Source: Geomonas silvestris | GTDB taxonomy: Bacteria; Desulfobacterota; Desulfuromonadia; Geobacterales; Geobacteraceae | Direction: 5' to 3' | Assembly: GCF_014193515.1 (NCBI RefSeq) | Contig: NZ_BLXX01000001.1 | Coordinates: 124,001-188,000 of the forward strand | Length of the DNA stretch: 64,000 bases | Shown: piece by piece, positions 1 to 64,000 of the stretch | How positions within the stretch are numbered: position 1 is the stretch's first letter | How the letters are laid out: every line of letters starts with the position of its first letter | The notes under the pieces: generated by a model | Database searches by the model: none | What the model saw: the letters and a program-made list of their open reading frames with translations, nothing else | Told to the model about the DNA's origin: nothing | Made by a program: the position numbers and the translations under genes

Positions 1-314
1 TTGGGAAGCGCGCTCGTCACCATGAGGGCATTGCGGAAGGTCTCCCCGGTGGTCATCTTGACCAGGACGCTTTTCAGCTTGCGGTACTCCTCCGCGGCCG
101 GGGAGTGGGGGTCGTACAGGTTTACCAGGAAAGGGTTGTCGGGTTCCAGCTTGCCGTACTGCGGGGATACCGGTGCACGCAGTTCATGGCGGTCTTCTGT
201 CGCGGCGCTAAACGGTCTCTCCGGCTGCAGCGCTTCGGCAGGCGTGGGGGCGGCCTCTCCCCCCGTTTGCCTGAGCTGCGCCGCCTTTTCCATGGCCATC
301 TCTATCCTGCTCAT
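1..314 (-). CDS. XrtA-associated tyrosine autokinase (partial, N-terminal 104 residues)
   Basis: The first 104 residues of a minus-strand protein, cut by the window edge. It starts MSRIEMAMEKAAQLR, has an Ala/Pro-rich linker, then a segment (AEEYRKLKSVLVKM, ETFRNALMVTSALP) that in CpsD/CapB-type BY-kinases lies directly before the Walker A loop. The P-loop and the tyrosine cluster would lie beyond base 1. The start ATG at 314 has GGGGAGGG upstream on the minus strand and follows the chain-length gene by 20 bp, so it is the last visible gene of the exopolysaccharide operon. In this family the autokinase is thought to work with the Wzz-like protein to control polymer length and export. The family call rests on this N-terminal signature plus position; the catalytic residues are not visible. 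Confidence 0.8.
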   Translation of the reverse strand, partial: MSRIEMAMEKAAQLRQTGGEAAPTPAEALQPERPFSAATEDRHELRAPVSPQYGKLEPDNPFLVNLYDPHSPAAEEYRKLKSVLVKMTTGETFRNALMVTSALP

Positions 315-334
315 AGGTACCCTCCCCGGTAGTA

Positions 335-1843
335 TCAGCGCAACAGTCCCCGCAGGCCCTGGGCGATATCGGTGGGCTGCAGTCGGTCGAGCAGGCGATC
401 CATGTAGCGCACCTCTAAAAGCTCCATAGCCGGAAAAACCATCAAGAACAGCAGGTATACGGCTGCAACAGTGAAGATGCGCAGGGAACGGCGACGCTTG
501 CGGGCAATCAGATCCTTGTCCTGCAGCCGCGGAATGACGGCGAGCACCTGCGGGCCGAGTTCCTTCACAAAGCCAAGATCCTTTACCGAGCCGTCCGCAT
601 AGTCGAGGAGCACCAGGATGCCGAAACTGCCCATAACGCCACCTAAAAGCCCCATGAGCATGATGCGCAGGCGGTTGGGGCTCGAGGGCTTGAGCGGCAA
701 GACCGCCGGGTCCACAACCCGGAAGGTGGTGGATTTGTCTTGGACCTCCATCTGCTTGGACACCTCCGATTGGCCCTGACGCGCGAAGAGCTGGTCGTAG
801 ATGTTCTTCTGGTTCTTCTTCTCGAGCTCGAGCTTGTCGAGACCCGCCTTCGCGGTGGGGATACTTTGCAGAAGCGTCTTGTTGGTGCTGATATAGCGCT
901 TAAGCCCCGCCTCGGTTACCTTGATGGCGCCGATCTCCGACTCGATCTTGGCGAGTTCCTGGGGCTCGAGCGGATGGCTCTGGCCCCCCTTGCGGTCGGA
1001 GAGCTGCTGTTTCACGACCTCGATGTCGTTTTTGACCTTGAGGACGTCGGGGTAGTTATCGGTGTACTGCATCAAAAGCTCGTCGCGGCGTTTCTCCAGC
1101 GTGTTCAGCCGGGCCAGCAGCGGGTCGTTGCTCTTCTGGGTCACCTGACGCATCCCTTCGAGCTGGCGGCGCCTGAGCTCGAGGTCGTAGAGTTTCTGCT
1201 GCGCGATGTTGATCTCCTCGAAGAGCTTCCCTTCGTCGATGGCGATGATGCCGCCCTTGTCGCGCTTGTAGGTGTTGACCTCGTCCTCGGCTTTCTTGAG
1301 TTTCTGGTTGAAGGTGTCGATCTGCTCGGTGAGGAATTTGGTGGCGTCGTAGGACTCGCCGCGCTTGGAGGAGACGCTCTGCTCGATGTAGAGACGCACC
1401 AGGGTGTTCACGAAGTCCCGGGCGACCCGCGGGTTTTTATGGGTGAACGAGATGGTGAAGAGGTTTTTGTCCTTCACCTTCACCTTGGTGTTTTTCTGCA
1501 GCTCCTTTATCAGGGTTTCCTGATCGAGGTCGCTCTTGCCGGAGATGTTGAGGTCCATACTGTCCACCACCTTGGTAAGCAGGGTCCGGCTGGTGATGGC
1601 ATAGGTGAGGACGTTGATCGTGTCCTCCATGGATGGGGTGACAGTGATCCCCTTGACCAGTTCCGAGATCACGTTCTTCTCTATGAACACGGTACTGGTG
1701 GACTCGTACTTGCGCGGCAGCAAAAAGCTCACGGCAAAAAAAGCGGTCGTGATGACCAGCGCCAGTACAACGAAAGCTTCCTTGTGCCTGACTATCAGTT
1801 GCAGGTACCTGCGGTATTCATGATCGGACGACGGTGACTGCAT
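335..1843 (-). CDS. XrtA-system polysaccharide chain-length determinant (Wzz/GumC-like)
   Basis: A 502-residue inner-membrane polysaccharide co-polymerase. It has a membrane segment near residues 25-43, a long periplasmic region rich in charged coiled coil (about 160-370), a second membrane segment near 393-413 and a third near 454-472. This is the Wzz fold of the PEP-CTERM-associated chain-length family. The ATG at 1843 is preferred over an upstream in-frame start because AGAGG lies 6 bp before it on the minus strand. It sits between the export protein (33 bp upstream) and the tyrosine autokinase (20 bp downstream). These neighbours fit its expected role: setting polymer length and coupling kinase activity to export. 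The call is secure at family level; the polymer is not identifiable. Confidence 0.9.
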   Translation of the reverse strand: MQSPSSDHEYRRYLQLIVRHKEAFVVLALVITTAFFAVSFLLPRKYESTSTVFIEKNVISELVKGITVTPSMEDTINVLTYAITSRTLLTKVVDSMDLNISGKSDLDQETLIKELQKNTKVKVKDKNLFTISFTHKNPRVARDFVNTLVRLYIEQSVSSKRGESYDATKFLTEQIDTFNQKLKKAEDEVNTYKRDKGGIIAIDEGKLFEEINIAQQKLYDLELRRRQLEGMRQVTQKSNDPLLARLNTLEKRRDELLMQYTDNYPDVLKVKNDIEVVKQQLSDRKGGQSHPLEPQELAKIESEIGAIKVTEAGLKRYISTNKTLLQSIPTAKAGLDKLELEKKNQKNIYDQLFARQGQSEVSKQMEVQDKSTTFRVVDPAVLPLKPSSPNRLRIMLMGLLGGVMGSFGILVLLDYADGSVKDLGFVKELGPQVLAVIPRLQDKDLIARKRRRSLRIFTVAAVYLLFLMVFPAMELLEVRYMDRLLDRLQPTDIAQGLRGLLR

Positions 1844-1876
1844 AACATACCTCTGGTTAAAGATGCGTTGCAAAAC

Positions 1877-2683
1877 CTAGAAGAAGCTTTCCTTCACCAA
1901 GATGTAGTCTCCCGCCTGCAGCTCGATGTTCTGGCTTAAGTCCCCGTCCTTGAAAAGGCGCTTCGCCTTCACCTCCAGCGAGACGGCATCGTTTCCCTTC
2001 TTGCGGCGCACCACGACGTCGTTTTGGTCGGCGAACTTGGTGAAACCGCCGGACTCGAGGATCGCCTCCATGACCCGCATCCCCTCGCGGTACTCGATCG
2101 CCTTGGGGGCGTTCACCGCGCCGAGGACGTACACGCTCTTGTCCAGCAATAGCGGGAGAAACAGGGCGTCGCCCGATTCGAGCAAGAGGTCGTCCTCGGT
2201 CAGCCCCGAGATGAAGAGACGGTGAAAGTCCTCCTTGATCTTCTTGCCGTTACGCAGGAGGTAGGCGCGGTGCAGGTCGGCGGTCTTCAATTCGCCGATG
2301 GTGCAGAGCACCTGCAAAAGCGAGGTGCGCCGCGACAGGTCGAGCACCCCCGACTTGACGCCGGAGCCGAAGATGTAGACCTTCGAGTTGGTGATCTCTT
2401 TGACGGTCACCGTGACGATCGGGTTTTTCACCAGGTCCTTGAGGCGCACCGCCAGCTGTTCCTGCAAGGTACTCGGGGTGACGCCGCTGGCTGCCACGTC
2501 CCCAAGACCCGGGACGGTGATCTTGCCGTCCGGTCGCACCTTCACCGTGACGTTTAAGTCCTTAACACCCCAGACCGCCACCTCGAGGGTATCCCCCTCG
2601 CCGATCACGTAGTCGGCGGCCCCACACCAGGCCACACTCCCAAGCCACACCAACAGGCAGCAAAAAAGCATCCCACGTCGCAT
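1877..2683 (-). CDS. XrtA-system exopolysaccharide export protein (Wza-like)
   Basis: A 268-residue periplasmic/outer-membrane export protein. An N-terminal signal peptide (to about residue 22) is followed by a polysaccharide-export domain (YVIGEGDTLEVAVWG, then VRPDGKITVPGLGDV, residues about 24-100). Two SLBB-like beta-grasp segments follow (about 105-180 and 185-262, the second with VYVLGAVNAPKAIEY). Many Wza proteins have a lipobox Cys at the signal cleavage site; here the Cys at residue 20 (WCGA) could be one but is not a textbook lipobox. The start ATG has AAGGAG 7 bp upstream. It lies 28 bp after the sugar transferase gene in the same operon. Its role is to form or gate the outer-membrane polymer exit. 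Confidence 0.9.
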   Translation of the reverse strand: MRRGMLFCCLLVWLGSVAWCGAADYVIGEGDTLEVAVWGVKDLNVTVKVRPDGKITVPGLGDVAASGVTPSTLQEQLAVRLKDLVKNPIVTVTVKEITNSKVYIFGSGVKSGVLDLSRRTSLLQVLCTIGELKTADLHRAYLLRNGKKIKEDFHRLFISGLTEDDLLLESGDALFLPLLLDKSVYVLGAVNAPKAIEYREGMRVMEAILESGGFTKFADQNDVVVRRKKGNDAVSLEVKAKRLFKDGDLSQNIELQAGDYILVKESFF

Positions 2684-2711
2684 CGCGCACTCCTTTACCT
2701 TGAGCCCCGAC

Positions 2712-4091
2712 CTAGCGGCCGCGACCGAACAAAACGACCTTCACGGTCTCGAAGATGATCTGGGTATCCAACAAAAACGAGAGGTTCTTTATGTAGTACA
2801 GGTCGTAGCGCAGCTTCTCGATGGCGTCTTCCACCGTGGCCCCGTACGGGTAGCGCACCTGGGCCCAGCCGGTGAGCCCCGGCTTTATGGTGTGCCGCTT
2901 CGAGTAGTAGTAGATATCGCGCTTGAGGTTCTCGACGAATTCGGGACGCTCCGGACGCGGACCGATGAAGCTCATGTCCCCCTTGAGCACGTTCCAGAGC
3001 TGGGGGAGCTCGTCGATGCGCGAGTTGCGCAGAAAGCGCCCCACCCGGGTCACCCTGGTGTCGTTTTTCTGGGCCCAGACCGCACCGTTTGTCTCGGCGT
3101 CCTGGCGCATGGAGCGGAACTTGTAAAGCAGGAAGGGCATCTCGTTGTTGCCGACCCTCACCTGGGTGAAGAAGAGCGGGCCGGGGGAGTCGAGCTTGAT
3201 GACCAGGGCGATGAGCGGGAAAAACGGCAGGGTCAGGAGGATGCCGATAAGCGAGAGGAGCAGGTCGAAGAAGCGCTTGTAGATGTTGACGAGGGCGGTG
3301 CGGTGAAAGCCGCTGGAAAAGATGATCCAGCTCGGGGTGATCTGCTCCAGCATGAGCTTGCCCTGGACGATCTCGTAGAAGGTCGGGGCGTCCACCACCT
3401 CGATGCCGGCAAGCTTGCAGCGCATCATCTCCTGCAGAGGGAGCACCCCGCGCCGCTCGGCGAGAGCCACCACGATCATGGAGGCCCTGTTGGTCTGGGC
3501 GATCTCCAGGAGCTCACCCTCTTTGCGGATCACCTGGGACTGGAACAACTCGGGCTGGTGCACCGTCGCCTGGGGCCGGTTGCCGTCGCATTCGAGGTAG
3601 CCGGCCAGTTCGAAGGAGCTCGCGTGGGCGCTCAAGAGCCCGCCCAACTGGCAGGCGAGATCTCCGGTCCCGAGGATGAGCACCCTTTGGGCGAAGGGGG
3701 CCCGGTGCACCCCCGAAATGGGGAGCGCGTGCCAGGCGAACTGCAGGACGATGAAAAGACCCAGCGAGATGAAGATGATGCCGCGCCCAAGCATGACGCC
3801 CGGGTCGAGGTAGTAGACCACGGAAAGCAGGAAGAAGGCGGCGCCGCCCGACTGCAGGCAGGTGACGAAGATCTCGCGCTTGCGGCTCGCTCTGGGGAGG
3901 CTGTACACCTCCATGAGGTAGGAGGAGAAGAGCGTCACCACGATGAAGATGGAAAAGAGCTTGAGCCCGCCGTCCGCCCCCCACTCCTCGGGAAAGCTGA
4001 GCGAGCCAAAGCGCAGCACCAGCGCGCAGATGAGCGCGACCAGGGCCAGCAGGGCGTCGGAAACGAGCATCAATGCAGTACGCAATTCCAT
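2712..4091 (-). CDS. XrtA-system sugar transferase (initiating undecaprenyl-phosphate glycosyl-1-phosphate transferase)
   Basis: A 459-residue membrane enzyme. Four or more N-terminal hydrophobic segments (residues 1-130) are followed by a nucleotide-binding-like middle region (RVLILGTGDLACQLG, about 137-151) and a C-terminal bacterial sugar transferase domain. That domain includes a re-entrant hydrophobic hairpin (about 270-300), KFRSMR, and the hallmark stretch RIDELPQLWNVLKGDMSFIG with the PRPE motif. Such enzymes load the first sugar phosphate onto undecaprenyl phosphate at the cytoplasmic membrane. The architecture matches the family found beside exosortase A genes. It follows prsT by 47 bp and precedes the export gene by 28 bp. 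The sugar used cannot be read from sequence. Confidence 0.92.
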   Translation of the reverse strand: MELRTALMLVSDALLALVALICALVLRFGSLSFPEEWGADGGLKLFSIFIVVTLFSSYLMEVYSLPRASRKREIFVTCLQSGGAAFFLLSVVYYLDPGVMLGRGIIFISLGLFIVLQFAWHALPISGVHRAPFAQRVLILGTGDLACQLGGLLSAHASSFELAGYLECDGNRPQATVHQPELFQSQVIRKEGELLEIAQTNRASMIVVALAERRGVLPLQEMMRCKLAGIEVVDAPTFYEIVQGKLMLEQITPSWIIFSSGFHRTALVNIYKRFFDLLLSLIGILLTLPFFPLIALVIKLDSPGPLFFTQVRVGNNEMPFLLYKFRSMRQDAETNGAVWAQKNDTRVTRVGRFLRNSRIDELPQLWNVLKGDMSFIGPRPERPEFVENLKRDIYYYSKRHTIKPGLTGWAQVRYPYGATVEDAIEKLRYDLYYIKNLSFLLDTQIIFETVKVVLFGRGR

Positions 4092-4138
4092 GGCAGTTCT
4101 CTTCTCTTACGCTTGCTCGCTACGGCAAAGGGCCGCAG

Positions 4139-6787
4139 TTACTTCTTAAGCTGTGCCAGCAATTGCCGGGTCGCCTTGCTGTCGGGACCCTCCCCCAGCG
4201 ACAGCGACTTCTGCAGCGCCTGCTGAGCCTTGCCCCGGTCGCCAGCCTGGTGGTAGGCGAGCCCCAGGTGGTACTGCACCGAGGGGTCCTGGGGGAGCAG
4301 CTGAGCCGCCCGCTCCATGACCTTGACCGCCTCGGCGGTCTTGCCGTTGCGCAATAGCGCGTACCCCACCGTATCCATCACACCTGCGTTGCCGGGCTGC
4401 AGCCTGAAGGCGCTGATCGCGTAGCGCAAGGCGTCCTCCTTGTTGCCGTAGCCGTCGGCGCAGAGGTAGGCCAAGTTGTTGAGGGCGGGGGCGAAATTCT
4501 CGTGCTGGGCCACGATGCTGCGGTAGCGCCTGAGCGCCTCCTCTTTCTTGCCGGTCAGGTCGCACAGGCTCCCGAGGGCGAACTGCACCGGCGCCGAATC
4601 GGGGTGCAGCTTGAGCGCTTCCTGGTACACGGCCTGGGCCTTCGCCATGTCCTTCTGCTCGAGGTACAGCCCACCCAGGGCCAGGCGCGCCTCGACATGC
4701 TGCGGGTCCGCCTTGATCGCCTTGTTCGCCTCGCCGATCGCCATCGGGAGATCCTTCAGGCGCTGGTAGACCGAGGCGAGCACCAAATAGCCGTCGGGGG
4801 AGGAGGGACGCCGGGAGACCAGCCGGCCAGCCTGTTCGATCGCCTTGGGGCCCTCGTGCATGGCGAGGTAGGCGGCGATCTTGAGCCCGATCCCCTGGGC
4901 CTCGTTCAGCGCCTCCACCTCGTCGAAGGCCTTGAGCGCCTTGCGGTACTCCTTCTGGGCCAACAAAAGCCGCCCCTTGGCCTCCCAGAGCGCCAGGGAG
5001 CGCGGGTCCAGCTTGAGCGCCTGTTCGATCCCCTCCAGTGCCTGGTCGGGCTTCCCTTTTTTCTGCAGGTAGCTCGCCAGGGCGAGTTGAGCCTCCGGCG
5101 CCTTGGTCTGAGCCGCCTGCTGGTAGAACCCGAGGGCGTCGGCGTCCTTGCCGCTCAATTCGCTTAAGGCAGCGAGGCCGAAGAGGGCGCGGACGTTGCC
5201 CGGGGTCTGCTTGAGCTGGGCCGAGAACTCGGCTATCGCCTTCGGGTAGTCACCGGAGGCGGCGTAGAAACCGGCGAGGTTCTGGTAGGAACCGACAAAG
5301 GCGGGATCGAGCCGCTTGGCCTTTTCCAGTGACTGCACCCCTTCGTTTTTCTTGCCGGAGGCGAACTGGAGCGCGGCCAGGGCGTTTAACAGCGGCGCGT
5401 CGTCCTTGCCACCTTTGAGTCCCGCGTTCAGGGTGGCGACGGCCTTGGCGCTGTTTCCCTGGCGCTGGTAGTAGGAGGCCAGCAACAGCCGGCTGTTCAG
5501 GACGTTGGGAGCGACCTGCACCGCGGCGGCGAGCTCGGACTCCCCTTCCGCGCTTCTCCCTTTGCTCAAGTAGAGCGCCCCTTTCTTCAAGTGGGCCGAG
5601 ACCAGCTTGGGGTCGATCTGGGTGGCGCGGTTCAATTCGCGCATGCCGTCGTCGAAGAGCCCCTGGGCCAGGTAGGCGCTGGCCAGCAGGTTGTGGGCCC
5701 CGGCGTCGTTGTCGTCGACCGCCAGGGCCTTCTTGATCTCGGCAATGGCGTCGTCGGTGCGCTTTTGGGTGAGCAGGGTCTGGGCCACCATGAGCCGGGC
5801 GGCACGCGAAGTGGGGACCCGGTCCAGGATGATCCGGAACTGGCTCAACGCGGTCTCCAGTTCCCCCTTGTTGTAGTAGCTAAGCCCCAGGTACTGGTAG
5901 GCATCCAGGGTCGGTGCCAGCTTGACGGACTGCTGCAGCGCGGTGATCGCCTCGCCGTAGTTGCGCGAGAAGTAGCTGACCAACCCTTTGAGCCGGTAGC
6001 CTTCCCCCTTCTTGGGATGGGACTTGATCATCTCCTCGGCACGGGCGGCCGCCTTGGCGAGTTCCCCCTTCTCGATGAGGATGAGGCCTACCTTGTACTG
6101 GGCCTGGGTCTGGTTGGGGTCGAGCTGCAGGATCTTGGTGTAGAGGGTTACCGCCTGGTCGGTCTTGCCCGCGGTCTTCTCGAGGGCCGCCAGCATGTAG
6201 AGAGCCTTTAGGGGCTTCGCCTCGTTTTGCACGACCTCGTTTAGGTAGCCGCGCGCCTGGTCTACCTGGCCGGTCGCCGAGAGGACGGCCGCAAGCTCCA
6301 TCTTGGTGGAACTGCGGGTCGGTTGCGCCTTGAGCGCCTGGTTCAGGTAGTTGAGCGACTCGCCGTACTTCTTTTGGGCGGCGCAGGAGATACCGAGCAC
6401 CTCGAGCCCTTCCACGGCACCCGGGTGTTTGGCCAGGTACTGCTCGCCCAGGGCGAATCCCTGGGTTCCCTTGTCGGTGGCGTTGTAGATCTTGGCCAGA
6501 TCGAGAAGACACTCGTCCCGGGAGGGTTCCTGCTTCAAAACCTTGGTGAACTCTTTTTCGGCCTGCTCGTATTTGCCCAGTTCCGCATAGGCCTTGGCCA
6601 ACTGGTAACGGGCATCGCTGTAGTTACTGTCTTTCTCGAGGGCGTTTTTGAAGTACACCACCGCAGACGCAGGATTGGACGCTTTGAGTTGCTTCACCCC
6701 CTCTTCATAGAGGGATTCTTTTGACTTGCTGCCGCAACCCGCACAGGCTAACCAGGCGGCCAGAACCAGACATAATAATTTCTTCAT
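4139..6787 (-). CDS. prsT: XrtA/PEP-CTERM-system TPR lipoprotein PrsT
   Basis: An 882-residue lipoprotein. The signal sequence ends in a lipobox (ACAGC), after which nearly the whole chain is tetratricopeptide repeats with the usual 34-residue period (W/L..G...Y...G.Y..A...F...L...P). An ATG at 6787 is chosen over a TTG at 6802 because GGGGG lies 8 bp before it. It is the first gene of the exopolysaccharide operon, so it is probably transcribed from the AT-rich region just upstream. Large TPR lipoproteins of this length are a standard part of exosortase A loci and are thought to act as periplasmic scaffolds for polymer assembly. That role is inferred from context, not from catalytic residues. 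Confidence 0.9.
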   Translation of the reverse strand: MKKLLCLVLAAWLACAGCGSKSKESLYEEGVKQLKASNPASAVVYFKNALEKDSNYSDARYQLAKAYAELGKYEQAEKEFTKVLKQEPSRDECLLDLAKIYNATDKGTQGFALGEQYLAKHPGAVEGLEVLGISCAAQKKYGESLNYLNQALKAQPTRSSTKMELAAVLSATGQVDQARGYLNEVVQNEAKPLKALYMLAALEKTAGKTDQAVTLYTKILQLDPNQTQAQYKVGLILIEKGELAKAAARAEEMIKSHPKKGEGYRLKGLVSYFSRNYGEAITALQQSVKLAPTLDAYQYLGLSYYNKGELETALSQFRIILDRVPTSRAARLMVAQTLLTQKRTDDAIAEIKKALAVDDNDAGAHNLLASAYLAQGLFDDGMRELNRATQIDPKLVSAHLKKGALYLSKGRSAEGESELAAAVQVAPNVLNSRLLLASYYQRQGNSAKAVATLNAGLKGGKDDAPLLNALAALQFASGKKNEGVQSLEKAKRLDPAFVGSYQNLAGFYAASGDYPKAIAEFSAQLKQTPGNVRALFGLAALSELSGKDADALGFYQQAAQTKAPEAQLALASYLQKKGKPDQALEGIEQALKLDPRSLALWEAKGRLLLAQKEYRKALKAFDEVEALNEAQGIGLKIAAYLAMHEGPKAIEQAGRLVSRRPSSPDGYLVLASVYQRLKDLPMAIGEANKAIKADPQHVEARLALGGLYLEQKDMAKAQAVYQEALKLHPDSAPVQFALGSLCDLTGKKEEALRRYRSIVAQHENFAPALNNLAYLCADGYGNKEDALRYAISAFRLQPGNAGVMDTVGYALLRNGKTAEAVKVMERAAQLLPQDPSVQYHLGLAYHQAGDRGKAQQALQKSLSLGEGPDSKATRQLLAQLKK

Positions 6788-6853
6788 TATGTATACCCCC
6801 AAAGCAGTTCAACGTACATTCAACTGGGTTAAGGTTAGAAAATGAGAGAAGGC

Positions 6854-6870
6854 TGTCGGAATTCTTAACA
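6854..6870 (+). promoter_or_regulatory. Degenerate copy of the TGTCGG-N5-TTTACA element
   Basis: TGTCGG-AATTC-TTAACA: one mismatch to the consensus formed by the copies at 7144, 7305, 9147 and 9179. It overlaps the candidate -10 of the exopolysaccharide operon, so binding here could repress that promoter. This is inference from position only. Confidence 0.45.
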
Positions 6871-6890
6871 GATACGTAAATACTTTTCAA
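6862..6890 (-). promoter_or_regulatory. Candidate sigma-70 promoter of the exopolysaccharide operon
   Basis: On the minus strand TTGAAA (6890-6885) and TAAGAA (6867-6862) are separated by 17 bp, about 75 bp upstream of prsT. A degenerate enhancer-like element (6854-6870) overlaps the proposed -10. The match is fair rather than strong. Confidence 0.4.
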
Positions 6891-7143
6891 GAAAATTCGC
6901 ATCGAGTCTGCGTCAAGCTGATGATTTATCTCCCTGATATATTGAGCCTACCCAATAAACCCGCCAAGTGCGGGAATTGACTTGCCGGGACGCGCCACCC
7001 TGCGGTTTTCCCCCGAACTCTCCCGAGTTGATAATGAATACAGAACAATGGTGCACGTATTTTAATTAGCCAGTCTCGGCATGCAAGAACTCTGCTCTGC
7101 CGGCGCTGCCGCCCGCGCCAGCCCCGGCAACGGAGCTATCGGC

Positions 7144-7160
7144 TGTAGGATTTCTTTACA
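7144..7160 (+). promoter_or_regulatory. Upstream activator element, copy 1 (TGTmGG-N5-TTTACA)
   Basis: TGTAGG-ATTTC-TTTACA, 224 bp upstream of the -24 box of the PEP-CTERM gene. It shares spacing and both half-sites with the copy at 7305, and the two are also alike in the bases that follow (GCCGG). It is read as an enhancer site for a sigma-54 activator such as PrsR. The rest of the 6788-7457 gap shows no gene, only GC-rich runs near 7190-7215. Confidence 0.65.
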
Positions 7161-7304
7161 GCCGGGTACCGCCCCGGCAGGGGGATCTCCCGGGGGGGGG
7201 TACCCGCGGGGCCCGAACTGCAGGAGAGCTAAAAAACTTCCTTATACCGGACAGATAGCACCTTAGGCCACTCTGGGGAGTGCGTTGCCCCCTCACGGTT
7301 CTCC

Positions 7305-7321
7305 TGTCGGACTCCTTTACA
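7305..7321 (+). promoter_or_regulatory. Upstream activator element, copy 2 (TGTCGG-N5-TTTACA)
   Basis: TGTCGG-ACTCC-TTTACA, centred about 72 bp upstream of a sigma-54 -24 box, which is a typical distance for a bacterial enhancer-binding protein. It is the best consensus copy in the window. Confidence 0.7.
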
Positions 7322-7384
7322 GCCGGCGCGGCGCGCCACTGGGCAAAAATACGGAACCCTCTACAATTACGTCTTTTTTAGAAA

Positions 7385-7399
7385 TGGCACATGATTTGC
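7385..7399 (+). promoter_or_regulatory. Sigma-54 promoter of the PEP-CTERM gene
   Basis: TGGCAC-ATGAT-TTGC: exact -24/-12 consensus with 10 bp between GG and GC. The expected start point is about 47 bp before the ATG at 7458, leaving room for the GGAGG ribosome-binding site. Established knowledge: sigma-54 (RpoN) with the PrsK/PrsR two-component system controls PEP-CTERM genes in several exosortase A bacteria. Confidence 0.85.
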
Positions 7400-7457
7400 T
7401 TTTATAAGACAAACACAGCTCGAGAGGCACCAGTTACTCAATACATAGGAGGCGGAC

Positions 7458-8114
7458 ATGAAACAGTTGGCGGCACTATTGGCAGGGGCAATGCTGCTGG
7501 TCGGCATGACGACCACCGCAAACGCACTATCGGTGAGATACTCGACAGACCTGGGAGCCACGTTCACCACGGTTTCCGACGGCGGGACCGGTAGCATCTC
7601 ACTCACATCATCCGCGGGACCGTTCAGTTTCATCAACATCTCCGCGTTAACCACCAACACCTCGAGCCTCGCGTCGCTCTTCATGACGAGCATCGAGACA
7701 ACTACTGCTGCAGGTGCCGGTGGCACCCTCTGGATCCAGGTCTCCGACACCCCCTACAACCTGCCCGCTAGCTTGGGAGCCAGCGCCAGGACCGGCCTTA
7801 CTTACCAACTGGGAACCAACGTCGACCTGGAGACCTTCTACGGGACCGCCCTCTTCGACATGGCGCCGGCAAACCAGATCGCGGATATGGACATCCCGAG
7901 CTTTGCCACCAGCGAGGTCAGCACCGTGATCCCTGGGCTCAGCGATCCGTTTTCGCTTACCGAGTTCCTGATGATCAATCAGGGCGGTGGGGTCACCTCG
8001 CTGACCACTGCGTCTCTTTCAGTGACCCCGGTACCCGAGCCGGGCACCATGATGCTGCTGGGTGTCGGCTTCCTCGGCTTGGCGATCTACGGCAAACGCC
8101 GCAGAAACGCCTAG
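7458..8114 (+). CDS. PEP-CTERM sorting-domain protein (exosortase A substrate)
   Basis: A 218-residue secreted protein. It has an N-terminal signal peptide (residues 1-24, cleavage after ANA), a Ser/Thr/Gly-rich body with no recognised enzyme domain and no Cys, and a C-terminal tail from about residue 191. The tail holds the VPEPGT signature, a hydrophobic segment (MMLLGVGFLGLAIYG) and the basic end KRRRNA. This tripartite tail is the PEP-CTERM signal recognised and cleaved by exosortase. GGAGG lies 5 bp before the ATG. The gene is preceded by a sigma-54 promoter and two enhancer-like elements and closed by a strong terminator, so it is a single-gene unit next to the matching exopolysaccharide operon. 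The exosortase gene itself is not in the window. The function of the body is unknown. Confidence 0.92.
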   Translation: MKQLAALLAGAMLLVGMTTTANALSVRYSTDLGATFTTVSDGGTGSISLTSSAGPFSFINISALTTNTSSLASLFMTSIETTTAAGAGGTLWIQVSDTPYNLPASLGASARTGLTYQLGTNVDLETFYGTALFDMAPANQIADMDIPSFATSEVSTVIPGLSDPFSLTEFLMINQGGGVTSLTTASLSVTPVPEPGTMMLLGVGFLGLAIYGKRRRNA

Positions 8115-8143
8115 CAGGGTTACCTGATAAAAAGAAACAATCT

Positions 8144-8171
8144 GGCGGCACTTCGGTGCCGCTTTTTTTTT
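8144..8171 (+). terminator. Rho-independent terminator after the PEP-CTERM gene
   Basis: A seven-pair GC-rich stem (GCGGCAC/GTGCCGC) with a TTCG tetraloop, followed by nine T. Confidence 0.95.
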
Positions 8172-8190
8172 GCTGCCGCTACGAAAATGG

Positions 8191-8207
8191 TGTAAACAAT
8201 CTCGACA
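8191..8207 (-). promoter_or_regulatory. Enhancer-like element upstream of the CAAX-protease-like gene
   Basis: Read on the minus strand it is TGTCGA-GATTG-TTTACA, one mismatch to the shared element. It lies 50 bp upstream of the -24 box at 8257, in the orientation opposite to copies 1 and 2. Confidence 0.55.
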
Positions 8208-8256
8208 CCGGATACGTTCCGGATCGCGGCCCCTGCGGCAGCGCCCCTCCCCCGTA

Positions 8257-8271
8257 TGGCACCTGCCTTGC
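8257..8271 (+). promoter_or_regulatory. Sigma-54 promoter of the CAAX-protease-like gene
   Basis: TGGCAC-CTGCC-TTGC: exact -24/-12 consensus, about 74 bp before the chosen ATG at 8345. Two perfect sigma-54 promoters within 900 bp are unlikely by chance and tie this gene to the PEP-CTERM regulon. Confidence 0.8.
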
Positions 8272-8344
8272 ATCCACGGCAGCAGTGCGCGGCGGCGTGT
8301 GGCTGCCTGCGGCACCCGGACCCAGCAAGCGCCACGGAGCCCCC

Positions 8345-9061
8345 ATGCCCGCGTCCCCCACCATTGCAGCGCCGAACAACCAGGCCCTGTACGCCCGCGC
8401 CCTCCCCTTTGTCCTGTTCATGCTCTTCATCGGGGCCGGCGAAGCGCTGGAACTTCTCGGGCGCCGCGGCCTGATCGCCCTGGAGCCCGCAACCCTCTAC
8501 TACCTCTACCCGGTGAAGGCCGGAGCCGTGGCGGCGCTGCTCTACGCCAACCGGCACTACTACCGGGAGTTTTGCTGGCGCGACCTGGGGAACCCGCGCC
8601 AAAGTGCCCTCAGCGTCCTGGTCGCCCTTATCACCTGCACCATCTGGGTCTGGACCGACTGGGTCTTCTCCGTATCGGGCACCCCCGCCGGCTTCAACCC
8701 CGGGCTGCTCCCGGGAGGGGCGGTCCGTCTCCTGATGACCGCGGTCCGGGTGGCCGGGGCGGTCCTGGTTGTGCCGCTCATGGAGGAACTCTTCTGGCGC
8801 TCCTTCATGCTGCGCTACCTCATCGACCCCGACTTCGAGAAGGTGCCGGTGGGGCGTTTCAGTTGGCTCTCCTTTGCCGCGACCACGCTACTCTTCGGCC
8901 TGGAGCATCATTTCATCATCGCCGGCATGATCGCCGGGGCCATCTACAACGCGCTTTACTACACGACCCGCAGCATCTCCCAGTGTGTGCTGTGCCACGC
9001 CGTGACCAACCTCGCCCTGGCGGCCTACGTCCTTTGCACCGGCAGGTGGTACTTCTGGTAG
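8345..9061 (+). CDS. CAAX prenyl protease-related membrane protein (PEP-CTERM-associated CPBP family)
   Basis: A 238-residue integral membrane protein with several hydrophobic segments and the three CPBP/Abi motifs: EELFWRS (glutamate pair plus Arg), FGLEHHF and HAVTN. These are the likely metal-binding residues of an intramembrane glutamic-type protease. The start is the ATG at 8345, which has GGAG 6 bp upstream and falls after the sigma-54 promoter; a longer open frame from 8156 would run through the promoter and is rejected. CPBP proteins of this type are a known accessory of exosortase A systems. A role in processing sorted proteins is plausible but unproven. Confidence 0.85.
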   Translation: MPASPTIAAPNNQALYARALPFVLFMLFIGAGEALELLGRRGLIALEPATLYYLYPVKAGAVAALLYANRHYYREFCWRDLGNPRQSALSVLVALITCTIWVWTDWVFSVSGTPAGFNPGLLPGGAVRLLMTAVRVAGAVLVVPLMEELFWRSFMLRYLIDPDFEKVPVGRFSWLSFAATTLLFGLEHHFIIAGMIAGAIYNALYYTTRSISQCVLCHAVTNLALAAYVLCTGRWYFW

Positions 9062-9090
9062 CCCCCCGCACTCCCCGGTCCCCCGTACCC

Positions 9091-9130
9091 GAAAAAAACA
9101 AAAAGGGTCGCGCCATCCCTGGCGCCACCC
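9091..9130 (-). terminator. Terminator for minus-strand transcription from the small-gene cluster
   Basis: On the minus strand a ten-pair stem with one mismatch (9129-9120 with 9115-9106, GGGA loop) is followed by a T-rich tract at 9104-9092. It faces the end of the CAAX-like gene and may also stop plus-strand transcripts weakly. Confidence 0.7.
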
Positions 9131-9146
9131 CCTTGTCGTCAAGCAG

Positions 9147-9163
9147 TGTAAATTTAACCGACA
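9147..9163 (-). promoter_or_regulatory. Enhancer-like element (minus orientation)
   Basis: Read on the minus strand: TGTCGG-TTAAA-TTTACA, a full match to the consensus half-sites. It lies between two convergent genes, with no sigma-54 promoter seen within 300 bp. Confidence 0.55.
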
Positions 9164-9178
9164 GCCGTCGGTGCCCCG

Positions 9179-9195
9179 TGTAAAGGAATCCAACA
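9179..9195 (-). promoter_or_regulatory. Enhancer-like element (minus orientation), second of a pair
   Basis: Read on the minus strand: TGTTGG-ATTCC-TTTACA, one mismatch. It is 32 bp (about three helical turns) from the copy at 9147 in the same orientation, so the two could be bound on one face of the DNA. Confidence 0.5.
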
Positions 9196-9207
9196 CGGGT
9201 CTCCTGC

Positions 9208-9426
9208 CTAAGGCCACCCCGCCTGTTGGGCACGGTGCACCGTGCGCCGTTCCACCCCATCGTACGAGTTGTTCTGAGAACTGGTCCTGATAGGGTCGAC
9301 GCCGACCGTCACCCATCCGGAACTACGCAAGAATCTGGCAACCACCCCCGCTTCGATCAGGCTGTCGAGCATGAAGTCCTTCACGTAGTCGTACCTGCTG
9401 TTGGTCCAATTCACCTGAACAAGCAT
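9208..9426 (-). CDS. Small GSU3473-like protein
   Basis: A 72-residue protein (MLVQVNWTNSRYDYVKDFML, then SSGWVTVGVDPIR and a YDGVERR end). I recognise this as the short conserved protein found in many copies in Geobacter genomes and named after GSU3473; its function is unknown. The start ATG has AGGAGGGG 4-5 bp upstream, an excellent ribosome-binding site. The long open frame that continues upstream of this start is not needed. It is the last of three small minus-strand genes and is followed by the terminator near 9100. A 16-bp perfect palindrome (9230-9245) lies in its 3' part. Confidence 0.75.
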   Translation of the reverse strand: MLVQVNWTNSRYDYVKDFMLDSLIEAGVVARFLRSSGWVTVGVDPIRTSSQNNSYDGVERRTVHRAQQAGWP

Positions 9427-9535
9427 GATCCCCTCCTGATGCTCTGGTCGTTCACCCGCCCCGCTGCTACGGGCAGCACCCACCTCGTGCAAATTCGATG
9501 CCGGAGTGCTAATGAGAAAACCGCAAGCCGCAGCA

Positions 9536-9859
9536 CTAGAACTGTCGCAAGAGGTCCCGGGCAGCCCGCGAGGAGAGCGTGAGCGGGGTAAGGCAGCGGG
9601 ACTGGCGCAGGCTGAACGCTGAGATGTTGGCCCCCTCCCGAAAGAGGTCCAGGGGGAGTTCCCGCCTCGCGCAGCGCGCCGCGCAACCGTGCACCGCGCA
9701 CACGTCGTTTCGGGCTGAGGTTTCGGTGCCGTTGCGGGGGGCGGACTCCGCCACGGTGCTGCCCAGTTCCGCAGTTGCGCCTGCCGGAGCCGATGCGGGA
9801 ATGGGGGCGCCTGCAGCTGCATCGAGGGTTTCCGGCAGGGGTTCGAGGAGTTGGGTCAT
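9536..9859 (-). CDS. Hypothetical small protein with a Cys cluster
   Basis: A 107-residue protein with an Ala/Pro-rich N-terminal half and the segment CAVHGCAARC, then LDLFREGANISAF. I do not recognise the family. Coding is supported by AGGAGG 6 bp before the ATG at 9859 and by an ATGA overlap with the stop of the preceding small frame, suggesting translational coupling. No signal peptide or membrane segment is evident. The Cys spacing (C-x4-C-x3-C) could bind metal, but this is only a possibility. Confidence 0.5.
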   Translation of the reverse strand: MTQLLEPLPETLDAAAGAPIPASAPAGATAELGSTVAESAPRNGTETSARNDVCAVHGCAARCARRELPLDLFREGANISAFSLRQSRCLTPLTLSSRAARDLLRQF

Positions 9860-10086
9860 AGGGTAGCCTCCTGGAGGATGCGGTGGAGCGCAGCACACCG
9901 CCGCTCGGTTTCTTGAACAGTTTGAGGATGGACTGGGCGCCCTGAGAGGAAAGACTCAAGGAATTGGTTCCAGGTCTGCAGCATTTGCAGGTTGGCCCCT
10001 TCTGTGCGACGAAAAGACAGGTGACCTCGCGGCCGGCTTCTCTCCCTGTTTTCCTGCACACCTGCAAAAGGTATCGGCCACAGCAC
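9856..10086 (-). CDS. Hypothetical small protein (weak)
   Basis: A 76-residue frame with a GTG start, ending in TGA that overlaps the ATG of the next gene. It contains EGANLQMLQTWNQFL, which faintly resembles EGANISAF in the next gene. A shorter version could start at Met 35 (9984). An AT-rich block just upstream (10090-10130) is promoter-like on this strand. Without homologues I cannot exclude that only the downstream gene is real. Confidence 0.3.
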   Translation of the reverse strand: MLWPIPFAGVQENRERSRPRGHLSFRRTEGANLQMLQTWNQFLESFLSGRPVHPQTVQETERRCAALHRILQEATL

Positions 10087-10257
10087 ATGATACTTTAGGT
10101 ATTTTAATTATTATTTATAAATTTTTTCAGATGAGCGGATCGAGATCCGACGGGTGCTCGGGTGCCAGGAAGGGACGCTGGGCTCATCGCGGCGGGAAGA
10201 AGCTCGGCGTTACCAAGGAAGGGGTCTAACAACGGGAAAGCAAACGTATCGGCATAT

Positions 10258-10297
10258 TTCAACAAAGTTCAACAAAGTTCAACAAAGTTCAACAAAG
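10258..10297 (+). repeat. Four perfect tandem copies of a 10-bp unit
   Basis: TTCAACAAAG is repeated four times without error at 10258-10297. The unit length equals one turn of the helix. It lies in the gene-poor gap 10087-10664, which also holds an AT-rich block at 10090-10130 and a possible small hydrophobic frame on the minus strand; nothing else was recognised there. Confidence 0.9.
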
Positions 10298-10411
10298 TGG
10301 AAAACCGGGACATACGCTTGGGGAGAAAGGTGGGGAAAGAGTTAGAGGGGTGATCCTAAATTTGGCACTGTCAGTATTTGGCGCCGCGCTGGCACCAGTG
10401 TCGGACCGGAG

Positions 10412-10606
10412 CTAGCCGCGCTTGCGAAAAAGAGCTATCAGGCTCACTAAGAGCCACACTAAGACTATGCCGAACACCACTAGTTTCACAACGCCTCCGC
10501 TGAAAGACAACAGGTGCCGACTCCAAAGTGTAAATTTACTAGATAAGTCAGCACTGTCAAGAAAGGTAGGCCAATTCGGACCCCATTCGTACAGCTTAAA
10601 CCACCG
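10412..10606 (-). other. Open frame for a small hydrophobic protein without a clear start codon
   Basis: A minus-strand frame of 64 codons ends in TAG at 10412. It encodes a Trp/Leu-rich segment (RWFKLYEWGPNWPTF) followed by a strong membrane helix (VVKLVVFGIVLVWLLVSLIALF) and a basic end RKRG. Codons are AT-richer than those of neighbours. No ATG or GTG with a ribosome-binding site is visible in frame upstream. It may be a remnant, a gene with an unusual start, or chance. Confidence 0.25.
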
Positions 10607-10616
10607 GACGGTCGAG

Positions 10617-10658
10617 CAAAAACGCCCCCGTGTCCGAGCCGCGGATACGGGGGCGTTG
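10617..10658 (-). terminator. Rho-independent terminator after the M1 peptidase gene
   Basis: A perfect 11-pair stem (AACGCCCCCGT/ACGGGGGCGTT) with a 15-nt loop; on the minus strand it ends in TTTTT. It begins 7 bp after the stop codon. Confidence 0.93.
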
Positions 10659-10664
10659 GCCGCG

Positions 10665-12740
10665 TCAGAGGCCGGCCTGATTCAGGGGGTTCAAGACCAC
10701 CGCCGCGGCGCTCTCCGGCACTGCCAGGCGCGCTTTTTGCCGGTTGCCCCCCCCGGCGAAGACGAGCTCCGCGTACTTGCCGTAGTGGGTAATCTTCATG
10801 CCATACTGCGCGCCGGCAGCCTCGGAGAGCGGCAGGTAAAGCGCCGTTACCCGCCCCGCCGTGCCGGGCCGGGGGAGCACCAGGAAGAGCGCGGCGTCAG
10901 GACCCGAATAGCGCTCCCCTGCCACGCTAAACCCTTCCCGCTCGACCTGCACCCCGTCAGGCCAGTGTGGCAAAAGGCGGCGCTCGCCGGGGACCCCGCA
11001 GAAGATGAGGTCCCGATCCGCGAACTCCCCCTTTGCCAGTTCTTCCTCGCTCACCACCCGGGCATCCTGCTGGGAAAGCGAGGCCAGCAGGTCCTCGAAC
11101 CCCTGTGCCCCGGCCCGGCAGTTGGCGGTGCGCACCCCGAGAAGCTCGCGGGACCCCTTCACGCTGTTCACGGTCGCCGGGATCTCCTCACGCGAGAGGA
11201 TCCTGAACACCTCGGCGTCCGGGTCGAGCACCACCCGTGTGGGCGCGGCTGCTGCGGAAAGCCGAAAAGGGGCACCCTCCCCCGCCAGCGCGACCCGGGT
11301 CTCCAGCGGCCCCGCCTGAGTTTCCAGGCGCACCGGCACCTCAAGGCGGTAGCCGGCCCCCTGCTGCGCGACGCTCCCGGAAACGCTCCAGTCCCCCTTT
11401 TCGCGGCGGTTCGTCACCCCGGCCAATCGTAACCGCGGGCCACCGGGACGCGTCAGCCACTGTTCGAGGAAGGCGCGCTGGTCCTTTCCCGAACTCTTCG
11501 AGAAGGCGTCGGCGAAATCACGCCAGGAGGCGCTCTGGTAAAGGCGGGAACCGACCACCTGCCGCAGAGCCGAGAAGAAGGCCTCGTCGCCGATGCGGCG
11601 GCGCACCATGTGGAAGACGAAGGCCCCCTTGCCGTAGCCGATAGCCCGCGAGGCGGGGTCGCTGCGGCTTTCGAAGCGGGTCAGGGGAAAGTCCTGCTCC
11701 GGGGAGACCAGCGAGGCGTAGTCGATGAGCAGCTGTTCGCGGTAGTCGCGCGCCTCGGCAGCTGAGCGCCGCTCCTTCAGGTAGTAGTCCGCCAGGTAGG
11801 TCACCAGACCTTCGCACCAGTTGCCGGAGTCGGGCGCTATGGAGATGGCGTTGCCCCACCAGGAGTGGGCGATCTCGTGCGGGAAGCTCGTGTCGACGAT
11901 GAAGGGGAGCCTGAGCACCGCCCCCCCCAGGAGGGTGAAGGAGGGGAACCCGTAACCGGTCTGGAAGAAGTTCTCCACCACGGCGAACTTCTCGAACGGA
12001 TACGGCCCGAAAAGCGCGCTGTAGAACCTGAGGTAGCGGGCCGCGGCATCGAGGTAGCGCCCGGAAAGCCCGGCGTTTTCGGGGTAGAGGTAGCTGTGCA
12101 GCTCGATCCCGTCCACGGTGCGGTCCTCGACCCGGTAGGGGCCGGCGCACAGGGAGAGCGCCCCGACCGGGTGGGACTCCTGCCAGACGGAGCGAGTGAC
12201 GCCGTCGCGGGTCTCGCGGGAGACGCGCCGGCCAAAGCTCACCGCCTCGATCCCCGCCGGGGCCGTCACCGCGACCTGGCGCTGGGCCGGGACCTCCTCC
12301 GGCACGGGATACCAGTGGGCGGAATCCCCCAGGAAGGTCCCCTGGCTGGTGATGGTGCCGCTCACCCCGTAACTGGGATCCTCGCCGGCACCGGGGCTCG
12401 CGGAGACGGGATCGTTGAAGCGGGCGCGGTAGACGATGGTCAGGGTCTGCGCCGCGCCGGTCCCGGGGAGCTCGGCAACCAGAAGCCCCCCCGTGAAGCG
12501 GTAGGGAACCGGCCGTCCTGCGAGGGTCACCTCGCTTACCCGGGCGCCGCTGGAGAGCCTAAACGCCACGCTGCCGGCTCCGGCCGCGAACCTGACGCTA
12601 CTCGAGCCTGAGAGTTCGTGCTGGGGGGGATCCAGGCGGACCGAAACCTCCTGACGCACCACCTGGGGAGTGCGCGCCTCGCAGGCGGTTACCCCGCCCA
12701 AAAGCACGGCAAACGGCAGCAAAAGAAAGAGTGTCCTCAT
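10665..12740 (-). CDS. Secreted M1-family metallopeptidase
   Basis: A 691-residue exported protein. The signal sequence ends GVTAC, a plausible lipobox. The N-terminal half is the beta-rich domain of M1 aminopeptidases; the catalytic signature HEIAHSWWGN lies near residue 287, with the third zinc ligand in NWCEGL about 20 residues later. The remaining part is helical and beta regions without a recognised domain. The start at 12740 is chosen because GAGGTGA lies 6 bp upstream and the signal peptide begins there; a longer frame exists. The usual GAMEN exopeptidase motif was not found, so an aminopeptidase specificity is uncertain. It is a single gene with its own terminator, and a perfect inverted repeat lies 90 bp upstream. 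Confidence 0.85.
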   Translation of the reverse strand: MRTLFLLLPFAVLLGGVTACEARTPQVVRQEVSVRLDPPQHELSGSSSVRFAAGAGSVAFRLSSGARVSEVTLAGRPVPYRFTGGLLVAELPGTGAAQTLTIVYRARFNDPVSASPGAGEDPSYGVSGTITSQGTFLGDSAHWYPVPEEVPAQRQVAVTAPAGIEAVSFGRRVSRETRDGVTRSVWQESHPVGALSLCAGPYRVEDRTVDGIELHSYLYPENAGLSGRYLDAAARYLRFYSALFGPYPFEKFAVVENFFQTGYGFPSFTLLGGAVLRLPFIVDTSFPHEIAHSWWGNAISIAPDSGNWCEGLVTYLADYYLKERRSAAEARDYREQLLIDYASLVSPEQDFPLTRFESRSDPASRAIGYGKGAFVFHMVRRRIGDEAFFSALRQVVGSRLYQSASWRDFADAFSKSSGKDQRAFLEQWLTRPGGPRLRLAGVTNRREKGDWSVSGSVAQQGAGYRLEVPVRLETQAGPLETRVALAGEGAPFRLSAAAAPTRVVLDPDAEVFRILSREEIPATVNSVKGSRELLGVRTANCRAGAQGFEDLLASLSQQDARVVSEEELAKGEFADRDLIFCGVPGERRLLPHWPDGVQVEREGFSVAGERYSGPDAALFLVLPRPGTAGRVTALYLPLSEAAGAQYGMKITHYGKYAELVFAGGGNRQKARLAVPESAAAVVLNPLNQAGL

Positions 12741-12827
12741 CACGATCACCTCGAAGTATGAAAGGTATGAACTTTTAGATCCTCTGCTTCTACCAGAGTA
12801 TCCGGCACGGCGCAAGACGCCGTCCCT

Positions 12828-12854
12828 TGACAGTGGCGGAGACCTCCACTGTCA
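12828..12854. promoter_or_regulatory. Perfect inverted repeat, candidate operator
   Basis: TGACAGTGG-N9-CCACTGTCA is a perfect 9-bp inverted repeat with a 9-bp spacer, lying between the divergent M1 peptidase gene and the riboswitch leader. The size fits a dimeric regulator site. No regulator gene is adjacent. Confidence 0.55.
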
Positions 12855-12914
12855 GTAAGGCGTCAAAAAGGACAATTTCTGTCTCATAGCCCATCCGATA
12901 ATCGAAATATTTGT

Positions 12915-12944
12915 TTGACTTTTTCGTTTTTGTTAATGTATAAA
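12915..12944 (+). promoter_or_regulatory. Sigma-70-type promoter of the cytochrome operon
   Basis: TTGACT and TATAAA separated by 18 bp in a locally AT-rich stretch, about 120 bp upstream of the first riboswitch core. An imperfect inverted repeat (CTGCCAATC near 12991 with GATTGGCGGCAG near 13013) lies in the leader between them. Confidence 0.7.
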
Positions 12945-13069
12945 TAGAACGCTTTTGAATTACCCCTATTTTACCGACAGTTACATCGCTGCCAATCCTA
13001 ATTTCCTCAGTGATTGGCGGCAGTTAGATAGCACGATTCAGGGCTGCGTTCTTGCCCGCGCACCAATGA

Positions 13070-13178
13070 TAGTCGAGAAAACTCAACCATCCGCGAGGAT
13101 GGGGCGGAAAGCCTAGGGTCTCACTGAGACAGCCGGGATGCCGAAATATCATCAGATATTTTGCGCCCCGGCTTTTTT
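13070..13178 (+). promoter_or_regulatory. GEMM-I-like cyclic-dinucleotide riboswitch, copy 1, with terminator
   Basis: Conserved GEMM-I landmarks: a stem CCATCC/GGATGG capped by a GCGA (GNRA) loop, then GCGGAAAGCC, a second hairpin GTCTC/GAGAC, and ACAGCCGGGATGCCG. AGCCGGG (13131-13137) can pair with CCCGGCT (13167-13173) just before a T-run, giving a terminator as the expression platform. The base at the position of A47 in the c-di-GMP class appears to be G, and the usual 5' strand (GGGCAAACC) is not conserved. Ligand class is therefore open: c-di-GMP, cyclic AMP-GMP, or a variant such as the GGC subclass. Confidence 0.72.
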
Positions 13179-13284
13179 GCGTTCTGAACACGGAGAATAA
13201 CGACCAGGCACGGCTCAACTTTCGGAAATACCGGTTCGCTCCGAGGCTCCCCCCTTGGGAGCGGACCCCGTTTTGGATACACGA

Positions 13285-13388
13285 CAATACTCAACCATCC
13301 GCGAGGATGGGGCGGAAAGCCTAAGGGTCTCACCGAGACAGCCGGGATGCCGAACTATCACCAGATATTCGCGCCCCGGCTTTTTTTG
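13285..13388 (+). promoter_or_regulatory. GEMM-I-like riboswitch, copy 2, with terminator
   Basis: A second copy, nearly identical to the first over about 95 bp with a few substitutions and one inserted A (CTAAGGG against CTAGGG). It again ends in AGCCGGG (13340-13346) pairing with CCCGGCT (13375-13381) and seven T. It lies 90 bp before the first cytochrome ATG. Two complete switch-plus-terminator units in series mean a transcript must pass both. In Geobacter, GEMM-type switches are known upstream of multiheme cytochrome genes. Confidence 0.72.
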
Positions 13389-13478
13389 TACCTCGCGCTC
13401 TACCACGTACCGAGATTCCGGCTGTCATTTCGCTTGATTAGGCAAGCAACCAGGACGGTCCGGACCAGGGAGAACCAC

Positions 13479-14717
13479 ATGCCCCATACGATCCACCTGA
13501 AGCGCCTACTCCTCGCCGGCTGCTGCCTCGCCCTTTGGGCCTGCGGCAAGGCAAACACCCAGGCAACCACCGTGAGCACCGTCGGCAAGCACACCGCCAA
13601 CTGGCTGGTCGAGCACCGGCGCGCCTACCAGCAGGCCCCGGCCTCCTGCACCGAGTGCCACGGCGCCGACCTGACCGGCGGCATCACCAAGATCGACTGT
13701 TTCAACCAGGGGGGGCTCGCTACCTGCCACGCCGGCGGCCACGGTCCCAGGCGCGTGCCCCACGCGCTCCCCTTCACGGCCGGGAGCCTGCACGGCCCGG
13801 TCGCCAAGCTGAACCTGGTGGACTGCCAGGTCTGCCACGGGGAGGCGGGTGGCCCGGGGACCAACCCGCGCTTCAACGTCGTGCTCGGCTCGCTGAGCGC
13901 CGGGTGCGAGACCTCCGGCTGCCACAACCTGAACAACCCCGGTCAACCGGAGCCCAACGCCGCGCACCCGGTACCGTGGAGCGGTCACGCAAGCTCCGGT
14001 AACCAGATCAACGCCTGCGCCCTGTGCCACGGCGCCGATTTTGGCGGCACCGCCTCGGGCGGTGTGGGTCCCGCCTGCCGCAGCTGCCACACCTCGCTCG
14101 CCCTGGGTAACCTCCCGGTGCCGGGGACCTGCGTCTCCTGCCACGGCAACCCGCCGGCCTCCGGGTCCCACGCGGTGCACCTCGCCATCGCGTCGATCAG
14201 CTGCGCCAGCTGCCACTCGGGGGGCGGCTCCGGGAGTGCCAACCACGGAAGCGGCACGGTCACCCTCGCCTTCCCCGGCACGCTCAACGCCAAGTCCGGC
14301 AGCGCCGCGGTTACCGGCACCAAGAGTTGCAGCGCCGTCAGCTGCCACGGTGGGATCGCCACCCCCACCTGGGGGAGCGCGGGGAGCATCAATCTCGCCA
14401 CCGACTGCCTCACATGCCACACCGACGGTACGGCGACCCCGAACAACCCGCCGCAGTACAACAGTTTCCGCAGTGGCCAGCACGCCTTTCACAATTCCAT
14501 CGGCCTCGCCTGCACCGACTGCCACGACATGACGGTCACCGTCCAGGGTGCCTCCCACTTCAGCGGTTTCGCCACCACCAGCTTCGAGCTGGCTCCCGCC
14601 GCGACCATGAGGAGCTACCTGAGCTACAATGCGACCCAGCAAAGCTGCATGCCCCCTTCCCTGGCGCCCAACGGCAACACCATCGGCGCCTGCCACAGCG
14701 ACCGCAGGTCCTGGTAG
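13479..14717 (+). CDS. Multiheme c-type cytochrome lipoprotein (CxxCH/CxxxxCH family)
   Basis: A 412-residue exported protein. The signal peptide ends in a lipobox-like LWAC, so outer-membrane lipid anchoring is likely. I count eight CxxCH motifs and two CxxxxCH motifs (CETSGCH, CSAVSCH), typical of the Geobacter CxxxxCH/CxxCH domain family. Two further Cys-His pairs (ATCH, GACH) have no near Cys partner. The start ATG at 13479 has GGGAG 7 bp upstream; the longer open frame would begin inside the second riboswitch. It is the first gene of a four-gene operon controlled by the tandem switches. Expected role: electron transfer at the outer surface. Redox partner unknown. Confidence 0.88.
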   Translation: MPHTIHLKRLLLAGCCLALWACGKANTQATTVSTVGKHTANWLVEHRRAYQQAPASCTECHGADLTGGITKIDCFNQGGLATCHAGGHGPRRVPHALPFTAGSLHGPVAKLNLVDCQVCHGEAGGPGTNPRFNVVLGSLSAGCETSGCHNLNNPGQPEPNAAHPVPWSGHASSGNQINACALCHGADFGGTASGGVGPACRSCHTSLALGNLPVPGTCVSCHGNPPASGSHAVHLAIASISCASCHSGGGSGSANHGSGTVTLAFPGTLNAKSGSAAVTGTKSCSAVSCHGGIATPTWGSAGSINLATDCLTCHTDGTATPNNPPQYNSFRSGQHAFHNSIGLACTDCHDMTVTVQGASHFSGFATTSFELAPAATMRSYLSYNATQQSCMPPSLAPNGNTIGACHSDRRSW

Positions 14718-14758
14718 GCGCGGCCAGAAGCGCATCGAGAGAGCACGGAGAGCCTTAC

Positions 14759-17473
14759 ATGAAGATGCAACGTCTCAGATCCCTATTTGTCAGCCTCGTT
14801 TTGCTCGGCGCCCTCGGCACGGGTGCGGCCCGGGCGGTCACCGCTCCGACGGTGACCAACCTCCCGCCGGTCACGGACCGGGTCGGGACCCCGGTGCGCC
14901 TGGCCGGCGACACGAGCGGCAACCTCTACCTCACCGACCCGCGGGCCGGCGGGATCCTGGTTTTCGGCAACGACGGCAAGCTGCTGCGGAGTATCGCCAC
15001 CCTGAAAAAGCCCCAGGGGATCGCGGTGACCGCCGCCGGGGACCTGGTGGTGAGCCAGGGAACCTCGGTATCGGTACTCTCCCCCCTGGGGGTCGAGAAG
15101 TTCAAACTGGGAGCGGGAGCGGGGCAGTTCAAGATGGCCAACGGCATCGCCATCGACAACGCCGGCTACCTCTACGTGGTGGACAGCCTGGACAACTGCG
15201 TCCAGGTCTTCACCTCACAGGGGGCCCCGGTGGCGCTCTCGGGCGCCGGCGCGGGGAAGCCGCTGAACAGCTTCGGCTCGGCCGGCAAGGGTAACGGCCA
15301 GTTTTCCCAGCCAAGTGCCATCGCCTTCGAGCCGGCAAGCGGCCAGCTCGCCGTGGTGGACACCCTAAACAGCCGGGTGCAGTTCTTCACGACCACCGGG
15401 AGCTTCGTGAAGTCGATCGGCTCCGCGGGGCTTGGGTCGCTCAAGTTCGGCGCTCCGCAGGGGGTCGCCTTCGGGGCCACCGCCTCGGGGACCGTCATGT
15501 ACGTGGTGGACACCTTCCAGAGCAACATCCAGGCGATCGACCTCTCCAGCGGGACCTTCCTCAGGGTGATCGGGAGCTACGGCAAGGGGAGCGGGAAGCT
15601 GGTGGTCCCCACCGACCTCCTGTTTGACAACTTCGACGCCCGCAACCCGCGCCTGGTGGTAGCCAACGGCTTCGGGAACCTGACGCTTTTCGGGATCGAG
15701 ATCCCGGCAGGTACCGGTACCTCCGGCAACGGCCCGGCGCTTTCCATCAACACGCTGCCGCTCGCCACCAACCTCACCTCGCTCACCATAAGCGGCACGG
15801 TGGCAGCCAACGCCACGGTGAAGATCACCCCGAGCACCTCGGCCGCGGTAGGCGCGGTGAGCGGCGGGGTCACCTGGAGTGCTACGGTGACCGGCCTGGT
15901 CGCAGGCACCAACCAGTTCACCGTCACCGCCACCGACAACGCAAGCGGCGCGAGCACGAGCACCCTGGTGAGCGTCTTCGTGACCTCTTCCGGCAGCGCC
16001 GTCACCCCCTTCACAGTGAACGCGCTCCCCAGCCACACCGCGACCGCGGCCCAGACCCTGAGCGGCACCGTGCAGCCCGGATCGACCGTGACGGTGAACG
16101 GCAACCCGGCAACCGTCAGCGGCGGCACCTGGAGCTACCCGACGACCCTTACCCAGGGGCTCAACACCTTCCAGCTCACGGCGGCAAACGCCTCGTTCAG
16201 CAGCGCGAACGCCAGCATCAACATCACCCTCAACTCCGTGGTGCCGCTGCTCGATGTCGCCCTGCTGCCGACCGGGAGCACCACCAGTAACCAGCTCTTG
16301 ACCATCTCCGGCACGGTCAGCGACCTGCTCCCCTCGACGGTGCAGCTCACGGTGAACGGCCAGGCGCTCCCGGCTCTGCCGGTGGTAAACGGCTCCTTCT
16401 CCACCGGGGTCTTCCTGCAGGTGGGGAGCAACAGCATCGACGTCAAGGCGCTGGACAGCATCGGCAACCAGAGTGCCACGGTGCGCACCAGCATCACCTT
16501 CGCCCCCACGGCACCGCTGCTCACCATCGGGGTGCCGGACGGCTCCTCGGTCCCCGCCGCGGCACTCACCCTCACCGGAAGCGTGAGCGCCGGGAGCACC
16601 GTGCAGGTGAGCGTCGCCGGGGTGAGCGTCCCGGTCACGGTGAGCGGCACCAGCTGGAGCGCGCCGGTCACCCTCGCCCCGGGGACCAGCACCATCCTGG
16701 CCACGGCTACCCTCGGCTCCCTGAGCTCGACGGCACGCTCCAGCGTAAGCTACGACCCGGGCGCCCCGGCGCTCACCATCAGCGCGCCCTCGCAAAATGC
16801 CGTACTCCCCGCCGGCACCACCCAGTCGGTGAGCGTCACCGGCACGACCACCCCGGGAAGCAGCCTGCTCGCCACCCTGGACGGGACGAACCTGACCGTG
16901 AGCGTCGCCGCGAACGGCGCCTTCGCCGTGCCGCTTGGCAACCTGGCCATCGGCAGCCACACCCTCTCGCTCACCGCCCTCGATGCCCTGGGGAACTCGG
17001 CGAGCGCGCTGCGCAGCATCGTGGTGGCCGACCCGACACCGCCGCCGGTCACCCTAGACGCGACCAACCCGCTCAAGCTGAGCGTCGGATCCGGGGCGAC
17101 CCTGGTGGTCCGCGACAAAAACGGGCCGGTGGCGGGCGCGGTCACCACCCAGAACGGGGTCAGCACCCTGGATCTCTCCGGCGCGAGTTACGACCCGGCC
17201 ACCCTGAGCGTCACCGCGGTCACCCCCACCGGCGCCACCACCCGAAACGGCGTGCTCACCCCGACGGCGATCGCCGGGCAGGTCGGCGTCCCCGCCATCG
17301 GCGACGCGCTCGAGGCGCTCAAGATCGCCACGGGGGCGCGGCCGGCTGGCCTTCTGGAGAAGATGCACGGCGACGTGGCCCCCCTGGCCAACGGCACCCC
17401 CCTTCCCGACGGGAAGATCGACATCGAGGACGTCGTGGTCATCATGATGCGCGTCGTCGGCAAGCCCTGGTAG
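14759..17473 (+). CDS. NHL beta-propeller and Ig-like repeat protein with C-terminal dockerin-like tail
   Basis: A 904-residue secreted protein. After a signal peptide (to about residue 24) comes an NHL-type beta-propeller (about 25-325, repeats such as GQFKMANGIAIDNAGYLYVV). About five Ig-like/Big-type domains follow (about 325-760), and the C-terminal region holds IGDALEALKIATG and then PDGKIDIEDVVVIMMRV, resembling the two halves of a Geobacter-type dockerin. GGAG lies 8 bp before the ATG at 14759; the much longer open frame upstream overlaps the cytochrome gene and is rejected. It contains no heme motif. It probably acts as an extracellular scaffold. The partner may be the lipoprotein encoded directly downstream. 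Confidence 0.85.
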   Translation: MKMQRLRSLFVSLVLLGALGTGAARAVTAPTVTNLPPVTDRVGTPVRLAGDTSGNLYLTDPRAGGILVFGNDGKLLRSIATLKKPQGIAVTAAGDLVVSQGTSVSVLSPLGVEKFKLGAGAGQFKMANGIAIDNAGYLYVVDSLDNCVQVFTSQGAPVALSGAGAGKPLNSFGSAGKGNGQFSQPSAIAFEPASGQLAVVDTLNSRVQFFTTTGSFVKSIGSAGLGSLKFGAPQGVAFGATASGTVMYVVDTFQSNIQAIDLSSGTFLRVIGSYGKGSGKLVVPTDLLFDNFDARNPRLVVANGFGNLTLFGIEIPAGTGTSGNGPALSINTLPLATNLTSLTISGTVAANATVKITPSTSAAVGAVSGGVTWSATVTGLVAGTNQFTVTATDNASGASTSTLVSVFVTSSGSAVTPFTVNALPSHTATAAQTLSGTVQPGSTVTVNGNPATVSGGTWSYPTTLTQGLNTFQLTAANASFSSANASINITLNSVVPLLDVALLPTGSTTSNQLLTISGTVSDLLPSTVQLTVNGQALPALPVVNGSFSTGVFLQVGSNSIDVKALDSIGNQSATVRTSITFAPTAPLLTIGVPDGSSVPAAALTLTGSVSAGSTVQVSVAGVSVPVTVSGTSWSAPVTLAPGTSTILATATLGSLSSTARSSVSYDPGAPALTISAPSQNAVLPAGTTQSVSVTGTTTPGSSLLATLDGTNLTVSVAANGAFAVPLGNLAIGSHTLSLTALDALGNSASALRSIVVADPTPPPVTLDATNPLKLSVGSGATLVVRDKNGPVAGAVTTQNGVSTLDLSGASYDPATLSVTAVTPTGATTRNGVLTPTAIAGQVGVPAIGDALEALKIATGARPAGLLEKMHGDVAPLANGTPLPDGKIDIEDVVVIMMRVVGKPW

Positions 17474-17493
17474 ACCGCATGAGGATCAAAGAC

Positions 17494-18015
17494 ATGAACC
17501 AGTTCATCCGTTTCGCACTGTTGTCCGTTACCCTTCTCGCCCTCGCCGCCTGCGGAGGCGGCGGTTCGGGCGCCGCGGTCACCGGCCCGCAACGCACCGC
17601 TACCGTGAGTTTCGCCATCCTCGGGAACTACAGTTCCCCGATCAGCGGGGTCTCCATCACGGCGCGGCTCCCCCAGGGGGTGAACGTCGCCCTGGACGGC
17701 ACCAGCCACACCCTGCAGCAACCCGGACTCTCCTCGACCAAGGGGCTCGCCTTCGGCAGCTACTCGGCCGGGATCCGCCAGGTGGACCTCGGGGTGGTCA
17801 ACCTGAACCAGAGCATCGGCTACGGCACCTTCGCCACCCTGCAGCTCACGGTCCAGCCGGGGTACACCTTCTCCGCCCAGGACTTCCGGGCGCTGAACTC
17901 GCCGTTTCCCGCGTTCAAGGCGGTCGCCAACGACCCGATCCTCGGCGTGGTCTCGACCGACACCACCCTGGCAGGGAGGATCACCCCCTCCCTCGACGTG
18001 ACCTTCGGCTACTAG
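17494..18015 (+). CDS. Lipoprotein with possible cohesin-like domain
   Basis: A 173-residue lipoprotein. The signal peptide ends LAACGGGGSG, a clear lipobox followed by a Gly linker. The body is beta-rich with cohesin-like features: an opening strand ATVSFAILGN, a central ITARLPQGVNVALDG, and GYGTFATLQLTVQPG, which recalls the strand before the dockerin-binding face. The ATG at 17494 is preferred because GAGGA lies 8-9 bp upstream; another ATG at 17479 lies in frame. It begins 21 bp after the dockerin-like protein. The cohesin assignment is inferred from strand pattern plus the dockerin next door and needs a profile search. Confidence 0.6.
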   Translation: MNQFIRFALLSVTLLALAACGGGGSGAAVTGPQRTATVSFAILGNYSSPISGVSITARLPQGVNVALDGTSHTLQQPGLSSTKGLAFGSYSAGIRQVDLGVVNLNQSIGYGTFATLQLTVQPGYTFSAQDFRALNSPFPAFKAVANDPILGVVSTDTTLAGRITPSLDVTFGY

Positions 18016-18058
18016 TGAAATCGGGGCGCGCACCCCGCTACCGTCTTCAGGAGCAGTT

Positions 18059-21000
18059 ATGAACAACGTGATAGTAAAGACTCTGATGCTCGGCATGCTC
18101 TGCCTGCTGGCCCCCTCTACAGCACGCGCCGTGGTGGTCGACTCCCCCCATGGCAGCGCCGACGGGTACAGCTGCGCCAACTGCCACACGGGCCATATCA
18201 CGCTGGGGAGCACCGGGTTCAACAACATCTGTCTGACCTGCCACCGCCCAGGTGTCCCGGTATCCGGGCGCAAGCCGTTCGCCCCGGGCGACGCCGCCGA
18301 CCCCTTCGGCCTGTACAGCGCGGCGAGCCCGGAGAGGCTCTACCAGACCTCGCACCGCTGGGACGGCCCCGACACCGCCCCCTGGGCCGGCGCACAGCCG
18401 CCGGTCTTCGCCGGCATGACCGGGGTGCGCGGGCGCACCGGGGCCCAGATGGCCTGCGTGCGCTGCCACAACCAGCACGACAACTCGCTCCCGCCGTTTC
18501 TGAGGATGGCCAACGACCAGGACCAGATGTGCCTGGACTGCCACAGAAGCCGCAACCAGAGAAACCAGGCAAGCGGCACCCACCCGGTCAACTTCGCCTA
18601 CGGCGGGGCCGACTCGAAGGCCGTCTTGCGCCCCGCGGAATACTTCAACCCGCCGCTGAACGCGAACCCGGCCAACGCCTCCTCGGATCTGGGGAGCAAG
18701 TTCAAGGGGGGGAAACTGGTCTGCTCCACCTGCCACGGGGTGCACTACGCCGACTCGAGCAGTGCGACCTTCGACTCCTTCAGCTCATCGAACTCGCTCA
18801 AAAAGGGGGACGGCTACCTCTTGCGCACCGACCTGCGCGGGGCCCAGGTGGCGGTCGGGGCGGCGGATAACGCCAACATCTGCCTCAACTGCCACGCCGG
18901 GAAGAAGAACCACAACAACCACGGCCAGGACGTGCAGTGCACCGACTGCCACGGCGCCCACGTCACCCCCGCCGACGGCAGCGCCCCGAACGGCTTCTTG
19001 ATCTGGCGCTACATGAACATCTCGAGCTTCGCCGGCAAGGTGCGCAACAAGCCGGTCTTCTCGAGCGCCACCTCGATGCTCTCGGCGAACTTCAAGGACC
19101 CCAACGGCACCGGCATCTGCCAAGCCTGCCACGTGGTCCCGGCCGGCGTCGCCCCGGCCCACGACCTCCCCAGCGCCCAGGCGCGCGACTGCGTCGGGTG
19201 CCACAACCACAACAGCCAGGCCGGCTCCTTCTCGGGAGGGTGCACCTCCTGCCACGGCTACCCGATCGCCTCCACCCGGATCGGCGGTCCCGACGGCCTG
19301 GCCGCACCGGCCACCGGTGCGCTCGGCGCCAGTCCGGCCAGCGCCGGCGCCCACGCGACCCACGTGACCGCGCGCTCGATCCAGTGCCTTGCCTGCCACA
19401 GCGGCTACACCACGAACCAGATGGGGAACGGCAAGATCGAGATGGGCTTCGGGGTCTCGCCTCAAACCTGGAACGGGTTCGTCTCGCAGGTAACCACCGG
19501 CACCATCTACGTGAACAGCAGCCTGAACGCCGGCTACAGCTGGAGCGCCCAGGCCGGGACAACGCTGAACCAGGCGCCCGGCCAGGCGATCAGCTGCAGC
19601 ATCTACTGCCACGGCTCCACGCTTTCCGGCGGCAGCACCACACGCCCGCAGTGGACCGGCACGAGCCAGGCCGCCTGCGGCAGCTGCCACGGCGCCAGCG
19701 CCGCCACTCCCCCCACGACCGGCGGCCACCTGCGCCACGCGGGAAGCGGGACGACGGGCCTTGCGCTCGCCTGCTCCTCCTGCCACGGCTCCCCCGGCTC
19801 CACCGGGCACGTGGACGGCAGCGTCGCCTGGAACGTAAGCCCCCTCGCCTCCCAGGGGGGCGCCCCCCAGTACCGCGGCCTCACGGTCGGGACCACCGGC
19901 CAGGCCGCGCCCAGCGCAAGCTACGGCCAGTGCTCGAACCTCTACTGCCACGGCGGCAAGGCGGTCACCTGGGGAGGTCCGGCCCTTCCCGCGGACTGCA
20001 GCGGCTGCCACGGCGGCCTCGCTACCGGCCCGGACTACGCCAACGGCACCCCCAAGGCGAACAGCCACGCGAGACACGTGGTGGCCAACGGGCTTTCCTG
20101 CAACCTGTGCCACAGCTCGGTCGTGGACGCCTCCGGCGCGATCGTGAACCGCTCCCTGCACGCTGACCAGGTCTACGAGGTGCTCCAAGGCGGCAGCGCG
20201 AGCTTCGCGGTGACCGTGGCCGGAAACGCCTCCACGCCCACCCAGTGCAGCAACATAAGTTGCCACGGCGGCACCGGCACGGTTGCCACCTGGGGCCAGA
20301 GCCTCAACTGCCAGGACTGCCACGGCGCGGCGAGCGATCTGGACAACTTCAGCGGCAGTTTCTGGAACAACGGCATCGTCGGCAAGGTGAACAGCTCCGA
20401 GTGGCTCTCGACCGGCCACGGCGCGGCCGCCGCCTACCGCTCCGGCAACCCGGGGGCGAACTTCGGGCGCAACGGCAACCTGCGCCAGTGCGAGTTCTGC
20501 CACGATCCGGGCGTCCCCCACAAGCTGGCCGGCAACGCCTTCCGGCTGCTCAACTACTCCTCGGCCGCCTGGGGGCGCAACCAGGTCTGCCAGAGCTGCC
20601 ACGCCCCCGGTGCCGCCGGGATAACCGTGAACGGCACCCTGATCACCTCGAGCGTGAAGATCGGCTCGACGCACCTGGGGACCAAGCACGGCGCCGGTAA
20701 CAGCGGCGGCCAGTTCTGCTGGGACTGCCACGACGCCCACGGCGACGGCAACGACTACATGATGCACAGCCAGGTGGCCAAGGGGTCCGACCGCACAACC
20801 GGCGCCCCGAGCCAGACGGTCGCGGTAAGCTTCACCCTGGCCGCCCCCGGCGCCCCCTCCTGGAACGACTTCGTGAAACCGGGACCGGCCTTCAACGGCA
20901 TCTGCCAGGTCTGCCACACGAGCACCGCCCACTTCACGGCGGGCTCCTACGACACCACCCACAACCCCGGCGGCAGCTGCGTTGCCTGCCACAGCCACAC

Positions 21001-21448
21001 CGGAAGCAGCACTAACCTCGCCTTCGAACCGGGCGGGGTCTGCGACACCTGCCACGGCTATCCGCCGGCGCCGCGCAAGGTAACCGGCACGCTCACCTTC
21101 GGCGTGCAGGGGAACTGGTCGAGCGCCCGTTTCGAGGACTACTCGGGCGGGGGCGGCGCGCACCTGGTGGCGGCGCACATCCCGAAGAACGCCAAGGCCT
21201 CCCAGGGGTGGAGCAACTGCACCCCCTGCCACAACGGGGGCTCGGCTGCACACACCACGGCACAGCCGCTTAAGAGCCACGTGGAGAACGTGAGCGTCAA
21301 GATCGACCAGAAGCTGCGCCTCGCAGGCGACCTGCAGGCGAGCTACTCCAGCGCACGCCTGGTATCGGGCGGCGCCAACAGGTCCGGCAGCTGCTTCAAC
21401 GTGGCCTGCCACTTCGCTCCGACTCCCAAGTGGAGCATCGAGCGCTAA
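18059..21448 (+). CDS. Large multiheme c-type cytochrome (about 27 heme motifs)
   Basis: A 1129-residue secreted cytochrome. A signal peptide (cleavage after ARA, residue 24) is followed by heme motifs along the entire chain. I count 23 CxxCH, three CxxxxCH (CSNLYCH, CSNISCH, CFNVACH) and one CxxxCH (CSIYCH). Early modules resemble doubled-CxxCH cytochromes; later ones resemble the CxxxxCH/CxxCH family. Many extra His residues could be distal ligands. AGGAG lies 5 bp before the ATG. It is the last gene of the riboswitch-controlled operon and is followed by a strong terminator. Expected role: long-range extracellular electron conduction. It does not match OmcS, OmcZ or OmcB in size or heme number as I know them. 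Confidence 0.9.
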   Translation: MNNVIVKTLMLGMLCLLAPSTARAVVVDSPHGSADGYSCANCHTGHITLGSTGFNNICLTCHRPGVPVSGRKPFAPGDAADPFGLYSAASPERLYQTSHRWDGPDTAPWAGAQPPVFAGMTGVRGRTGAQMACVRCHNQHDNSLPPFLRMANDQDQMCLDCHRSRNQRNQASGTHPVNFAYGGADSKAVLRPAEYFNPPLNANPANASSDLGSKFKGGKLVCSTCHGVHYADSSSATFDSFSSSNSLKKGDGYLLRTDLRGAQVAVGAADNANICLNCHAGKKNHNNHGQDVQCTDCHGAHVTPADGSAPNGFLIWRYMNISSFAGKVRNKPVFSSATSMLSANFKDPNGTGICQACHVVPAGVAPAHDLPSAQARDCVGCHNHNSQAGSFSGGCTSCHGYPIASTRIGGPDGLAAPATGALGASPASAGAHATHVTARSIQCLACHSGYTTNQMGNGKIEMGFGVSPQTWNGFVSQVTTGTIYVNSSLNAGYSWSAQAGTTLNQAPGQAISCSIYCHGSTLSGGSTTRPQWTGTSQAACGSCHGASAATPPTTGGHLRHAGSGTTGLALACSSCHGSPGSTGHVDGSVAWNVSPLASQGGAPQYRGLTVGTTGQAAPSASYGQCSNLYCHGGKAVTWGGPALPADCSGCHGGLATGPDYANGTPKANSHARHVVANGLSCNLCHSSVVDASGAIVNRSLHADQVYEVLQGGSASFAVTVAGNASTPTQCSNISCHGGTGTVATWGQSLNCQDCHGAASDLDNFSGSFWNNGIVGKVNSSEWLSTGHGAAAAYRSGNPGANFGRNGNLRQCEFCHDPGVPHKLAGNAFRLLNYSSAAWGRNQVCQSCHAPGAAGITVNGTLITSSVKIGSTHLGTKHGAGNSGGQFCWDCHDAHGDGNDYMMHSQVAKGSDRTTGAPSQTVAVSFTLAAPGAPSWNDFVKPGPAFNGICQVCHTSTAHFTAGSYDTTHNPGGSCVACHSHTGSSTNLAFEPGGVCDTCHGYPPAPRKVTGTLTFGVQGNWSSARFEDYSGGGGAHLVAAHIPKNAKASQGWSNCTPCHNGGSAAHTTAQPLKSHVENVSVKIDQKLRLAGDLQASYSSARLVSGGANRSGSCFNVACHFAPTPKWSIER

Positions 21449-21519
21449 GGGCCCGCCGAAGTAGAGCTCTCAAGCGAGCCGGCAGGTACTTCTCACCTCG
21501 ACGGCTCAGGTACAAATAA

Positions 21520-21552
21520 GAAAGGCCGGGGTAACTCCCGGCCTTTCTTTTT
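21520..21552 (+). terminator. Rho-independent terminator of the cytochrome operon
   Basis: An 11-pair stem (GAAAGGCCGGG with CCCGGCCTTTC), six-base loop, followed by TTTTT. On the minus strand it also lies just past the stop of the barrel gene and may serve both. Confidence 0.94.
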
Positions 21553-21568
21553 CCATCGCCTGTAGCTT

Positions 21569-22888
21569 TTAGAAGAGCTTGTTCCAGGTGAAGCTCACCC
21601 CGCCACCGGACCTCCCGTTACGCACCACCCGGGAATCCCAGGCATAGCCCACGTTGAAGGAGGAGTTGCCGAAAAAAGCGAAGTCGAGGCTCGCCGTCCC
21701 CGAGAGGGAGGTGGTTTCCCGGAACTCCACCCTGCCGTCCTCAAGCGCACTGGCCCGGTCCGCCCAGAGGTACCCCCCCGCTAACGTCAGGTAGATGAAG
21801 AAACAGAGCTCGCGCCGGTACCCCGCGCTGATCATGGCGTAGTTGGTGGCCAGGACGTCGTCGTACACCATGCCGGTGTAGTGCGGCCGGGCGATGTCCT
21901 CGGTCTCCCCCGAGGAGGGGCCGCCGTTCAGGCGAAAGGCGTCGAAGCGGTCGCCGCGGCCGTGGTAGGTCGTGCCGCCGTAGACGCTCATCACCAGGCG
22001 GTTTCGCTCCGAGAGTCCGGGGATCCCGCCGGCTGCGAACAGGTAGCCGCTCAGCAGCAGGTAGTCGCGGTTGGCAGGCTCGGGGCTTTGGCGGGTGCCC
22101 AGTTCCTGCCAGTTCCCGCGCGCCCGGTATTCGGCATCCCCCCCGGCGGCGAAGCCGTGGTGCGGCAGTTCCAAAAGGTTCCGGCGCAGCGCGTCGTAGC
22201 GCACCCTGAGCCTCGCCCCGTAGGTGAGCGTGTTGGGCGGCAGCAGCAGATCCGGCCCGGTCTCGTGGCTGCGGGCCGCGTAGAAGTACCCGAGGTCACC
22301 GAGCAGCTGCAGCTTCAGGTCGTTATCCACCTCGAAGGGGGCCACGGGGAACCGCAGCCCGGGCCCCAGCGCGAGCGAGGCGCTCCCGTAGGTCACGGTA
22401 GTCGCCGTAACCTCACGGTTTTGCGCGAGCTCGGCCTGGGTCCCCGGCAAGGTGTAATTTTCCAGGCGCCCCACCCACTCCACGGGCCCCAGGATCGTGC
22501 GGTCGTACTCCAGGTCGTTCACGAAGATGCTCACCACGTCGCGGGTGCGTGAGTCCTGCCAGTACTGCCTGAAGTACCCCGCGGCGATCGGCACGCCGGT
22601 GGTGCGCCCCTGCCTGGGAAGCAACAGGGTGCCACCGAGGGTAAGGGCGCTCTGGTGGGCGCGGTCCGTGGCGGGAAGCGTGACCGCATAGCCGTGGAAG
22701 TTGGCGGAGCCGGCCTCGCCGGCCAGCGGGGTATGGTAGACGGGGGACGGTTCGAAGGGGGCAGGCTCGGCAGCGAGCGAACGAAGCGGGGCGAGCCCCA
22801 GAAGTGCGACCAGCAGGGTCGCCGCCGGAACCGGCAAGACCGGGCGTCCCGCACACCTTCTTCGCCGCTGTTGTCCCCTGATAGCCAT
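21569..22888 (-). CDS. Predicted outer-membrane beta-barrel protein
   Basis: A 439-residue exported protein of unrecognised family. The signal peptide (basic RRRR region, hydrophobic core, cleavage near SLAAE) is followed by alternating amphipathic strands rich in Tyr, Gly and Arg. The chain ends in NKLF, with the terminal Phe typical of BAM-inserted barrels. GGAG 9 bp upstream favours the ATG at 22888 over one at 22903. It converges on the cytochrome operon, and MtrB-like features (an N-terminal CxxC) are absent, so a porin role in the electron conduit is possible but not supported directly. Confidence 0.6.
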   Translation of the reverse strand: MAIRGQQRRRRCAGRPVLPVPAATLLVALLGLAPLRSLAAEPAPFEPSPVYHTPLAGEAGSANFHGYAVTLPATDRAHQSALTLGGTLLLPRQGRTTGVPIAAGYFRQYWQDSRTRDVVSIFVNDLEYDRTILGPVEWVGRLENYTLPGTQAELAQNREVTATTVTYGSASLALGPGLRFPVAPFEVDNDLKLQLLGDLGYFYAARSHETGPDLLLPPNTLTYGARLRVRYDALRRNLLELPHHGFAAGGDAEYRARGNWQELGTRQSPEPANRDYLLLSGYLFAAGGIPGLSERNRLVMSVYGGTTYHGRGDRFDAFRLNGGPSSGETEDIARPHYTGMVYDDVLATNYAMISAGYRRELCFFIYLTLAGGYLWADRASALEDGRVEFRETTSLSGTASLDFAFFGNSSFNVGYAWDSRVVRNGRSGGGVSFTWNKLF

Positions 22889-23033
22889 GAGGGTCTTCTC
22901 CATTAACGAAAGCCAGATCAGACTATAATTGATGATTCCCAATTAGCAAGAATCGTCAGGCCGCCAGCTCCGGTTCCCGCCCTCGAAGTCCCGCCCTGAG
23001 AGTCCCGGTCCGGTTGCCCCGGTAAAATGGCCC

Positions 23034-23079
23034 TTGACAGCCACAGGTTATCACCTGATATAGTTATCACCAGGTAACC
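23034..23079 (+). promoter_or_regulatory. lexA promoter overlapped by LexA operator
   Basis: TTGACA (23034) and GATATA (23057, 17-bp spacer) form the promoter. Over it lie two partial matches to the Geobacter LexA box GGTT-N2-C-N4-G-N3-ACC: 23046-23063 forward (3' half imperfect) and 23062-23079 reverse (one mismatch). The repeated GTTATCACC gives a tandem or composite operator. AAGGAGG follows at 23080. Confidence 0.7.
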
Positions 23080-23091
23080 AAGGAGGTCATC

Positions 23092-23697
23092 ATGGAGCAA
23101 CTCACCCCCCGCCAGCAGGAAGTCCTGGAGATCGTCACCGACTACATCGCCAGCAACGGCTATCCCCCAAGCCTCAGGGAGATCGGCAAGCGCCTCTCGG
23201 TTTCCGGTACCCTGGGGGTCATGAAGCACCTTGAGGCCCTGGAAAAGAAGGGATACCTGCGCCGACAGGAAGGGAGTTCGCGCGGCATCTCGCTGTGCAA
23301 CCAGGCCCAGGCCGCCAGTCTCCCCATCGTCGGCGTGGTGCGCGCCGGCGCGCTGCACCCGGCCATCGAGGACGTCGAGGGGCACTTCGCCATCGACAGC
23401 TCCCAGCTCCGCTCCGGCGGCACCTTTTTCCTGCGCGTCAAGGGTGACTCGATGATCCACGCCCACATCAAGGAGGGGGACCTCGCCTTGGTGCGCCCGC
23501 AGCCCACCGCGCTGAACCGCGACATCGTGGTAGCCATGGTGGGTGGCGAGGCGACCCTGAAACGCTTTTACCGGGAGGGGAACCAGATCAGGCTGCAGCC
23601 GGAGAATCCCAACTACGAGCCGATCATCGTGCGCGAGGAGGACGGCGAGCTTTCCATTGTGGGGAAAGTAGTTGGCATCTACCGGCAAATGGAGTAG
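23092..23697 (+). CDS. lexA: LexA repressor
   Basis: A 201-residue SOS repressor. An N-terminal winged helix (LTPRQQEVLEIV, PPSLREIGKRL, residues 1-65) is followed by the S24 autoprotease domain with the Ala-Gly cleavage site in VVRAGALHP (about 85). Catalytic Ser is in VKGDSMIHAHIKEGD (about 121) and Lys in LKRFYREGNQIRL (about 158). Length matches the family. AAGGAGG lies 5 bp before the ATG, and an operator overlaps its own promoter, indicating autoregulation. It is the first gene of a lexA-unknown-dinB cassette. Confidence 0.96.
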   Translation: MEQLTPRQQEVLEIVTDYIASNGYPPSLREIGKRLSVSGTLGVMKHLEALEKKGYLRRQEGSSRGISLCNQAQAASLPIVGVVRAGALHPAIEDVEGHFAIDSSQLRSGGTFFLRVKGDSMIHAHIKEGDLALVRPQPTALNRDIVVAMVGGEATLKRFYREGNQIRLQPENPNYEPIIVREEDGELSIVGKVVGIYRQME

Positions 23698-23701
23698 GTT
23701 G

Positions 23702-23947
23702 ATGCGCAGAGTCGCCGAAAGGGTCAAAGTTGCCGCCATTTTCGCGCCGGGCTCGAAGATCAAGCCGGTGTGGTTCGAGTGGCGCAGGCAAAAGCACGCG
23801 GTCACCGAGATGTCCTATTTCTGGAAGAGCCACGATGGCGCCGCACTCAGGCTGCACTTCGCGGTAAGCGACGGCAGCAACCTGTTCGAGCTCATCTTCA
23901 ACGCCACCGACCAGAACTGGACCCTCGAAGGGGTCGAGGGACGCTGA
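23702..23947 (+). CDS. Small conserved-looking protein between lexA and dinB
   Basis: An 81-residue protein beginning MRRVAERVKVAAIFAPG, with VWFEWRRQKHAVTEMSYFWKSHDGAALRLHFAVSD read in two parts as a beta-rich small domain. It resembles proteins annotated as hypothetical beside DinB-type polymerases. No signal or membrane segment is present. Its ATG lies 4 bp after the lexA stop, with GGAG inside the end of lexA, so it is cotranscribed and likely SOS-induced. The 287 bp between it and dinB hold only a weak GC-rich inverted repeat (23957-23981). Confidence 0.7.
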   Translation: MRRVAERVKVAAIFAPGSKIKPVWFEWRRQKHAVTEMSYFWKSHDGAALRLHFAVSDGSNLFELIFNATDQNWTLEGVEGR

Positions 23948-24234
23948 AGGGGGCCGCAGCTGGGGTGCCCCAACAGCTGCACTCCCCTGCCACGGCAGCC
24001 GGAATGCAGCGCCTCCTTGAGATCGGATCAGCTTGTGACGCGTGCCGTACTCTTCGGAAACCGGCCGAAGCTAAGAGGGGTCACGTGCCCAGCGGAGCGC
24101 CGGGCGGAGGCCCTCCCGCCGATCCTTGGGTTCGGGCAAGGTTGACAGACAAGCACAGGCTCTCCCCCCCCCTCAAGGGCGAGGCCGACCCGGTCGGCGA
24201 CTCATCGCTCGCACCCGAAGAGCCGGAGCAGACC

Positions 24235-25464
24235 GTGGAAGCACAGCGCATCATCTTGCACATCGATATGAACGCCTTCTTCGCCTCGGTGGAGCAGCAG
24301 GCGAACCCCGAGTTGCGCGGCAAGCCGATAGCCGTCATCGGCGCCGCCAAACGGACCGTCATCACCACCTGTTCCTACGAGGCCCGTGCCTTCGGCGTCA
24401 AGACCGGGATGAACGCCTGGGAAGCGCGCCAGATGTGCCCGCAACTCATCTTCGTGGTGGGCAACAACCGCAAGTACACCTACACCTCCACCCAGATCTT
24501 CAACATCATGCGGGAATACACCCCGATGGTGGAGGTGTTCTCCATCGACGAGGCCTTCCTCGACGCCACCGGTTCCCTCTCCCTGTTCGGCTCCCCGGAG
24601 CGCATCGCCCACCTGATCAAGGCGCGCATCCGGCACCAGTTCGGCCTCACCTGTTCGATCGGGATTGCCCCCAACAAGCTCCTCGCCAAGCTCGCCTCCG
24701 ACATGCAGAAGCCCGACGGGCTCACCACCCTGACGCCGGATAACACACCCGAGGTCTTGGAGCGGATGCCGATCCGGGACCTGTGCGGCATCGGCGCGAA
24801 GACCGGCAAGCAGCTGGCCGCCCTGGGGATCAGGACCTGCGGCGAGCTGGGGCGTTTTCCGGTGGAGATCTTGAAGCGGAAGTTCGGAGTGACCGGGGTG
24901 CGGCTGAGCGAGATGGGGCGCGGCATCGACGACGCGCCGGTCGTGCCCGAAGAAGAGTCCGAGGAGGTAAAAAGCGTGGGGCACAGCACCACGTTGGACC
25001 GCGACATCAGCGATCCCGGGGAGATCAGGATGTACCTCTTGCAGCTCTCCGAGATGGTCGGCCGCCGGGCGCGGCGCTATCAGGTGGCGGGAAAGACGGT
25101 CACCGTAACGGTGCGCTATCCCGACTTCACCACCTTCTCGCGACAGGAGAGCCGCCCGGGGCACACCAACAACAGCGACGAGATCTTTCAGGCGGCGCTC
25201 AAGATCCTGGAGGGGATCGAACTCGAGCAGCCGATCCGCCTTTTGGGGGTAAAGATCAGTAACCTGCGCCAGCAGCAGGAGCAGCTCCCGCTGTTTGCGG
25301 GGGACCGCAAGAAGGCCCTGCTGGCGAGCGCGATGGACCAGGTCAACAACAGGTTCGGGGAGTTCTCGGTTACTTTCGGGAGTCTTCTGGGGAACGAGGG
25401 TGGTTCCAAGGTCATTTCGCCAGCGTGGAAACCCGAGGGGCTGCGCAACGTCGACGTGGAGTAG
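24235..25464 (+). CDS. dinB: DNA polymerase IV (Y family)
   Basis: A 409-residue Y-family polymerase. The palm begins ILHIDMNAFFASVE with the first catalytic Asp, and VFSIDEAFLD carries the second Asp-Glu pair (about 105). The thumb helix-hairpin-helix region includes RDLCGIGAKTGKQL, and the little finger ends before a C-terminal tail with QEQLPLF, a likely beta-clamp binding motif. The start is taken as GTG at 24235 with GGAG 6 bp upstream; the open frame extends further but without homology. It lies in the SOS cassette behind lexA. Role: translesion synthesis. Confidence 0.94.
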   Translation: MEAQRIILHIDMNAFFASVEQQANPELRGKPIAVIGAAKRTVITTCSYEARAFGVKTGMNAWEARQMCPQLIFVVGNNRKYTYTSTQIFNIMREYTPMVEVFSIDEAFLDATGSLSLFGSPERIAHLIKARIRHQFGLTCSIGIAPNKLLAKLASDMQKPDGLTTLTPDNTPEVLERMPIRDLCGIGAKTGKQLAALGIRTCGELGRFPVEILKRKFGVTGVRLSEMGRGIDDAPVVPEEESEEVKSVGHSTTLDRDISDPGEIRMYLLQLSEMVGRRARRYQVAGKTVTVTVRYPDFTTFSRQESRPGHTNNSDEIFQAALKILEGIELEQPIRLLGVKISNLRQQQEQLPLFAGDRKKALLASAMDQVNNRFGEFSVTFGSLLGNEGGSKVISPAWKPEGLRNVDVE

Positions 25465-25580
25465 GCGGCGCGCCCGGTTGCAACGCAGAGGCTTTGGGCG
25501 GCCCGGGTTTCTTGCCAGCTGTGCCAGCTTTTGACAACTTGCCAGGACCTACCGACCTTGGTCAATCTAGTCAGGGCAAT

Positions 25581-25607
25581 CAGTCAGATCCGTCTGATCG
25601 GTCTGAT
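25581..25607 (+). repeat. GATCNGnCC-type short repeat next to a terminator
   Basis: Iterated TCAGATCC/TCTGATCGG units at the dinB terminator. A related run, GATCAGACCGATCGGTCC and following bases, occurs at 62510-62542, also just past a terminator. Confidence 0.6.
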
Positions 25608-25648
25608 AAAAAAGGGCCTCGCAGCTGTGACACTCTCGAGGCCCTCCT
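25607..25648. terminator. Bidirectional terminator between dinB and the diadenylate cyclase gene
   Basis: Stem GGGCCTCG (25614) with CGAGGCCC (25637); a run of A precedes it and a short T-rich stretch follows, so it can serve both convergent genes. Confidence 0.75.
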
Positions 25649-25688
25649 TGTGTTCGGCAACAACCTTGCAGCGCAACCAAAGCGCCCG

Positions 25689-27059
25689 CTAGAACCCCGG
25701 CACCCCGGTCGGCACCTGGTCCCAGTAGGTGACCGCACCGTTATGCCACTTGACGATCTGCACGCTCTCGTCCTGCGAAATGACGATGCCGATCGCCTCG
25801 TGGAGCCGCTGGCACAGCCGGTAGGCGGCGCGATGCCGGGTCCCCACCGCCTCGCTCAGTACCGGTTCGGTCCGGGTCCCCTCGGTGTCCAGGGCGTGCG
25901 CCACCATCCCCACACTGTCCAGGTCGCCCGAGATCACCCCGCCAAAACCCAACAGCTCCTGCCGCTTCGAGATGACCACCGCTCCGTCCACAGCGGAGAG
26001 CGCCGCAATGAAGTGGGCCACGTCGAAGATCGCCTCGTCCAAAAGCGCGATCGAATCGTTTTTGCTGGTCACATACTCCTGCCATCCGACCATCTTCGCG
26101 GGATCCCTCGGGTCGCCGTGGATCTCGGCCATGGTGTTCATCACCTTCAGGGTCAGGGTCCGGAAGCGCTGACGCGACTCGAACTCGAGAAACTGGTACT
26201 TGATGGACATGTAGCGGTTTTCCTTGATGATCTCCGCGGTCATCTCCTCGGGGAGGTAGACCAAGAGGCCGCCGTGGTGCGAGTTGCGGATCACGCTGAT
26301 AATGCGGCGCACCGCCTGCTGGCCCAGGTAGCTTCCGAAGTCGGGATCTAGGTTCGCCCAAACCCGCCCCGAGGCCTCGCGTGCCTTTCTGTGCATCTCT
26401 AGGGTCTCGGAGTGCACCATGGCAAGACTTTTCGAGATCCACTGGGAGTTGAAGACGTCGAGACTCGGACAGTTGATCTGCCCACCGTTTAACGAGGCGA
26501 TGATCTCGGAACCGATGCAGACCGAGATCTGCCCGGCCCCGGTCACGTAAACCACCAGGCAGACGGGAAGCGGAGGCGAGGTTTTGCGCCCGCCGTAGAC
26601 GGCATGCATCCACCGGGTGCCGGAGTGCAAAAGCCCCCAGATCTGGGCCCCGTCGTTGGGCGGCAGGGTGATGCCGATCAGGGTCCGGTAGAAGTCGGCA
26701 GCGGGCGCCAGCCGGTGCAGCTCGTACTCGTTGAAGGGGCGCAGCCTCGAGAAGATGAGCCGGTGCATCCCGGTAGGCGGCCCCTCTTCCGCCGAGAATA
26801 GGTGCGAGTCGCGGATGATGAGCCGGAACATGACCGGACGCTCTTCCTCGCGCATCAGGCTCGCCTGGTAACAGGTGGAAATCACCTGCTCCAGGACCGA
26901 GCGATCCGGGAGCGTGAAGCCGCAGTCCGGCTGGGCCGGACAGAGTCTCGCCACAAACGCCGGGTCCTGCCAGCGCTCGAAAATGAAGCTGACCAGATCC
27001 TTCGGGTAGGAATGCCCTGTAGCCCCAGAACAGCTCGTCATGACTCGGTGTCCGCGCAT
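25689..27059 (-). CDS. Diadenylate cyclase-like protein (DAC domain with N-terminal sensor region)
   Basis: A 456-residue cytoplasmic protein. The C-terminal third carries the DAC signature: AVDGAVVISKRQELLGFGG (DGA motif, about residue 365) and VGTRHRAAYRLCQRL (RHR motif, about 412). In DisA/CdaA enzymes these bind ATP and make cyclic di-AMP. The N-terminal 300 residues lack DisA's DNA-binding domain and membrane helices; they resemble the sensor region named DACNV in predicted signalling proteins. GGGAG lies 6 bp before the ATG. It is a lone gene, convergent with dinB and divergent from mutS. Activity is inferred from motifs. Confidence 0.8.
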   Translation of the reverse strand: MRGHRVMTSCSGATGHSYPKDLVSFIFERWQDPAFVARLCPAQPDCGFTLPDRSVLEQVISTCYQASLMREEERPVMFRLIIRDSHLFSAEEGPPTGMHRLIFSRLRPFNEYELHRLAPAADFYRTLIGITLPPNDGAQIWGLLHSGTRWMHAVYGGRKTSPPLPVCLVVYVTGAGQISVCIGSEIIASLNGGQINCPSLDVFNSQWISKSLAMVHSETLEMHRKAREASGRVWANLDPDFGSYLGQQAVRRIISVIRNSHHGGLLVYLPEEMTAEIIKENRYMSIKYQFLEFESRQRFRTLTLKVMNTMAEIHGDPRDPAKMVGWQEYVTSKNDSIALLDEAIFDVAHFIAALSAVDGAVVISKRQELLGFGGVISGDLDSVGMVAHALDTEGTRTEPVLSEAVGTRHRAAYRLCQRLHEAIGIVISQDESVQIVKWHNGAVTYWDQVPTGVPGF

Positions 27060-27310
27060 CTGCCACTCCCTCTATCCGCAACGGTAGCCTGCACCAGTTG
27101 AGTAATTATCCAACGCCTGCCGGCCCCCTGTAAAGCTCATTTGTTTCGTGCCATCAACTCAGACCCCGGCCCCCTTGGCCCCAGACGCCAAAACCTTAGC
27201 CATATCACAGGATCCCACCGGGGCTTCTCCCCGAGAGCGGCTCCGCTTCCGGGTGAGTGCGCTGTCGGAAAAGCATACATCATTAAAGCCGCGGTGCCAT
27301 CCAGCGGACC

Positions 27311-27339
27311 TTTACATGCCACAATCATTTTGCTAAGAT
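27311..27339 (+). promoter_or_regulatory. Sigma-70-type promoter of mutS
   Basis: TTTACA and TAAGAT with a 17-bp spacer, 34 bp before the mutS ATG. The rest of the 27060-27372 gap has no recognised feature. Confidence 0.65.
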
Positions 27340-27372
27340 GGGCGCCGTTTCTCTCCCTGGAAAGGTTTGCAA

Positions 27373-29982
27373 ATGTCCGAATTGACGCCGATGATGCGGC
27401 AGTACCTTGAAATAAAAGCCGACTACCCCGATACCATCCTGTTCTTTCGCATGGGCGATTTCTACGAGATGTTCCTGGACGACGCCGTCAAGGCGTCCCG
27501 CATCCTGGGAATTACCCTCACCTGTCGCAACAAGAGCTCCGACGGTCCCGAAATCCCCCTGTGCGGGGTCCCCTTCCACTCCTGCGCCCCCTACATCGCC
27601 AAACTGATCGAGGCAGGCGAGAAGGTCGCCATCTGCGAGCAGACCGAGGATCCCAAGCTCGCCAAGGGGATCGTGAAGCGCGAGGTGGTGAAGGTGGTGA
27701 CCCCGGGCCTCGTCGTCGAAGACGCCTCGCTCTCGCCCAAGGAAAACAACTACCTGCTCGCCCTGTTCGAGGAGGAGAAGCGCTTCGGGCTCGCCTATTT
27801 GGACCTCTCGACGGGAGAGTTTCGCATAACCGAACTCGCCGACCAGGCCGCGGCGCTCGCCGAGGTGACCTGCATCGGTCCCCGTGAGCTGATCCTCCCG
27901 GCCAGCTACCGCGACCCGGCCCAGACAAAGGCGCTCGTCTCCATTACGGCAGGCCGTGCGCTCACCTACTTCGAGGAGTGGGTCTACGACAGCGACTACT
28001 GCAAGCGGCTGATCGCCAACCAGTTCAAGGGGGCCACGCCGGCGACCCTTGGGTGCGACGGGCTTCCCGTGGCGCTTTTGGCGGCCGGCGCCGTGCTGCA
28101 CTACCTGGTGGACACCCAGAAAGGGAGCGCCCCCCACGTCACCTCGATCTCCAGTTACTTCGAGAGCGAACACCTGCTTTTGGACGAGTCTACCCGACGC
28201 AACCTGGAACTGACCGCCACCATCTCCGAGGGGAAGCGCAAGGGATCGCTTCTGGGGCTCATGGACCGCACCGTGACGGCGATGGGTGGCAGGAAGCTCA
28301 AGCAGTGGATCAACTACCCGCTCATGGATCTGAAGAAGATCGTCGAGCGCCAGGACGCGGTCGAGGAGCTCTTGGGCCAGCCGGGGCTGAGAGGCGAGTT
28401 GCGCGACCTGCTCTCCGGCGTCTACGACCTCGAGCGGCTGAACGGGCGCATCAGCCTCGCCTCCGCCTCCGCTAAAGACTTGGCTGCTCTCAAGGGATCC
28501 CTGTCGCGCATCCCGGGCCTGAAGGAGCGGATCGCCGGCTTGAACGCGAAACTCTTGCGGGAGCTCAACGCCGGCACCGACCCGCTTGACGACATCTGCT
28601 CGTTGATCGAGCGGGCCATCGTGGAGAATCCCCCCTTCGTGCTGCGCGAGGGTGGCATCATCGCCGACGGCTACCACGAGGAGCTGGACGAATTGCGCGC
28701 CATCAGCCGCGAGGGGAAAGGGTTCATCGCGCGCCTGGAGGCCAAGGAGAAGAGCCGTACCGGGATCTCCTCCCTAAAGATCCGCTACAACAAGGTCTTC
28801 GGCTACTACATCGAGGTGACCAAGGCCAACGTCTCGGCCATCCCCGAGGACTACATCCGGCGCCAGACCCTGGCCAACGCCGAGCGCTACATCACCCCCG
28901 AACTGAAGGAGTACGAGGAGAAGGTGCTCGGGGCCGAGGACCGGATCCGCGATCTGGAGTTCGCCCTGTTCCAGGAGGTGCGCGAGGCGACCGCGGCGCA
29001 AGGGGAGCGGATCGCGCGCAGCGCGGACCGGCTGGCCACGCTCGACGTCCTGGTAAGTCTCGCCGAGCTGGCCCACGACCGCGGTTACTGCCGCCCCGAG
29101 ATCCACGAGGGGAGCGAGCTCTCCATCACCGAGGGGCGCCACCCGGTCATCGAGGAGATGCACTCGACGGAGCGTTTCGTCCCCAACGACACCTTCCTGG
29201 ACAACAGCGAGAACCAGCTCATCATCATCACCGGCCCGAACATGGCCGGTAAGTCGACCTTCATGCGCCAGGTGGCCCTTATCACCCTGATGGCCCAGAT
29301 GGGGAGTTTCGTCCCCGCCGAGAAGTCGCGCATCCCGCTGGTGGACCGCATCTTCACCCGCGTCGGCGCCTCGGACAACATCGCCCGCGGCCACTCGACC
29401 TTCATGGTGGAGATGATGGAATCCGCGGCCATCCTGCGCGGCGCGACGGCCAAGAGCCTGGTCATCCTGGACGAGATCGGGCGCGGCACCTCCACCTTCG
29501 ACGGGGTTTCCATCGCCTGGGCGGTCGCCGAGTACCTGCACGACAACAAGCTGCACGCGGCGAAGACCCTGTTCGCCACCCACTACCACGAGCTTACCGA
29601 GCTCGCCGTCACCCGCCCCGGGATCAAGAACTTCAACATCGCGGTCCGCGAGTGGAACGAGCGCATCATCTTTTTGAGGAAGATCGTCCCCGGCGGCGCC
29701 TCGCACTCCTACGGGATCCAGGTGGCCCGGCTGGCCGGCCTGCCGCAGTCGGTCATCGAGCGCGCCAAGGAGATCCTCTTGAACCTGGAAAAGGGGGAGT
29801 ACGTGGAGGGGGGGCTGCCGCGCCTGGCGCGCGGTAAGCAGAAGTCCGCCCCGTCGCCGCAGCTCTCCCTGTTCGGCGCGGCGGACGACCAACTCCGCGA
29901 GCGGCTGCGCAACGTCGAGGTAACCACCCTGACACCGCTTGAGGCGCTTAACCTGGTGGATGAACTAAAGAGGCTGCTCTAG
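27373..29982 (+). CDS. mutS: DNA mismatch repair protein MutS
   Basis: An 869-residue mismatch-recognition ATPase of normal length. The mismatch-binding FYEMF motif ([12 protein letters not shown]) lies near residue 30, the connector and lever domains occupy the middle, and the ATPase carries Walker [10 protein letters not shown] near residue 620. The Walker [13 protein letters not shown] follows near 703, with the His of the ATHYHELT switch after it. Near the end SPQLSLFG resembles a beta-clamp binding motif. The ATG at 27373 follows GGAAAGG by 8 bp. It is followed by an amidase gene 34 bp downstream, an arrangement common in Geobacter. Confidence 0.97.
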
Positions 29983-30016
29983 TGGTGTCCCTAGCCGGCA
30001 CAGGAGTCCATAACAC

Positions 30017-31288
30017 ATGAAACGAAGGGAATTTCTCAAATATATCGGGGTCAGCACCCCCTACCAGCACCTTATGGTGAACCGGCTGCTGGCGACCCAG
30101 GGCGGCCTGCTCCTCGCCCAGTTGCTCCCCTGGCCGCAGCGTGCCTGGGGCGCCGAGGGGGCAGTCGCGGTGACCGAGCTCAAGCACTGGTCCACCCCCG
30201 ACTACACCCGGATCTCGATCACCCTGGAGCGCGAGGTGAAGTTCGAGTCGCACAAGATTCCCGGACGGCTCTACCTGGACATCCACGGCGCCAAAGTCCC
30301 CCCGGGGATCAAGGATCTCACCATCGGGGACGGCCTTTTGAAGAACGTGCGCATCGCCCAGTTCCGGGCCAGCACGGTTCGGGTGGTCCTCGACCTGGAC
30401 AGCATCAAGGACTACAAGATCTTCACCTTCTCGGAACCCTTCCGGATCATTGTGGACGTCAAGGGGGAGCGCCGCCAGGAGATCTCCGCGGCCAAAGGGG
30501 AGGTGCTGGAAAACAGCAAACCGGAGAACGCCGTCAAGGCCGAGAAGCCCAAGGCGGAGCCCGAAAAGGCGAAGCCGTCCGAGAAGCCGGCCAAGTCCAG
30601 CCAGTTCAAGCCGGGCAAGATCCGCAGGATCGTGGTCGACCCGGGGCACGGCGGCCACGACCCCGGCGCCATGAGCCCTTCCGGCACCCGGGAAAAGGAC
30701 ATCGTGCTGCAGATCGGCCTCAAGCTGGCCCAGAAGATCCGCGAGGAGCTGGGCATCGACGTGGTGATGACCCGCTCCACCGACGTCTTCATCGAGTTGC
30801 AGGAGCGCACGGCAATCGCCAACAAGGTGGGGGCCGACCTCTTCATCTCGATCCACGCCAACGCCTCACTGAACCGCGCGGCCAGCGGCATCGAGACCTA
30901 CTACCTGAACCTCGCCAAGACCGAGAAGGTGGCGCAACTCGCGGCCAAGGAAAACGGCACCTCGCTCGAGAAGGTGAGCGTTTTGCAGGCGGTCCTCTTC
31001 GACCTGATGGCGAACTACAAGCTGAACGACTCGGCGCACCTGGCCGAGGAGGTGCAGAGGTCGCTCTACAAGAAGGCCTTGACCGGGTACCCGAGCGTGA
31101 AGAACCTGGGGGTCAAGCAGGGCCCCTTCTACGTCCTGGTGGGAGCCACCATGCCGAGCATCCTCGTTGAGACCGCCTTCGTCAGTAACGAGAAGGACGA
31201 GCAGAAACTCAAGGACCCCCAGTACCAGGAGATCACCGCCGAAGGTATCCTGTCCGGGGTCAAGGGGTACATCGCCTCCCTCAAGTAA
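30017..31288 (+). CDS. N-acetylmuramoyl-L-alanine amidase (AmiC-like, AMIN plus Amidase_3)
   Basis: A 423-residue periplasmic cell-wall hydrolase. A twin-arginine-like N-terminus (MKRREFLKYIG) is followed by an AMIN domain (about 50-155). A Lys/Pro-rich linker (about 160-195) leads to the zinc amidase domain: VVDPGHGGHDPGA (first His), REKDIVL (Glu), ISIHANAS (second His) and ILVETAFVSN (catalytic Glu). Export in folded form via Tat is therefore likely. AGGAG lies 10 bp before the ATG. It follows mutS closely and is closed by a strong terminator. It cleaves the amide between MurNAc and the stem peptide during cell separation. Confidence 0.93.
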   Translation: MKRREFLKYIGVSTPYQHLMVNRLLATQGGLLLAQLLPWPQRAWGAEGAVAVTELKHWSTPDYTRISITLEREVKFESHKIPGRLYLDIHGAKVPPGIKDLTIGDGLLKNVRIAQFRASTVRVVLDLDSIKDYKIFTFSEPFRIIVDVKGERRQEISAAKGEVLENSKPENAVKAEKPKAEPEKAKPSEKPAKSSQFKPGKIRRIVVDPGHGGHDPGAMSPSGTREKDIVLQIGLKLAQKIREELGIDVVMTRSTDVFIELQERTAIANKVGADLFISIHANASLNRAASGIETYYLNLAKTEKVAQLAAKENGTSLEKVSVLQAVLFDLMANYKLNDSAHLAEEVQRSLYKKALTGYPSVKNLGVKQGPFYVLVGATMPSILVETAFVSNEKDEQKLKDPQYQEITAEGILSGVKGYIASLK

Positions 31289-31312
31289 CGCCGCAGCACC
31301 AGGCACGACGCA

Positions 31313-31349
31313 AAGCGAGGCCGACCGGTCAACCCGGTCGGCCTCGCTT
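31313..31349. terminator. Strong hairpin terminator after the amidase gene
   Basis: A perfect 16-pair stem (AAGCGAGGCCGACCGG with its complement) and five-base loop; the following T-tract is short, so it may act for both convergent genes. Confidence 0.8.
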
Positions 31350-31406
31350 GTTCTGTGGACGGTGCAGCCCCCGCTCCGAAACGCTTGACGCTTCCAGGTT
31401 CGCAAG

Positions 31407-31769
31407 CTATCCGCGGTAACGCTCCAGGTAGCTCACCAGCCGTGCCACCCCGTCCGCGTGCTCCAACAGCTCGACGGGGCGCTTTCCGTCAAGCGCGCCG
31501 TTTGCACTCAAAAGCCACTTCCCGGCATCTTCCTTCGACCAGCCAAGGACGCTCGCCGCACGGTACATCCGCGCCAGTTGCCGCGCATAACCAGGCCCCT
31601 CCTCGTGCGCACCCGGCGCGCCCCCCTCCTTGGCAGCACTTTCCACACGGTGCGCCGCAAGAACCTGGGCCACCTGTTCCTGCGCTATCCCCAGGGATCG
31701 GGCGGTCTCCAGAACTCCCCGCGTCAGTTCCAGCGCCCGATCCTCCTCATGATACATGGCTTCCAGCAT
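31407..31769 (-). CDS. Orphan Xre/MbcA/ParS-type antitoxin-like protein
   Basis: A 120-residue cytoplasmic protein. The N-terminal part is helical; the C-terminal 50 residues (GWSKEDAGKWL, then GKRPVELLEHADGVARLVSYLERY) match the toxin-binding domain of MbcA/ParS/Xre antitoxins (DUF2384). AGGGG lies about 6 bp before the ATG. No RES-domain toxin or other toxin-sized frame is adjacent on either side. It may be a solitary regulator or the remnant of a toxin-antitoxin pair. Family call is fairly secure, function uncertain. Confidence 0.65.
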   Translation of the reverse strand: MLEAMYHEEDRALELTRGVLETARSLGIAQEQVAQVLAAHRVESAAKEGGAPGAHEEGPGYARQLARMYRAASVLGWSKEDAGKWLLSANGALDGKRPVELLEHADGVARLVSYLERYRG

Positions 31770-31837
31770 GGATCCCCTCCCGGCTTCCCTCTGCTTCCCA
31801 ACTCGTCATCAGGGCCAAGGATATTAATAGGTGTTAA

Positions 31838-31865
31838 TTGACAGCAGTCAACCCATTTGTAGACT
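31838..31865 (+). promoter_or_regulatory. Promoter of the RiPP-like locus
   Basis: TTGACA and TAGACT with a 16-bp spacer, 109 bp upstream of the precursor ATG. TTGAC-agca-GTCAA over the -35 is a small inverted repeat that could be an operator. Confidence 0.55.
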
Positions 31866-31973
31866 TGTCGAGGACATTTCACCGGGAAGTGTGCCCGTTT
31901 GAGATCCGGCAGCTGACAGTGTTGGGGAAGCCTAGAGCTGGAACAACCGGCAGGAACACGAGGGGAGGTCACC

Positions 31974-32366
31974 ATGTCAGATCATTTTTCCAAGGAAGAG
32001 TCGGCCATCATCGAGATACAGCTGCGCGCCGTCAATCTGAGAGTCGCGAAGTTCAAGGCAGAGAAGGAGTTTCTCGATGCCCGCGGCACCGAGGTGACGC
32101 CCGAGCAGATGGCGGTCATCGAAAAGAAACGCAAAGAGATCCTGTACCAACTTGAGGTGGAAGGGGCCGAGATCGAGCGCGACTTCATCGAGAAGTACCG
32201 CTCGAAAGTGGCGGGGATGGTCATTCGCTACCCCTGGGGTGGCCCCGGCGGGCTCACGGTTGAAGGTACCTCAGGCTGCCCGTTCTGCACCCAGTGCGTC
32301 ACGAGCTGCACCGAGTGTGTCACGAGTTGCACGGCCTGCGTCGGGTGTTCCAACAACGTCTTCTAG
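31974..32366 (+). CDS. Candidate RiPP precursor with Cys-rich repeat tail
   Basis: A 130-residue protein. Residues 1-85 form a charged helical leader (SIIEIQ-type start, KKRKEILYQLEVEG), followed by a short Gly-rich hinge (YPWGGPGGLTVEG). The tail has eight Cys in a pattern C-x2-C-x2-C-x3-C-x2-C-x3-C-x2-C-x2-C, built from a seven-residue repeat C-T-x-C-V-T-S, and ends SNNVF. GGGGAGG lies 5 bp before the ATG. The next gene is a radical SAM/SPASM enzyme with a PqqD-like N-terminus, the usual partner for modified Cys-rich peptides. Alternatively the tail, whose first four Cys have ferredoxin spacing (CxxCxxCxxxC), may hold an iron-sulfur cluster. I do not recognise a named family. Confidence 0.7.
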   Translation: MSDHFSKEESAIIEIQLRAVNLRVAKFKAEKEFLDARGTEVTPEQMAVIEKKRKEILYQLEVEGAEIERDFIEKYRSKVAGMVIRYPWGGPGGLTVEGTSGCPFCTQCVTSCTECVTSCTACVGCSNNVF

Positions 32367-32368
32367 GG

Positions 32369-32408
32369 GAGCGGGCCCGCTTTGCGTGGTGCCTGCGGAG
32401 CGGGCCCG
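32369..32408 (+). terminator. Hairpin between precursor and maturase (candidate attenuator)
   Basis: CGGGCCCG occurs twice, at 32372 and 32401. The first is also a 10-bp palindrome (GCGGGCCCGC). The two copies can pair over a 20-nt loop to form a very GC-rich stem. There is no T-run, so it more likely stabilises or attenuates the message, favouring precursor over enzyme. Confidence 0.5.
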
Positions 32409-32447
32409 TGGTTCACCGAGCGCGAGTGAGTCGCCAAAGGAGTGAGC

Positions 32448-32549
32448 ATGTCGTTGCACTGTGAGGTACTGGGGAGGGACCTGGAGATAAGCGATGCGGT
32501 TATTCCGGTGATCGCACCCAACTGGAGACTCAGGCGTTCCGGCGACTAG
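32448..32549 (+). pseudogene. N-terminal segment of the radical SAM maturase, ended by an in-frame TAG
   Basis: Begins ATG at 32448 with AAAGGAG 5-6 bp upstream and encodes 33 residues (with VIPVIAPNWRLRRSGD) before TAG at 32547. It is in the same frame as the radical SAM gene that resumes at 32550. The sequence looks like the first strands of a PqqD-like recognition domain whose remainder (PLLMKYEAEQINYSLL) lies after the stop. So the gene as written is interrupted by one amber codon. Confidence 0.7.
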
Positions 32550-32558
32550 CCGCTTTTG

Positions 32559-33986
32559 ATGAAGTACGAGGCCGAGCAGATCAACTACTCCCTGCTCTCT
32601 CCCATGATGGCGGCCACCCTCTCGCTCATGGACGGCAAGCTCAGTTTCCGGCACCTGTCGATGGTGGTGCAGTACACCCACAATTTCGAGACGCTTAAGC
32701 AGGCACAGGAGTTCGTGGCGCAGGTGATCCGGTCGGCGAACCAGGAAAACGATGCGGTCGTCCAGATGACCAGCCAGGTGAAGCCGTTCATCCAGTGCCT
32801 CGACCCGTTCGAGTTCGTGGTCCCCCCGCCCGAGGAATCGGGGCAGTGCCGCCCGGTCGCCCCGCTCACCCTCAACCTGATGTTCTCCAACGACTGCCAG
32901 ACAAGTTGCGGTTACTGCTACGCCGAGCGTCGCCGGGTTCCGCCGGAGCGGCACCTAAGCAGCATGCGCTGGATCGAGATCTTCCGCGAGGCCCACGCCC
33001 TCGGGATCGAACAGGTATCGCTTTCCGGCGGCGATCCCCTCTTCCGCAACGACGCCCTCGACCTGATCGCCGACCTGATCCGCCTCGACATGCTGTTCCT
33101 GCTCTCAACGAAATGCCACGTCACCCGTGAGATGGCGGACCGTTTGGTGGAGATCGGTATGGCCCGCCCGATCAACCAGTACACCCGCGAGATCCAGCTC
33201 AGCCTGGACGGCCCGGACCCGGAGACTGCGGACCCGATGGCAGGTGCCCCGGGCTTTTTCGAGCGCGCCATGGACAGCGTGCGAAACCTGGTAGGCCGCG
33301 GCCTGAACCTGCGGGTTAAAGCGGTGGTGACCCCGTTCAACGCCCCCCGGGTCTACGACTTCATACGGCTCATGGCCGTCTCGGGAGTCGAACAGGTCTC
33401 CGTTGCCGCATACAGCCGCACCCTGTACCGGCACCGTGACGACATGTTCCTCTCGGAGGTGGAGCGCGCCTCGATAGCGCAGCAGTGCCAAAAGGTCCAG
33501 GCAGAATTTCCCGGGTTGAAGCTGCGTCTGACCGGACTCGCTTCCGCGGCCGAGTTGCAGCAGCAAAAAGTACCGGCATTACCTGAAGGTGAGCAGCCGA
33601 ACCTCGATCCGGAAACCAGGCGCAGCATCAAGGAAGAGAAGTGGCGGGTGCGGACCCACTGCTCGGGCGGGCGCAGCAGCATGACCATCACACCGGACGG
33701 CAAGGTGGTACTGTGCGACACCATACCGCAGGAAGGGGAATTCGTGGTGGGAGACGCCGGGAGGGATTCCCTGGCGGAGATCTGGAACAGCCAGGAGCTC
33801 CTGGACTTCGCCTATCCGCCGCGCGAGCGTTTTGCGGGTTCCGCCTGTTACGACTGTCCGGATCTGGAGGGTTGCCAGAGGAAGGCGGGTTACTGTTTCC
33901 GGGACAGCTACTTCAATTACGGCAGCGCCTTCGCTCCGCCCCCGCTCTGCCCGGCAGCCGCCGACGACGGGATGCGCATGGACTAG
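32559..33986 (+). CDS. Radical SAM/SPASM peptide maturase (main body)
   Basis: A 475-residue enzyme if begun at ATG 32559 (TTG at 32556 is an alternative). The first 90 residues are the rest of a PqqD-like recognition domain (YEAEQINYSLLSP, LMDGKLSFRHL). The radical SAM core carries CQTSCGYCYAERR near residue 113, the CxxxCxxC site for the SAM-binding cluster, and LSLSG-type GGDP in SLSGGDPLF. The SPASM region has HCSGG, LCDTIPQ, then CYDCPDLEGC and GYCFRD for auxiliary clusters. No ribosome-binding site precedes 32559, but a good one precedes 32448 in the same frame, across a TAG. It probably acts on the upstream Cys-rich peptide. Confidence 0.8.
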   Translation: MKYEAEQINYSLLSPMMAATLSLMDGKLSFRHLSMVVQYTHNFETLKQAQEFVAQVIRSANQENDAVVQMTSQVKPFIQCLDPFEFVVPPPEESGQCRPVAPLTLNLMFSNDCQTSCGYCYAERRRVPPERHLSSMRWIEIFREAHALGIEQVSLSGGDPLFRNDALDLIADLIRLDMLFLLSTKCHVTREMADRLVEIGMARPINQYTREIQLSLDGPDPETADPMAGAPGFFERAMDSVRNLVGRGLNLRVKAVVTPFNAPRVYDFIRLMAVSGVEQVSVAAYSRTLYRHRDDMFLSEVERASIAQQCQKVQAEFPGLKLRLTGLASAAELQQQKVPALPEGEQPNLDPETRRSIKEEKWRVRTHCSGGRSSMTITPDGKVVLCDTIPQEGEFVVGDAGRDSLAEIWNSQELLDFAYPPRERFAGSACYDCPDLEGCQRKAGYCFRDSYFNYGSAFAPPPLCPAAADDGMRMD

Positions 33987-34038
33987 CTCCCCTCAAAGGA
34001 TTCAACTGCTCGTTTTGGGAAAATCGCTCCAGTGGGTT

Positions 34039-34078
34039 CCCTCTCCCCTTGCGGGAGAGCAACAGGGTGAGGGGGAAG
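34039..34078. repeat. REP-like palindromic intergenic element
   Basis: CCCTCTCCCC, a short loop and GGGAGAG, then GGGTGAGGGGGAAGG: the dispersed CCCTCTCCC/GGTGAGGG element common in proteobacterial intergenic DNA. A CCCTCCCGTC/GGGAGGGG run follows at 34116-34137. Confidence 0.6.
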
Positions 34079-34166
34079 GTGCCATAGCATGGCCGAGGGC
34101 AGCTCCCCCCCGGCCCCTCCCGTCAAGGGAGGGGGGACTCTTTCCCGGAACTCCTTAATGGAGCTC

Positions 34167-34208
34167 AAAAAAAGCCCGCCCCGGTTTCGATCCGGAGCGG
34201 GCTTTCTC
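34167..34208. terminator. Bidirectional terminator between the maturase gene and gltX
   Basis: A 14-pair stem with one mismatch (AAAGCCCGCCCCGG at 34171 with CCGGAGCGGGCTTT at 34192), flanked by an A-run on the left and a T-run on the right. Confidence 0.9.
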
Positions 34209-34233
34209 GTTCAGCAGTTTTTTCAGCTGCAAC

Positions 34234-35637
34234 CTATCCCCTGATGGTGGCGATGGCGCGCGCGAGCCTTTTCTTCGTTTCAGCCAGCCCGAAGACCACG
34301 ATCATGTCGAAGATCCCGGGAGACGCCGTGGTGCCTGAGAGAGCCAGGCGCACCGCGGGGCCGATCCCGCCCAGCTTGATCCCCTTCTCCTCGCAGATCT
34401 CCTTGAACACCGCTTCCACCGAGTCCATGGTCAAGGCAGGGAGCGCCTCGAGCTTCGCAATCAGGGCCTCCAGAAGTGCCGGGGTCTCCGGGGTGAAGTT
34501 CTTGGCGGCACCCTTCTCGTCGTAGGCGAAGCCGTCCTGGTAGTAGAAGACGGCGCCGTCGGCCAGTTCGAGCATGGTCTTGGCGCGCTCCTGCAGGGTC
34601 TTCACCACGGGGACCAGGTCCGGCCCGCCGGCCGGATCCACCCCGCGCTCCTTGAGGAACGGGGTCACCAGCTCGGCCAGGCGCACCGGGTCGCCGGTCT
34701 TTATGTAGTGGGCGTTCAGCCAGAGCAGCTTCTCGGTGTTGAAGACGCTGGGCGAGCGCCCCACGTTCTCGATGGAAAACTTCTCGATCAGCTCGTCGAT
34801 GGAGAAGATCTCGTCGTCGCCGTGACTCCACCCCAGGCGCACCAGGTAGTTGACGAGCGCCTCCGGGAGGTACCCCATGTCGCGGTAGGCCATGACGCTC
34901 GTCGCGCCGTGCCGCTTGGAAAGCCGGGCCTTGTCCGAGCCGAGGATCATCGGGACGTGGGCAAAGGTCGGGATCGGCGCCCCGAACGCCTCGTAGAGCA
35001 GTATCTGGCGCGGGGTGTTGTTCACGTGGTCGTCGCCGCGGATCACCATGGTCATTTTCATGTTGATGTCGTCGATCACCACCACGAAGTTGTAGGTCGG
35101 GGTGCCGTCGGTTCGCTGGATGATCAGGTCGTCCAATTCGTTGTTCTCGAAGGAGATCTTCCCCTTGATGGCGTCGTTCCAGAGGGTCGTCCCCTCAAGC
35201 GGGGTGCGGAAGCGCACCACGTAGGGGCGCCCGTCGTTCTCTTGGGGCGGCAGGTCGCGGCAGGTGCCGTCGTACTTCGGCTTGCCACCCTCCTGCATCG
35301 CCTTCTCGCGCTTGGCCTCCAACTCCTCTGCGGAACAGTAGCACTTGTACGCCTTCCCTTGGGCGAGCAGTTCCTGCACCTTCTCCTTGTAGAGCGGGAA
35401 GTAGTCGGTCTGATAGAAGGGACCCTCGTCCCAGTTGAGCCCGAGCCAGGTCATCCCCTGCAGGATGGCGTCAACCGATTCCTGGGTGGAGCGCTGGACG
35501 TCGGTATCCTCGATGCGCAGCACGAAGGTGCCCTTGAGCTTGCGGGCCAAAAGCCAGTTGAACAGTGCGGTGCGCGCCCCGCCCACGTGGAGGTAACCGG
35601 TGGGGCTCGGCGCGAAACGCAGTCGTACATTAGACAT
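34234..35637 (-). CDS. gltX: Glutamyl-tRNA synthetase
   Basis: A 467-residue class I synthetase. The HIGH-type motif is in [13 protein letters not shown] (about residue 10), the KMSKS-type motif is KARLSKRHG (about 235), and the C-terminal anticodon-binding helical domain is complete. It contains a Cys/zinc-like region ([14 protein letters not shown]) typical of bacterial GluRS. ATG at 35637 is chosen because AAGGAG lies 6 bp upstream. It charges tRNA-Glu in the cytoplasm. Whether it also charges tRNA-Gln cannot be told here. Confidence 0.96.
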
Positions 35638-35777
35638 GAGCGACTCCTTTGAAGTTGGTGCAGTATTCATTTCTCAAAGCCAGGTCCCCTCCCGAGAAAG
35701 ACGCGTGCAGCGCCCCCGTGTCGTGGGCTCCGGCTCGATAGCTAACTGTCGGCTTTGGGGCAGCCGGTCTGCGCCCC

Positions 35778-35966
35778 CTACTCCTCGCCGGACTCCTCGT
35801 CGTCGCGCTGCGGCACCTTCTCGCCGGGGATCCGGTACCCTTCGCTGGCCCAGGTCCCCAGGTCTATCATCTTGCAGCGCTCCGAGCAGAAGGGCCGAAA
35901 CGGGTTCCCGGCCAGCGGTGCTTCCTTCCGGCAGTGCGGACATTTGACGGTCTGAATGGAGCTCAC
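35778..35966 (-). CDS. yacG: DNA gyrase inhibitor / zinc-binding protein YacG
   Basis: A 62-residue protein with a four-Cys zinc site: CPHC near residue 9 and CSERC near residue 27, followed by the family's [17 protein letters not shown] and an acidic end. Length and motif order match YacG. The start is GTG at 35966 with GGGGG 8 bp upstream. It lies upstream of gltX in the same direction. In E. coli YacG binds and inhibits gyrase. Confidence 0.9.
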
Positions 35967-36057
35967 CCTTTTTACCCCCTTTAAACAAATACCTCCAGCA
36001 CAATCTTGCCTGGAGGGTAGGTACTTCGTGTATTCATTCGCTTTTTGCGGTCCAAAG

Positions 36058-36900
36058 CTAGCTTAGCTGGTACTTCCTCTCGTAAAACTGCAGGGCGCGC
36101 TTTACCCGGGTGATCAGGGTCCCCTCCTTCACCGGCTTCACGATGAAGTCGAAGAAGCCGCGCTCGAAGGCGCGCACCTCGTCCTCGGGGTGCACCGAAC
36201 TCGAGATGAGGATCACCGGGATCGCCTTCAACTCGGGGACGCTGCGCAGCGCCTCGAAGAGCCCGTAACCGTCCAGCTTGGGCATGTAGAGGTCGGTGAT
36301 CACCACCTGGGGGCGTTCGGTCAGGACCGCCTTGTACGCCTCGAGCCCGTCCGAGGCGAAGACCACCCGGTACCCCTGGCGGCTTAGGAAGTCGCCGAAC
36401 ATGGTTCCGATCAGTTTGTCGTCCTCGACCACCAGCACCGTGGTGGTGGTACTCTTCGAGACGTCCTTCTGCAGGTAGTTCTTGCAGATGGCGGCGTAGA
36501 TCTCGTTGCGGGTGGCGATGAAGGGGACGATGGTCAGCCCGTGGTTCGCCGCGATGTTCTTCACGATCCGCGACTCGGTGGGATCGGCCATGGCCAGGGC
36601 GAGGCGCTTGTTATCGAGCTTGAGCGGGAAGATGTGATTCTGCATCGCCACGTCGACCGAGATCACCGAGAGGAGCTCCGGGGCGAAGGCGAACCCGGCG
36701 AAGTTGCTGGCCACGCGGCAGCCATACTGGGTAGCGAGCGCGGCAGCCAGCTCCTCTCCGGTCACCAGTTCGAGTTCTTCCACAAGGGTCCCGAAACGCT
36801 TGCCGAGGCGCTGGGAAACCTTCAACATCCGGGCCACCGTCTTCTCGGACAAGGTGCCGTTTTCGACAAAGATCTCGCCTAGTTTCTTCCGTTTTTCCAT
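36058..36900 (-). CDS. MshEN-domain response-regulator protein (candidate c-di-GMP effector)
   Basis: A 280-residue protein. The N-terminal 150 residues are a type II secretion E N-terminal (MshEN-like) domain with two RLG-type helices ([33 protein letters not shown]), the pattern used by MshEN to bind cyclic di-GMP. The C-terminal half is a receiver domain: acidic pair in VVEDDKL, phospho-acceptor Asp in [13 protein letters not shown], Thr/Ser in ILISSS and Lys in [12 protein letters not shown] lies 6 bp before the ATG at 36900. No histidine kinase is adjacent. Output is probably by protein contact. Confidence 0.82.
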
Positions 36901-36968
36901 CAGCCCCTCCGTCAGGGACAACTGTAGCATCCCGAGGGCAAAAGTCAGTGCAAACCGGTGAAAAAACG

Positions 36969-37661
36969 CTAGTCTGGCAGCACCGCGGCGCCCTTGCCGA
37001 ACTTGGCGGCCATCTCCAGTGCCTCGGCCCTGGTGAGCTTGTGGCCGACCCGCAGGCGGTACCAGGTACCCTTGTCGGGGAGCCGCGATTCCAAGAGGTA
37101 GGCCGCCGTCCCCTTCTCGGTAAGCTTACCCTGGGCCGAGAGGGCCTCCTGCTTGTCGCGGTAGGAGGCGAGCTGGACCACGTAGCGGGTGCCGTCACCC
37201 TTTTCCTCAGCCGCGGCAGGGGACGCGGTCGCCGGCGCCGGAACGGCTGCAGGCGCAGCCGGTACAACCGAAGCGGCCGGTGCGGCCTCGTGGGGCGGGG
37301 ACACCGGCTCGGCCTTTTTCAGGTTGAGGCCGGTCCCTATGGCACCTTTGCCGCCAGCCGGCAGCGTCTTGTAGAAGGTAAGCGGCACTTCGGGCTGGGG
37401 AGCCGTCGCCTCGGCAGCCGGAGCCGGCGGAGCCTCCTTCTTCACCGCGGGGACCAGCACCACCTGCGGCGATTTTCTGAGCCCCTTCACGTACCACCCG
37501 GCACCGAAACCGGTCCCGAAAACCGCCGCGAAGGCGACAAACCACTTCAGGAAGATCAGGGGTCCCGATTCGCGCCGCGGGCGGTTCTTCGCCACCGGGC
37601 GCCGCTCGATGGTGACCTGTTCCCGCCCTCCCCTTTTTTCGCTGTAGTCACGCACGTTCAC
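36969..37661 (-). CDS. SPOR-domain inner-membrane protein
   Basis: A 230-residue bitopic protein: a basic cytoplasmic N-terminus, one membrane segment (about 35-58, FLKWFVAFAAVFGTGFGAGW), an Ala/Pro-rich periplasmic linker, and a C-terminal SPOR domain (RYVVQLASYRDKQEALS to ALEMAAKFGKGA). SPOR domains bind denuded glycan strands at division sites. It starts 12 bp after argS and is cotranscribed with it, as in other Geobacterales. Confidence 0.9.
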   Translation of the reverse strand: MNVRDYSEKRGGREQVTIERRPVAKNRPRRESGPLIFLKWFVAFAAVFGTGFGAGWYVKGLRKSPQVVLVPAVKKEAPPAPAAEATAPQPEVPLTFYKTLPAGGKGAIGTGLNLKKAEPVSPPHEAAPAASVVPAAPAAVPAPATASPAAAEEKGDGTRYVVQLASYRDKQEALSAQGKLTEKGTAAYLLESRLPDKGTWYRLRVGHKLTRAEALEMAAKFGKGAAVLPD

Positions 37662-37673
37662 GCACTCCCGATC

Positions 37674-39338
37674 CTACATCCGCTCCGGTGCCGAAATACC
37701 GAGAACGGTAAGGGCGTTTTTCAGGACGGTGGCCACGCAGTCGAGCAGGAACAGACGGGCCTGGCTCAGCTGCGGCTCCTCCGGGATGATCACCCGGCTC
37801 TTGTTGTAGAAGCTGTGGAACTCGCCGGCCAGCTCCTGCAGGTAATAGGTGATGCGGTGCGGTTCGAAGTTGACCGCGGCCCCCTCCAGGATCTCCGGGT
37901 AGACGGAAAGCTTCTTGATGAGGGCGAGGTCGTCGGCACTCTCCAGAAGCTCCAGCTTGAGCGCGCTGAAATCGGGGGCCAGGCCGCGCTCCCGGGCGGT
38001 CTCGAAGATGCTCCTGATCCTTGCGTGCGCGTACTGCACGTAGTACACCGGGTTGTCGGCGCTCTGCCTTTTGGCAAGCTCCAGGTCGAAATCGAGCTGG
38101 CTGTCCGAGCGGCGCATCAGGAAGAAGAAGCGCGCCGCGTCGCGACCCACCTCGTCAACGACCTCCTTCAAGGTCACGAACTCGCCGCTTCTGGTCGACA
38201 TGGCGACCGGAACCCCGTCGCGCAAGAGCGAAACGAGCTGCACCAGGATGATGCCCAGGTCGTCGGCCTTTCTCCCCAGCCCCTGGACCACACCCTTAAG
38301 GCGCGGCACGTAGCCGTGGTGGTCGGCGCCCCAGACGTCGATGACCCAGTCGAAGCCGCGCTCGAACTTGTCGCGGTGGTAGGCGATGTCGGAGGCGAAG
38401 TAGGTGGTGACCCCGTTGCTGCGCACCACGACGCGGTCCTTGTCGTCACCGTAATCGGTGGTACGGAACCAGAGGGCGCCCTCCTGCTCGTAGATGAGCC
38501 CCTTCTCCTGCATCTCCTTGATCGCCGAGGTGACCTTGCCGTCGTCGAAGAGCGACTGCTCGGAGAACCAGTGATCGAGCACCACGCCGAAGTCCTTGAG
38601 GTCGAGGTCGATGCCGTGCAGGATCTGGTCGCCCCCGAGCTTCGCGAAGTAGGCCACGCCCTCTTCCTGCGGGGCGTTCAGGAAGCGGTCGCCTACCTTG
38701 GCGATGGCGTCGCGGGCGATGTCTTTGATGTAGTCCCCCTGGTAGCAGTTCTCGGGAAACTCGATCTTTTCGCCCAGGAGTTCCCGGTAGCGCAACAGAC
38801 CGGAGAGCCCCAGGGTGTTCATCTGGTTGCCGGCGTCGTTTATGTAGTACTCCTTCTGCACGTCGAAGCCGGCGGCCTTCAAGAGCGAGGCGACGGCATC
38901 GCCGGTCGCCGCACCGCGCCCGTGGCCGATGTGCAGCGGGCCGGTCGGGTTCGCGCTGACGAACTCAACCTGCACCTTCTTGCCGGCTCCGACCGTGCTC
39001 TTGCCGAACTCGGCACCCTCATGGGCTATCTGGGTGAGGGTCTTTCTCCAGGCGCCGTCCTCGATGAAGAAGTTGATGAACCCCGGGCCGGCCACTTCCA
39101 GCTTCTCGATGAGCTCGGAAGCCCCGGAGAGCTTGTTCACGATGATCTCGGCGATGGCGCGGGGGGCCTTGCGCTCCTGTTTGGCCATCTGCATCGCCAC
39201 GTTGCTGGCGAAGTCCCCGTGTTCGGAGTGCGCCGGCTTCTCGATGGCGATGGCCGGAACCACACCCGAGCTGAGCGTGCCGTCGGCGAAACACCCCTCG
39301 ATTCCCTTAAGGATGCATGCGCGCAGCTGCTCCTTCAT
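37674..39338 (-). CDS. argS: Arginyl-tRNA synthetase
   Basis: A 554-residue class I synthetase. It has the N-terminal Add-1 domain, HIGH motif in NPTGPLHIGHGRGA (about residue 130), the tRNA-sensing middle region, and a C-terminal DALR anticodon-binding domain. Length is standard. The GGAGG for its ATG lies inside the end of a 57-residue gene whose stop codon overlaps the start (ATGA), so translation is probably coupled. Confidence 0.96.
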   Translation of the reverse strand: MKEQLRACILKGIEGCFADGTLSSGVVPAIAIEKPAHSEHGDFASNVAMQMAKQERKAPRAIAEIIVNKLSGASELIEKLEVAGPGFINFFIEDGAWRKTLTQIAHEGAEFGKSTVGAGKKVQVEFVSANPTGPLHIGHGRGAATGDAVASLLKAAGFDVQKEYYINDAGNQMNTLGLSGLLRYRELLGEKIEFPENCYQGDYIKDIARDAIAKVGDRFLNAPQEEGVAYFAKLGGDQILHGIDLDLKDFGVVLDHWFSEQSLFDDGKVTSAIKEMQEKGLIYEQEGALWFRTTDYGDDKDRVVVRSNGVTTYFASDIAYHRDKFERGFDWVIDVWGADHHGYVPRLKGVVQGLGRKADDLGIILVQLVSLLRDGVPVAMSTRSGEFVTLKEVVDEVGRDAARFFFLMRRSDSQLDFDLELAKRQSADNPVYYVQYAHARIRSIFETARERGLAPDFSALKLELLESADDLALIKKLSVYPEILEGAAVNFEPHRITYYLQELAGEFHSFYNKSRVIIPEEPQLSQARLFLLDCVATVLKNALTVLGISAPERM

Positions 39339-39508
39339 AGCTTTCCTCCCTTATCCTTTTCAGCTTCCGTTTCCGGCACGTCCTTGATGGTGACGTCTCT
39401 TGTGAAATCCGGGCAGCGGGCTCCGCCGTCGACTACCGAGAACTTCTTGGCGCAGTGCTCGCGCCAGGCGCATACCACGCAGTGCTGCCTGCCAACGGAA
39501 GCGGTCAT
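39335..39508 (-). CDS. Small Cys-rich protein coupled to argS
   Basis: A 57-residue protein with five Cys: CVVC, then REHC, and a later CPDF. It begins MTASVGRQHCVVC and ends in a Lys/Glu-rich tail. GAGG lies 8 bp before the ATG, and its stop overlaps the argS start by four bases. The Cys pattern suggests zinc or iron-sulfur binding. I recall similar unnamed short proteins beside argS in Geobacter, but function is unknown. Confidence 0.7.
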   Translation of the reverse strand: MTASVGRQHCVVCAWREHCAKKFSVVDGGARCPDFTRDVTIKDVPETEAEKDKGGKL

Positions 39509-39572
39509 ATGGATACCTCAAGTGATGTGACGAGGGGCGCCGAAAAACGCCCCCCTGGTGTGAAATGGTAGA

Positions 39573-39944
39573 TTACGGTTGCCCCGGTTTGCCGGGCGGC
39601 TGGGACGCCTTGGGCGGCGCCGCGGCCTGGGGGCTCTTCTTATCGGCCTGTCCTGACCGGTTCCCCTTCTCCTGGGGCGGGAACTGGTAGATCACCTCGT
39701 TGCCGCGCACCAGGCCGAAGTCCCGGCGCGCGATGCTCTCCAGGTACCGGCGGTCCGACTGAAGCGCGGTGATCTCGCGCCTGAGCCGCTCGTTCTCCGT
39801 CTTCAGCTCCTGCAGCTTCTGCTGGATCTCGTCGCGGTCCCGGTGCAGGTGGTTGATGCGCAAGAGCCCGCGGTCGCCGAAGACGGTGAAGTACAGGATG
39901 AAGATGATGACCGCCGCAGGGGTCAGGTAAAACCGTTTTTGCAT
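39573..39944 (-). CDS. ftsB: Septum formation initiator FtsB/DivIC-like
   Basis: A 123-residue bitopic protein with one N-terminal membrane segment (AAVIIFILYFTVFG), a coiled coil (about 35-75, EIQQKLQELKTENERLRREI) and the family's LESIARRDFGLVRGNEVIY region. A Pro/Lys-rich tail follows. It starts 2 bp after the stop of the nucleotide-sugar gene upstream. In the divisome FtsB links FtsL and FtsQ. Confidence 0.88.
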   Translation of the reverse strand: MQKRFYLTPAAVIIFILYFTVFGDRGLLRINHLHRDRDEIQQKLQELKTENERLRREITALQSDRRYLESIARRDFGLVRGNEVIYQFPPQEKGNRSGQADKKSPQAAAPPKASQPPGKPGQP

Positions 39945-39946
39945 GC

Positions 39947-40882
39947 CTACCCCGCGGAGAGGACGGAGGAGAAATACTCGATGGTCTGCTTGAGCCCTTC
40001 GTCGACGTTAACCGTCGGCTCCCAATCCAGCATCTTCTTGGCGAGCGTGATGTCGGGACGGCGCTGTTTCGGGTCGTCGGCGGGGAGCGGCCGGAACACG
40101 ATGCGCGAACGCGAGCCGGTGAGGGCGATGATCTTCTCGGCGAACTCCAGGATGGTGGTCTCGCAGGGGTTGCCCAGGTTGACCGGGCCGGTGAAGTCGG
40201 GGCACTCCATCATGCGCAGCATCCCTTCCACCAGGTCCGAGACGAAGCAGAAGGAGCGGGTCTGCTCTCCCTTGCCGTAGACGGTGATATCCTCCCCCCG
40301 CAAGGCCTGCAGGATGAAGTTGGAGACCACGCGGCCGTCGTTTTCCGCCATGCGCGGGCCGTAGGTGTTGAAGATCCTGATGATCCGGACGTCGACGTTG
40401 TTCTGGCGGTGGTAGTCCATCATGAGCGTCTCGGCGACGCGTTTGCCTTCGTCGTAGCAGCTGCGCGGTCCCAGGGTGTTCACGTTGCCCCAGTACGATT
40501 CGTTCTGGGGGTGTACCTGGGGATCGCCGTAGACCTCGGAGGTGGAGGCCTGCAGGATCCTCGCCTTCACCCTCTTGGCAAGTCCCAGCATGTTGATGGC
40601 ACCCATGACGCTGGTCTTGGTGGTCTTCACCGGGTTGTACTGGTAGTGGATCGGCGAGGCCGGGCAGGCCAGGTTGAAGATCCGGTCCACCTCGAGCAGG
40701 ACCGGCGTGGTCACGTCGTGCCGGATCAGCTCGAAGCGCGGGTTGTCCAAGAGCCCGGCGATGTTGCGCTTGCTTCCGGTGAAGAAGTTATCGAGGCACA
40801 AGACGTCGTGCCCTTCGTTCACCAGCCTCTCGCAAAGATGTGATCCAATGAAACCGGCGCCGCCGGTTACGAGCATACGCAT
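39947..40882 (-). CDS. UDP-glucuronate decarboxylase (UDP-xylose synthase)
   Basis: A 311-residue extended SDR enzyme. The Rossmann motif GGAGFIGSH starts at residue 8. The catalytic region has STSEVYGDP, and YDEGKR carries the YxxxK pair; [17 protein letters not shown]-type and [10 protein letters not shown] stretches are characteristic of UXS. It converts UDP-glucuronate to UDP-xylose using bound NAD+. The adjacent upstream gene makes UDP-glucuronate, so the two form a UDP-xylose branch for envelope polysaccharide. A heptamer-repeat element separates them. Confidence 0.92.
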
Positions 40883-40902
40883 GACATCCCCCCAAAAAAC
40901 AT

Positions 40903-41044
40903 GTTCTACGTTCTACGTTGCAGGTTCCAGGCTCTGAGTTTCCTGCAGTACGTCCAGTCGTCCCCTCACCAACAACGTCCGCGTTCACTCACGGCCCTTA
41001 GGCCGGTCAGCGAGACGTAGAACGTGGAACAGAGAACCCAGAAC
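40903..41044. repeat. Heptamer-based inverted repeat element A
   Basis: GTTCTACGTTCTACGTTG (40903) and ACGTAGAACGTGGAAC (41015) are inverted copies built on GTTCTAC. They bracket about 85 bp of unrelated DNA in the gap between ugd and the decarboxylase gene. A related element lies at 44436-44534. Confidence 0.75.
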
Positions 41045-41051
41045 TGGATTT

Positions 41052-42401
41052 TTACTCGCAGCAGGCCCCTTTGCCGTTCCTGCCGATCGGCAGGTACTCG
41101 AACCCTTCGAGTCTCAGCCGGTTGGGCTGATACAGGTTCCGGCCGTCGAAGATGAGCGGATTGACCAGCAGCGACTTGATACGGTCGAAGTCCGGGTTGC
41201 GGTACTCGTTCCACTCGGTGATGATCACCAGGGCGTCCGCGCCGGGGAGGATCTCGTACTGGTTGTGGCTGTAGCTGATGCGCTCGCCGAATACCTTCTT
41301 GGCTTCCTTGATCGCCTCCGGATCGTGCGCGCGCACCTGGGCGCCCAGTTCGAGGAGCGCGTTGATGATGGTGACCGAGGGGGCGTCGCGCATGTCGTCG
41401 GTGCGCGGCTTGAAGGAAAGACCCCAGATGGCGATGGTCTTGCCGGCCAAAGGCTTGGCCTCGCCGTTCCCCAGGCGCGCCGCTATCTTGTCGGAGAGCA
41501 CGCGCTTTTGCCTGGTGTTGGCCTCTTCTACCGCCTTGAGGAGGATGAAGTCGTAATCGCACTCCTCGGCGGTCTTCGCCAGAGCCTTCACGTCTTTGGG
41601 GAAGCAGGACCCGCCGTACCCGACGCCCGGGAACAGGAAGTCGTAGCCGATGCGCGAGTCAGAGCCGATCCCTTCCCGGACCGCCATGACGTCGGCCCCC
41701 ATCAGGTCGCAGAGGTTGGCGATCTGGTTCATGAAGGTGATCTTGGTTGCCAGCATCGCGTTGGCCGCGTACTTGGTCATCTCGGCGCTGCGGATATCCA
41801 TGGTGATCAGGCGGTTGGACTTGCGCATGAAGGCGGAGTAGAGCTCCTTCATGATCTCGGCGGTGCGCACGTTGTCGGTCCCGATAACCACGCGGTCCGG
41901 TTTCATGAAGTCATCGATGGCCGCCCCTTCCTTCAGGAACTCCGGGTTGGAGACCACGTCGAACTCGATGTCCACCCCGCGCTTGGCGAGTTCTTCGGCC
42001 ACGGCGATGCGCACCTTGTCAGCGGTCCCGACCGGCACGGTAGACTTGTCCACGATGATCTTGAAGCCGTCCATGGCCTGGCCGATGGAGCGCGCCACGT
42101 TGAGCACGTACTGCAGGTCGGCGGAACCGTCGGCCCCCGGCGGCGTTCCCACCGCGATGAAGTTCACCAGCGACTCCTTGACGGCAGCATCCAGGTCCGT
42201 GGTGAAGGAAAGCCTCCCCTCCTCGCAGTTGCGCAGCACGAGCTCCTTGAGTCCCGGCTCGTAGATGGGAATGACACCCCGCTTGAGTCCTTCGATCTTC
42301 TCCTGGTCGACGTCGACACAGATGACATTGTTGCCGCTTTCGGCAAAGCACGTGCCAGCCACAAGACCGACGTAACCGGAACCGATAACACAGATTTTCA
42401 T
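41052..42401 (-). CDS. ugd: UDP-glucose 6-dehydrogenase
   Basis: A 449-residue NAD-dependent enzyme. GSGYVGLVAGTCFAESG is the N-terminal Rossmann motif, and the catalytic Cys lies in GVGYGGSCFPKDVKAL (about residue 260). The C-terminal UDP-binding domain ends in a short GKGACCE tail. It oxidises UDP-glucose to UDP-glucuronate for the next gene. GGAGG lies 10 bp before the ATG. Confidence 0.96.
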   Translation of the reverse strand: MKICVIGSGYVGLVAGTCFAESGNNVICVDVDQEKIEGLKRGVIPIYEPGLKELVLRNCEEGRLSFTTDLDAAVKESLVNFIAVGTPPGADGSADLQYVLNVARSIGQAMDGFKIIVDKSTVPVGTADKVRIAVAEELAKRGVDIEFDVVSNPEFLKEGAAIDDFMKPDRVVIGTDNVRTAEIMKELYSAFMRKSNRLITMDIRSAEMTKYAANAMLATKITFMNQIANLCDLMGADVMAVREGIGSDSRIGYDFLFPGVGYGGSCFPKDVKALAKTAEECDYDFILLKAVEEANTRQKRVLSDKIAARLGNGEAKPLAGKTIAIWGLSFKPRTDDMRDAPSVTIINALLELGAQVRAHDPEAIKEAKKVFGERISYSHNQYEILPGADALVIITEWNEYRNPDFDRIKSLLVNPLIFDGRNLYQPNRLRLEGFEYLPIGRNGKGACCE

Positions 42402-42521
42402 ACCGAAACTACCTCCGCGGGTGCGAAATGTACGTACTCCTCACGGTGTCAGCCCGGTGCGCCAGGGCGCGGCTTCTTCCCGGAAAAGTTAAGCATTTTT
42501 CTATAACACAAAAAGAGGGGG

Positions 42522-43346
42522 TTATGCCAGATTTTTCCCGGCAGCGAGACTGCGGCTGAGCGCAGCGAACTCATCGAGCGAGAGCGTTTCGCCGCGCCGC
42601 TTCGGGTCGATATGGCAGGCGACCAGGGCGCTTTGGACTTCTTCGTCGCCCACCTCGAGCCCCGCGCCGCGCAGAGAGTTGAGCAGGGTCTTGCGGCGCT
42701 GGTTGAAGGAGCCTTTCACGATGCGCCTGAAGAGCTCTTCGTCCCCCACCTCGACCCGCGGCGCGGCAAGCGGGGTGAAGCGCAGCACGCAGGAGTCCAC
42801 CTTGGGGACCGGACGGAAGCAGCCCGGCTTCACCAGGAACTCGCGGCAGATGTCGAAGTGCAGCCGCAAAAGCACGGTGAGCGCGCCGTAGTCCTTGCAA
42901 TTTGGGGGGGCCACCAGGCGGTCACCCACCTCTTTTTGCAGCATGAGCACCAGCCTCTCGAAGCGGTCGCTGCACTCGAGGAACTTGAAGAGGACCTGCG
43001 AGGAGATGTTGTAGGGAAGGTTGGCCGCCACCTTCCACTTCTTTTCCGGGGCGCGGCTTAGGATCTGGCGCAGATCGACCCTGAGGATGTCGCCGTGCCC
43101 GATCTCCACGCCAGGGAGGGTGCCGAACTCGGCGTCGAGCAGCGGCAAAAGGTCGCGGTCCCACTCGACGGCGAGGAAACGTGCGCCGCTCGCCACCAGG
43201 TGCCGGGTCAGGGCGCCGCGTCCGGGACCGACCTCGAGGATGGCGTCCTCGGCAGTCGGCTCGACGCAGTCGACGATGCGGGTGAGCACGCTGTCGTCCA
43301 CCAGAAAGTTCTGGCCGAAGGCCTTTTTGGCGCGGATCTTCTCCAT
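42522..43346 (-). CDS. rsmA: 16S rRNA dimethyladenosine methyltransferase
   Basis: A 274-residue SAM-dependent enzyme (KsgA family). KAFGQNFLVDD opens the fold, LEVGPGRGALT binds SAM, and NLPYNISSQVLFK carries the NLPY catalytic motif. It dimethylates two adenines near the 3' end of 16S rRNA. The ATG directly abuts the tsaD stop codon (TAA then ATG), with GAGG 8 bp upstream, so the two are coupled. Confidence 0.95.
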   Translation of the reverse strand: MEKIRAKKAFGQNFLVDDSVLTRIVDCVEPTAEDAILEVGPGRGALTRHLVASGARFLAVEWDRDLLPLLDAEFGTLPGVEIGHGDILRVDLRQILSRAPEKKWKVAANLPYNISSQVLFKFLECSDRFERLVLMLQKEVGDRLVAPPNCKDYGALTVLLRLHFDICREFLVKPGCFRPVPKVDSCVLRFTPLAAPRVEVGDEELFRRIVKGSFNQRRKTLLNSLRGAGLEVGDEEVQSALVACHIDPKRRGETLSLDEFAALSRSLAAGKNLA

Positions 43347-44375
43347 TTACGGGGCCTCCATGAGTCGTTGGGAAAGGCGGTCCAGGGGCCAGACCGGCAG
43401 GGCATCGAGATCGAAGCCGCTGCGGTAGCCCCGGGCAAGGTAGTAGTCGCCGGGAACGGCGATCATCGCTGCGTTGTCGGAGCAGAGAAGCGGCGAAGGC
43501 ATGGCGAGTTCGACACCCTGCTGGTCCGCGAAGGCGGCCATCGAGCGGCGCAGGCCGCTGTTGCAGGCGACCCCGCCCGCGACCACCACCCGTTTGATCC
43601 CGGTTGCCGCCACCGCGGCCGCAGTCTTTCGGGTCAGGACGTCGCAGACCGCAGCCTGGAAGGAGGCTGCCAGGTCGTTCAAGCCGGAGGTCGCAGCTTC
43701 CGGATGCTTCCCCAGGTAGGTGAGCACCGCGGTTTTCAGTCCCGAGAAGCTGAAGTTGAAGCTGCCGTCGTTTATGAGCGGGCGGGGGAACTTGATCGCC
43801 TGCGGGTTCCCGGCTGCGGCCAGGCGATCGATGGCGACGCCGCCCGGATAGGGAAGCCCGATCAGTTTGGCCACCTTGTCGAAGGCCTCGCCGGCCGCGT
43901 CGTCCACCGTCTGGCCGAGCGTCGTGTAGCGGCCGATCCCGTCCACCCGGTAGAGGTGCGAGTGTCCGCCGGAGACCGCCAGCGCGATGAAGGGGAACGC
44001 TACCGGCGTCTCCAGGAACACCGCAAGGAGGTGCCCCTCGATGTGGTTCACGCCGACCAGCGGGATGCGGCGTCCCAAGGCAAGCCCCTTGGCTACCGAG
44101 ATCCCTACCAGCAGCGCACCGGCAAGCCCCGGCCCCTGGGTAACCGCGATCCCCTCCAGTTCTAAAAGAGAGACGCCGGCATCGCGTAGCGCCTGCTCCA
44201 CGACCAGGGAAACGGCCTCCAGGTGCTGGCGCGAGGCGATCTCCGGGACCACGCCGCCGTACTCGGCGTGCACGTCGATCTGCGAGGCGATGACGTTGGA
44301 GAGGACCGTGCGGCCGTCCCTGACGACGGCAGCCGAGGTCTCGTCACAGGAAGATTCGAGGGCAAGAAGCAGCAT
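43347..44375 (-). CDS. tsaD: tRNA N6-threonylcarbamoyladenosine transferase TsaD
   Basis: A 342-residue ASKHA-fold enzyme. LALESSCDETSAAVV is the standard N-terminus, and the metal-binding HxxxH lies in NHIEGHLLA (about residue 108). VSGGHSHLY and VVAGGVACNSGLR are the nucleotide-binding loops. The ATG at 44375 fits the family exactly; an in-frame GTG at 44393 would lie inside the terminator stem. No ribosome-binding site is visible before the ATG, which follows directly on the T-tract of a hairpin. It catalyses t6A formation at position 37 of ANN-decoding tRNAs. Confidence 0.93.
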   Translation of the reverse strand: MLLLALESSCDETSAAVVRDGRTVLSNVIASQIDVHAEYGGVVPEIASRQHLEAVSLVVEQALRDAGVSLLELEGIAVTQGPGLAGALLVGISVAKGLALGRRIPLVGVNHIEGHLLAVFLETPVAFPFIALAVSGGHSHLYRVDGIGRYTTLGQTVDDAAGEAFDKVAKLIGLPYPGGVAIDRLAAAGNPQAIKFPRPLINDGSFNFSFSGLKTAVLTYLGKHPEAATSGLNDLAASFQAAVCDVLTRKTAAAVAATGIKRVVVAGGVACNSGLRRSMAAFADQQGVELAMPSPLLCSDNAAMIAVPGDYYLARGYRSGFDLDALPVWPLDRLSQRLMEAP

Positions 44376-44410
44376 AAAAAATAGAAAGGGCACAAGCCGC
44401 AGTGCCCTTT
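44376..44410 (-). terminator. Terminator directly abutting the tsaD start codon
   Basis: On the minus strand a perfect 9-pair stem (AAAGGGCAC/GTGCCCTTT, 8-nt loop) is followed by CTATTTTTT and then the tsaD ATG. It would end transcripts arriving from the PhoH-family gene. Confidence 0.85.
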
Positions 44411-44435
44411 AACCTCCAGGAAAAAAAGCTAAAAC

Positions 44436-44534
44436 AGTTCTATGTTCTACGTTCTAGGTTCTACGTTCGTTACGATCCGCGTCGCCAAAGGTTCAGCCGA
44501 CAGCGTAGAAACATAGAACGTAGAACGTAGAACG
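44436..44534. repeat. Heptamer-based inverted repeat element B
   Basis: GTTCTA-type heptamers (GTTCTAT, GTTCTAC, GTTCTAG, GTTCTAC) at 44437-44468 face inverted copies (CATAGAAC, GTAGAAC, GTAGAAC) at 44510-44533 across about 35 bp. It is the same unit as element A at 40903-41044. Confidence 0.78.
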
Positions 44535-44544
44535 GATTCCGAAG

Positions 44545-45861
44545 TTACAGCAAATTCGCCGCCAGCTCCGCAAGTTCGGAGCGCTCGCCCTTCATCATGG
44601 TGATATGCCCGGAGATGCTCTGCTCCTTAAGGCGCTCCACCAGGTAAGTGAGGCCGTTACTCTCGGCGTCGACGTACGGGTTGTCGATCTGGTACGGGTC
44701 GCCGGTGAGCACGATCTTGGTCCCCTCCCCCGCCCGGGTCACGATGGTCTTGATCTCGTGCGGGGTCAGGTTCTGGGCCTCGTCCACGATGAGGTACTGG
44801 TTCGGGATGGAGCGCCCCCTGATGTAGGTGAGCGGCTCGATCTCCAGGATCCCCATCGCCATGAGCTCCTTATACCCCTTGCTGTGCCGCTTCTCCCCTT
44901 CGTGGCCGGTCAAGAGGAGCTCGACGTTGTCGAAGATCGGCTGCATCCAGGGGGTGAGCTTCTCTTCCAGGTCCCCCGGCAAAAAGCCAAGGTCGCGCCC
45001 CATCGGGAAGACCGGGCGGGAGACCAGCAGCCGGTTGTAGACGTTCTCCTCGGCGGTCTTCTGGAGCCCTGCCGCGATGGCGAGCAGCGTCTTGCCGGTA
45101 CCGGCCTTGCCGACCAGCGAGACGATCTTGATGTCGTCGTCCAAAAGGGCGTCGAGGGCGAACGACTGCTCGCGATTTCTGGGGAACAGGCTCCAGACCC
45201 CTTCCTGGCCGGCACCCTTGAGCGGCAAGATCCGCTTGGAACCTGCGTCGTAACGGGCAATGGCCGAGTGCGACTCGTTGCCGGCCTCGGTCAGCGTCAC
45301 GTACTGGTTGGGGAGCAGCCCGGCCTCGAGTTCCAGCCACCCCTGGCTGTAGAAGCGGTCGATCACCTCGGCGCCGACTTCGAGCTCGCTGATCCCGGTG
45401 TAGAGATCGTCGATGGAGACCTTGTCGGACTCGTAGTCCTGGGCGGCAAGCCCCAGGGCATCGGCCTTGATGCGCAGGTTGGTGTCCTTGGTGACCAGGA
45501 TGACCGGCACCGACTCGGTCTCCATCAGGTCCACGGCCACCGCGAGGATCCGGTTGTCGCCGCGCTCCTCGCGCAGTTCGGGCGGCAGCCGTTTCATCAC
45601 CTTCTCTTCGTAGATCTCGATCCTGAGGGTGCCGCCGTTTTCCAGCTCGATCCCCTGGGAGAGCGAACCCTGCTTGCGGAAGGCGTCCATGATGCGTGAG
45701 ACGTGGCGCGCGTTGCGGCCGGTCTCGTTCATGTCCTTCTTGAAGCGGTCGATCTCCTCGATCACCGTGATCGGGATGATGATGGAGTTGTCCTCGAACC
45801 TGCCGAGGGCCTGGGCGTCGTAAAGAAGAACATTGGTGTCGAGCACGTAGATTTTCTTCAT
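44545..45861 (-). CDS. PhoH-family ATPase with N-terminal PIN domain
   Basis: A 438-residue protein. The PIN domain (1-130) begins KKIYVLDTNVLLYD with further acidic residues (EEIDRF, VTKDTNLR). The PhoH ATPase occupies about 235-438, with Walker A GKAGTGKTLLA and Walker B LIVDEAQNLTPHE. PIN-PhoH proteins couple RNA helicase-like ATPase and ribonuclease activities. GGAGG lies 6 bp before the ATG at 45861; a longer frame upstream is not supported. Confidence 0.92.
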   Translation of the reverse strand: MKKIYVLDTNVLLYDAQALGRFEDNSIIIPITVIEEIDRFKKDMNETGRNARHVSRIMDAFRKQGSLSQGIELENGGTLRIEIYEEKVMKRLPPELREERGDNRILAVAVDLMETESVPVILVTKDTNLRIKADALGLAAQDYESDKVSIDDLYTGISELEVGAEVIDRFYSQGWLELEAGLLPNQYVTLTEAGNESHSAIARYDAGSKRILPLKGAGQEGVWSLFPRNREQSFALDALLDDDIKIVSLVGKAGTGKTLLAIAAGLQKTAEENVYNRLLVSRPVFPMGRDLGFLPGDLEEKLTPWMQPIFDNVELLLTGHEGEKRHSKGYKELMAMGILEIEPLTYIRGRSIPNQYLIVDEAQNLTPHEIKTIVTRAGEGTKIVLTGDPYQIDNPYVDAESNGLTYLVERLKEQSISGHITMMKGERSELAELAANLL

Positions 45862-45999
45862 GTCCACCTCCTCTACCTTATCGCATCTTAGATAAACCAG
45901 CTTTTCCTCCTGCCGTGCCTGCTCTGCAGCTCTCATGATATTTCTGCCCCAACCAGAATGACCGCTGGTCAGGGGCGAATCTGGCGTTCGCCCTGCGGT

Positions 46000-47145
46000 T
46001 TACCTTTTGTCGGCGATCTCTTTAAGCGCCCTCAAGAAGTACTCGATGTCCTGAGCGCTGGTGAAGTAGCCGGGACTGACCCGCACCGTACCGGCAGGAT
46101 AACTGCCGATGGTGCGATGGACGTCCGGCGCGCAGTGCAGGCCTACCCGCACACTGATCTCATAGGTGCGATCCAGCAGAAATCCGACCGTTGCCGGATC
46201 CTGACCGGCAAGATTAAAAGAGATGGCGTTGCCGCGCGGGGCCCCCGGCCCCGGTCCATAGACGACGGTTCCCGGCAGGGCGCGCAGCCCCTCCAGTACC
46301 TGTTCGACCAACTGGTGTTCCTTTTCCGCGATCTGCCCAAGCCCGGTCTCCTTGACGAACTCGAGACCCGCCAACAGCCCCGCGATGCCGGGGGTATTCA
46401 GGGTGCCGCTTTCGAAGCGGTCGGGAAGCTCCTCGGGCTGCTCGGGGCTGCTCGCCTTGCTGCCGGTCCCACCCACGAGAAGCGGGTCGAGTTCGACCTC
46501 GGGCCCCAGTGCGAGAATCCCGGTCCCCGGAGGGGCGAAAAGCCCCTTGTGCCCCGGCGCGGCGAAAAGGTCGATGCCGAGTTCCCCAACGTCGATTGGG
46601 AAGTAACCGGCACTTTGCGCGGCGTCCACCAGAAAGCGGGCACCGCATTTCCTGGCCAGACGGCCGATCTCGCCGATGGGCTGCAGGGTCCCCGTCACGT
46701 TCGAGCAGTGCGCCAGCGCCACCAGCCTCGTGTTCGGGCGCAGCGCCGCCGCAATATCCTCCACCCGGACCGAGCCGTCCGGCTGCCCCTGCACGAAGGT
46801 CACCTCCACCCCGCGGCCCCGCATCAGGTGCAGCGGGCGCACCAAGGCGTTGTGCTCCATGGTACTGGAGACCACGTGATCGCCCGGCTTCAAGAGGCCG
46901 TTTACCGCGATGTTGAGGGATTCCGTTGCGCTGTGGGTGAAGATGAGGCGGGAAGAATCGGTGACACCGAAGAACTCTGCCAGTGCGGAGCGGGCCGAGA
47001 ACACGATGCGAGCCGCCGCTAGCCCTTGCTGGTAACCGCCCCGGCCCGGGGCCACGCCGACTTCCCGCATCGCTGTATCCATCGCCCGGTACACGGATTC
47101 GGGTTTTGGGAAGGTCGTCGCAGCGTTATCGAGGAAGACGGACAT
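46000..47145 (-). CDS. Cysteine desulfurase family protein (class V aminotransferase fold)
   Basis: A 381-residue PLP enzyme. MSVFLDNAATTFPKP opens the fold, THSATESLNIAV and MEHNALVRP contact PLP, and APGHKGLFAPPG holds the Schiff-base Lys (about residue 195). RVGLHCAPDVHR carries the Cys that would take the persulfide (about 343). It resembles the EF2568-type desulfurases rather than housekeeping IscS. No sulfur-acceptor gene is adjacent. Confidence 0.87.
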   Translation of the reverse strand: MSVFLDNAATTFPKPESVYRAMDTAMREVGVAPGRGGYQQGLAAARIVFSARSALAEFFGVTDSSRLIFTHSATESLNIAVNGLLKPGDHVVSSTMEHNALVRPLHLMRGRGVEVTFVQGQPDGSVRVEDIAAALRPNTRLVALAHCSNVTGTLQPIGEIGRLARKCGARFLVDAAQSAGYFPIDVGELGIDLFAAPGHKGLFAPPGTGILALGPEVELDPLLVGGTGSKASSPEQPEELPDRFESGTLNTPGIAGLLAGLEFVKETGLGQIAEKEHQLVEQVLEGLRALPGTVVYGPGPGAPRGNAISFNLAGQDPATVGFLLDRTYEISVRVGLHCAPDVHRTIGSYPAGTVRVSPGYFTSAQDIEYFLRALKEIADKR

Positions 47146-47195
47146 ACCCAATTACTAGCACTTTGCCCCAGGTTTGGCAACCGGTTTCATGAGAT

Positions 47196-48266
47196 TTAAG
47201 GCACCAGGCGTTCCGGGTCGCGCAGGGCCACGCCCAGCTCCTTCAAGAGCCGTTCGGTGAGTTCCTGCTCAACGTGCGTGATGGCTGCATCGTCCTCCGC
47301 CACGTTATCCACCTTGCCGCCAGCCATCATGCCGTGCCCCCCGGCCGTCCCCATCCCGACCACCAGCGCCCGGATCAGTTCGCCGGCGTTAATCCTTTCA
47401 TTGGCAGTCCGGATGGAGAGGATCATCTCGGAGTTGTAGTGCCCCATGGAAAGCACCGTCTCGACCCCCTCCAGCCTGAGCAGCAGGTCGGCGAGTTCGG
47501 AGACCAGTTCGGGAAACTGCACCCCCTTCAGGGCGGCCACCAGCACGTTGCCGTAGAGCACGGTGTGCTCCAGCGCGCTGTGCAGCGACGCGAAGTACTC
47601 GCGCGGCAAGGGGGGACGGATGATACCGTTCAACAGGGTCTTGTTGGCCATCGGGAACAGCGCGAGGTAGGCGTCGCGGTCGGCGCGCCTCGCCTCGCGT
47701 CCCAGGTCCTGGGTCTCCGATTTGATCGCGTAGAAGATGGCGGTGGCGAGCTTGGTCCCCAGCGCCACCCCCTGCACCTTCAGGTATTCGTAGAGGATGG
47801 TGGCCGTGGTGCCGTACTCGGGCCTGATATCGACCCAGCGGCAGGAGGCACTCGTCTCGCGCATCGGGTGGTGGTCGATGACGATGTCGACCCGGGTCCC
47901 GGGCGGCAGCGAGTTGTTGCCGGTACCGGGCTGGGTGTCCAAAAGGCAGATCACCTGGTACATCTTGAGGTCGATGATGGGAAACGGTGTCAGCGGGATC
48001 TGCAGGGTCTTGGCCATGGCCAGGTTTTCGCTGCGGCCGATCATCCCCGAGAAGGCGATCACCGCCTCCTTGTTCAAACGGACCGCGAAGAGATGCCTGA
48101 GCGCCATGGCAGAGGCAAGCGAGTCGGGATCGGGGTTGTCGTGCACCACGATCAGGATGCGGCCGCGTCCGCTGACCCAGGTGAGCATCGAGTCGGTATA
48201 GGCCAGAAGGTCAGGAAGTCGAGAATTGAGCGTCAAGAAATCACCCCCCGAAACTGCATCCACCAT
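47196..48266 (-). CDS. DHH/DHHA1 phosphoesterase (NrnA-like)
   Basis: A 356-residue phosphoesterase. HDNPDPDSLASA is the first metal motif, LLDTQPGTGN the second, and VIDHHPMR the DHH motif (about residue 130). The DHHA1 part has GGHGMMAGG. NrnA/GdpP-like proteins hydrolyse nanoRNA or pApA from cyclic di-AMP breakdown. A role opposite the diadenylate cyclase at 25.7 kb is possible. The first 30 residues are extra relative to short NrnA forms. Confidence 0.85.
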   Translation of the reverse strand: MVDAVSGGDFLTLNSRLPDLLAYTDSMLTWVSGRGRILIVVHDNPDPDSLASAMALRHLFAVRLNKEAVIAFSGMIGRSENLAMAKTLQIPLTPFPIIDLKMYQVICLLDTQPGTGNNSLPPGTRVDIVIDHHPMRETSASCRWVDIRPEYGTTATILYEYLKVQGVALGTKLATAIFYAIKSETQDLGREARRADRDAYLALFPMANKTLLNGIIRPPLPREYFASLHSALEHTVLYGNVLVAALKGVQFPELVSELADLLLRLEGVETVLSMGHYNSEMILSIRTANERINAGELIRALVVGMGTAGGHGMMAGGKVDNVAEDDAAITHVEQELTERLLKELGVALRDPERLVP

Positions 48267-48520
48267 TTGAGAGTGTAGCCCAGGGATTCAGCTTAGGCAA
48301 GAATCTCATTATGACGGGAAGTGGGAGGGGTGCGCTGGCGGGGAAGGCCGCAAAAGGTGTTGGAGATTCCTTCCTTACTGCTGTCCGGGAAGGCCGGAAG
48401 CTCATGAGATAGGTTCATCGGGTGCGGCAGACAAGGCACCACGGTGCAGCGGTTCGCTACCGCAGGGGCGGGATAAGTACTGCACACGTCGTTGGAAACC
48501 TGCTTCGGATTGTTCGAACG

Positions 48521-48548
48521 AAAAAAAGGGGGGCAATCGCCCCCCCTT
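48521..48548 (-). terminator. Rho-independent terminator after the Gly-rich small gene
   Basis: GGGGGGC-AATC-GCCCCCC stem with a run of seven T on the minus strand. The rest of the 48267-48573 gap shows no gene or clear promoter. Confidence 0.93.
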
Positions 48549-48573
48549 TCCGTTTCCTCAGGTTGTCTACTTC

Positions 48574-48957
48574 TTAGAAACGACCGCGAATCAGTTCCGC
48601 CGTCGCGATGATCGGGGTCTGCCCCTTCGAGTTCGTCTCACCGATCTCCGGACGGATGGTCGGCATGGCGAAGTGTACCCTGCCATGATCGTACTCAGCC
48701 AGCGAACGGGTTGCCATGATCGCGCCGTAGCTCGCGCCGACAAGGACCCCGCCTGCAGCACCGTAGCCGATGTAATCGAAGTGCTTGCTCGGCTTCTTGG
48801 TGAAGGCCATCACCACGGCACCGACCACGCCGCCGGAGAGACCACCATAGAGGCAGTCCTCGAAGAATGACTTGAGGCTCGTCTCAGCAGCCAGGCAGGG
48901 CGTAGCGAGAAGAAGCAGGGTGACCGCGATGGCGATGCTGCGTTGAAGCTTGTACAT
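48574..48957 (-). CDS. Secreted small protein with glycine-zipper-like segment
   Basis: A 127-residue protein with a signal peptide (MYKLQRSIAIAVTLLLL, cleavage after CLAA). A Gly-rich hydrophobic stretch with small-residue spacing (LSGGVVGAVVMAF, then GYGAAGGVLVGASYGAI) suggests membrane association. I do not recognise the family. GAGGGG lies 8 bp before the ATG at 48957, and a terminator follows, so it is a single-gene unit. Confidence 0.65.
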   Translation of the reverse strand: MYKLQRSIAIAVTLLLLATPCLAAETSLKSFFEDCLYGGLSGGVVGAVVMAFTKKPSKHFDYIGYGAAGGVLVGASYGAIMATRSLAEYDHGRVHFAMPTIRPEIGETNSKGQTPIIATAELIRGRF

Positions 48958-49230
48958 GCAAAAAACCCCTCGTCTGCTGGTGTGGCACTTCGCACACCTC
49001 TTTAGCAAGAAAGGGGCCACAAAAAGAAAACAACAATCCACAGAACCTTATCTATCCGAATTTACAGGAAATATAACCGGGACCGCATAAAAGGTAACTA
49101 TAAAAGAGGGCCTCGACGGGTTCTCATGTGTTCTTTGCGCCTCACCAACCGCCAAACGACTCGAATATATCTCTATTTTTCAGCTATTTGACAGACAAAC
49201 GTCAAAGCACGGAGAGGTGTGGCGTTTTTG

Positions 49231-51858
49231 CTACAGGTCTTCCAGCAGACTCTGTACCAGCTGGAGCTCGTCCTCCCGGCTGCTCACCGACCCGTTCAGC
49301 CGGGAGCTCAACACCGCGTCCAGAATCTCGCGGTAGCGCGGCCCCTTGGCCAATCCGAGCTTTTTCAGGTCGTCGCCGCGGACCAGGGTGCGCACCCCCT
49401 GCAGCTTGGTGAAGTAGAGCGAGATGCAGCGCCTGAGCTCGGCATTTCGGCTCTTCGCCATCTGGTAGAGCAGCACCTCGACCGGCAGCCCGCGCAGAAA
49501 GAAGTAGATCTCGCTGTTGTCCAGCTTCCCTTGCTGGATCAGTTTGCGCTCCAGGCTCGCCACCAGTTCGTTCCCCTGGCGCCGCATCACCGCAAGCTTT
49601 TCCTTGAAGTGCTCGCTCACCGCCAGACGGGTGCAGGTAGCAAGGAACTGCTCGTCATTGAGGCTGTCGCACAGGACCAGGAAGAAGACCGGCCAGCTCT
49701 CGTAGCTCGCCTCGAGGTAGAGCATGTCGTACCAGGAGACCACGTAGCGGGCGTCTTCCAGCATCTCCTGCATGGTGAGGGAGAGCTCCAGGTCCGGATG
49801 GATGAAGCGCAGCAAGCCCAGGGAGGCCATGCGCCCGATCCCCTTGAGAGGTTCCTTCTCCTTGAGGATCTGGATCAGCTCGGTAAGCAGGCGGCGCCCC
49901 CCCAGCTTCTCGAGGAACTCCATCTTGACGGCGTTCTTGATGAGGTCCTCGGTATGGCGCGCTATCTTGAAATTGAGACGCTGTTCGAAGCGGATGGCGC
50001 GGAACACCCGGGTGGGATCTTCCACGAACGAGAGGTTGTGCAGCACCCGGATCGCCTTGGCCTGCAGGTCCCGGTAGGCGCCGAAGTAGTCGATGAGCGT
50101 CCCGAAGGAGGCTAAGTTCAGGCGGATGGCCAGCGTGTTCACCGTGAAGTCGCGCCGGTAGAGGTCCATCTTGAGCGACGAGTGCTCCACGGTCGGGAGC
50201 GCCCCCGGCGACTCGTAGTACTCAAGGCGCGTGCTGGCCACGTCGATCTTGCCGCCGTCGGGGAGGACGATCACGGCGGTACCGAACTTCTGGTGGCTCT
50301 TCACCCGCCCGCCGTGCTCGGCTGCGAATGTTTCGGCGAAGAGGATGCCGTCCCCCTCGACGGTGACGTCCATGTCGGCATTCTCGTGCCCCAAAAGCAG
50401 GTCGCGCACGAAGCCCCCCACGGCGTACACCGGGAGCTCCAGGCGGTCCCCGACCCGCCCCAGTTCGTGCAGTATCCGCACCGCGGGCGGGTCGAGGTTG
50501 CGGTTCATCAGGCTCTCGATCTCGCGGTTTTTCACCTGCTGGGCGTCCCGCGCCAGGTCGTAGAGCGCCTCCCCCCCCAGGCTGTAACGCAACAGGTCGG
50601 TGCGGGTGATCACCCCAACCAAGAGCGCGTCAGAGAGGATCGGGACCAGCCGCACGTCGCCCCCCACCATGTACGCCTGGATTTCGCTGATCGGGGTATC
50701 GGGGGTGGCGGTCAGGAACTCCGAGTGCATGTAGTCGGCAACCGGCACCTGCCCCAGGTTGTGGTAGAGCGCCTTTTCCACGATCTTGCGCGAGATGATG
50801 CCGCGCACCTTCTTTCCCGAGACCACGGGCATGGCGCTCACGTTGTAGCGCACCAACTGCTCCCGGGCCTGCTCGATGGTGCAGGTGGGCGGCAGGGTCT
50901 TGACCGGCGAGGACATGATGTCGCGAGCCAGGCGACGCGGGTCGACGCGCTGCCTGAGCACCGTTTCCAAACGCTCCAGCACCTGGATCAGGGTGAGGCC
51001 GCGCACGGTAGCCGAGGCCGCGCTGGCGTGGCCGCCTCCCCCCAACTCCTGCAGGATCTCCCCTACCCTCACCTCAGGGATCCGGCTGCGCGCGATCACG
51101 TAGACCCGGTCCCCCATGCCGACCACCAAAAAGAGCGCCTGCAGGTTCTCCATGTCGCGGATCATGTGGGCAAGCCCTGCGATCTCACCCACGTAGCGGT
51201 CTACCGAGGCCTGGGCGATGGAGATGTCCACCCCCTTGTAGGAGGTGGTCTTCAGCGAGTTTAAAAGATCGTTTAGGAGCGAGACCTGCTCGGCAGTGAG
51301 CTCCTTGCCGATGGAATCGGCCACCTCGTTCAGGTTGGCGCCGCGCTCCAAGAGCCAAGCCGCCGCAGCGTAGTCTTCCGCGGTCGTCGAGGGATAGGTG
51401 AGGTTGCCGGTATCCTCGTGGATGCCGAGCATCATGAGGGTCGCCTCGAAAGGGGTCACCTCGATGCCGCGCTGCATGAGGAACCCGACCAGGATGGTGG
51501 TGGTCGAGCCGCAGGGGCGCACCACGCCGCCTGCGGGACTCAGGTCCCCGGTGGAGCGCGGGTGGTGGTCGTAGATGTGGATCTCGAGCCCACCCGCCTT
51601 GGCCAGTTCGCCGAAGCGGGCGATGCGCGAGGAGTGCTGGCAATCGACGATGATCAGGCGGGTGATGCGGGAAAAATCGATCTCTTTCAGGCGGGTAAAC
51701 TCGGGAAGGGGGCCGGGCTGCTTCTGGAAGAAATCCCGGACCCCCTTTTCCTGCGCCCCGGAGAAGACCAACAGGGCTTCGGGGTAGAGCTTTTTCGCTG
51801 CGACCATGGAGCCTATGCAGTCGAAGTCGGCGTTTACGTGGGTGGTGATAATCTCCAT
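49231..51858 (-). CDS. A-adding tRNA nucleotidyltransferase fused to DHH and CBS domains
   Basis: An 875-residue multidomain protein. It has a DHH phosphoesterase (about 1-300: HVNADFDCIGS, IYDHHPRS, and GGGGHASAAS in DHHA1), two CBS domains (about 310-430), and a class II nucleotidyltransferase head (GGFVRDLLLGHENADMDVTVEG, with the DxD metal pair, about 455-500). The RNA-binding helical region follows to the end (FRAIRFEQRLNFKIARHT). In some bacteria CCA addition is split between CC- and A-adding enzymes, and this architecture fits the A-adding type. The ATG overlaps the stop of the AmrB gene (TGATG). Confidence 0.88.
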   Translation of the reverse strand: MEIITTHVNADFDCIGSMVAAKKLYPEALLVFSGAQEKGVRDFFQKQPGPLPEFTRLKEIDFSRITRLIIVDCQHSSRIARFGELAKAGGLEIHIYDHHPRSTGDLSPAGGVVRPCGSTTTILVGFLMQRGIEVTPFEATLMMLGIHEDTGNLTYPSTTAEDYAAAAWLLERGANLNEVADSIGKELTAEQVSLLNDLLNSLKTTSYKGVDISIAQASVDRYVGEIAGLAHMIRDMENLQALFLVVGMGDRVYVIARSRIPEVRVGEILQELGGGGHASAASATVRGLTLIQVLERLETVLRQRVDPRRLARDIMSSPVKTLPPTCTIEQAREQLVRYNVSAMPVVSGKKVRGIISRKIVEKALYHNLGQVPVADYMHSEFLTATPDTPISEIQAYMVGGDVRLVPILSDALLVGVITRTDLLRYSLGGEALYDLARDAQQVKNREIESLMNRNLDPPAVRILHELGRVGDRLELPVYAVGGFVRDLLLGHENADMDVTVEGDGILFAETFAAEHGGRVKSHQKFGTAVIVLPDGGKIDVASTRLEYYESPGALPTVEHSSLKMDLYRRDFTVNTLAIRLNLASFGTLIDYFGAYRDLQAKAIRVLHNLSFVEDPTRVFRAIRFEQRLNFKIARHTEDLIKNAVKMEFLEKLGGRRLLTELIQILKEKEPLKGIGRMASLGLLRFIHPDLELSLTMQEMLEDARYVVSWYDMLYLEASYESWPVFFLVLCDSLNDEQFLATCTRLAVSEHFKEKLAVMRRQGNELVASLERKLIQQGKLDNSEIYFFLRGLPVEVLLYQMAKSRNAELRRCISLYFTKLQGVRTLVRGDDLKKLGLAKGPRYREILDAVLSSRLNGSVSSREDELQLVQSLLEDL

Positions 51859-52658
51859 CAAGCGACCGTCATTCCGGCGTAGGCCACCACCCGATTCAGG
51901 TCGCCGTTCACCTCGCCGCTGGTCGTGTAGCGCAGCAGGCGCGACGAGCTGGCACCGAGCTCCTTGGCGGCCACCAGCATGACCGCGGCCGGCACCACGC
52001 CGCACATGGTGATGTTGCGCTGCCGGCAGATCTTGAAGAGCCCTTCCGGGTTCATCGCCGCGATCTCGGCGAGGGCCAGGTCGTCTTTTTCCTTGGCGGA
52101 GCGGGCGTTTTCGTAGTGGGTCATGTCGGAACTCGCCACGATGAGGACCGGAGCGCCGTACTCCTTGATCGCCCCGGCGAGGCCGTGCCCCAGTTCCTGG
52201 ATCGAGGGGTAATCGCTCAACGAGAGGCAGAGCGCTGCAATGCTGACTCGTGGGTTGCGCTGCTGCAGGAAGGGGAGTTGCACCTCGAGGGAGTGTTCGA
52301 AACGGTGCGCCGAGGGGTCTTCCTGGACCCTGGGAGCATGTTTCAGGATCAGCCCGGCAAGCTTCGGGTCGATGGGAACCGGCCCCAGCGGGGTGAGCCA
52401 CTCCCCTGCCGGAGCCAGCGCGACCGGCGCGCCGAAGCCGGTATGGTTGGGGCCGAGCACCAGCACCGTCTCCGGGACCTCAACGGCGCCGTAGACCTCG
52501 CCGGCGACTTTGCCGGAGTAGATATACCCGGCGTGCGGCACCACGATGCCGAGCACCCGGGTCGGCTCTCCCGGGGCAATCATGGCGTTCACCTCTTCGC
52601 GCAACTGGTCCGGGTCTTCGGTGTAAAACTTACCGGCTACTGCGGGTTGACGTATCAT
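51858..52658 (-). CDS. amrB: AmmeMemoRadiSam system protein B (MEMO1 family)
   Basis: A 266-residue protein of the Memo fold. IRQPAVAGKFY opens the chain; VVPHAGYIYSG, GPNHTGFG, HSLEVQLPF and SSDMTHYE hold the conserved His/Asp/Glu residues of the family's metal site. GGGAGG lies 6 bp before the ATG. The AmrA and AmrS (radical SAM) partners are not in the window. The gene overlaps the downstream nucleotidyltransferase gene by one base. Confidence 0.9.
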   Translation of the reverse strand: MIRQPAVAGKFYTEDPDQLREEVNAMIAPGEPTRVLGIVVPHAGYIYSGKVAGEVYGAVEVPETVLVLGPNHTGFGAPVALAPAGEWLTPLGPVPIDPKLAGLILKHAPRVQEDPSAHRFEHSLEVQLPFLQQRNPRVSIAALCLSLSDYPSIQELGHGLAGAIKEYGAPVLIVASSDMTHYENARSAKEKDDLALAEIAAMNPEGLFKICRQRNITMCGVVPAAVMLVAAKELGASSSRLLRYTTSGEVNGDLNRVVAYAGMTVA

Positions 52659-52783
52659 AGAAGCCTCCCTTGGTGCCGTAAAACCGATAATGGCGCTGCC
52701 TCAAGCCGCCGAGCATGCTGGATATTCTAACAGAGTTCAGCGCACAGGACGAGCCAGGCAGCATCCCATTTTGCGCAGCGTAC

Positions 52784-53365
52784 TTACTGGGCCTCGACAG
52801 GATCGAGCGGCAGCGCCGGCTGGTCCGCGAAGGGGTCGGGGGGCGCGAGCTCCTGGATCTCCTTCAGGCTCGGGAGCGCGTTCAGGTCCTTAAGCCCGAA
52901 GAGTTCCAGGAACTCGCGGCTGGTGCCGTAGATGATCGGCTTGCCCGGCACGTCCTTCTTCCCCAGGATGCGCAGCAGCTTCTTCTCCAGAAGGCTTTTC
53001 AAGACCCCCCCGGAGTCGACACCGCGCAGGTACTCGACCTCGGCCCGGGTGATGGGCTGGCGGTAGGCGATGATGGCAAGCGTCTCAAGCGCCGACTGGC
53101 TGAACTTAACGCCGCGGCTCTTGGTGAGCCTGCGGATGTAATCGGCATGCTCGGGGCGGCTGCGCAGCTGGTAGCCGCCGGCCACCTGGGCCAGCACGAT
53201 GCCGCGCTGCGCCTCTTCGTACTCCCGGACCAGTTCCTCGAGCGCGCTGCGGATTTCGGAGCGCTCGAACTCCTCCAAAAGTAGCGCCAGGCGGTCCAGG
53301 GTGAGCGGCTGGTCGTGGACGAAGAGCAGACTCTCGATGATGGTCTTCAGCGATCTAGCCGGCAA
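52784..53365 (-). CDS. scpB: Segregation and condensation protein B
   Basis: A 193-residue condensin subunit made of two winged helices (SLKTIIESLLFVHDQPL; SALETLAIIAYRQPITRAEVEYLRGVDSGG) with the family's LLEKKLLRILGKKDVPGKPIIYGTSREFLE. The start is taken as TTG at 53365, preceded by AGGAGGAG and overlapping scpA by 11 bp; an ATG at 53401 lies further inside scpA. ScpB dimers bind ScpA and the SMC ATPase in chromosome compaction. Confidence 0.9.
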   Translation of the reverse strand: MPARSLKTIIESLLFVHDQPLTLDRLALLLEEFERSEIRSALEELVREYEEAQRGIVLAQVAGGYQLRSRPEHADYIRRLTKSRGVKFSQSALETLAIIAYRQPITRAEVEYLRGVDSGGVLKSLLEKKLLRILGKKDVPGKPIIYGTSREFLELFGLKDLNALPSLKEIQELAPPDPFADQPALPLDPVEAQ

Positions 53366-54152
53366 GAATCTCCTCCTGCTCCAGTTCCGCCTCGAGATCA
53401 TCGGCCTGGGCGGCCGAGGTGAGCCAGATGGATCCCAGACTCTCCGCCTGGGTGATCTTGATCAATTTAAGCTTGCACAGCTCAAGGATGGAGAGGAAGG
53501 TGACCACCAGGAGGTCCCGGGTCATCCCGTCGTGAAAAAGCGCATCGAAGCTGATGGTCTTGCCGCCGTGCAAAAGGGTCAGCACCTCGCTGATCCGGTC
53601 GGCGATACTGATGCCGTCGGTGACCACGCTGTGGAAGGTTTCCACCGACACCTTGCCGAGCACGCGCCGGAAGGCGTCGATGAGCTCGAAAAGCTCCACG
53701 TCGATCGGCTCTTCCTTGGGGGCATTTTCCGAGATCTCGTCGGAATCGAACTTGCGGGCGAACACCTCGCGCCCCAGGAGGTTCCGGCTGGAGAGCTGGT
53801 AGGAGGCATCCCGGTAGCGCTGGTACTCGAGGAGCCGGCGCACCAGTTCGGCGCGCGGGTCTTCCGGCTCGGCATCCTCTTCTTCCGGGGTGACCGGCAA
53901 CAGCATGCGCGATTTGATCTGTAAAAGCGTGGCCGCCATCACCAGGAACTCCCCCGCGATGTCCAGGTTGAGTTCCTTCATAAGGTCGAGGTATTCCAGG
54001 TACTGCTTGGTGATGGAGGCGATGGGGATATTGTAGATGTCCAGCTCGTTTTTCTTGATGAGGTGGAGCAAGAGGTCGAGCGGCCCCTCGAACTCCTCGA
54101 TCTGCACCCGGTAGGCGTTCTCGAGGGATTCGGCAAACAGGTTTGATTGCAT
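53355..54152 (-). CDS. scpA: Segregation and condensation protein A
   Basis: A 265-residue kleisin. VQIEEFEGPLDLLLHLIKKNELDIYNIPIA contains the family's N-terminal SMC-neck-binding helices in two parts, and the C-terminal winged helix (VVTFLSILELCKLKLIKI) binds the SMC head. ATG at 54152 fits the family start; a longer frame upstream has no homology. It overlaps scpB and lies 124 bp after trpS. Confidence 0.92.
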   Translation of the reverse strand: MQSNLFAESLENAYRVQIEEFEGPLDLLLHLIKKNELDIYNIPIASITKQYLEYLDLMKELNLDIAGEFLVMAATLLQIKSRMLLPVTPEEEDAEPEDPRAELVRRLLEYQRYRDASYQLSSRNLLGREVFARKFDSDEISENAPKEEPIDVELFELIDAFRRVLGKVSVETFHSVVTDGISIADRISEVLTLLHGGKTISFDALFHDGMTRDLLVVTFLSILELCKLKLIKITQAESLGSIWLTSAAQADDLEAELEQEEILAG

Positions 54153-54276
54153 GTTTTCCAGGGGCAAGGGGTGACTCCGGGGCAAGGCATTGAGTGGTTG
54201 GGTCGTTGGGTGGCTTAACTCTCTTTTGAGCTTAGCCTCCTCAACGACCCGACCGTTTATACAACCAGTTACCGCT

Positions 54277-55260
54277 TCAGACCTTAAGTGCCGCGCGAAC
54301 GTCGCGCATGGTCTCTTTGGCGACGGCTTCCGCCTTGCGGCTCCCTTCGGCGAGCACCTCCTGAACCAGGCCATCCTTGGCGGCCAGATTCTCGCGCTTG
54401 GCGCGGAAGGGCTCCAGGGTGTCGACCATGCACTGTGCCAGGATCTTCTTGCAGTCGACGCAGCCAAGGGTCGCGTTGCGGCAGTTGACCACGATCTCCT
54501 CGCGCTTTTCCTGGGGTACGTACAGGGAGTGCAGCGTGAAGGCGACGCAGCGATCCGGCTCGCCCGGGTCCTTCTTGAAGGGGCGCAGGGTGTCGGTCAT
54601 CATGGAGAGCACCTTTTTACGCGTCTCCTCGGCGCTGTCCGAAAGAAAGATCGCGTTGCCGTAGGACTTGCTCATCTTGCGGCCGTCCAGGCCGAGCACC
54701 TTCGGGGTCTCGGTGAGAAGCGCCGCCGGCTCCGGGAAGACCGGGCTGTAGAGGTGGTTGAAGCGGCGGGCGATCTCGCGGGTGATCTCCAGGTGCGGGA
54801 TCTGGTCCTGCCCCACGGGCACCCGGGCCGCCTTGTAGACGATGATGTCCGAGGCCATCAGGACCGGGTAGCCGAGGAAACCGTAGGTGGAGAGGTCCTT
54901 GGTCTCCAGGTTCTCCTGCATCTCCTTGTAGGTCGGGTTGCGCTCCAGCCAGGCGACCGGGGTGATCATGGAGAGGATCAGGTTAAGCTCGGCGTGCTGC
55001 GGCACCATGCTCTGCTCGAAGATCACGCTCTTTTCGGGGTCGATGCCGAAGGCGAGCCAGTCCAGCACCATCTCCCGGATGCTGTCCTTGATGCCGTCCG
55101 TGTTCGCGTACTCGGTGGTCAGAGAATGCCAATCGGCTGCAAAGAAGAAGCACTCGAAGTTTTTCTGCAGTTCAAGCCAGTTGGACAACACCCCGTGGAA
55201 ATGTCCCAGGTGCAGTTTCCCGGTGGGTCTCATGCCGCTTACGATACGCTTGTTGTTCAT
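54277..55260 (-). CDS. trpS: Tryptophanyl-tRNA synthetase
   Basis: A 327-residue class I synthetase. RPTGKLHLGHFHG is the HIGH region (about residue 12), and KMSKSYGNAI is an exact KMSKS loop. The C-terminal part carries CVDCKKILA. AAAGGAG lies 10 bp before the ATG at 55260. It follows the site-2 protease gene by 53 bp, a common pairing in Geobacter. Confidence 0.95.
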   Translation of the reverse strand: MNNKRIVSGMRPTGKLHLGHFHGVLSNWLELQKNFECFFFAADWHSLTTEYANTDGIKDSIREMVLDWLAFGIDPEKSVIFEQSMVPQHAELNLILSMITPVAWLERNPTYKEMQENLETKDLSTYGFLGYPVLMASDIIVYKAARVPVGQDQIPHLEITREIARRFNHLYSPVFPEPAALLTETPKVLGLDGRKMSKSYGNAIFLSDSAEETRKKVLSMMTDTLRPFKKDPGEPDRCVAFTLHSLYVPQEKREEIVVNCRNATLGCVDCKKILAQCMVDTLEPFRAKRENLAAKDGLVQEVLAEGSRKAEAVAKETMRDVRAALKV

Positions 55261-55313
55261 GGATACGGACTCCTTTGTGGCTGTTGCTATCGTTACGACG
55301 ATGGGGCCGAAAA

Positions 55314-55994
55314 TCACCTCATCATCAACTTGGTTACGCCGAAGACTAGGTTAGCGTGCGGGCCGGCCAGGAGGTGAACGCCGAAGTTGAGGGCCGGGAA
55401 GATGACATAGCTGAAGGCATCGGTGAAAAAGACCACGGCAATGATGATGATCATGCCGAAGGGCTCGAGCCGCGCCAGGAGAGCCGAAGGGCGGTACGGG
55501 AGAATGCCGACCGCCACCCTCCCCCCGTCCAGGGGCGGCACCGGGATCAGGTTGAAGACCCCCAGGAGCAGGTTCACGTAGACCGAGAAGGCGAGCATCA
55601 GGGTGACCGGGTCGACGATGCTGGAAGCAAGCGAGTTGTCGGGCAGGCCGGAGCTTGCCGCGATGAGCCCCCGCATGGCGAAGGCCGAAACCACCGCGAG
55701 GGTGAAGTTGGTGATGGGGCCCGCAATCGCGACCCAGATCATGTCCCGCTTGGGGTGGCGCAAGTTGTGAAAGTTGACCGGAACAGGCTTGGCCCAGCCG
55801 ATCCCGACCACGAACACCATGAGGGTGCCAAAGATGTCCAGGTGTTTGAGCGGGTTGAGGGTGAGCCGACCCAGCATCCTCGCGGTACTGTCACCGAACT
55901 TGTCCGCGATGTAGCCGTGGGAGACCTCGTGGCAGGTGATGGCCATCAATGCCGGCACCAGCATGATGGAGAGTTTTACGAAGAATTGTTCCAT
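55314..55994 (-). CDS. Site-2 protease family protein (M50)
   Basis: A 226-residue intramembrane metalloprotease with about six membrane segments. HEVSH (about residue 22) holds the zinc-binding His pair, and NLIPVPPLDGGR gives the third ligand (about residue 160). It belongs to the short cytoplasmic-membrane form without a PDZ domain. The substrate is unknown. Confidence 0.92.
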   Translation of the reverse strand: MEQFFVKLSIMLVPALMAITCHEVSHGYIADKFGDSTARMLGRLTLNPLKHLDIFGTLMVFVVGIGWAKPVPVNFHNLRHPKRDMIWVAIAGPITNFTLAVVSAFAMRGLIAASSGLPDNSLASSIVDPVTLMLAFSVYVNLLLGVFNLIPVPPLDGGRVAVGILPYRPSALLARLEPFGMIIIIAVVFFTDAFSYVIFPALNFGVHLLAGPHANLVFGVTKLMMR

Positions 55995-56392
55995 GTAGTC
56001 CTAGCCAAAAATGAGTACAAACATAGTCCTCTAGCAGATTGGTGTCGGAAAGTCAACGAAAGCCCCGGCCTACTGGGGCGCCCTCCCGCCCCGCGCGAAC
56101 TCGTTTGCGATCTTGCGGAAAAAAGCTGGCCCACCGTCATAACAACGAACCCGAGCCGCAGCTGCCAGATTCAATGCCGGAAACTCTGTATCTGACGTAC
56201 GCGGGCTTAAATAATGCTGTACCCTGGTGGCGCTTTTGTAACAGACAGGTAACAACTGACAAGATCGCGAGACAGACACCCGCCGCCTGAGTCAACTCTT
56301 TGCAGCATTTCATGCGCCAAACCGGCCCGTTAGCCTGAACTTCGTCGCTCACGCGGGAGATCTTGGGCAGAAACTGTAAGCGGAAGAAGTAT

Positions 56393-56420
56393 TTGCAAGA
56401 AATCCGATTTTGTATATGAT
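56393..56420 (+). promoter_or_regulatory. Candidate promoter of the RND efflux operon
   Basis: TTGCAA and TATGAT with a 16-bp spacer, 68 bp before the first gene. The rest of the 55995-56488 gap shows no supported gene and no adjacent regulator gene. Confidence 0.45.
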
Positions 56421-56488
56421 GTCTGACACGCCTGCTTACTGTCGGCGCAACCCCTAACTGTCAGAAAGGATCCTCTGGTACTACCGGA

Positions 56489-58054
56489 ATGAAAACCAAT
56501 AAAGGCACTACCCCTTCAGTGACACATCTCCCGGCACAAACAGCCAGAAGAATCAGTAAAGCGACCGCCCTCGGCAGCGTTTCGATGCTTGCCGCCGTCT
56601 TGGCCCTCTCGGGCTGCAAGGTCGGGCCTGATTTCCGGAAGCCTGCCGCCCCCGCCGCGACCAGTTTCACCGCGCTCCCCCTCCCTACTACGACTGCCTC
56701 GGCGAGCATTCCCCAGGGCGAAGCTCAACGCATCGTCAGCGGGCGGGACATTCCCGCCGAGTGGTGGACGCTGTTTCAAAGCCAGCCCCTGAACGACCTG
56801 ATCACGCAGGCGGTGCAGCGGAGCCCGAACCTCGCGGCTGCCCAGGCGGCGCTGCGCGAAGCGGCCGAACTGCGCCGGGCCCAGTTCGGCACCCTGTTCC
56901 CCACGGTCGATGCGGGCTTCTCGGCGACGCGGCAGAAGTTTTCCGGGGCATCCTTCGGTCAGCCCAACGTCCCGAGCAGCACCTTCAGCCTCTATAACGC
57001 CTCGGTCAACGTGGCCTACAACCTGGACCTGACCGGCGGACCGCGCAGGGCTCTCGAGGCCTCCCAGGCGCAGCTCGATTACCAGCGCTTCCTCCTGGAG
57101 GGATCCTATCTCACCCTCACCTCGAACCTGGTGACCACGGCGGTGCAGCAGGCCTCCCTGAAGGCGCGCATCCAGGCGATCAACGAGATGCTCGCGGCCC
57201 AGGAAGAGCAGGTGCGCCTCACCGAGCGGCGCCTGGAGCTGGGAGCCGGGACGCGTCCCGAGCTTTTGGCGCAGCAGTCGCAACTGGCCCAGACCCGCAC
57301 CAACCTGCCGCCGTTGCAAAAGGAACTGGCGCAGTCGCGGCACCAGATGGCGGTCCTGGCCGGTCGTTTCCCCTCCGAGGCTGCGGCGCTCCCCGAATTC
57401 GACCTGGCGGGGCTCAAGCTCCCCGAGGAACTCCCCTTGAGCCTCCCCTCCGAACTGGTGCGTCAGCGCCCGGACGTTCTGGCAGCCGAGGAGCAGTTGC
57501 ACCAGGCGAGCGCCCAGATCGGCGTGGCGACCTCGAACCTCTTCCCGAAGATCACCCTGACCGGGAGCTTCGGGCCGCAGGCGACGACCTTCGGCGACCT
57601 GTTTACCAGCACCCCGCTTTGGTCCATCGGCGCCAACGTGCTGCAGCCGATCTTTCGCGGCGGTGAACTGCAGGCCCGGCGGCGCGCCGCCAATGCCGCC
57701 TACGAGCAGGCGGAGGCACAGTACCGCGTGACGGTGCTGCAGGCGTTCCAGAACGTGGCAGACGTCCTGCGTGCGCTGGAGATGGACGCCCAGGCACTGA
57801 AGGCCCAGGCCGAGGCAGAACAATCGGCACGGGCGAGCCTGGAGTTGACCCGCAGGCAGTACACACTCGGCGCGGTGAACTACCTCTTCCTGCTCGACGC
57901 CGAGCGCCAGTACCTGCAGGCGCGCATCACCCTGGCGCAGGCGCAGGCGGCACGGCTAGCCGATTCGGCGGCGCTGTTCCAGGCATTGGGCGGCGGCTGG
58001 TGGAACAGGGATCAAGGGGATAACAAGAAGCAAAACCTGAACAAACAGGGATGA
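56489..58054 (+). CDS. RND efflux outer-membrane factor lipoprotein (OprM/NodT-like)
   Basis: A 521-residue TolC-family protein. A long N-terminus leads to a lipobox (ALSGC) at about residue 45, followed by KVGPDFRKP, the classic NodT start. Two OEP repeats of alpha-hairpins and beta strands follow (about 95-300 and 310-495), with FLLDAERQYLQAR near the end. It forms the outer-membrane exit duct of the tripartite pump encoded with the next two genes. The ribosome-binding site is weak. Confidence 0.93.
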   Translation: MKTNKGTTPSVTHLPAQTARRISKATALGSVSMLAAVLALSGCKVGPDFRKPAAPAATSFTALPLPTTTASASIPQGEAQRIVSGRDIPAEWWTLFQSQPLNDLITQAVQRSPNLAAAQAALREAAELRRAQFGTLFPTVDAGFSATRQKFSGASFGQPNVPSSTFSLYNASVNVAYNLDLTGGPRRALEASQAQLDYQRFLLEGSYLTLTSNLVTTAVQQASLKARIQAINEMLAAQEEQVRLTERRLELGAGTRPELLAQQSQLAQTRTNLPPLQKELAQSRHQMAVLAGRFPSEAAALPEFDLAGLKLPEELPLSLPSELVRQRPDVLAAEEQLHQASAQIGVATSNLFPKITLTGSFGPQATTFGDLFTSTPLWSIGANVLQPIFRGGELQARRRAANAAYEQAEAQYRVTVLQAFQNVADVLRALEMDAQALKAQAEAEQSARASLELTRRQYTLGAVNYLFLLDAERQYLQARITLAQAQAARLADSAALFQALGGGWWNRDQGDNKKQNLNKQG

Positions 58055-58122
58055 ATGGGATACTGCACCACCGTAAATCACCTACTCACTACTAACTACT
58101 TCACCATTCGGAGCCGTAGCAC

Positions 58123-59322
58123 ATGAAGAAACGGATCATATACGCAATCATCCTCCTCGTACTCGTCATCGCCGTTCTTGCCGGTATCAAGGCCCTGCAG
58201 ATCAAAGCCATGATCGCAGGCGGCAAGAAGTTCGTCATGCCTGCGGAAACGGTCACCACGACCACCGCGCACTCCGACAGCTGGGACTCCAGCCTGAGCG
58301 CGGTCGGCACGCTTACCGCGGTCCAAGGGGTGACGGTGGCCGGCGAACTCGCCGGCAAGATCGTGAACATCGGCTTCCAGCCCGGCAGCCTGGTTAAAAA
58401 AGGCGACATCCTGGTAGCCCAGGACGTCGCCGCGGAGCAGGCCCAGCTCCAGGGGGCGCTTGCCCAGGTGCAGCTCACCCGGTCCACACTGGAGCGCGAC
58501 AAGAAGATGCTCGCCGAACGCATCATCTCGCAGGCCGACTACGACACCGCCCTGGCCCAGAAAGAGCAGGCCGAGGCCCAGGTCGCGAACATCCGCGCCA
58601 CCATCGCCAAGAAGACCATCCGCGCTCCCTTCACCGGGAGGCTCGGGATCCGCCAGGTGAACCTGGGACAAATGCTGCGCGAGAACGACCCGGTGGTGAC
58701 CCTGCAGAGCCTCAACCCGATCTTCGTCGATTTCGCCCTCCCCCAGCAGCAACTGGGACAGCTTAAGGTCGGCCAGACCATCCGGGTCACCAGCGACGCG
58801 ATTCCCGGGCTCAGCACCACCGGCAGGATCTCGGCGATCAACCCGCTGATCGACGCCGATACCCGCAACGTGAAGGTGCAGGCGACCATCGAGAATGCCC
58901 TGGAGAGGCTGCGCCCCGGGATGTTCGTCAACGTGGCCGTAGGCCTTCCGGTGCGCCAGAAGGTGCTCACCGTCCCGACCACCTCGGTCCTCTACAACCC
59001 GTACGGCGATTCGGTATTCCTGGTGGTGGACGCCAAGGAAGAGAAGGAGCTCGAGGCCAAGGAGGCCAAGGCATCCAAGGTTCCGGGCAAGCAGCCGGGA
59101 CCGCAGGGCCCGCCCCAGGCCCAGACCGGCAAGGTGCTGCGCCAGCAGTTCGTGCGCCTGGGCGAGAAGCGCGGCGACCTGGTGGTAGTGACCAGCGGCC
59201 TCAAAGAGGGCGAGGTCGTGGTCAGTACCGGCGTCTTCAAGCTGCATAACGGGCAGTCTGCCATCATCGACAACAAGCTGGCACCGAACTTCCAGAAGGC
59301 GCCCAAACCGGAGAACAACTAG
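58123..59322 (+). CDS. RND efflux periplasmic adaptor (membrane fusion protein)
   Basis: A 399-residue HlyD/AcrA-type adaptor. It has one N-terminal membrane anchor, lipoyl halves around TVAGELAGKIVNIGFQPGSLVKKGD and TIRAPFTGRLGIRQVNLGQ, a coiled-coil hairpin between them, and beta-barrel and membrane-proximal domains. A Lys/Glu/Pro-rich insertion (about 305-330) interrupts the membrane-proximal domain. CGGAG lies 10 bp before the ATG. It bridges the outer-membrane factor and the RND pump. Confidence 0.94.
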   Translation: MKKRIIYAIILLVLVIAVLAGIKALQIKAMIAGGKKFVMPAETVTTTTAHSDSWDSSLSAVGTLTAVQGVTVAGELAGKIVNIGFQPGSLVKKGDILVAQDVAAEQAQLQGALAQVQLTRSTLERDKKMLAERIISQADYDTALAQKEQAEAQVANIRATIAKKTIRAPFTGRLGIRQVNLGQMLRENDPVVTLQSLNPIFVDFALPQQQLGQLKVGQTIRVTSDAIPGLSTTGRISAINPLIDADTRNVKVQATIENALERLRPGMFVNVAVGLPVRQKVLTVPTTSVLYNPYGDSVFLVVDAKEEKELEAKEAKASKVPGKQPGPQGPPQAQTGKVLRQQFVRLGEKRGDLVVVTSGLKEGEVVVSTGVFKLHNGQSAIIDNKLAPNFQKAPKPENN

Positions 59323-59324
59323 CC

Positions 59325-62300
59325 GTGAAGATAACCGATCTTTTCATACGCCGCCCGGTCCTGGCCGCGGTGGTGAGCCTCATCATCATCATTGCCGGTC
59401 TGCAGGCGATCAGGACCCTGCAGGTGCGCCAGTATCCGCGCAGCGAGAATGCCACCATCACCGTCAGCACGGTCTACGTGGGGGCCAGCCCGGAACTGGT
59501 GCGCGGCTTCATCACCACCCCGCTGGAACGCGTCATCGCCGCTGCCGACGGCATCGAGTACATCTCGAGCCAGAGCACCTTGGGGCTCTCGACCATCTCG
59601 GTGCGCCTCAAACTCAACTACGACTCCACCAAGGCCCTTGCCGAGATCTCGTCGAAGGTGGACCAGGTGCGCCGCGACCTGCCGCCCGAAGCTGAGGTGC
59701 CGACCCTCAACATCGAGTCGGCCGACAGCCAGTTCGCCTCGGCCTACCTCACCTTCAACTCGGACATCCTGAAGGCCAACGAGATCACCGACTACCTGGT
59801 GCGCGTGGTGCAGCCGCGCCTCTCCGCGGTTCCCGGCGTGCAGCGTGCCGACATCCTGGGCGCCCGCACCTTCGCCATGCGCATCTGGCTCAAGCCGGAC
59901 CGGATGGCGGCGCTCGCCATCACACCGGCGCAGGTGCGCCAGGCGCTGGCAGCCAACAACGTCCTGTCGGCCCTGGGGCGCAGCAAGGGGTCCTACATCC
60001 AGGTGAACCTCACCGCCGACACCAACTTAAGCACGGTGGACGAGTTCAGGAAGATGGCGGTGCGCCAGTCCGGCGGCACCATCGTGCGCCTGAGCGACAT
60101 CGCCGACGTCGTCTTGGGCGCCGAGGACTACGACACCGAGGTGCGCTTCTCGGGGCAGAATGCCGTCTTCATGGGGATCTGGCCGCTCCCCAACGCGAAC
60201 TCCCTGGACGTCATCAAGGCGGTGCGCGCCGAGATGGCCAACATCCAGCGCGACCTTCCCACCGGGCTTAAGGCCGGCATCGCCTACGACGGCACCAGCT
60301 ACATCTCCGACGCGATCCACGAGGTTTTGAGCACCCTGGGCGACACGCTCTTGATCGTCATGCTGGTGATCTTCCTCTTCCTGGGCTCGTTCCGCTCGGT
60401 CCTGATCCCGATCGTCGCCATCCCGGTCTCGCTCATCGGCGGGGTGTTCCTGATGCAGTTCTTCGGGTTCACGGTGAACCTTTTGACCCTTCTGGCCGTC
60501 GTGCTCTCCGTCGGTCTGGTGGTCGACGACGCCATCGTCGTGGTGGAGAACGTCGAGCGCCACATGCGCGATGGGAAGACACCGCTCGAGGCGGCACTCG
60601 TCGGCGCGCGCGAGCTGGTGGGCCCCATCATAGCGATGACCATCACGCTTGCCGCCGTGTACCTCCCGATCGGCCTGCAGGGGGGACTCACCGGAAGCCT
60701 GTTCCGCGAGTTCGCCTTTACCCTGGCCGGCGCAGTGACCATCTCGGGCGTCGTCGCCCTCACCCTTTCGCCGGTCATGTCGGCGACCCTGCTAAGGCCT
60801 GGCGCCGAGGAGCGCGGTCTTGCCGGGCGCATCTCGCGCGACTTCGAGCGGCTGAAAAACCTCTACGGCCGGATGCTCAGCTGGACCCTGTCGGCACGCC
60901 CGGCGGTCTACACCGTCTGGCTGGTGATCTCGCTTTTGAGCATCCCGATGTTCACCATGTCGGCCAAGGAACTCGCCCCGATGGAGGACCAGGGGGTCAT
61001 CTTCGGCATCCTCGACTCCGCGGCCAACTCGACCATCGATCAGAACGTCCATTTTGCCACGGCGATCAACGACATCCTGATGAAGGTCCCGGAGCGCGAG
61101 TTCACCTTCCAGATCACCATGCCCAACTCTGGGTTCAGCGGCCTGGTCACCAAGCCCTGGAATGAGCGGCACCGTACCGTGTTCCAGATCCTCCCCGAGG
61201 TGCAGGCGAAGCTGCAGGCAATCCCCGGCGTGCGGATCTTCCCGGTTACCCCCCCTGCCCTCCCCGGCGGCGGCGATTTCCCCGTGGAATTCCTGATCAC
61301 CTCGACTGCCGATGCACCCGAGATCCTGGGCTTTGCCCAGCAGCTGCAGGCCAAGGCAGCGGCAAGCGGCATGTTCGCCTTCCCGCCGCTCATCGACGTG
61401 AAGATCGACCAACCGCAGACCGATTTCAGCATCGACCGCGACAAGGTGGCGTCGCTGGGGCTCAACCTCTCCCAGGTATCCAACGATCTCGGTGCGCTCG
61501 TGGGCGGCAACTACGTGAACCGCTTCGACATCTCCGGGCGCAGCTACAAGGTGATCCCGCAGGTGCAGCGCACCGACCGGCTCAACCCCGACCAGATCGA
61601 GAACACCTACGTGACCGGTCCCAACAACTCCGTACTTCAGCTCTCCACTATCGCGAAGCAGCGCGACTCGGTGGTGCCGCGCTCCTTGAACCGCTTCCAG
61701 CAGAAGAACGCCGTAAAGATCAGCGGCGTCGCCATCCGGCCGTTGGATGAGGCGCTCAAGTTCATGGAAACCGAGGCTGCCAAGGTCCTCCCCCAGGGCT
61801 ACCTCATCGACTACACCGGGGAATCGCGCCAGCTGCGCACCGAGGGGAACAAGTTCCTGCCGGCCTTCGGCCTCGCCATCGTCCTGATCTTCCTGGTGCT
61901 GGCGGCGCAGTTCAACAGCTTCCGCGACCCGTTCGTCATCCTGGCGGGTTCGGTGCCGCTGGCGATGTTTGGCGCCCTGCTCTTCACCTTCCTGAAGATA
62001 CCGGACCCGAACACCCCCTTCTGGACCAAGGGGTGGACCACGACGCTCAACATCTACTCCCAGGTCGGCCTGGTGACGCTGGTCGGCTTGGTGTCCAAAA
62101 ACGGCATCCTGATCGTCGAGTTCGCGAACCAGTTGCAGATGAAAGGGTTGAGCAAGCTCGAGGCGGTACACCAGGCGGCCATGACCCGTCTGCGCCCGAT
62201 CCTCATGGTCGCCGCAGCAACCATCGCCGGCCATTTCCCGCTCACCCTGGTGACCGGTGCCGGCGCAGCCGCCAGGAACTCCATCGGTCTCGTACTGGTG

Positions 62301-62429
62301 GGGGGCATGGCGATCGGCACCATGTTTACCCTGTTCATCATCCCGTCGATCTACATGCTGATCGCGAAGGACCACGAGAAGGACCGTAAGCGCGCCGAGG
62401 AGGTCAACGCCGCCGCGTCACACGGGTAA
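59325..62429 (+). CDS. RND multidrug efflux transporter (HAE1/MexB-like)
   Basis: A 1034-residue inner-membrane pump with the RND plan: TM1 (LAAVVSLIIIIAGL), a large periplasmic loop, TM2-6 with the proton-relay Asp pair in VVDDAIVVVENVERHM (about residue 405), a second large loop, and TM8-12 with GLVSKNGILIVEFA. Start is GTG at 59325, 2 bp after the adaptor stop. Sequence features favour the drug-efflux HAE1 group over heavy-metal pumps. Substrate unknown. Confidence 0.95.
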   Translation: MKITDLFIRRPVLAAVVSLIIIIAGLQAIRTLQVRQYPRSENATITVSTVYVGASPELVRGFITTPLERVIAAADGIEYISSQSTLGLSTISVRLKLNYDSTKALAEISSKVDQVRRDLPPEAEVPTLNIESADSQFASAYLTFNSDILKANEITDYLVRVVQPRLSAVPGVQRADILGARTFAMRIWLKPDRMAALAITPAQVRQALAANNVLSALGRSKGSYIQVNLTADTNLSTVDEFRKMAVRQSGGTIVRLSDIADVVLGAEDYDTEVRFSGQNAVFMGIWPLPNANSLDVIKAVRAEMANIQRDLPTGLKAGIAYDGTSYISDAIHEVLSTLGDTLLIVMLVIFLFLGSFRSVLIPIVAIPVSLIGGVFLMQFFGFTVNLLTLLAVVLSVGLVVDDAIVVVENVERHMRDGKTPLEAALVGARELVGPIIAMTITLAAVYLPIGLQGGLTGSLFREFAFTLAGAVTISGVVALTLSPVMSATLLRPGAEERGLAGRISRDFERLKNLYGRMLSWTLSARPAVYTVWLVISLLSIPMFTMSAKELAPMEDQGVIFGILDSAANSTIDQNVHFATAINDILMKVPEREFTFQITMPNSGFSGLVTKPWNERHRTVFQILPEVQAKLQAIPGVRIFPVTPPALPGGGDFPVEFLITSTADAPEILGFAQQLQAKAAASGMFAFPPLIDVKIDQPQTDFSIDRDKVASLGLNLSQVSNDLGALVGGNYVNRFDISGRSYKVIPQVQRTDRLNPDQIENTYVTGPNNSVLQLSTIAKQRDSVVPRSLNRFQQKNAVKISGVAIRPLDEALKFMETEAAKVLPQGYLIDYTGESRQLRTEGNKFLPAFGLAIVLIFLVLAAQFNSFRDPFVILAGSVPLAMFGALLFTFLKIPDPNTPFWTKGWTTTLNIYSQVGLVTLVGLVSKNGILIVEFANQLQMKGLSKLEAVHQAAMTRLRPILMVAAATIAGHFPLTLVTGAGAAARNSIGLVLVGGMAIGTMFTLFIIPSIYMLIAKDHEKDRKRAEEVNAAASHG

Positions 62430-62455
62430 GGGGAACGCGCTTTAGCCAAATAAAG

Positions 62456-62499
62456 AAGGGGATGCGGGGGGTAACCCCAGCATCCCCTTTTGATTTTTT
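62456..62499 (+). terminator. Terminator of the RND operon
   Basis: Stem GGGGATGC/GCATCCCC with an inner GGGG/CCCC pairing, followed by TTTTGATTTTTT. Confidence 0.92.
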
Positions 62500-62509
62500 G
62501 GAGGTTTTC

Positions 62510-62542
62510 GATCAGACCGATCGGTCCGATCAGTCCGATCAG
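62510..62542 (+). repeat. GATC-based short repeat past the RND terminator
   Basis: Four GATC(A/G)G-type units spaced 8-9 bp (GATCAGACC, GATCGGTCC, GATCAGTCC, GATCAG). The related run at 25581-25607 also sits at a terminator. Confidence 0.65.
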
Positions 62543-62556
62543 CAGGCGCCAGGAAG

Positions 62557-63450
62557 CTAGGCTTCGTTAACCGTTACCCTGCGCCCATTGCCCCACAGTT
62601 GCAGGACTACCGCACCGGCAAGCAGCGTGGCGCCGCCCAGCCCTTGCATGGCGCTGATGCGTTCGCCCAGGAGGACGGCGGAGAGCAGTACGGTGATGAG
62701 CGGTTCGAGGGTGCTGATGATGGAGGCGTTGGTGGCGCCGATGAGGCGCAGCCCGGCAAAGAAGCCGATGACGCCAAAGATGGTGGGAAATACGGCGATG
62801 CCGACAATGGCGAGCCAACCGCTCGGGGTCACCCGGAAGATGAGCTCCCCAGTCGCAGCTCCGTAGCACAAGAAGGCGAGACCGGCAGCGGTACAGACGT
62901 AGAGCGAGGTGACCAGTGGGTCCAAATCCTTGAGGATCCGGTTGCCGATCAGGATGTAGCAGCTGTAGATTACGGCCGCCCCCAGCGCCGACAATACACC
63001 CTCCAACTGCACCCCATCAAACGACGCCCCAAGCAGGAGCACAAGCCCGCCGGTGCACAAAAGCAGCGCTGCCCCTTTGGTCAGGTTAAAATGCTCGACG
63101 CCGGTCAATACGGCGAGGACAGTTACCAACGCCGGATAGGTGTAGAGCAACATCCCGGTGAGCGAGGCGGGAAGAAAGTGGATGCTGTTGGCGTAAAGCC
63201 CTGACATCCCACCGTAGCCAACCGCCCCCATCAGGATGAGCTGCACCGCGGTCTTGCGGCTCACGGTGAGTCGGGTTCGGTTCAAACGCAGAATGCAGAA
63301 CAGGAAAGCTCCGGCCAGCAGAAACCGGCCTGCCAAAATGGTGGTGATGTTCGCGCCGCCCTGGAAGGCGAATTTGATCAGGATGCCAAGCGTGGCAAAC
63401 CCGGCGGCTGATGCGACGATGAACCAGGCACCGCGGTTTTGGTCAGTCAT
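62557..63450 (-). CDS. EamA/DMT-family transporter
   Basis: A 297-residue membrane protein with about ten hydrophobic segments in two EamA repeats (ILAGRFLLAGAFLFCILRL in the first; GATNASIISTLEPLITVLLSA near residue 235, the signature of the second). The ATG is followed by TDQNRG and a first helix. GGAAGGA lies about 15 bp upstream, a rather long spacing. Such transporters export small metabolites; the substrate is unknown. Its upstream region is the hairpin repeat array at 63510-63687. Confidence 0.9.
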   Translation of the reverse strand: MTDQNRGAWFIVASAAGFATLGILIKFAFQGGANITTILAGRFLLAGAFLFCILRLNRTRLTVSRKTAVQLILMGAVGYGGMSGLYANSIHFLPASLTGMLLYTYPALVTVLAVLTGVEHFNLTKGAALLLCTGGLVLLLGASFDGVQLEGVLSALGAAVIYSCYILIGNRILKDLDPLVTSLYVCTAAGLAFLCYGAATGELIFRVTPSGWLAIVGIAVFPTIFGVIGFFAGLRLIGATNASIISTLEPLITVLLSAVLLGERISAMQGLGGATLLAGAVVLQLWGNGRRVTVNEA

Positions 63451-63509
63451 AGATGAGAGAGGTCCTTCCTTTAAGAATTGTCATTCGTTGCAGCACAAAC
63501 CAGTCTCCG

Positions 63510-63687
63510 AAAAGTGAAGCTTTTCCGAAAAAGTGAAGCTTTTTCAAAAAAGGTGAAGCTTTTTCAAAAAAAGTGAAGCTTTTTAGACGGAAAGTTGCAT
63601 ATTTCAGCCAAAAGGCGGAGCTGACCTCGCAAAAAGTGAAGCTTTTTGTCAAAAAGTTGCATTTTTTATAAAAAAGTGAAGTTTTTT
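63510..63687. repeat. Array of six short hairpin repeats (AAAAGTGAAGCTTTT)
   Basis: Copies at 63510-63524, 63528-63544, 63546-63564, 63566-63584, 63631-63647 and 63670-63687, each an A-run, GTGAAG and a T-run that can fold on itself. Two AAAGTTGCAT segments (63591, 63652) are interspersed. It lies in the 377-bp gap between the ATPase end and the EamA gene. Confidence 0.85.
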
Positions 63688-63827
63688 ACCAAAGAAGTGC
63701 TATTTCAATCCGCAAAATTGACATCTTCTTGGTTAAAAGTGCACGTTCGCAGAGGAACATGACGTTTCGCCTCTCCAACGTGCAGTTGGCACGCCAGGAT
63801 GCGATCTCCTGATAAGGATTCAGGAGG

Positions 63828-64000
63828 TTACCCGCCGTTATTCTTCCCATTATCCAGGTGAATAATCTGGTCGGTAATCTCGGTGAAGCTTACATCGTGG
63901 CTCACCAGGAAGAGCTGATCGTACCAGTGCTCGGTAACTTCTTCTTTTCCAACGTCGATGGCGCGGAAGGCGCGCGCCAGGTTTTCCCTGCGCTCGGCGT
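63828..64000 (-). CDS. C-terminal end of an SMC/SbcC-like ABC ATPase (partial)
   Basis: The last 57 codons of a minus-strand gene running off the right edge: AERRENLARAFRAIDVGK, then WYDQLFLVSHDVSFTEITDQ, and an IIHLDNGKNNGG end. LFLVSHD followed by a sensor-like region and IIHL matches the H-loop end of SbcC/Rad50 or related AAA ATPases. No catalytic Walker motifs are in view. No terminator is evident after the TAA. Confidence 0.55.
   Translation of the reverse strand, partial: AERRENLARAFRAIDVGKEEVTEHWYDQLFLVSHDVSFTEITDQIIHLDNGKNNGG

What the first reader, a model, noticed from the sequence alone, without database searches (positions are those of the whole stretch)
13070..13388. Tandem GEMM-like riboswitches, each with its own terminator
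Two nearly identical aptamer-plus-terminator units lie in series before a multiheme cytochrome operon. The base equivalent to A47 looks like G and the canonical 5' core strand is absent, so the ligand may not be c-di-GMP. Geobacter GEMM switches for cyclic AMP-GMP control exoelectrogenesis genes, and GGC/UAU variants have been described. Series arrangement would give a sharper response.
Basis: partly seen in the sequence, partly recalled or inferred. Interest (0 to 1): 0.82.

Follow-up and report, generated by a model that had tools for sequence, protein, structure and literature searches.

The report
Tandem cGAMP riboswitches before cytochrome operon
Two complete RNA switches of a known kind, very probably sensing the bacterial signal cyclic GMP-AMP, sit one after the other before genes for electron-carrying proteins in a relative of Geobacter; the arrangement is real but already known from Geobacter, so it is a new example rather than a new kind.

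Summary
Two GEMM-I aptamers (RF01051: 45.6 and 41.0 bits, gathering 35) lie at 13071-13145 and 13279-13354. Each is followed by a terminator built on the aptamer's own 3' strand, before an operon with two multiheme cytochromes. The odd G is position 46, which pairs with C at position 21, a compensated swap. The informative base is position 20: it is A, the published GEMM-Ib mark for 3',3'-cGAMP. The genome (probably Geomonas) has 27 RF01051 hits, 22 with A20 and 5 with G20, and two GGDEF enzymes with the Hypr (cGAMP synthase) serine. Best explanation: two cGAMP-activated ON switches in series, an AND gate on one ligand that mainly squares the leak and steepens the response modestly. Tandem GEMM-Ib switches before an outer-membrane cytochrome operon are published for G. 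sulfurreducens, so this is a new member of a known kind. All 19 genomes of the genus examined have at least one array. Four of 34 arrays have A20 in copy 1 and G20 in copy 2, a possible natural cGAMP AND c-di-GMP gate worth testing.

The parts
12915..12944 (+). candidate promoter: TTGACT, 18-nt spacer, TATAAA (start near 12952, inferred)
   Evidence: sequence; 12905-12960 is 45/56 identical to G. limicola against 59% and 61% on either side. Not called by the consensus scan, which requires a T at position 6 of the second hexamer
13067..13152 (+). unit 1 aptamer (Rfam match 13071-13145)
   Evidence: RF01051 45.6 bits; 82/86 identical to G. limicola
13081..13083 (+). unit 1 core 5' strand A20-C21-U22
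   Evidence: Rfam alignment, letters checked; Vc2 numbering partly recalled
13106..13108 (+). unit 1 core 3' strand G45-G46-A47; G46 pairs with C21, A47 is A
13087..13102 (+). unit 1 P1b hairpin CCAUCC-GCGA-GGAUGG (GNRA loop)
   Evidence: C-G to U-A compensation in G. limicola
13131..13178 (+). unit 1 terminator: 5' arm is the aptamer 3' strand (AGCCGGG), U-run 13173-13178
   Evidence: fold -24.3 kcal/mol, z -5.6
13275..13361 (+). unit 2 aptamer (Rfam match 13279-13354)
   Evidence: RF01051 41.0 bits; 83/87 identical to G. limicola
13289..13291 (+). unit 2 core 5' strand A20-C21-U22
13314..13316 (+). unit 2 core 3' strand G45-G46-A47
13340..13387 (+). unit 2 terminator, U-run 13381-13387
   Evidence: fold -21.7 kcal/mol, z -4.6
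13479..14717 (+). first gene: multiheme cytochrome c, 412 aa, 8 CXXCH, lipoprotein-like start (by eye)
   Evidence: PF14522; heme count
14759..17473 (+). NHL-repeat and bacterial Ig-domain protein (start codon inferred; the frame was scanned from 14327)
   Evidence: PF01436, PF09136, PF17936
17479..18015 (+). 178-aa protein, lipoprotein-like start (by eye), no Pfam match
18059..21448 (+). multiheme cytochrome c, 1129 aa, 23 CXXCH
   Evidence: PF14522, PF22113 (MtrC/MtrF-like), PF09698; heme count

Best explanation
Two complete GEMM-Ib riboswitches for 3',3'-cGAMP (cyclic AMP-GMP) in series, both transcriptional ON switches, gate an extracellular-electron-transfer operon. Transcription starts near 12952. 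Without ligand the 3' strand of each aptamer (AGCCGGG...) is taken up by a stronger terminator hairpin and RNA polymerase stops at the U-run. With cGAMP bound the aptamer keeps that strand and polymerase reads on. RNA reaching the cytochrome genes must pass both decisions, so the pair is an AND gate on one ligand: the basal leak is squared, the half-point shifts up about twofold and the response steepens slightly. Shown here: aptamers, A20, compensated core pair, mutually exclusive terminators, conservation of both copies with a sister species, Hypr-type enzymes in the genome. Inferred: ligand, ON direction, series read-through, transcription start, operon membership.
For: RF01051 above gathering for both units. 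Position 20 is A in both; A20G in Gmet_0970 changes selectivity from cGAMP to c-di-GMP (PMC6456294, legend passage). In this genome 22 of 27 hits have A20 and 5 have G20. Of the 21 hits with the ACU core, 20 have a U-run terminator with 10-19 pairs between the aptamer 3' strand and the tail; L022 has no U-run (local folds). Terminator fold -45.7 and -41.6 kcal/mol against -24.6 and -22.0 with P1, core and P1b enforced, without ligand or tertiary energy. Two of 31 GGDEF domains carry serine at the Hypr position: L046, whose best PDB match is 6d9m, and L058 with a GGDDF motif as described for GSU1937. Against G. limicola, aptamers are 95% identical, terminators 89 and 96%, linker 71%, 5' leader 61%; unit 1 matches unit 1 (93%) and unit 2 matches unit 2 (96%) better than the copies match within each species (90% and 85%), and both G. 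limicola units fold alike (z -4.1, -5.2). The tandem before OmcAHG in G. sulfurreducens loses detectable RNA by the second switch in a gacA mutant (PMC6456294 section 8).
Against: No ligand or read-through data for this organism. Unit 1 carries two changes (GUCGAG for the GACGAC of G. limicola) that allow a 3-bp GAG/CUC hairpin over the binding strand in computed folds, so unit 1 may be weaker. The proposed promoter and the terminators were not called by the simple scan, which did call a weak plus-strand promoter match (9 of 12) inside unit 1 at 13124-13152. In Geomonas sp. Red32 the two copies are nearer to each other (87%) than to the window's (83-84%), so the age of the pair is shown only for the window and G. 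limicola. The pair is not fixed at this gene: of nine close homologues of the first gene (L125-L133), only G. limicola has it directly upstream; L127 has a pair after the gene and another about 4 kb upstream, L126 and L128 one copy after it, L129 and L130 one copy about 2 kb upstream, L131-L133 none in the stretch held; four homologues with 1.5-kb flanks (L098-L101) also gave none.
Confidence: 0.87

Rival explanations
1. Both units mainly sense c-di-GMP, as the Rfam family name suggests, or respond to both nucleotides.
For: RF01051 is the c-di-GMP-I model. A switch sensitive to both is reported for the omcST operon of G. sulfurreducens (PMC6456294 section 8). The base equivalent to G20 is called a selectivity factor rather than a hard filter (PMC9262584, passage).
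Against: Position 20 is A in both; the genome encodes Hypr-type enzymes; other copies in the genome keep G20.
Confidence: 0.08
2. Only one unit is a working switch; the other is a decaying duplicate that acts as a constant terminator or is always open.
For: Unit 1 can form a competing GAG/CUC hairpin over the core strand. A degenerate copy does exist in another array of this genome (L145 8723-8801, 32.7 bits with model R1).
Against: Both aptamers and both terminators are 89-96% identical to G. limicola while linker (71%) and leader (61%) drift; the core bases are intact in both.
Confidence: 0.1
3. The two units are not on one transcript: a second promoter makes unit 2 a separate single switch.
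For: 95 nt lie between the units, and the scan calls a weak plus-strand promoter match (CTGAGA, 17 nt, TATCAT; 9 of 12) inside unit 1 at 13124-13152 (2 found in the region on both strands, 0.4 expected).
Against: That match is made of the conserved aptamer and terminator bases themselves, and no plus-strand match lies in the linker 13180-13274. In G. sulfurreducens RNA is lost by the second unit when the synthase is deleted.
Confidence: 0.06

Closest known systems
GEMM-Ib (cGAMP) tandem riboswitch before GSU2885-GSU2882 (OmcAHG), Geobacter sulfurreducens (PMC6456294, section 8 read)
   Same: two GEMM-Ib switches in series before an outer-membrane multiheme cytochrome operon; RNA falls away along the tandem when the cGAMP synthase is deleted
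   Different: another genus; orthology of the operons was not tested, as no locus labelled G. sulfurreducens was among the 13 returned by the named-genome search
GSU1761 (pgcA) single cGAMP riboswitch, G. sulfurreducens (PMC6456294 passages; PMC8835794 first sixth and passages)
   Same: cGAMP-selective GEMM-Ib aptamer, ligand-stabilised anti-terminator
   Different: single copy in the reporter work; its sequence was not compared here
Triple-tandem c-di-GMP-I riboswitch Bc3-5, Bacillus thuringiensis (PMC4759541, passages)
   Same: complete units in series, each with its own terminator; more stringent with each added copy
   Different: c-di-GMP ligand, three copies, Gram-positive host
347 doublets and 12 triplets of c-di-GMP-I riboswitches (PMC9481103, section 26 and passages)
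   Same: the same architecture, called pseudo-cooperative
   Different: survey; ligand subclass of the doublets not given in the passages read

Membership tests
c-di-GMP-I / GEMM-I (RF01051) | covariance score above gathering | tested here: met
   45.6 and 41.0 against 35
c-di-GMP-I / GEMM-I (RF01051) | core pairs, A47 and GNRA-capped P1b kept | tested here: met
   C21-G46, U22.G45, A47, GCGA loop
GEMM-Ib (cGAMP subclass) | A at position 20 | tested here: met
   both units A; 22 of 27 hits in the genome; mapping of model column to Vc2 number partly recalled
GEMM-Ib (cGAMP subclass) | preferential binding of 3',3'-cGAMP | not testable with these tools
   needs in-line probing
GEMM-Ib (cGAMP subclass) | Hypr GGDEF (active-site Ser) in the genome | tested here: met
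   2 of 31 GGDEF domains, L046 and L058; 28 have Asp, L056 is degenerate
c-di-GMP-I-GGC (RF03167) | covariance score above gathering | tested here: not met
   44.8 and 39.4 against 59
c-di-GMP-I-UAU | covariance score above gathering | tested here: not met
   no match at gathering in the window and no left-out clan member noted; the score itself was not shown
complete tandem (pseudo-cooperative) riboswitches | two whole units, each aptamer plus expression platform, same strand | tested here: met
complete tandem (pseudo-cooperative) riboswitches | both units on one leader transcript | not testable with these tools
   inferred from a candidate promoter upstream of unit 1
complete tandem (pseudo-cooperative) riboswitches | steeper dose response than one copy | not testable with these tools
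   only a model: 10-90% range 81-fold to 40-61-fold

The most novel reading that the evidence does not exclude
The window's array belongs to a genus-wide set of tandem GEMM switches in which ligand logic can change by one base in one copy. In sister species the second copy carries G20 instead of A20 in at least two settings, which would turn a one-signal (cGAMP AND cGAMP) gate into a two-signal (cGAMP AND c-di-GMP) coincidence detector before cytochrome genes. In the window itself, the changed 5' strand of unit 1 may have detuned one copy so that the two have different thresholds.
Probability: 0.3. Interest if true: 0.6.

Novelty: new member of a known kind. Interest (0 to 1): 0.33.

Why it matters
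It adds a clear case, outside Geobacter sulfurreducens, of serial cGAMP-type switches on multiheme cytochrome genes, and shows that such arrays are common in the genus: each of 19 genomes examined has at least one, and 72 of 328 hits lie in arrays (lower bounds, since at most 150 candidates per genome were scored). The side finding of four arrays with A20 in the first copy and G20 in the second would, if confirmed, be a natural AND gate for two second messengers whose effects are described as opposing in G. sulfurreducens (PMC6456294 section 8), and gives a directly testable question.

Tried and rejected
Rejected: A47 substitution (a register error); GGC variant (below gathering); the window units as a mixed-ligand pair (both A20). 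A search of viral contigs with the first gene gave no relative. The named-genome search with six homologues returned 13 loci, none labelled G. sulfurreducens, so no direct link to GSU2885 could be drawn. The first look for the Hypr residue was built on the wrong position (next to the Asn of the ND motif); the right one (the Asp of GHxxGD in PleD, numbering recalled) was then read by eye from the outputs, since the regular expression printed no rows. A PDB search with the 1129-aa cytochrome found nothing at E 0.001. The consensus scan reported neither the proposed promoter nor the terminators. Seven of 39 relatives and ten of 39 had no match to the cytochromes; most other matches there are partial and were not followed.

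Full report
What is there. Two RF01051 (c-di-GMP-I, GEMM-I) matches pass the gathering score of 35 bits: 13071-13145 (45.6 bits, E 1e-5) and 13279-13354 (41.0 bits, E 1.4e-4); they are the only 2 matches at gathering in the 64-kb window. The two units with terminators agree at 103 of 115 aligned positions. Both whole units and both terminators fold better than all 200 dinucleotide shuffles; the aptamers alone are matched by 2 and 6 of 200 shuffles. The simple pattern scan called neither terminator.

The register. In the Rfam alignment the consensus 5' core AAaGGCAAAcc faces AAAACUCAACC (unit 1) and AAUACUCAACC (unit 2), and the 3' core GACGCAAAgCc faces GGCGGAAAGCC in both. The changes are G20 to A, G21-C46 to C21-G46 and C22-G45 to U22.G45. 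The base after the core pair, A47, is A (letters checked). Over the 27 hits of the window's genome the combinations are: A20 with C21-G46 and U22.G45, 21; G20 with G21-C46 and C22-G45, 3; G20 with G21-C46 and U22-A45, 2; A20 with G21-C46 and U22-A45, 1; A47 is A in 27 of 27. The 27 are paralogues, so these are not 27 independent events. Mapping the model columns to Vc2 numbers rests partly on recall of the Vc2 structure; the papers confirm only that position 20 is the selectivity base (passages).

The ligand. PMC6456294 (passages; section 8 in full) says that many GEMM-I riboswitches of Geobacter select cGAMP and that A20G in Gmet_0970 changes the selectivity to c-di-GMP. Both window units have A20. 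The signal can probably be made: the genome has 34 GGDEF matches, which I count as 31 domains after joining three split ones. Two carry serine at the Hypr position, 28 carry Asp and L056 is degenerate (read by eye). L046, a receiver-plus-GGDEF protein, has 6d9m as its best PDB match (E 1.9e-67), with GHLIGS facing GHLVGS; the entry's title, an endolysin fusion of a receiver and GAF-domain cyclase, fits the G. metallireducens Hypr structure of PMC6456294, but that identity is recalled. L058 has GYAKGS and GGDDF, the features described for the second synthase GSU1937 (PMC8835794, part 1 of 6 and passages). Orthology to the G. sulfurreducens enzymes was not tested further.

The switch. The terminator's 5' arm, AGCCGGG, is the 3' strand of the aptamer, so the two folds exclude each other. 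Without ligand the terminator fold is far better (-45.7 and -41.6 against -24.6 and -22.0 kcal/mol with P1, core and P1b enforced; tertiary contacts and ligand not counted). That fits an ON switch decided during transcription, as stated for the GSU1761 riboswitch (PMC6456294, passage). Of the 21 hits with the ACU core, 20 have such a terminator (10-19 pairs between aptamer 3' strand and tail in local folds, a few with an interrupted U-run) and L022 has no U-run; of the other six, L002, L003 and L005 have no U-run within 90 nt, while L001, L004 and L011 have one at +79, +69 and +49 with 11, 3 and 12 such pairs.

Two in series. For independent units, read-through multiplies. For single-unit leaks of 0, 5, 10 and 20% the 10-90% ligand range falls from 81-fold to 40, 45, 51 and 61-fold; a 5% leak becomes 0.25%, and a maximum of 80% becomes 64% (model only). 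Stringency gains more than steepness. In B. thuringiensis a triple c-di-GMP-I array was more stringent than double, and double than single (PMC4759541, passages).

Conservation. Against G. limicola the aptamers are 95% identical (82/86, 83/87), terminators 24/27 and 26/27, the region 12905-12960 45/56, linker 67/95, 5' leader 65/107, and the stretch between unit 2 and the first gene 74/90. Unit 1 is nearest to unit 1 (106/114) and unit 2 to unit 2 (109/114), and P1b of unit 1 shows a compensated C-G to U-A change. Both copies are therefore older than this split and were kept. In Red32 the two copies are nearer to each other (102/117) than to those of the window (83-84%), so no older age is shown. 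At other close homologues of the first gene the switches differ in number and place (see evidence against).

Spread. In 19 genomes of the genus (own and 18 others) I counted 328 hits; 34 same-strand arrays (next start minus last end at most 400) hold 72 of them, and each of the 19 genomes has at least one. These are lower bounds: only the best 150 of about 290-490 first-look candidates per genome were scored, and one genome is 85% complete. The arrays of sister species are not independent. All 34 arrays were fetched and typed with a model built from the 27 own hits: 18 have A20 throughout, 12 have G20 throughout and 4 have A20 first and G20 second (L158, L159, L162, L169). By model coordinates two arrays gain a member: a degenerate copy in C6 of the own genome and a third copy in L154. 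Outside the genus, G019 has an A20 unit followed 72 nt later by an ordinary GGC c-di-GMP unit (L139).

What is known. G. sulfurreducens has 17 GEMM-I riboswitches, several in tandem; in the tandem before OmcAHG (GSU2885-2882) RNA is not detectable by the second unit when gacA is deleted, and the operon falls 16-fold (PMC6456294 section 8). A survey lists 347 doublets and 12 triplets of c-di-GMP-I (PMC9481103 section 26), and another finds tandem c-di-GMP switches enriched in Thermodesulfobacteriota and Deinococcota (PMC12452182, passages). A search for 'Geomonas' with 'riboswitch' in the held library gave one paper, not read. In the passages of PMC9481103 that I saw, no c-di-GMP with c-AMP-GMP pair is listed among the logic gates; I did not read its tables in full and made no search aimed at such pairs, so I do not claim that they are unreported. 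Kellenberger 2015 is not held; Nelson 2015 was not requested.

Verdict. A well-supported new member of a known kind: tandem cGAMP-type ON switches of GEMM-Ib. The more novel lead, two-signal arrays in sister species, lies outside the window. After checking against the calls I lowered the main confidence from 0.88 to 0.87 and raised the separate-transcript rival from 0.05 to 0.06, because the scan does report a weak plus-strand promoter match inside unit 1.

Noticed in passing
L158 (G015), L159 (G007), L162 (G009), L169 (G006): Four of 34 arrays in the genus have A20 in the first copy and G20 in the second within the same GEMM-Ib background, predicting a cGAMP AND c-di-GMP gate. For L158, L159 and L162 the next gene encodes a protein with CXXCH motifs; for L169 it was not looked at.
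   Followed up: partly
L139 917-1173 (G019, another genus): A cGAMP-type unit with terminator is followed 72 nt later by an ordinary GGC c-di-GMP-I aptamer, before a secreted-looking protein (by eye; no domain search).
   Followed up: partly
L145 8115-8801, minus strand (own genome, contig C6): Three cGAMP-type units in series plus a degenerate fourth copy (32.7 bits with model R1) upstream of a TTGACT-TATAGT promoter-like site (by eye), before a proline-rich protein with a CXXCH motif.
   Followed up: partly
L144 10538-10996, minus strand (own genome, contig C11): A second two-copy cGAMP-type array in the own genome, with a wider gap of about 290 nt; G. limicola has an array of the same type and gap (L143).
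   Followed up: no
L022 (own genome, C1:104763-104839, minus): The only ACU-core hit of 21 without a U-run; by eye its 3' strand GCCAG can pair with CUGGC shortly before an ATG, perhaps control of translation.
   Followed up: no
window 13071-13084: Unit 1 differs from G. limicola at two bases (13073, 13077) that allow a 3-bp GAG/CUC hairpin over the binding strand; possible detuning of this copy.
   Followed up: partly
window 12988-13021: A hairpin in the 5' leader before unit 1 (CUGCCAAUC region with GAUUGGCGGCAG); the G. limicola leader folds a 9-bp stem at the same place with a different 5' arm. Weak by itself: 4 and 10 of 200 shuffles of the leaders fold as well.
   Followed up: partly
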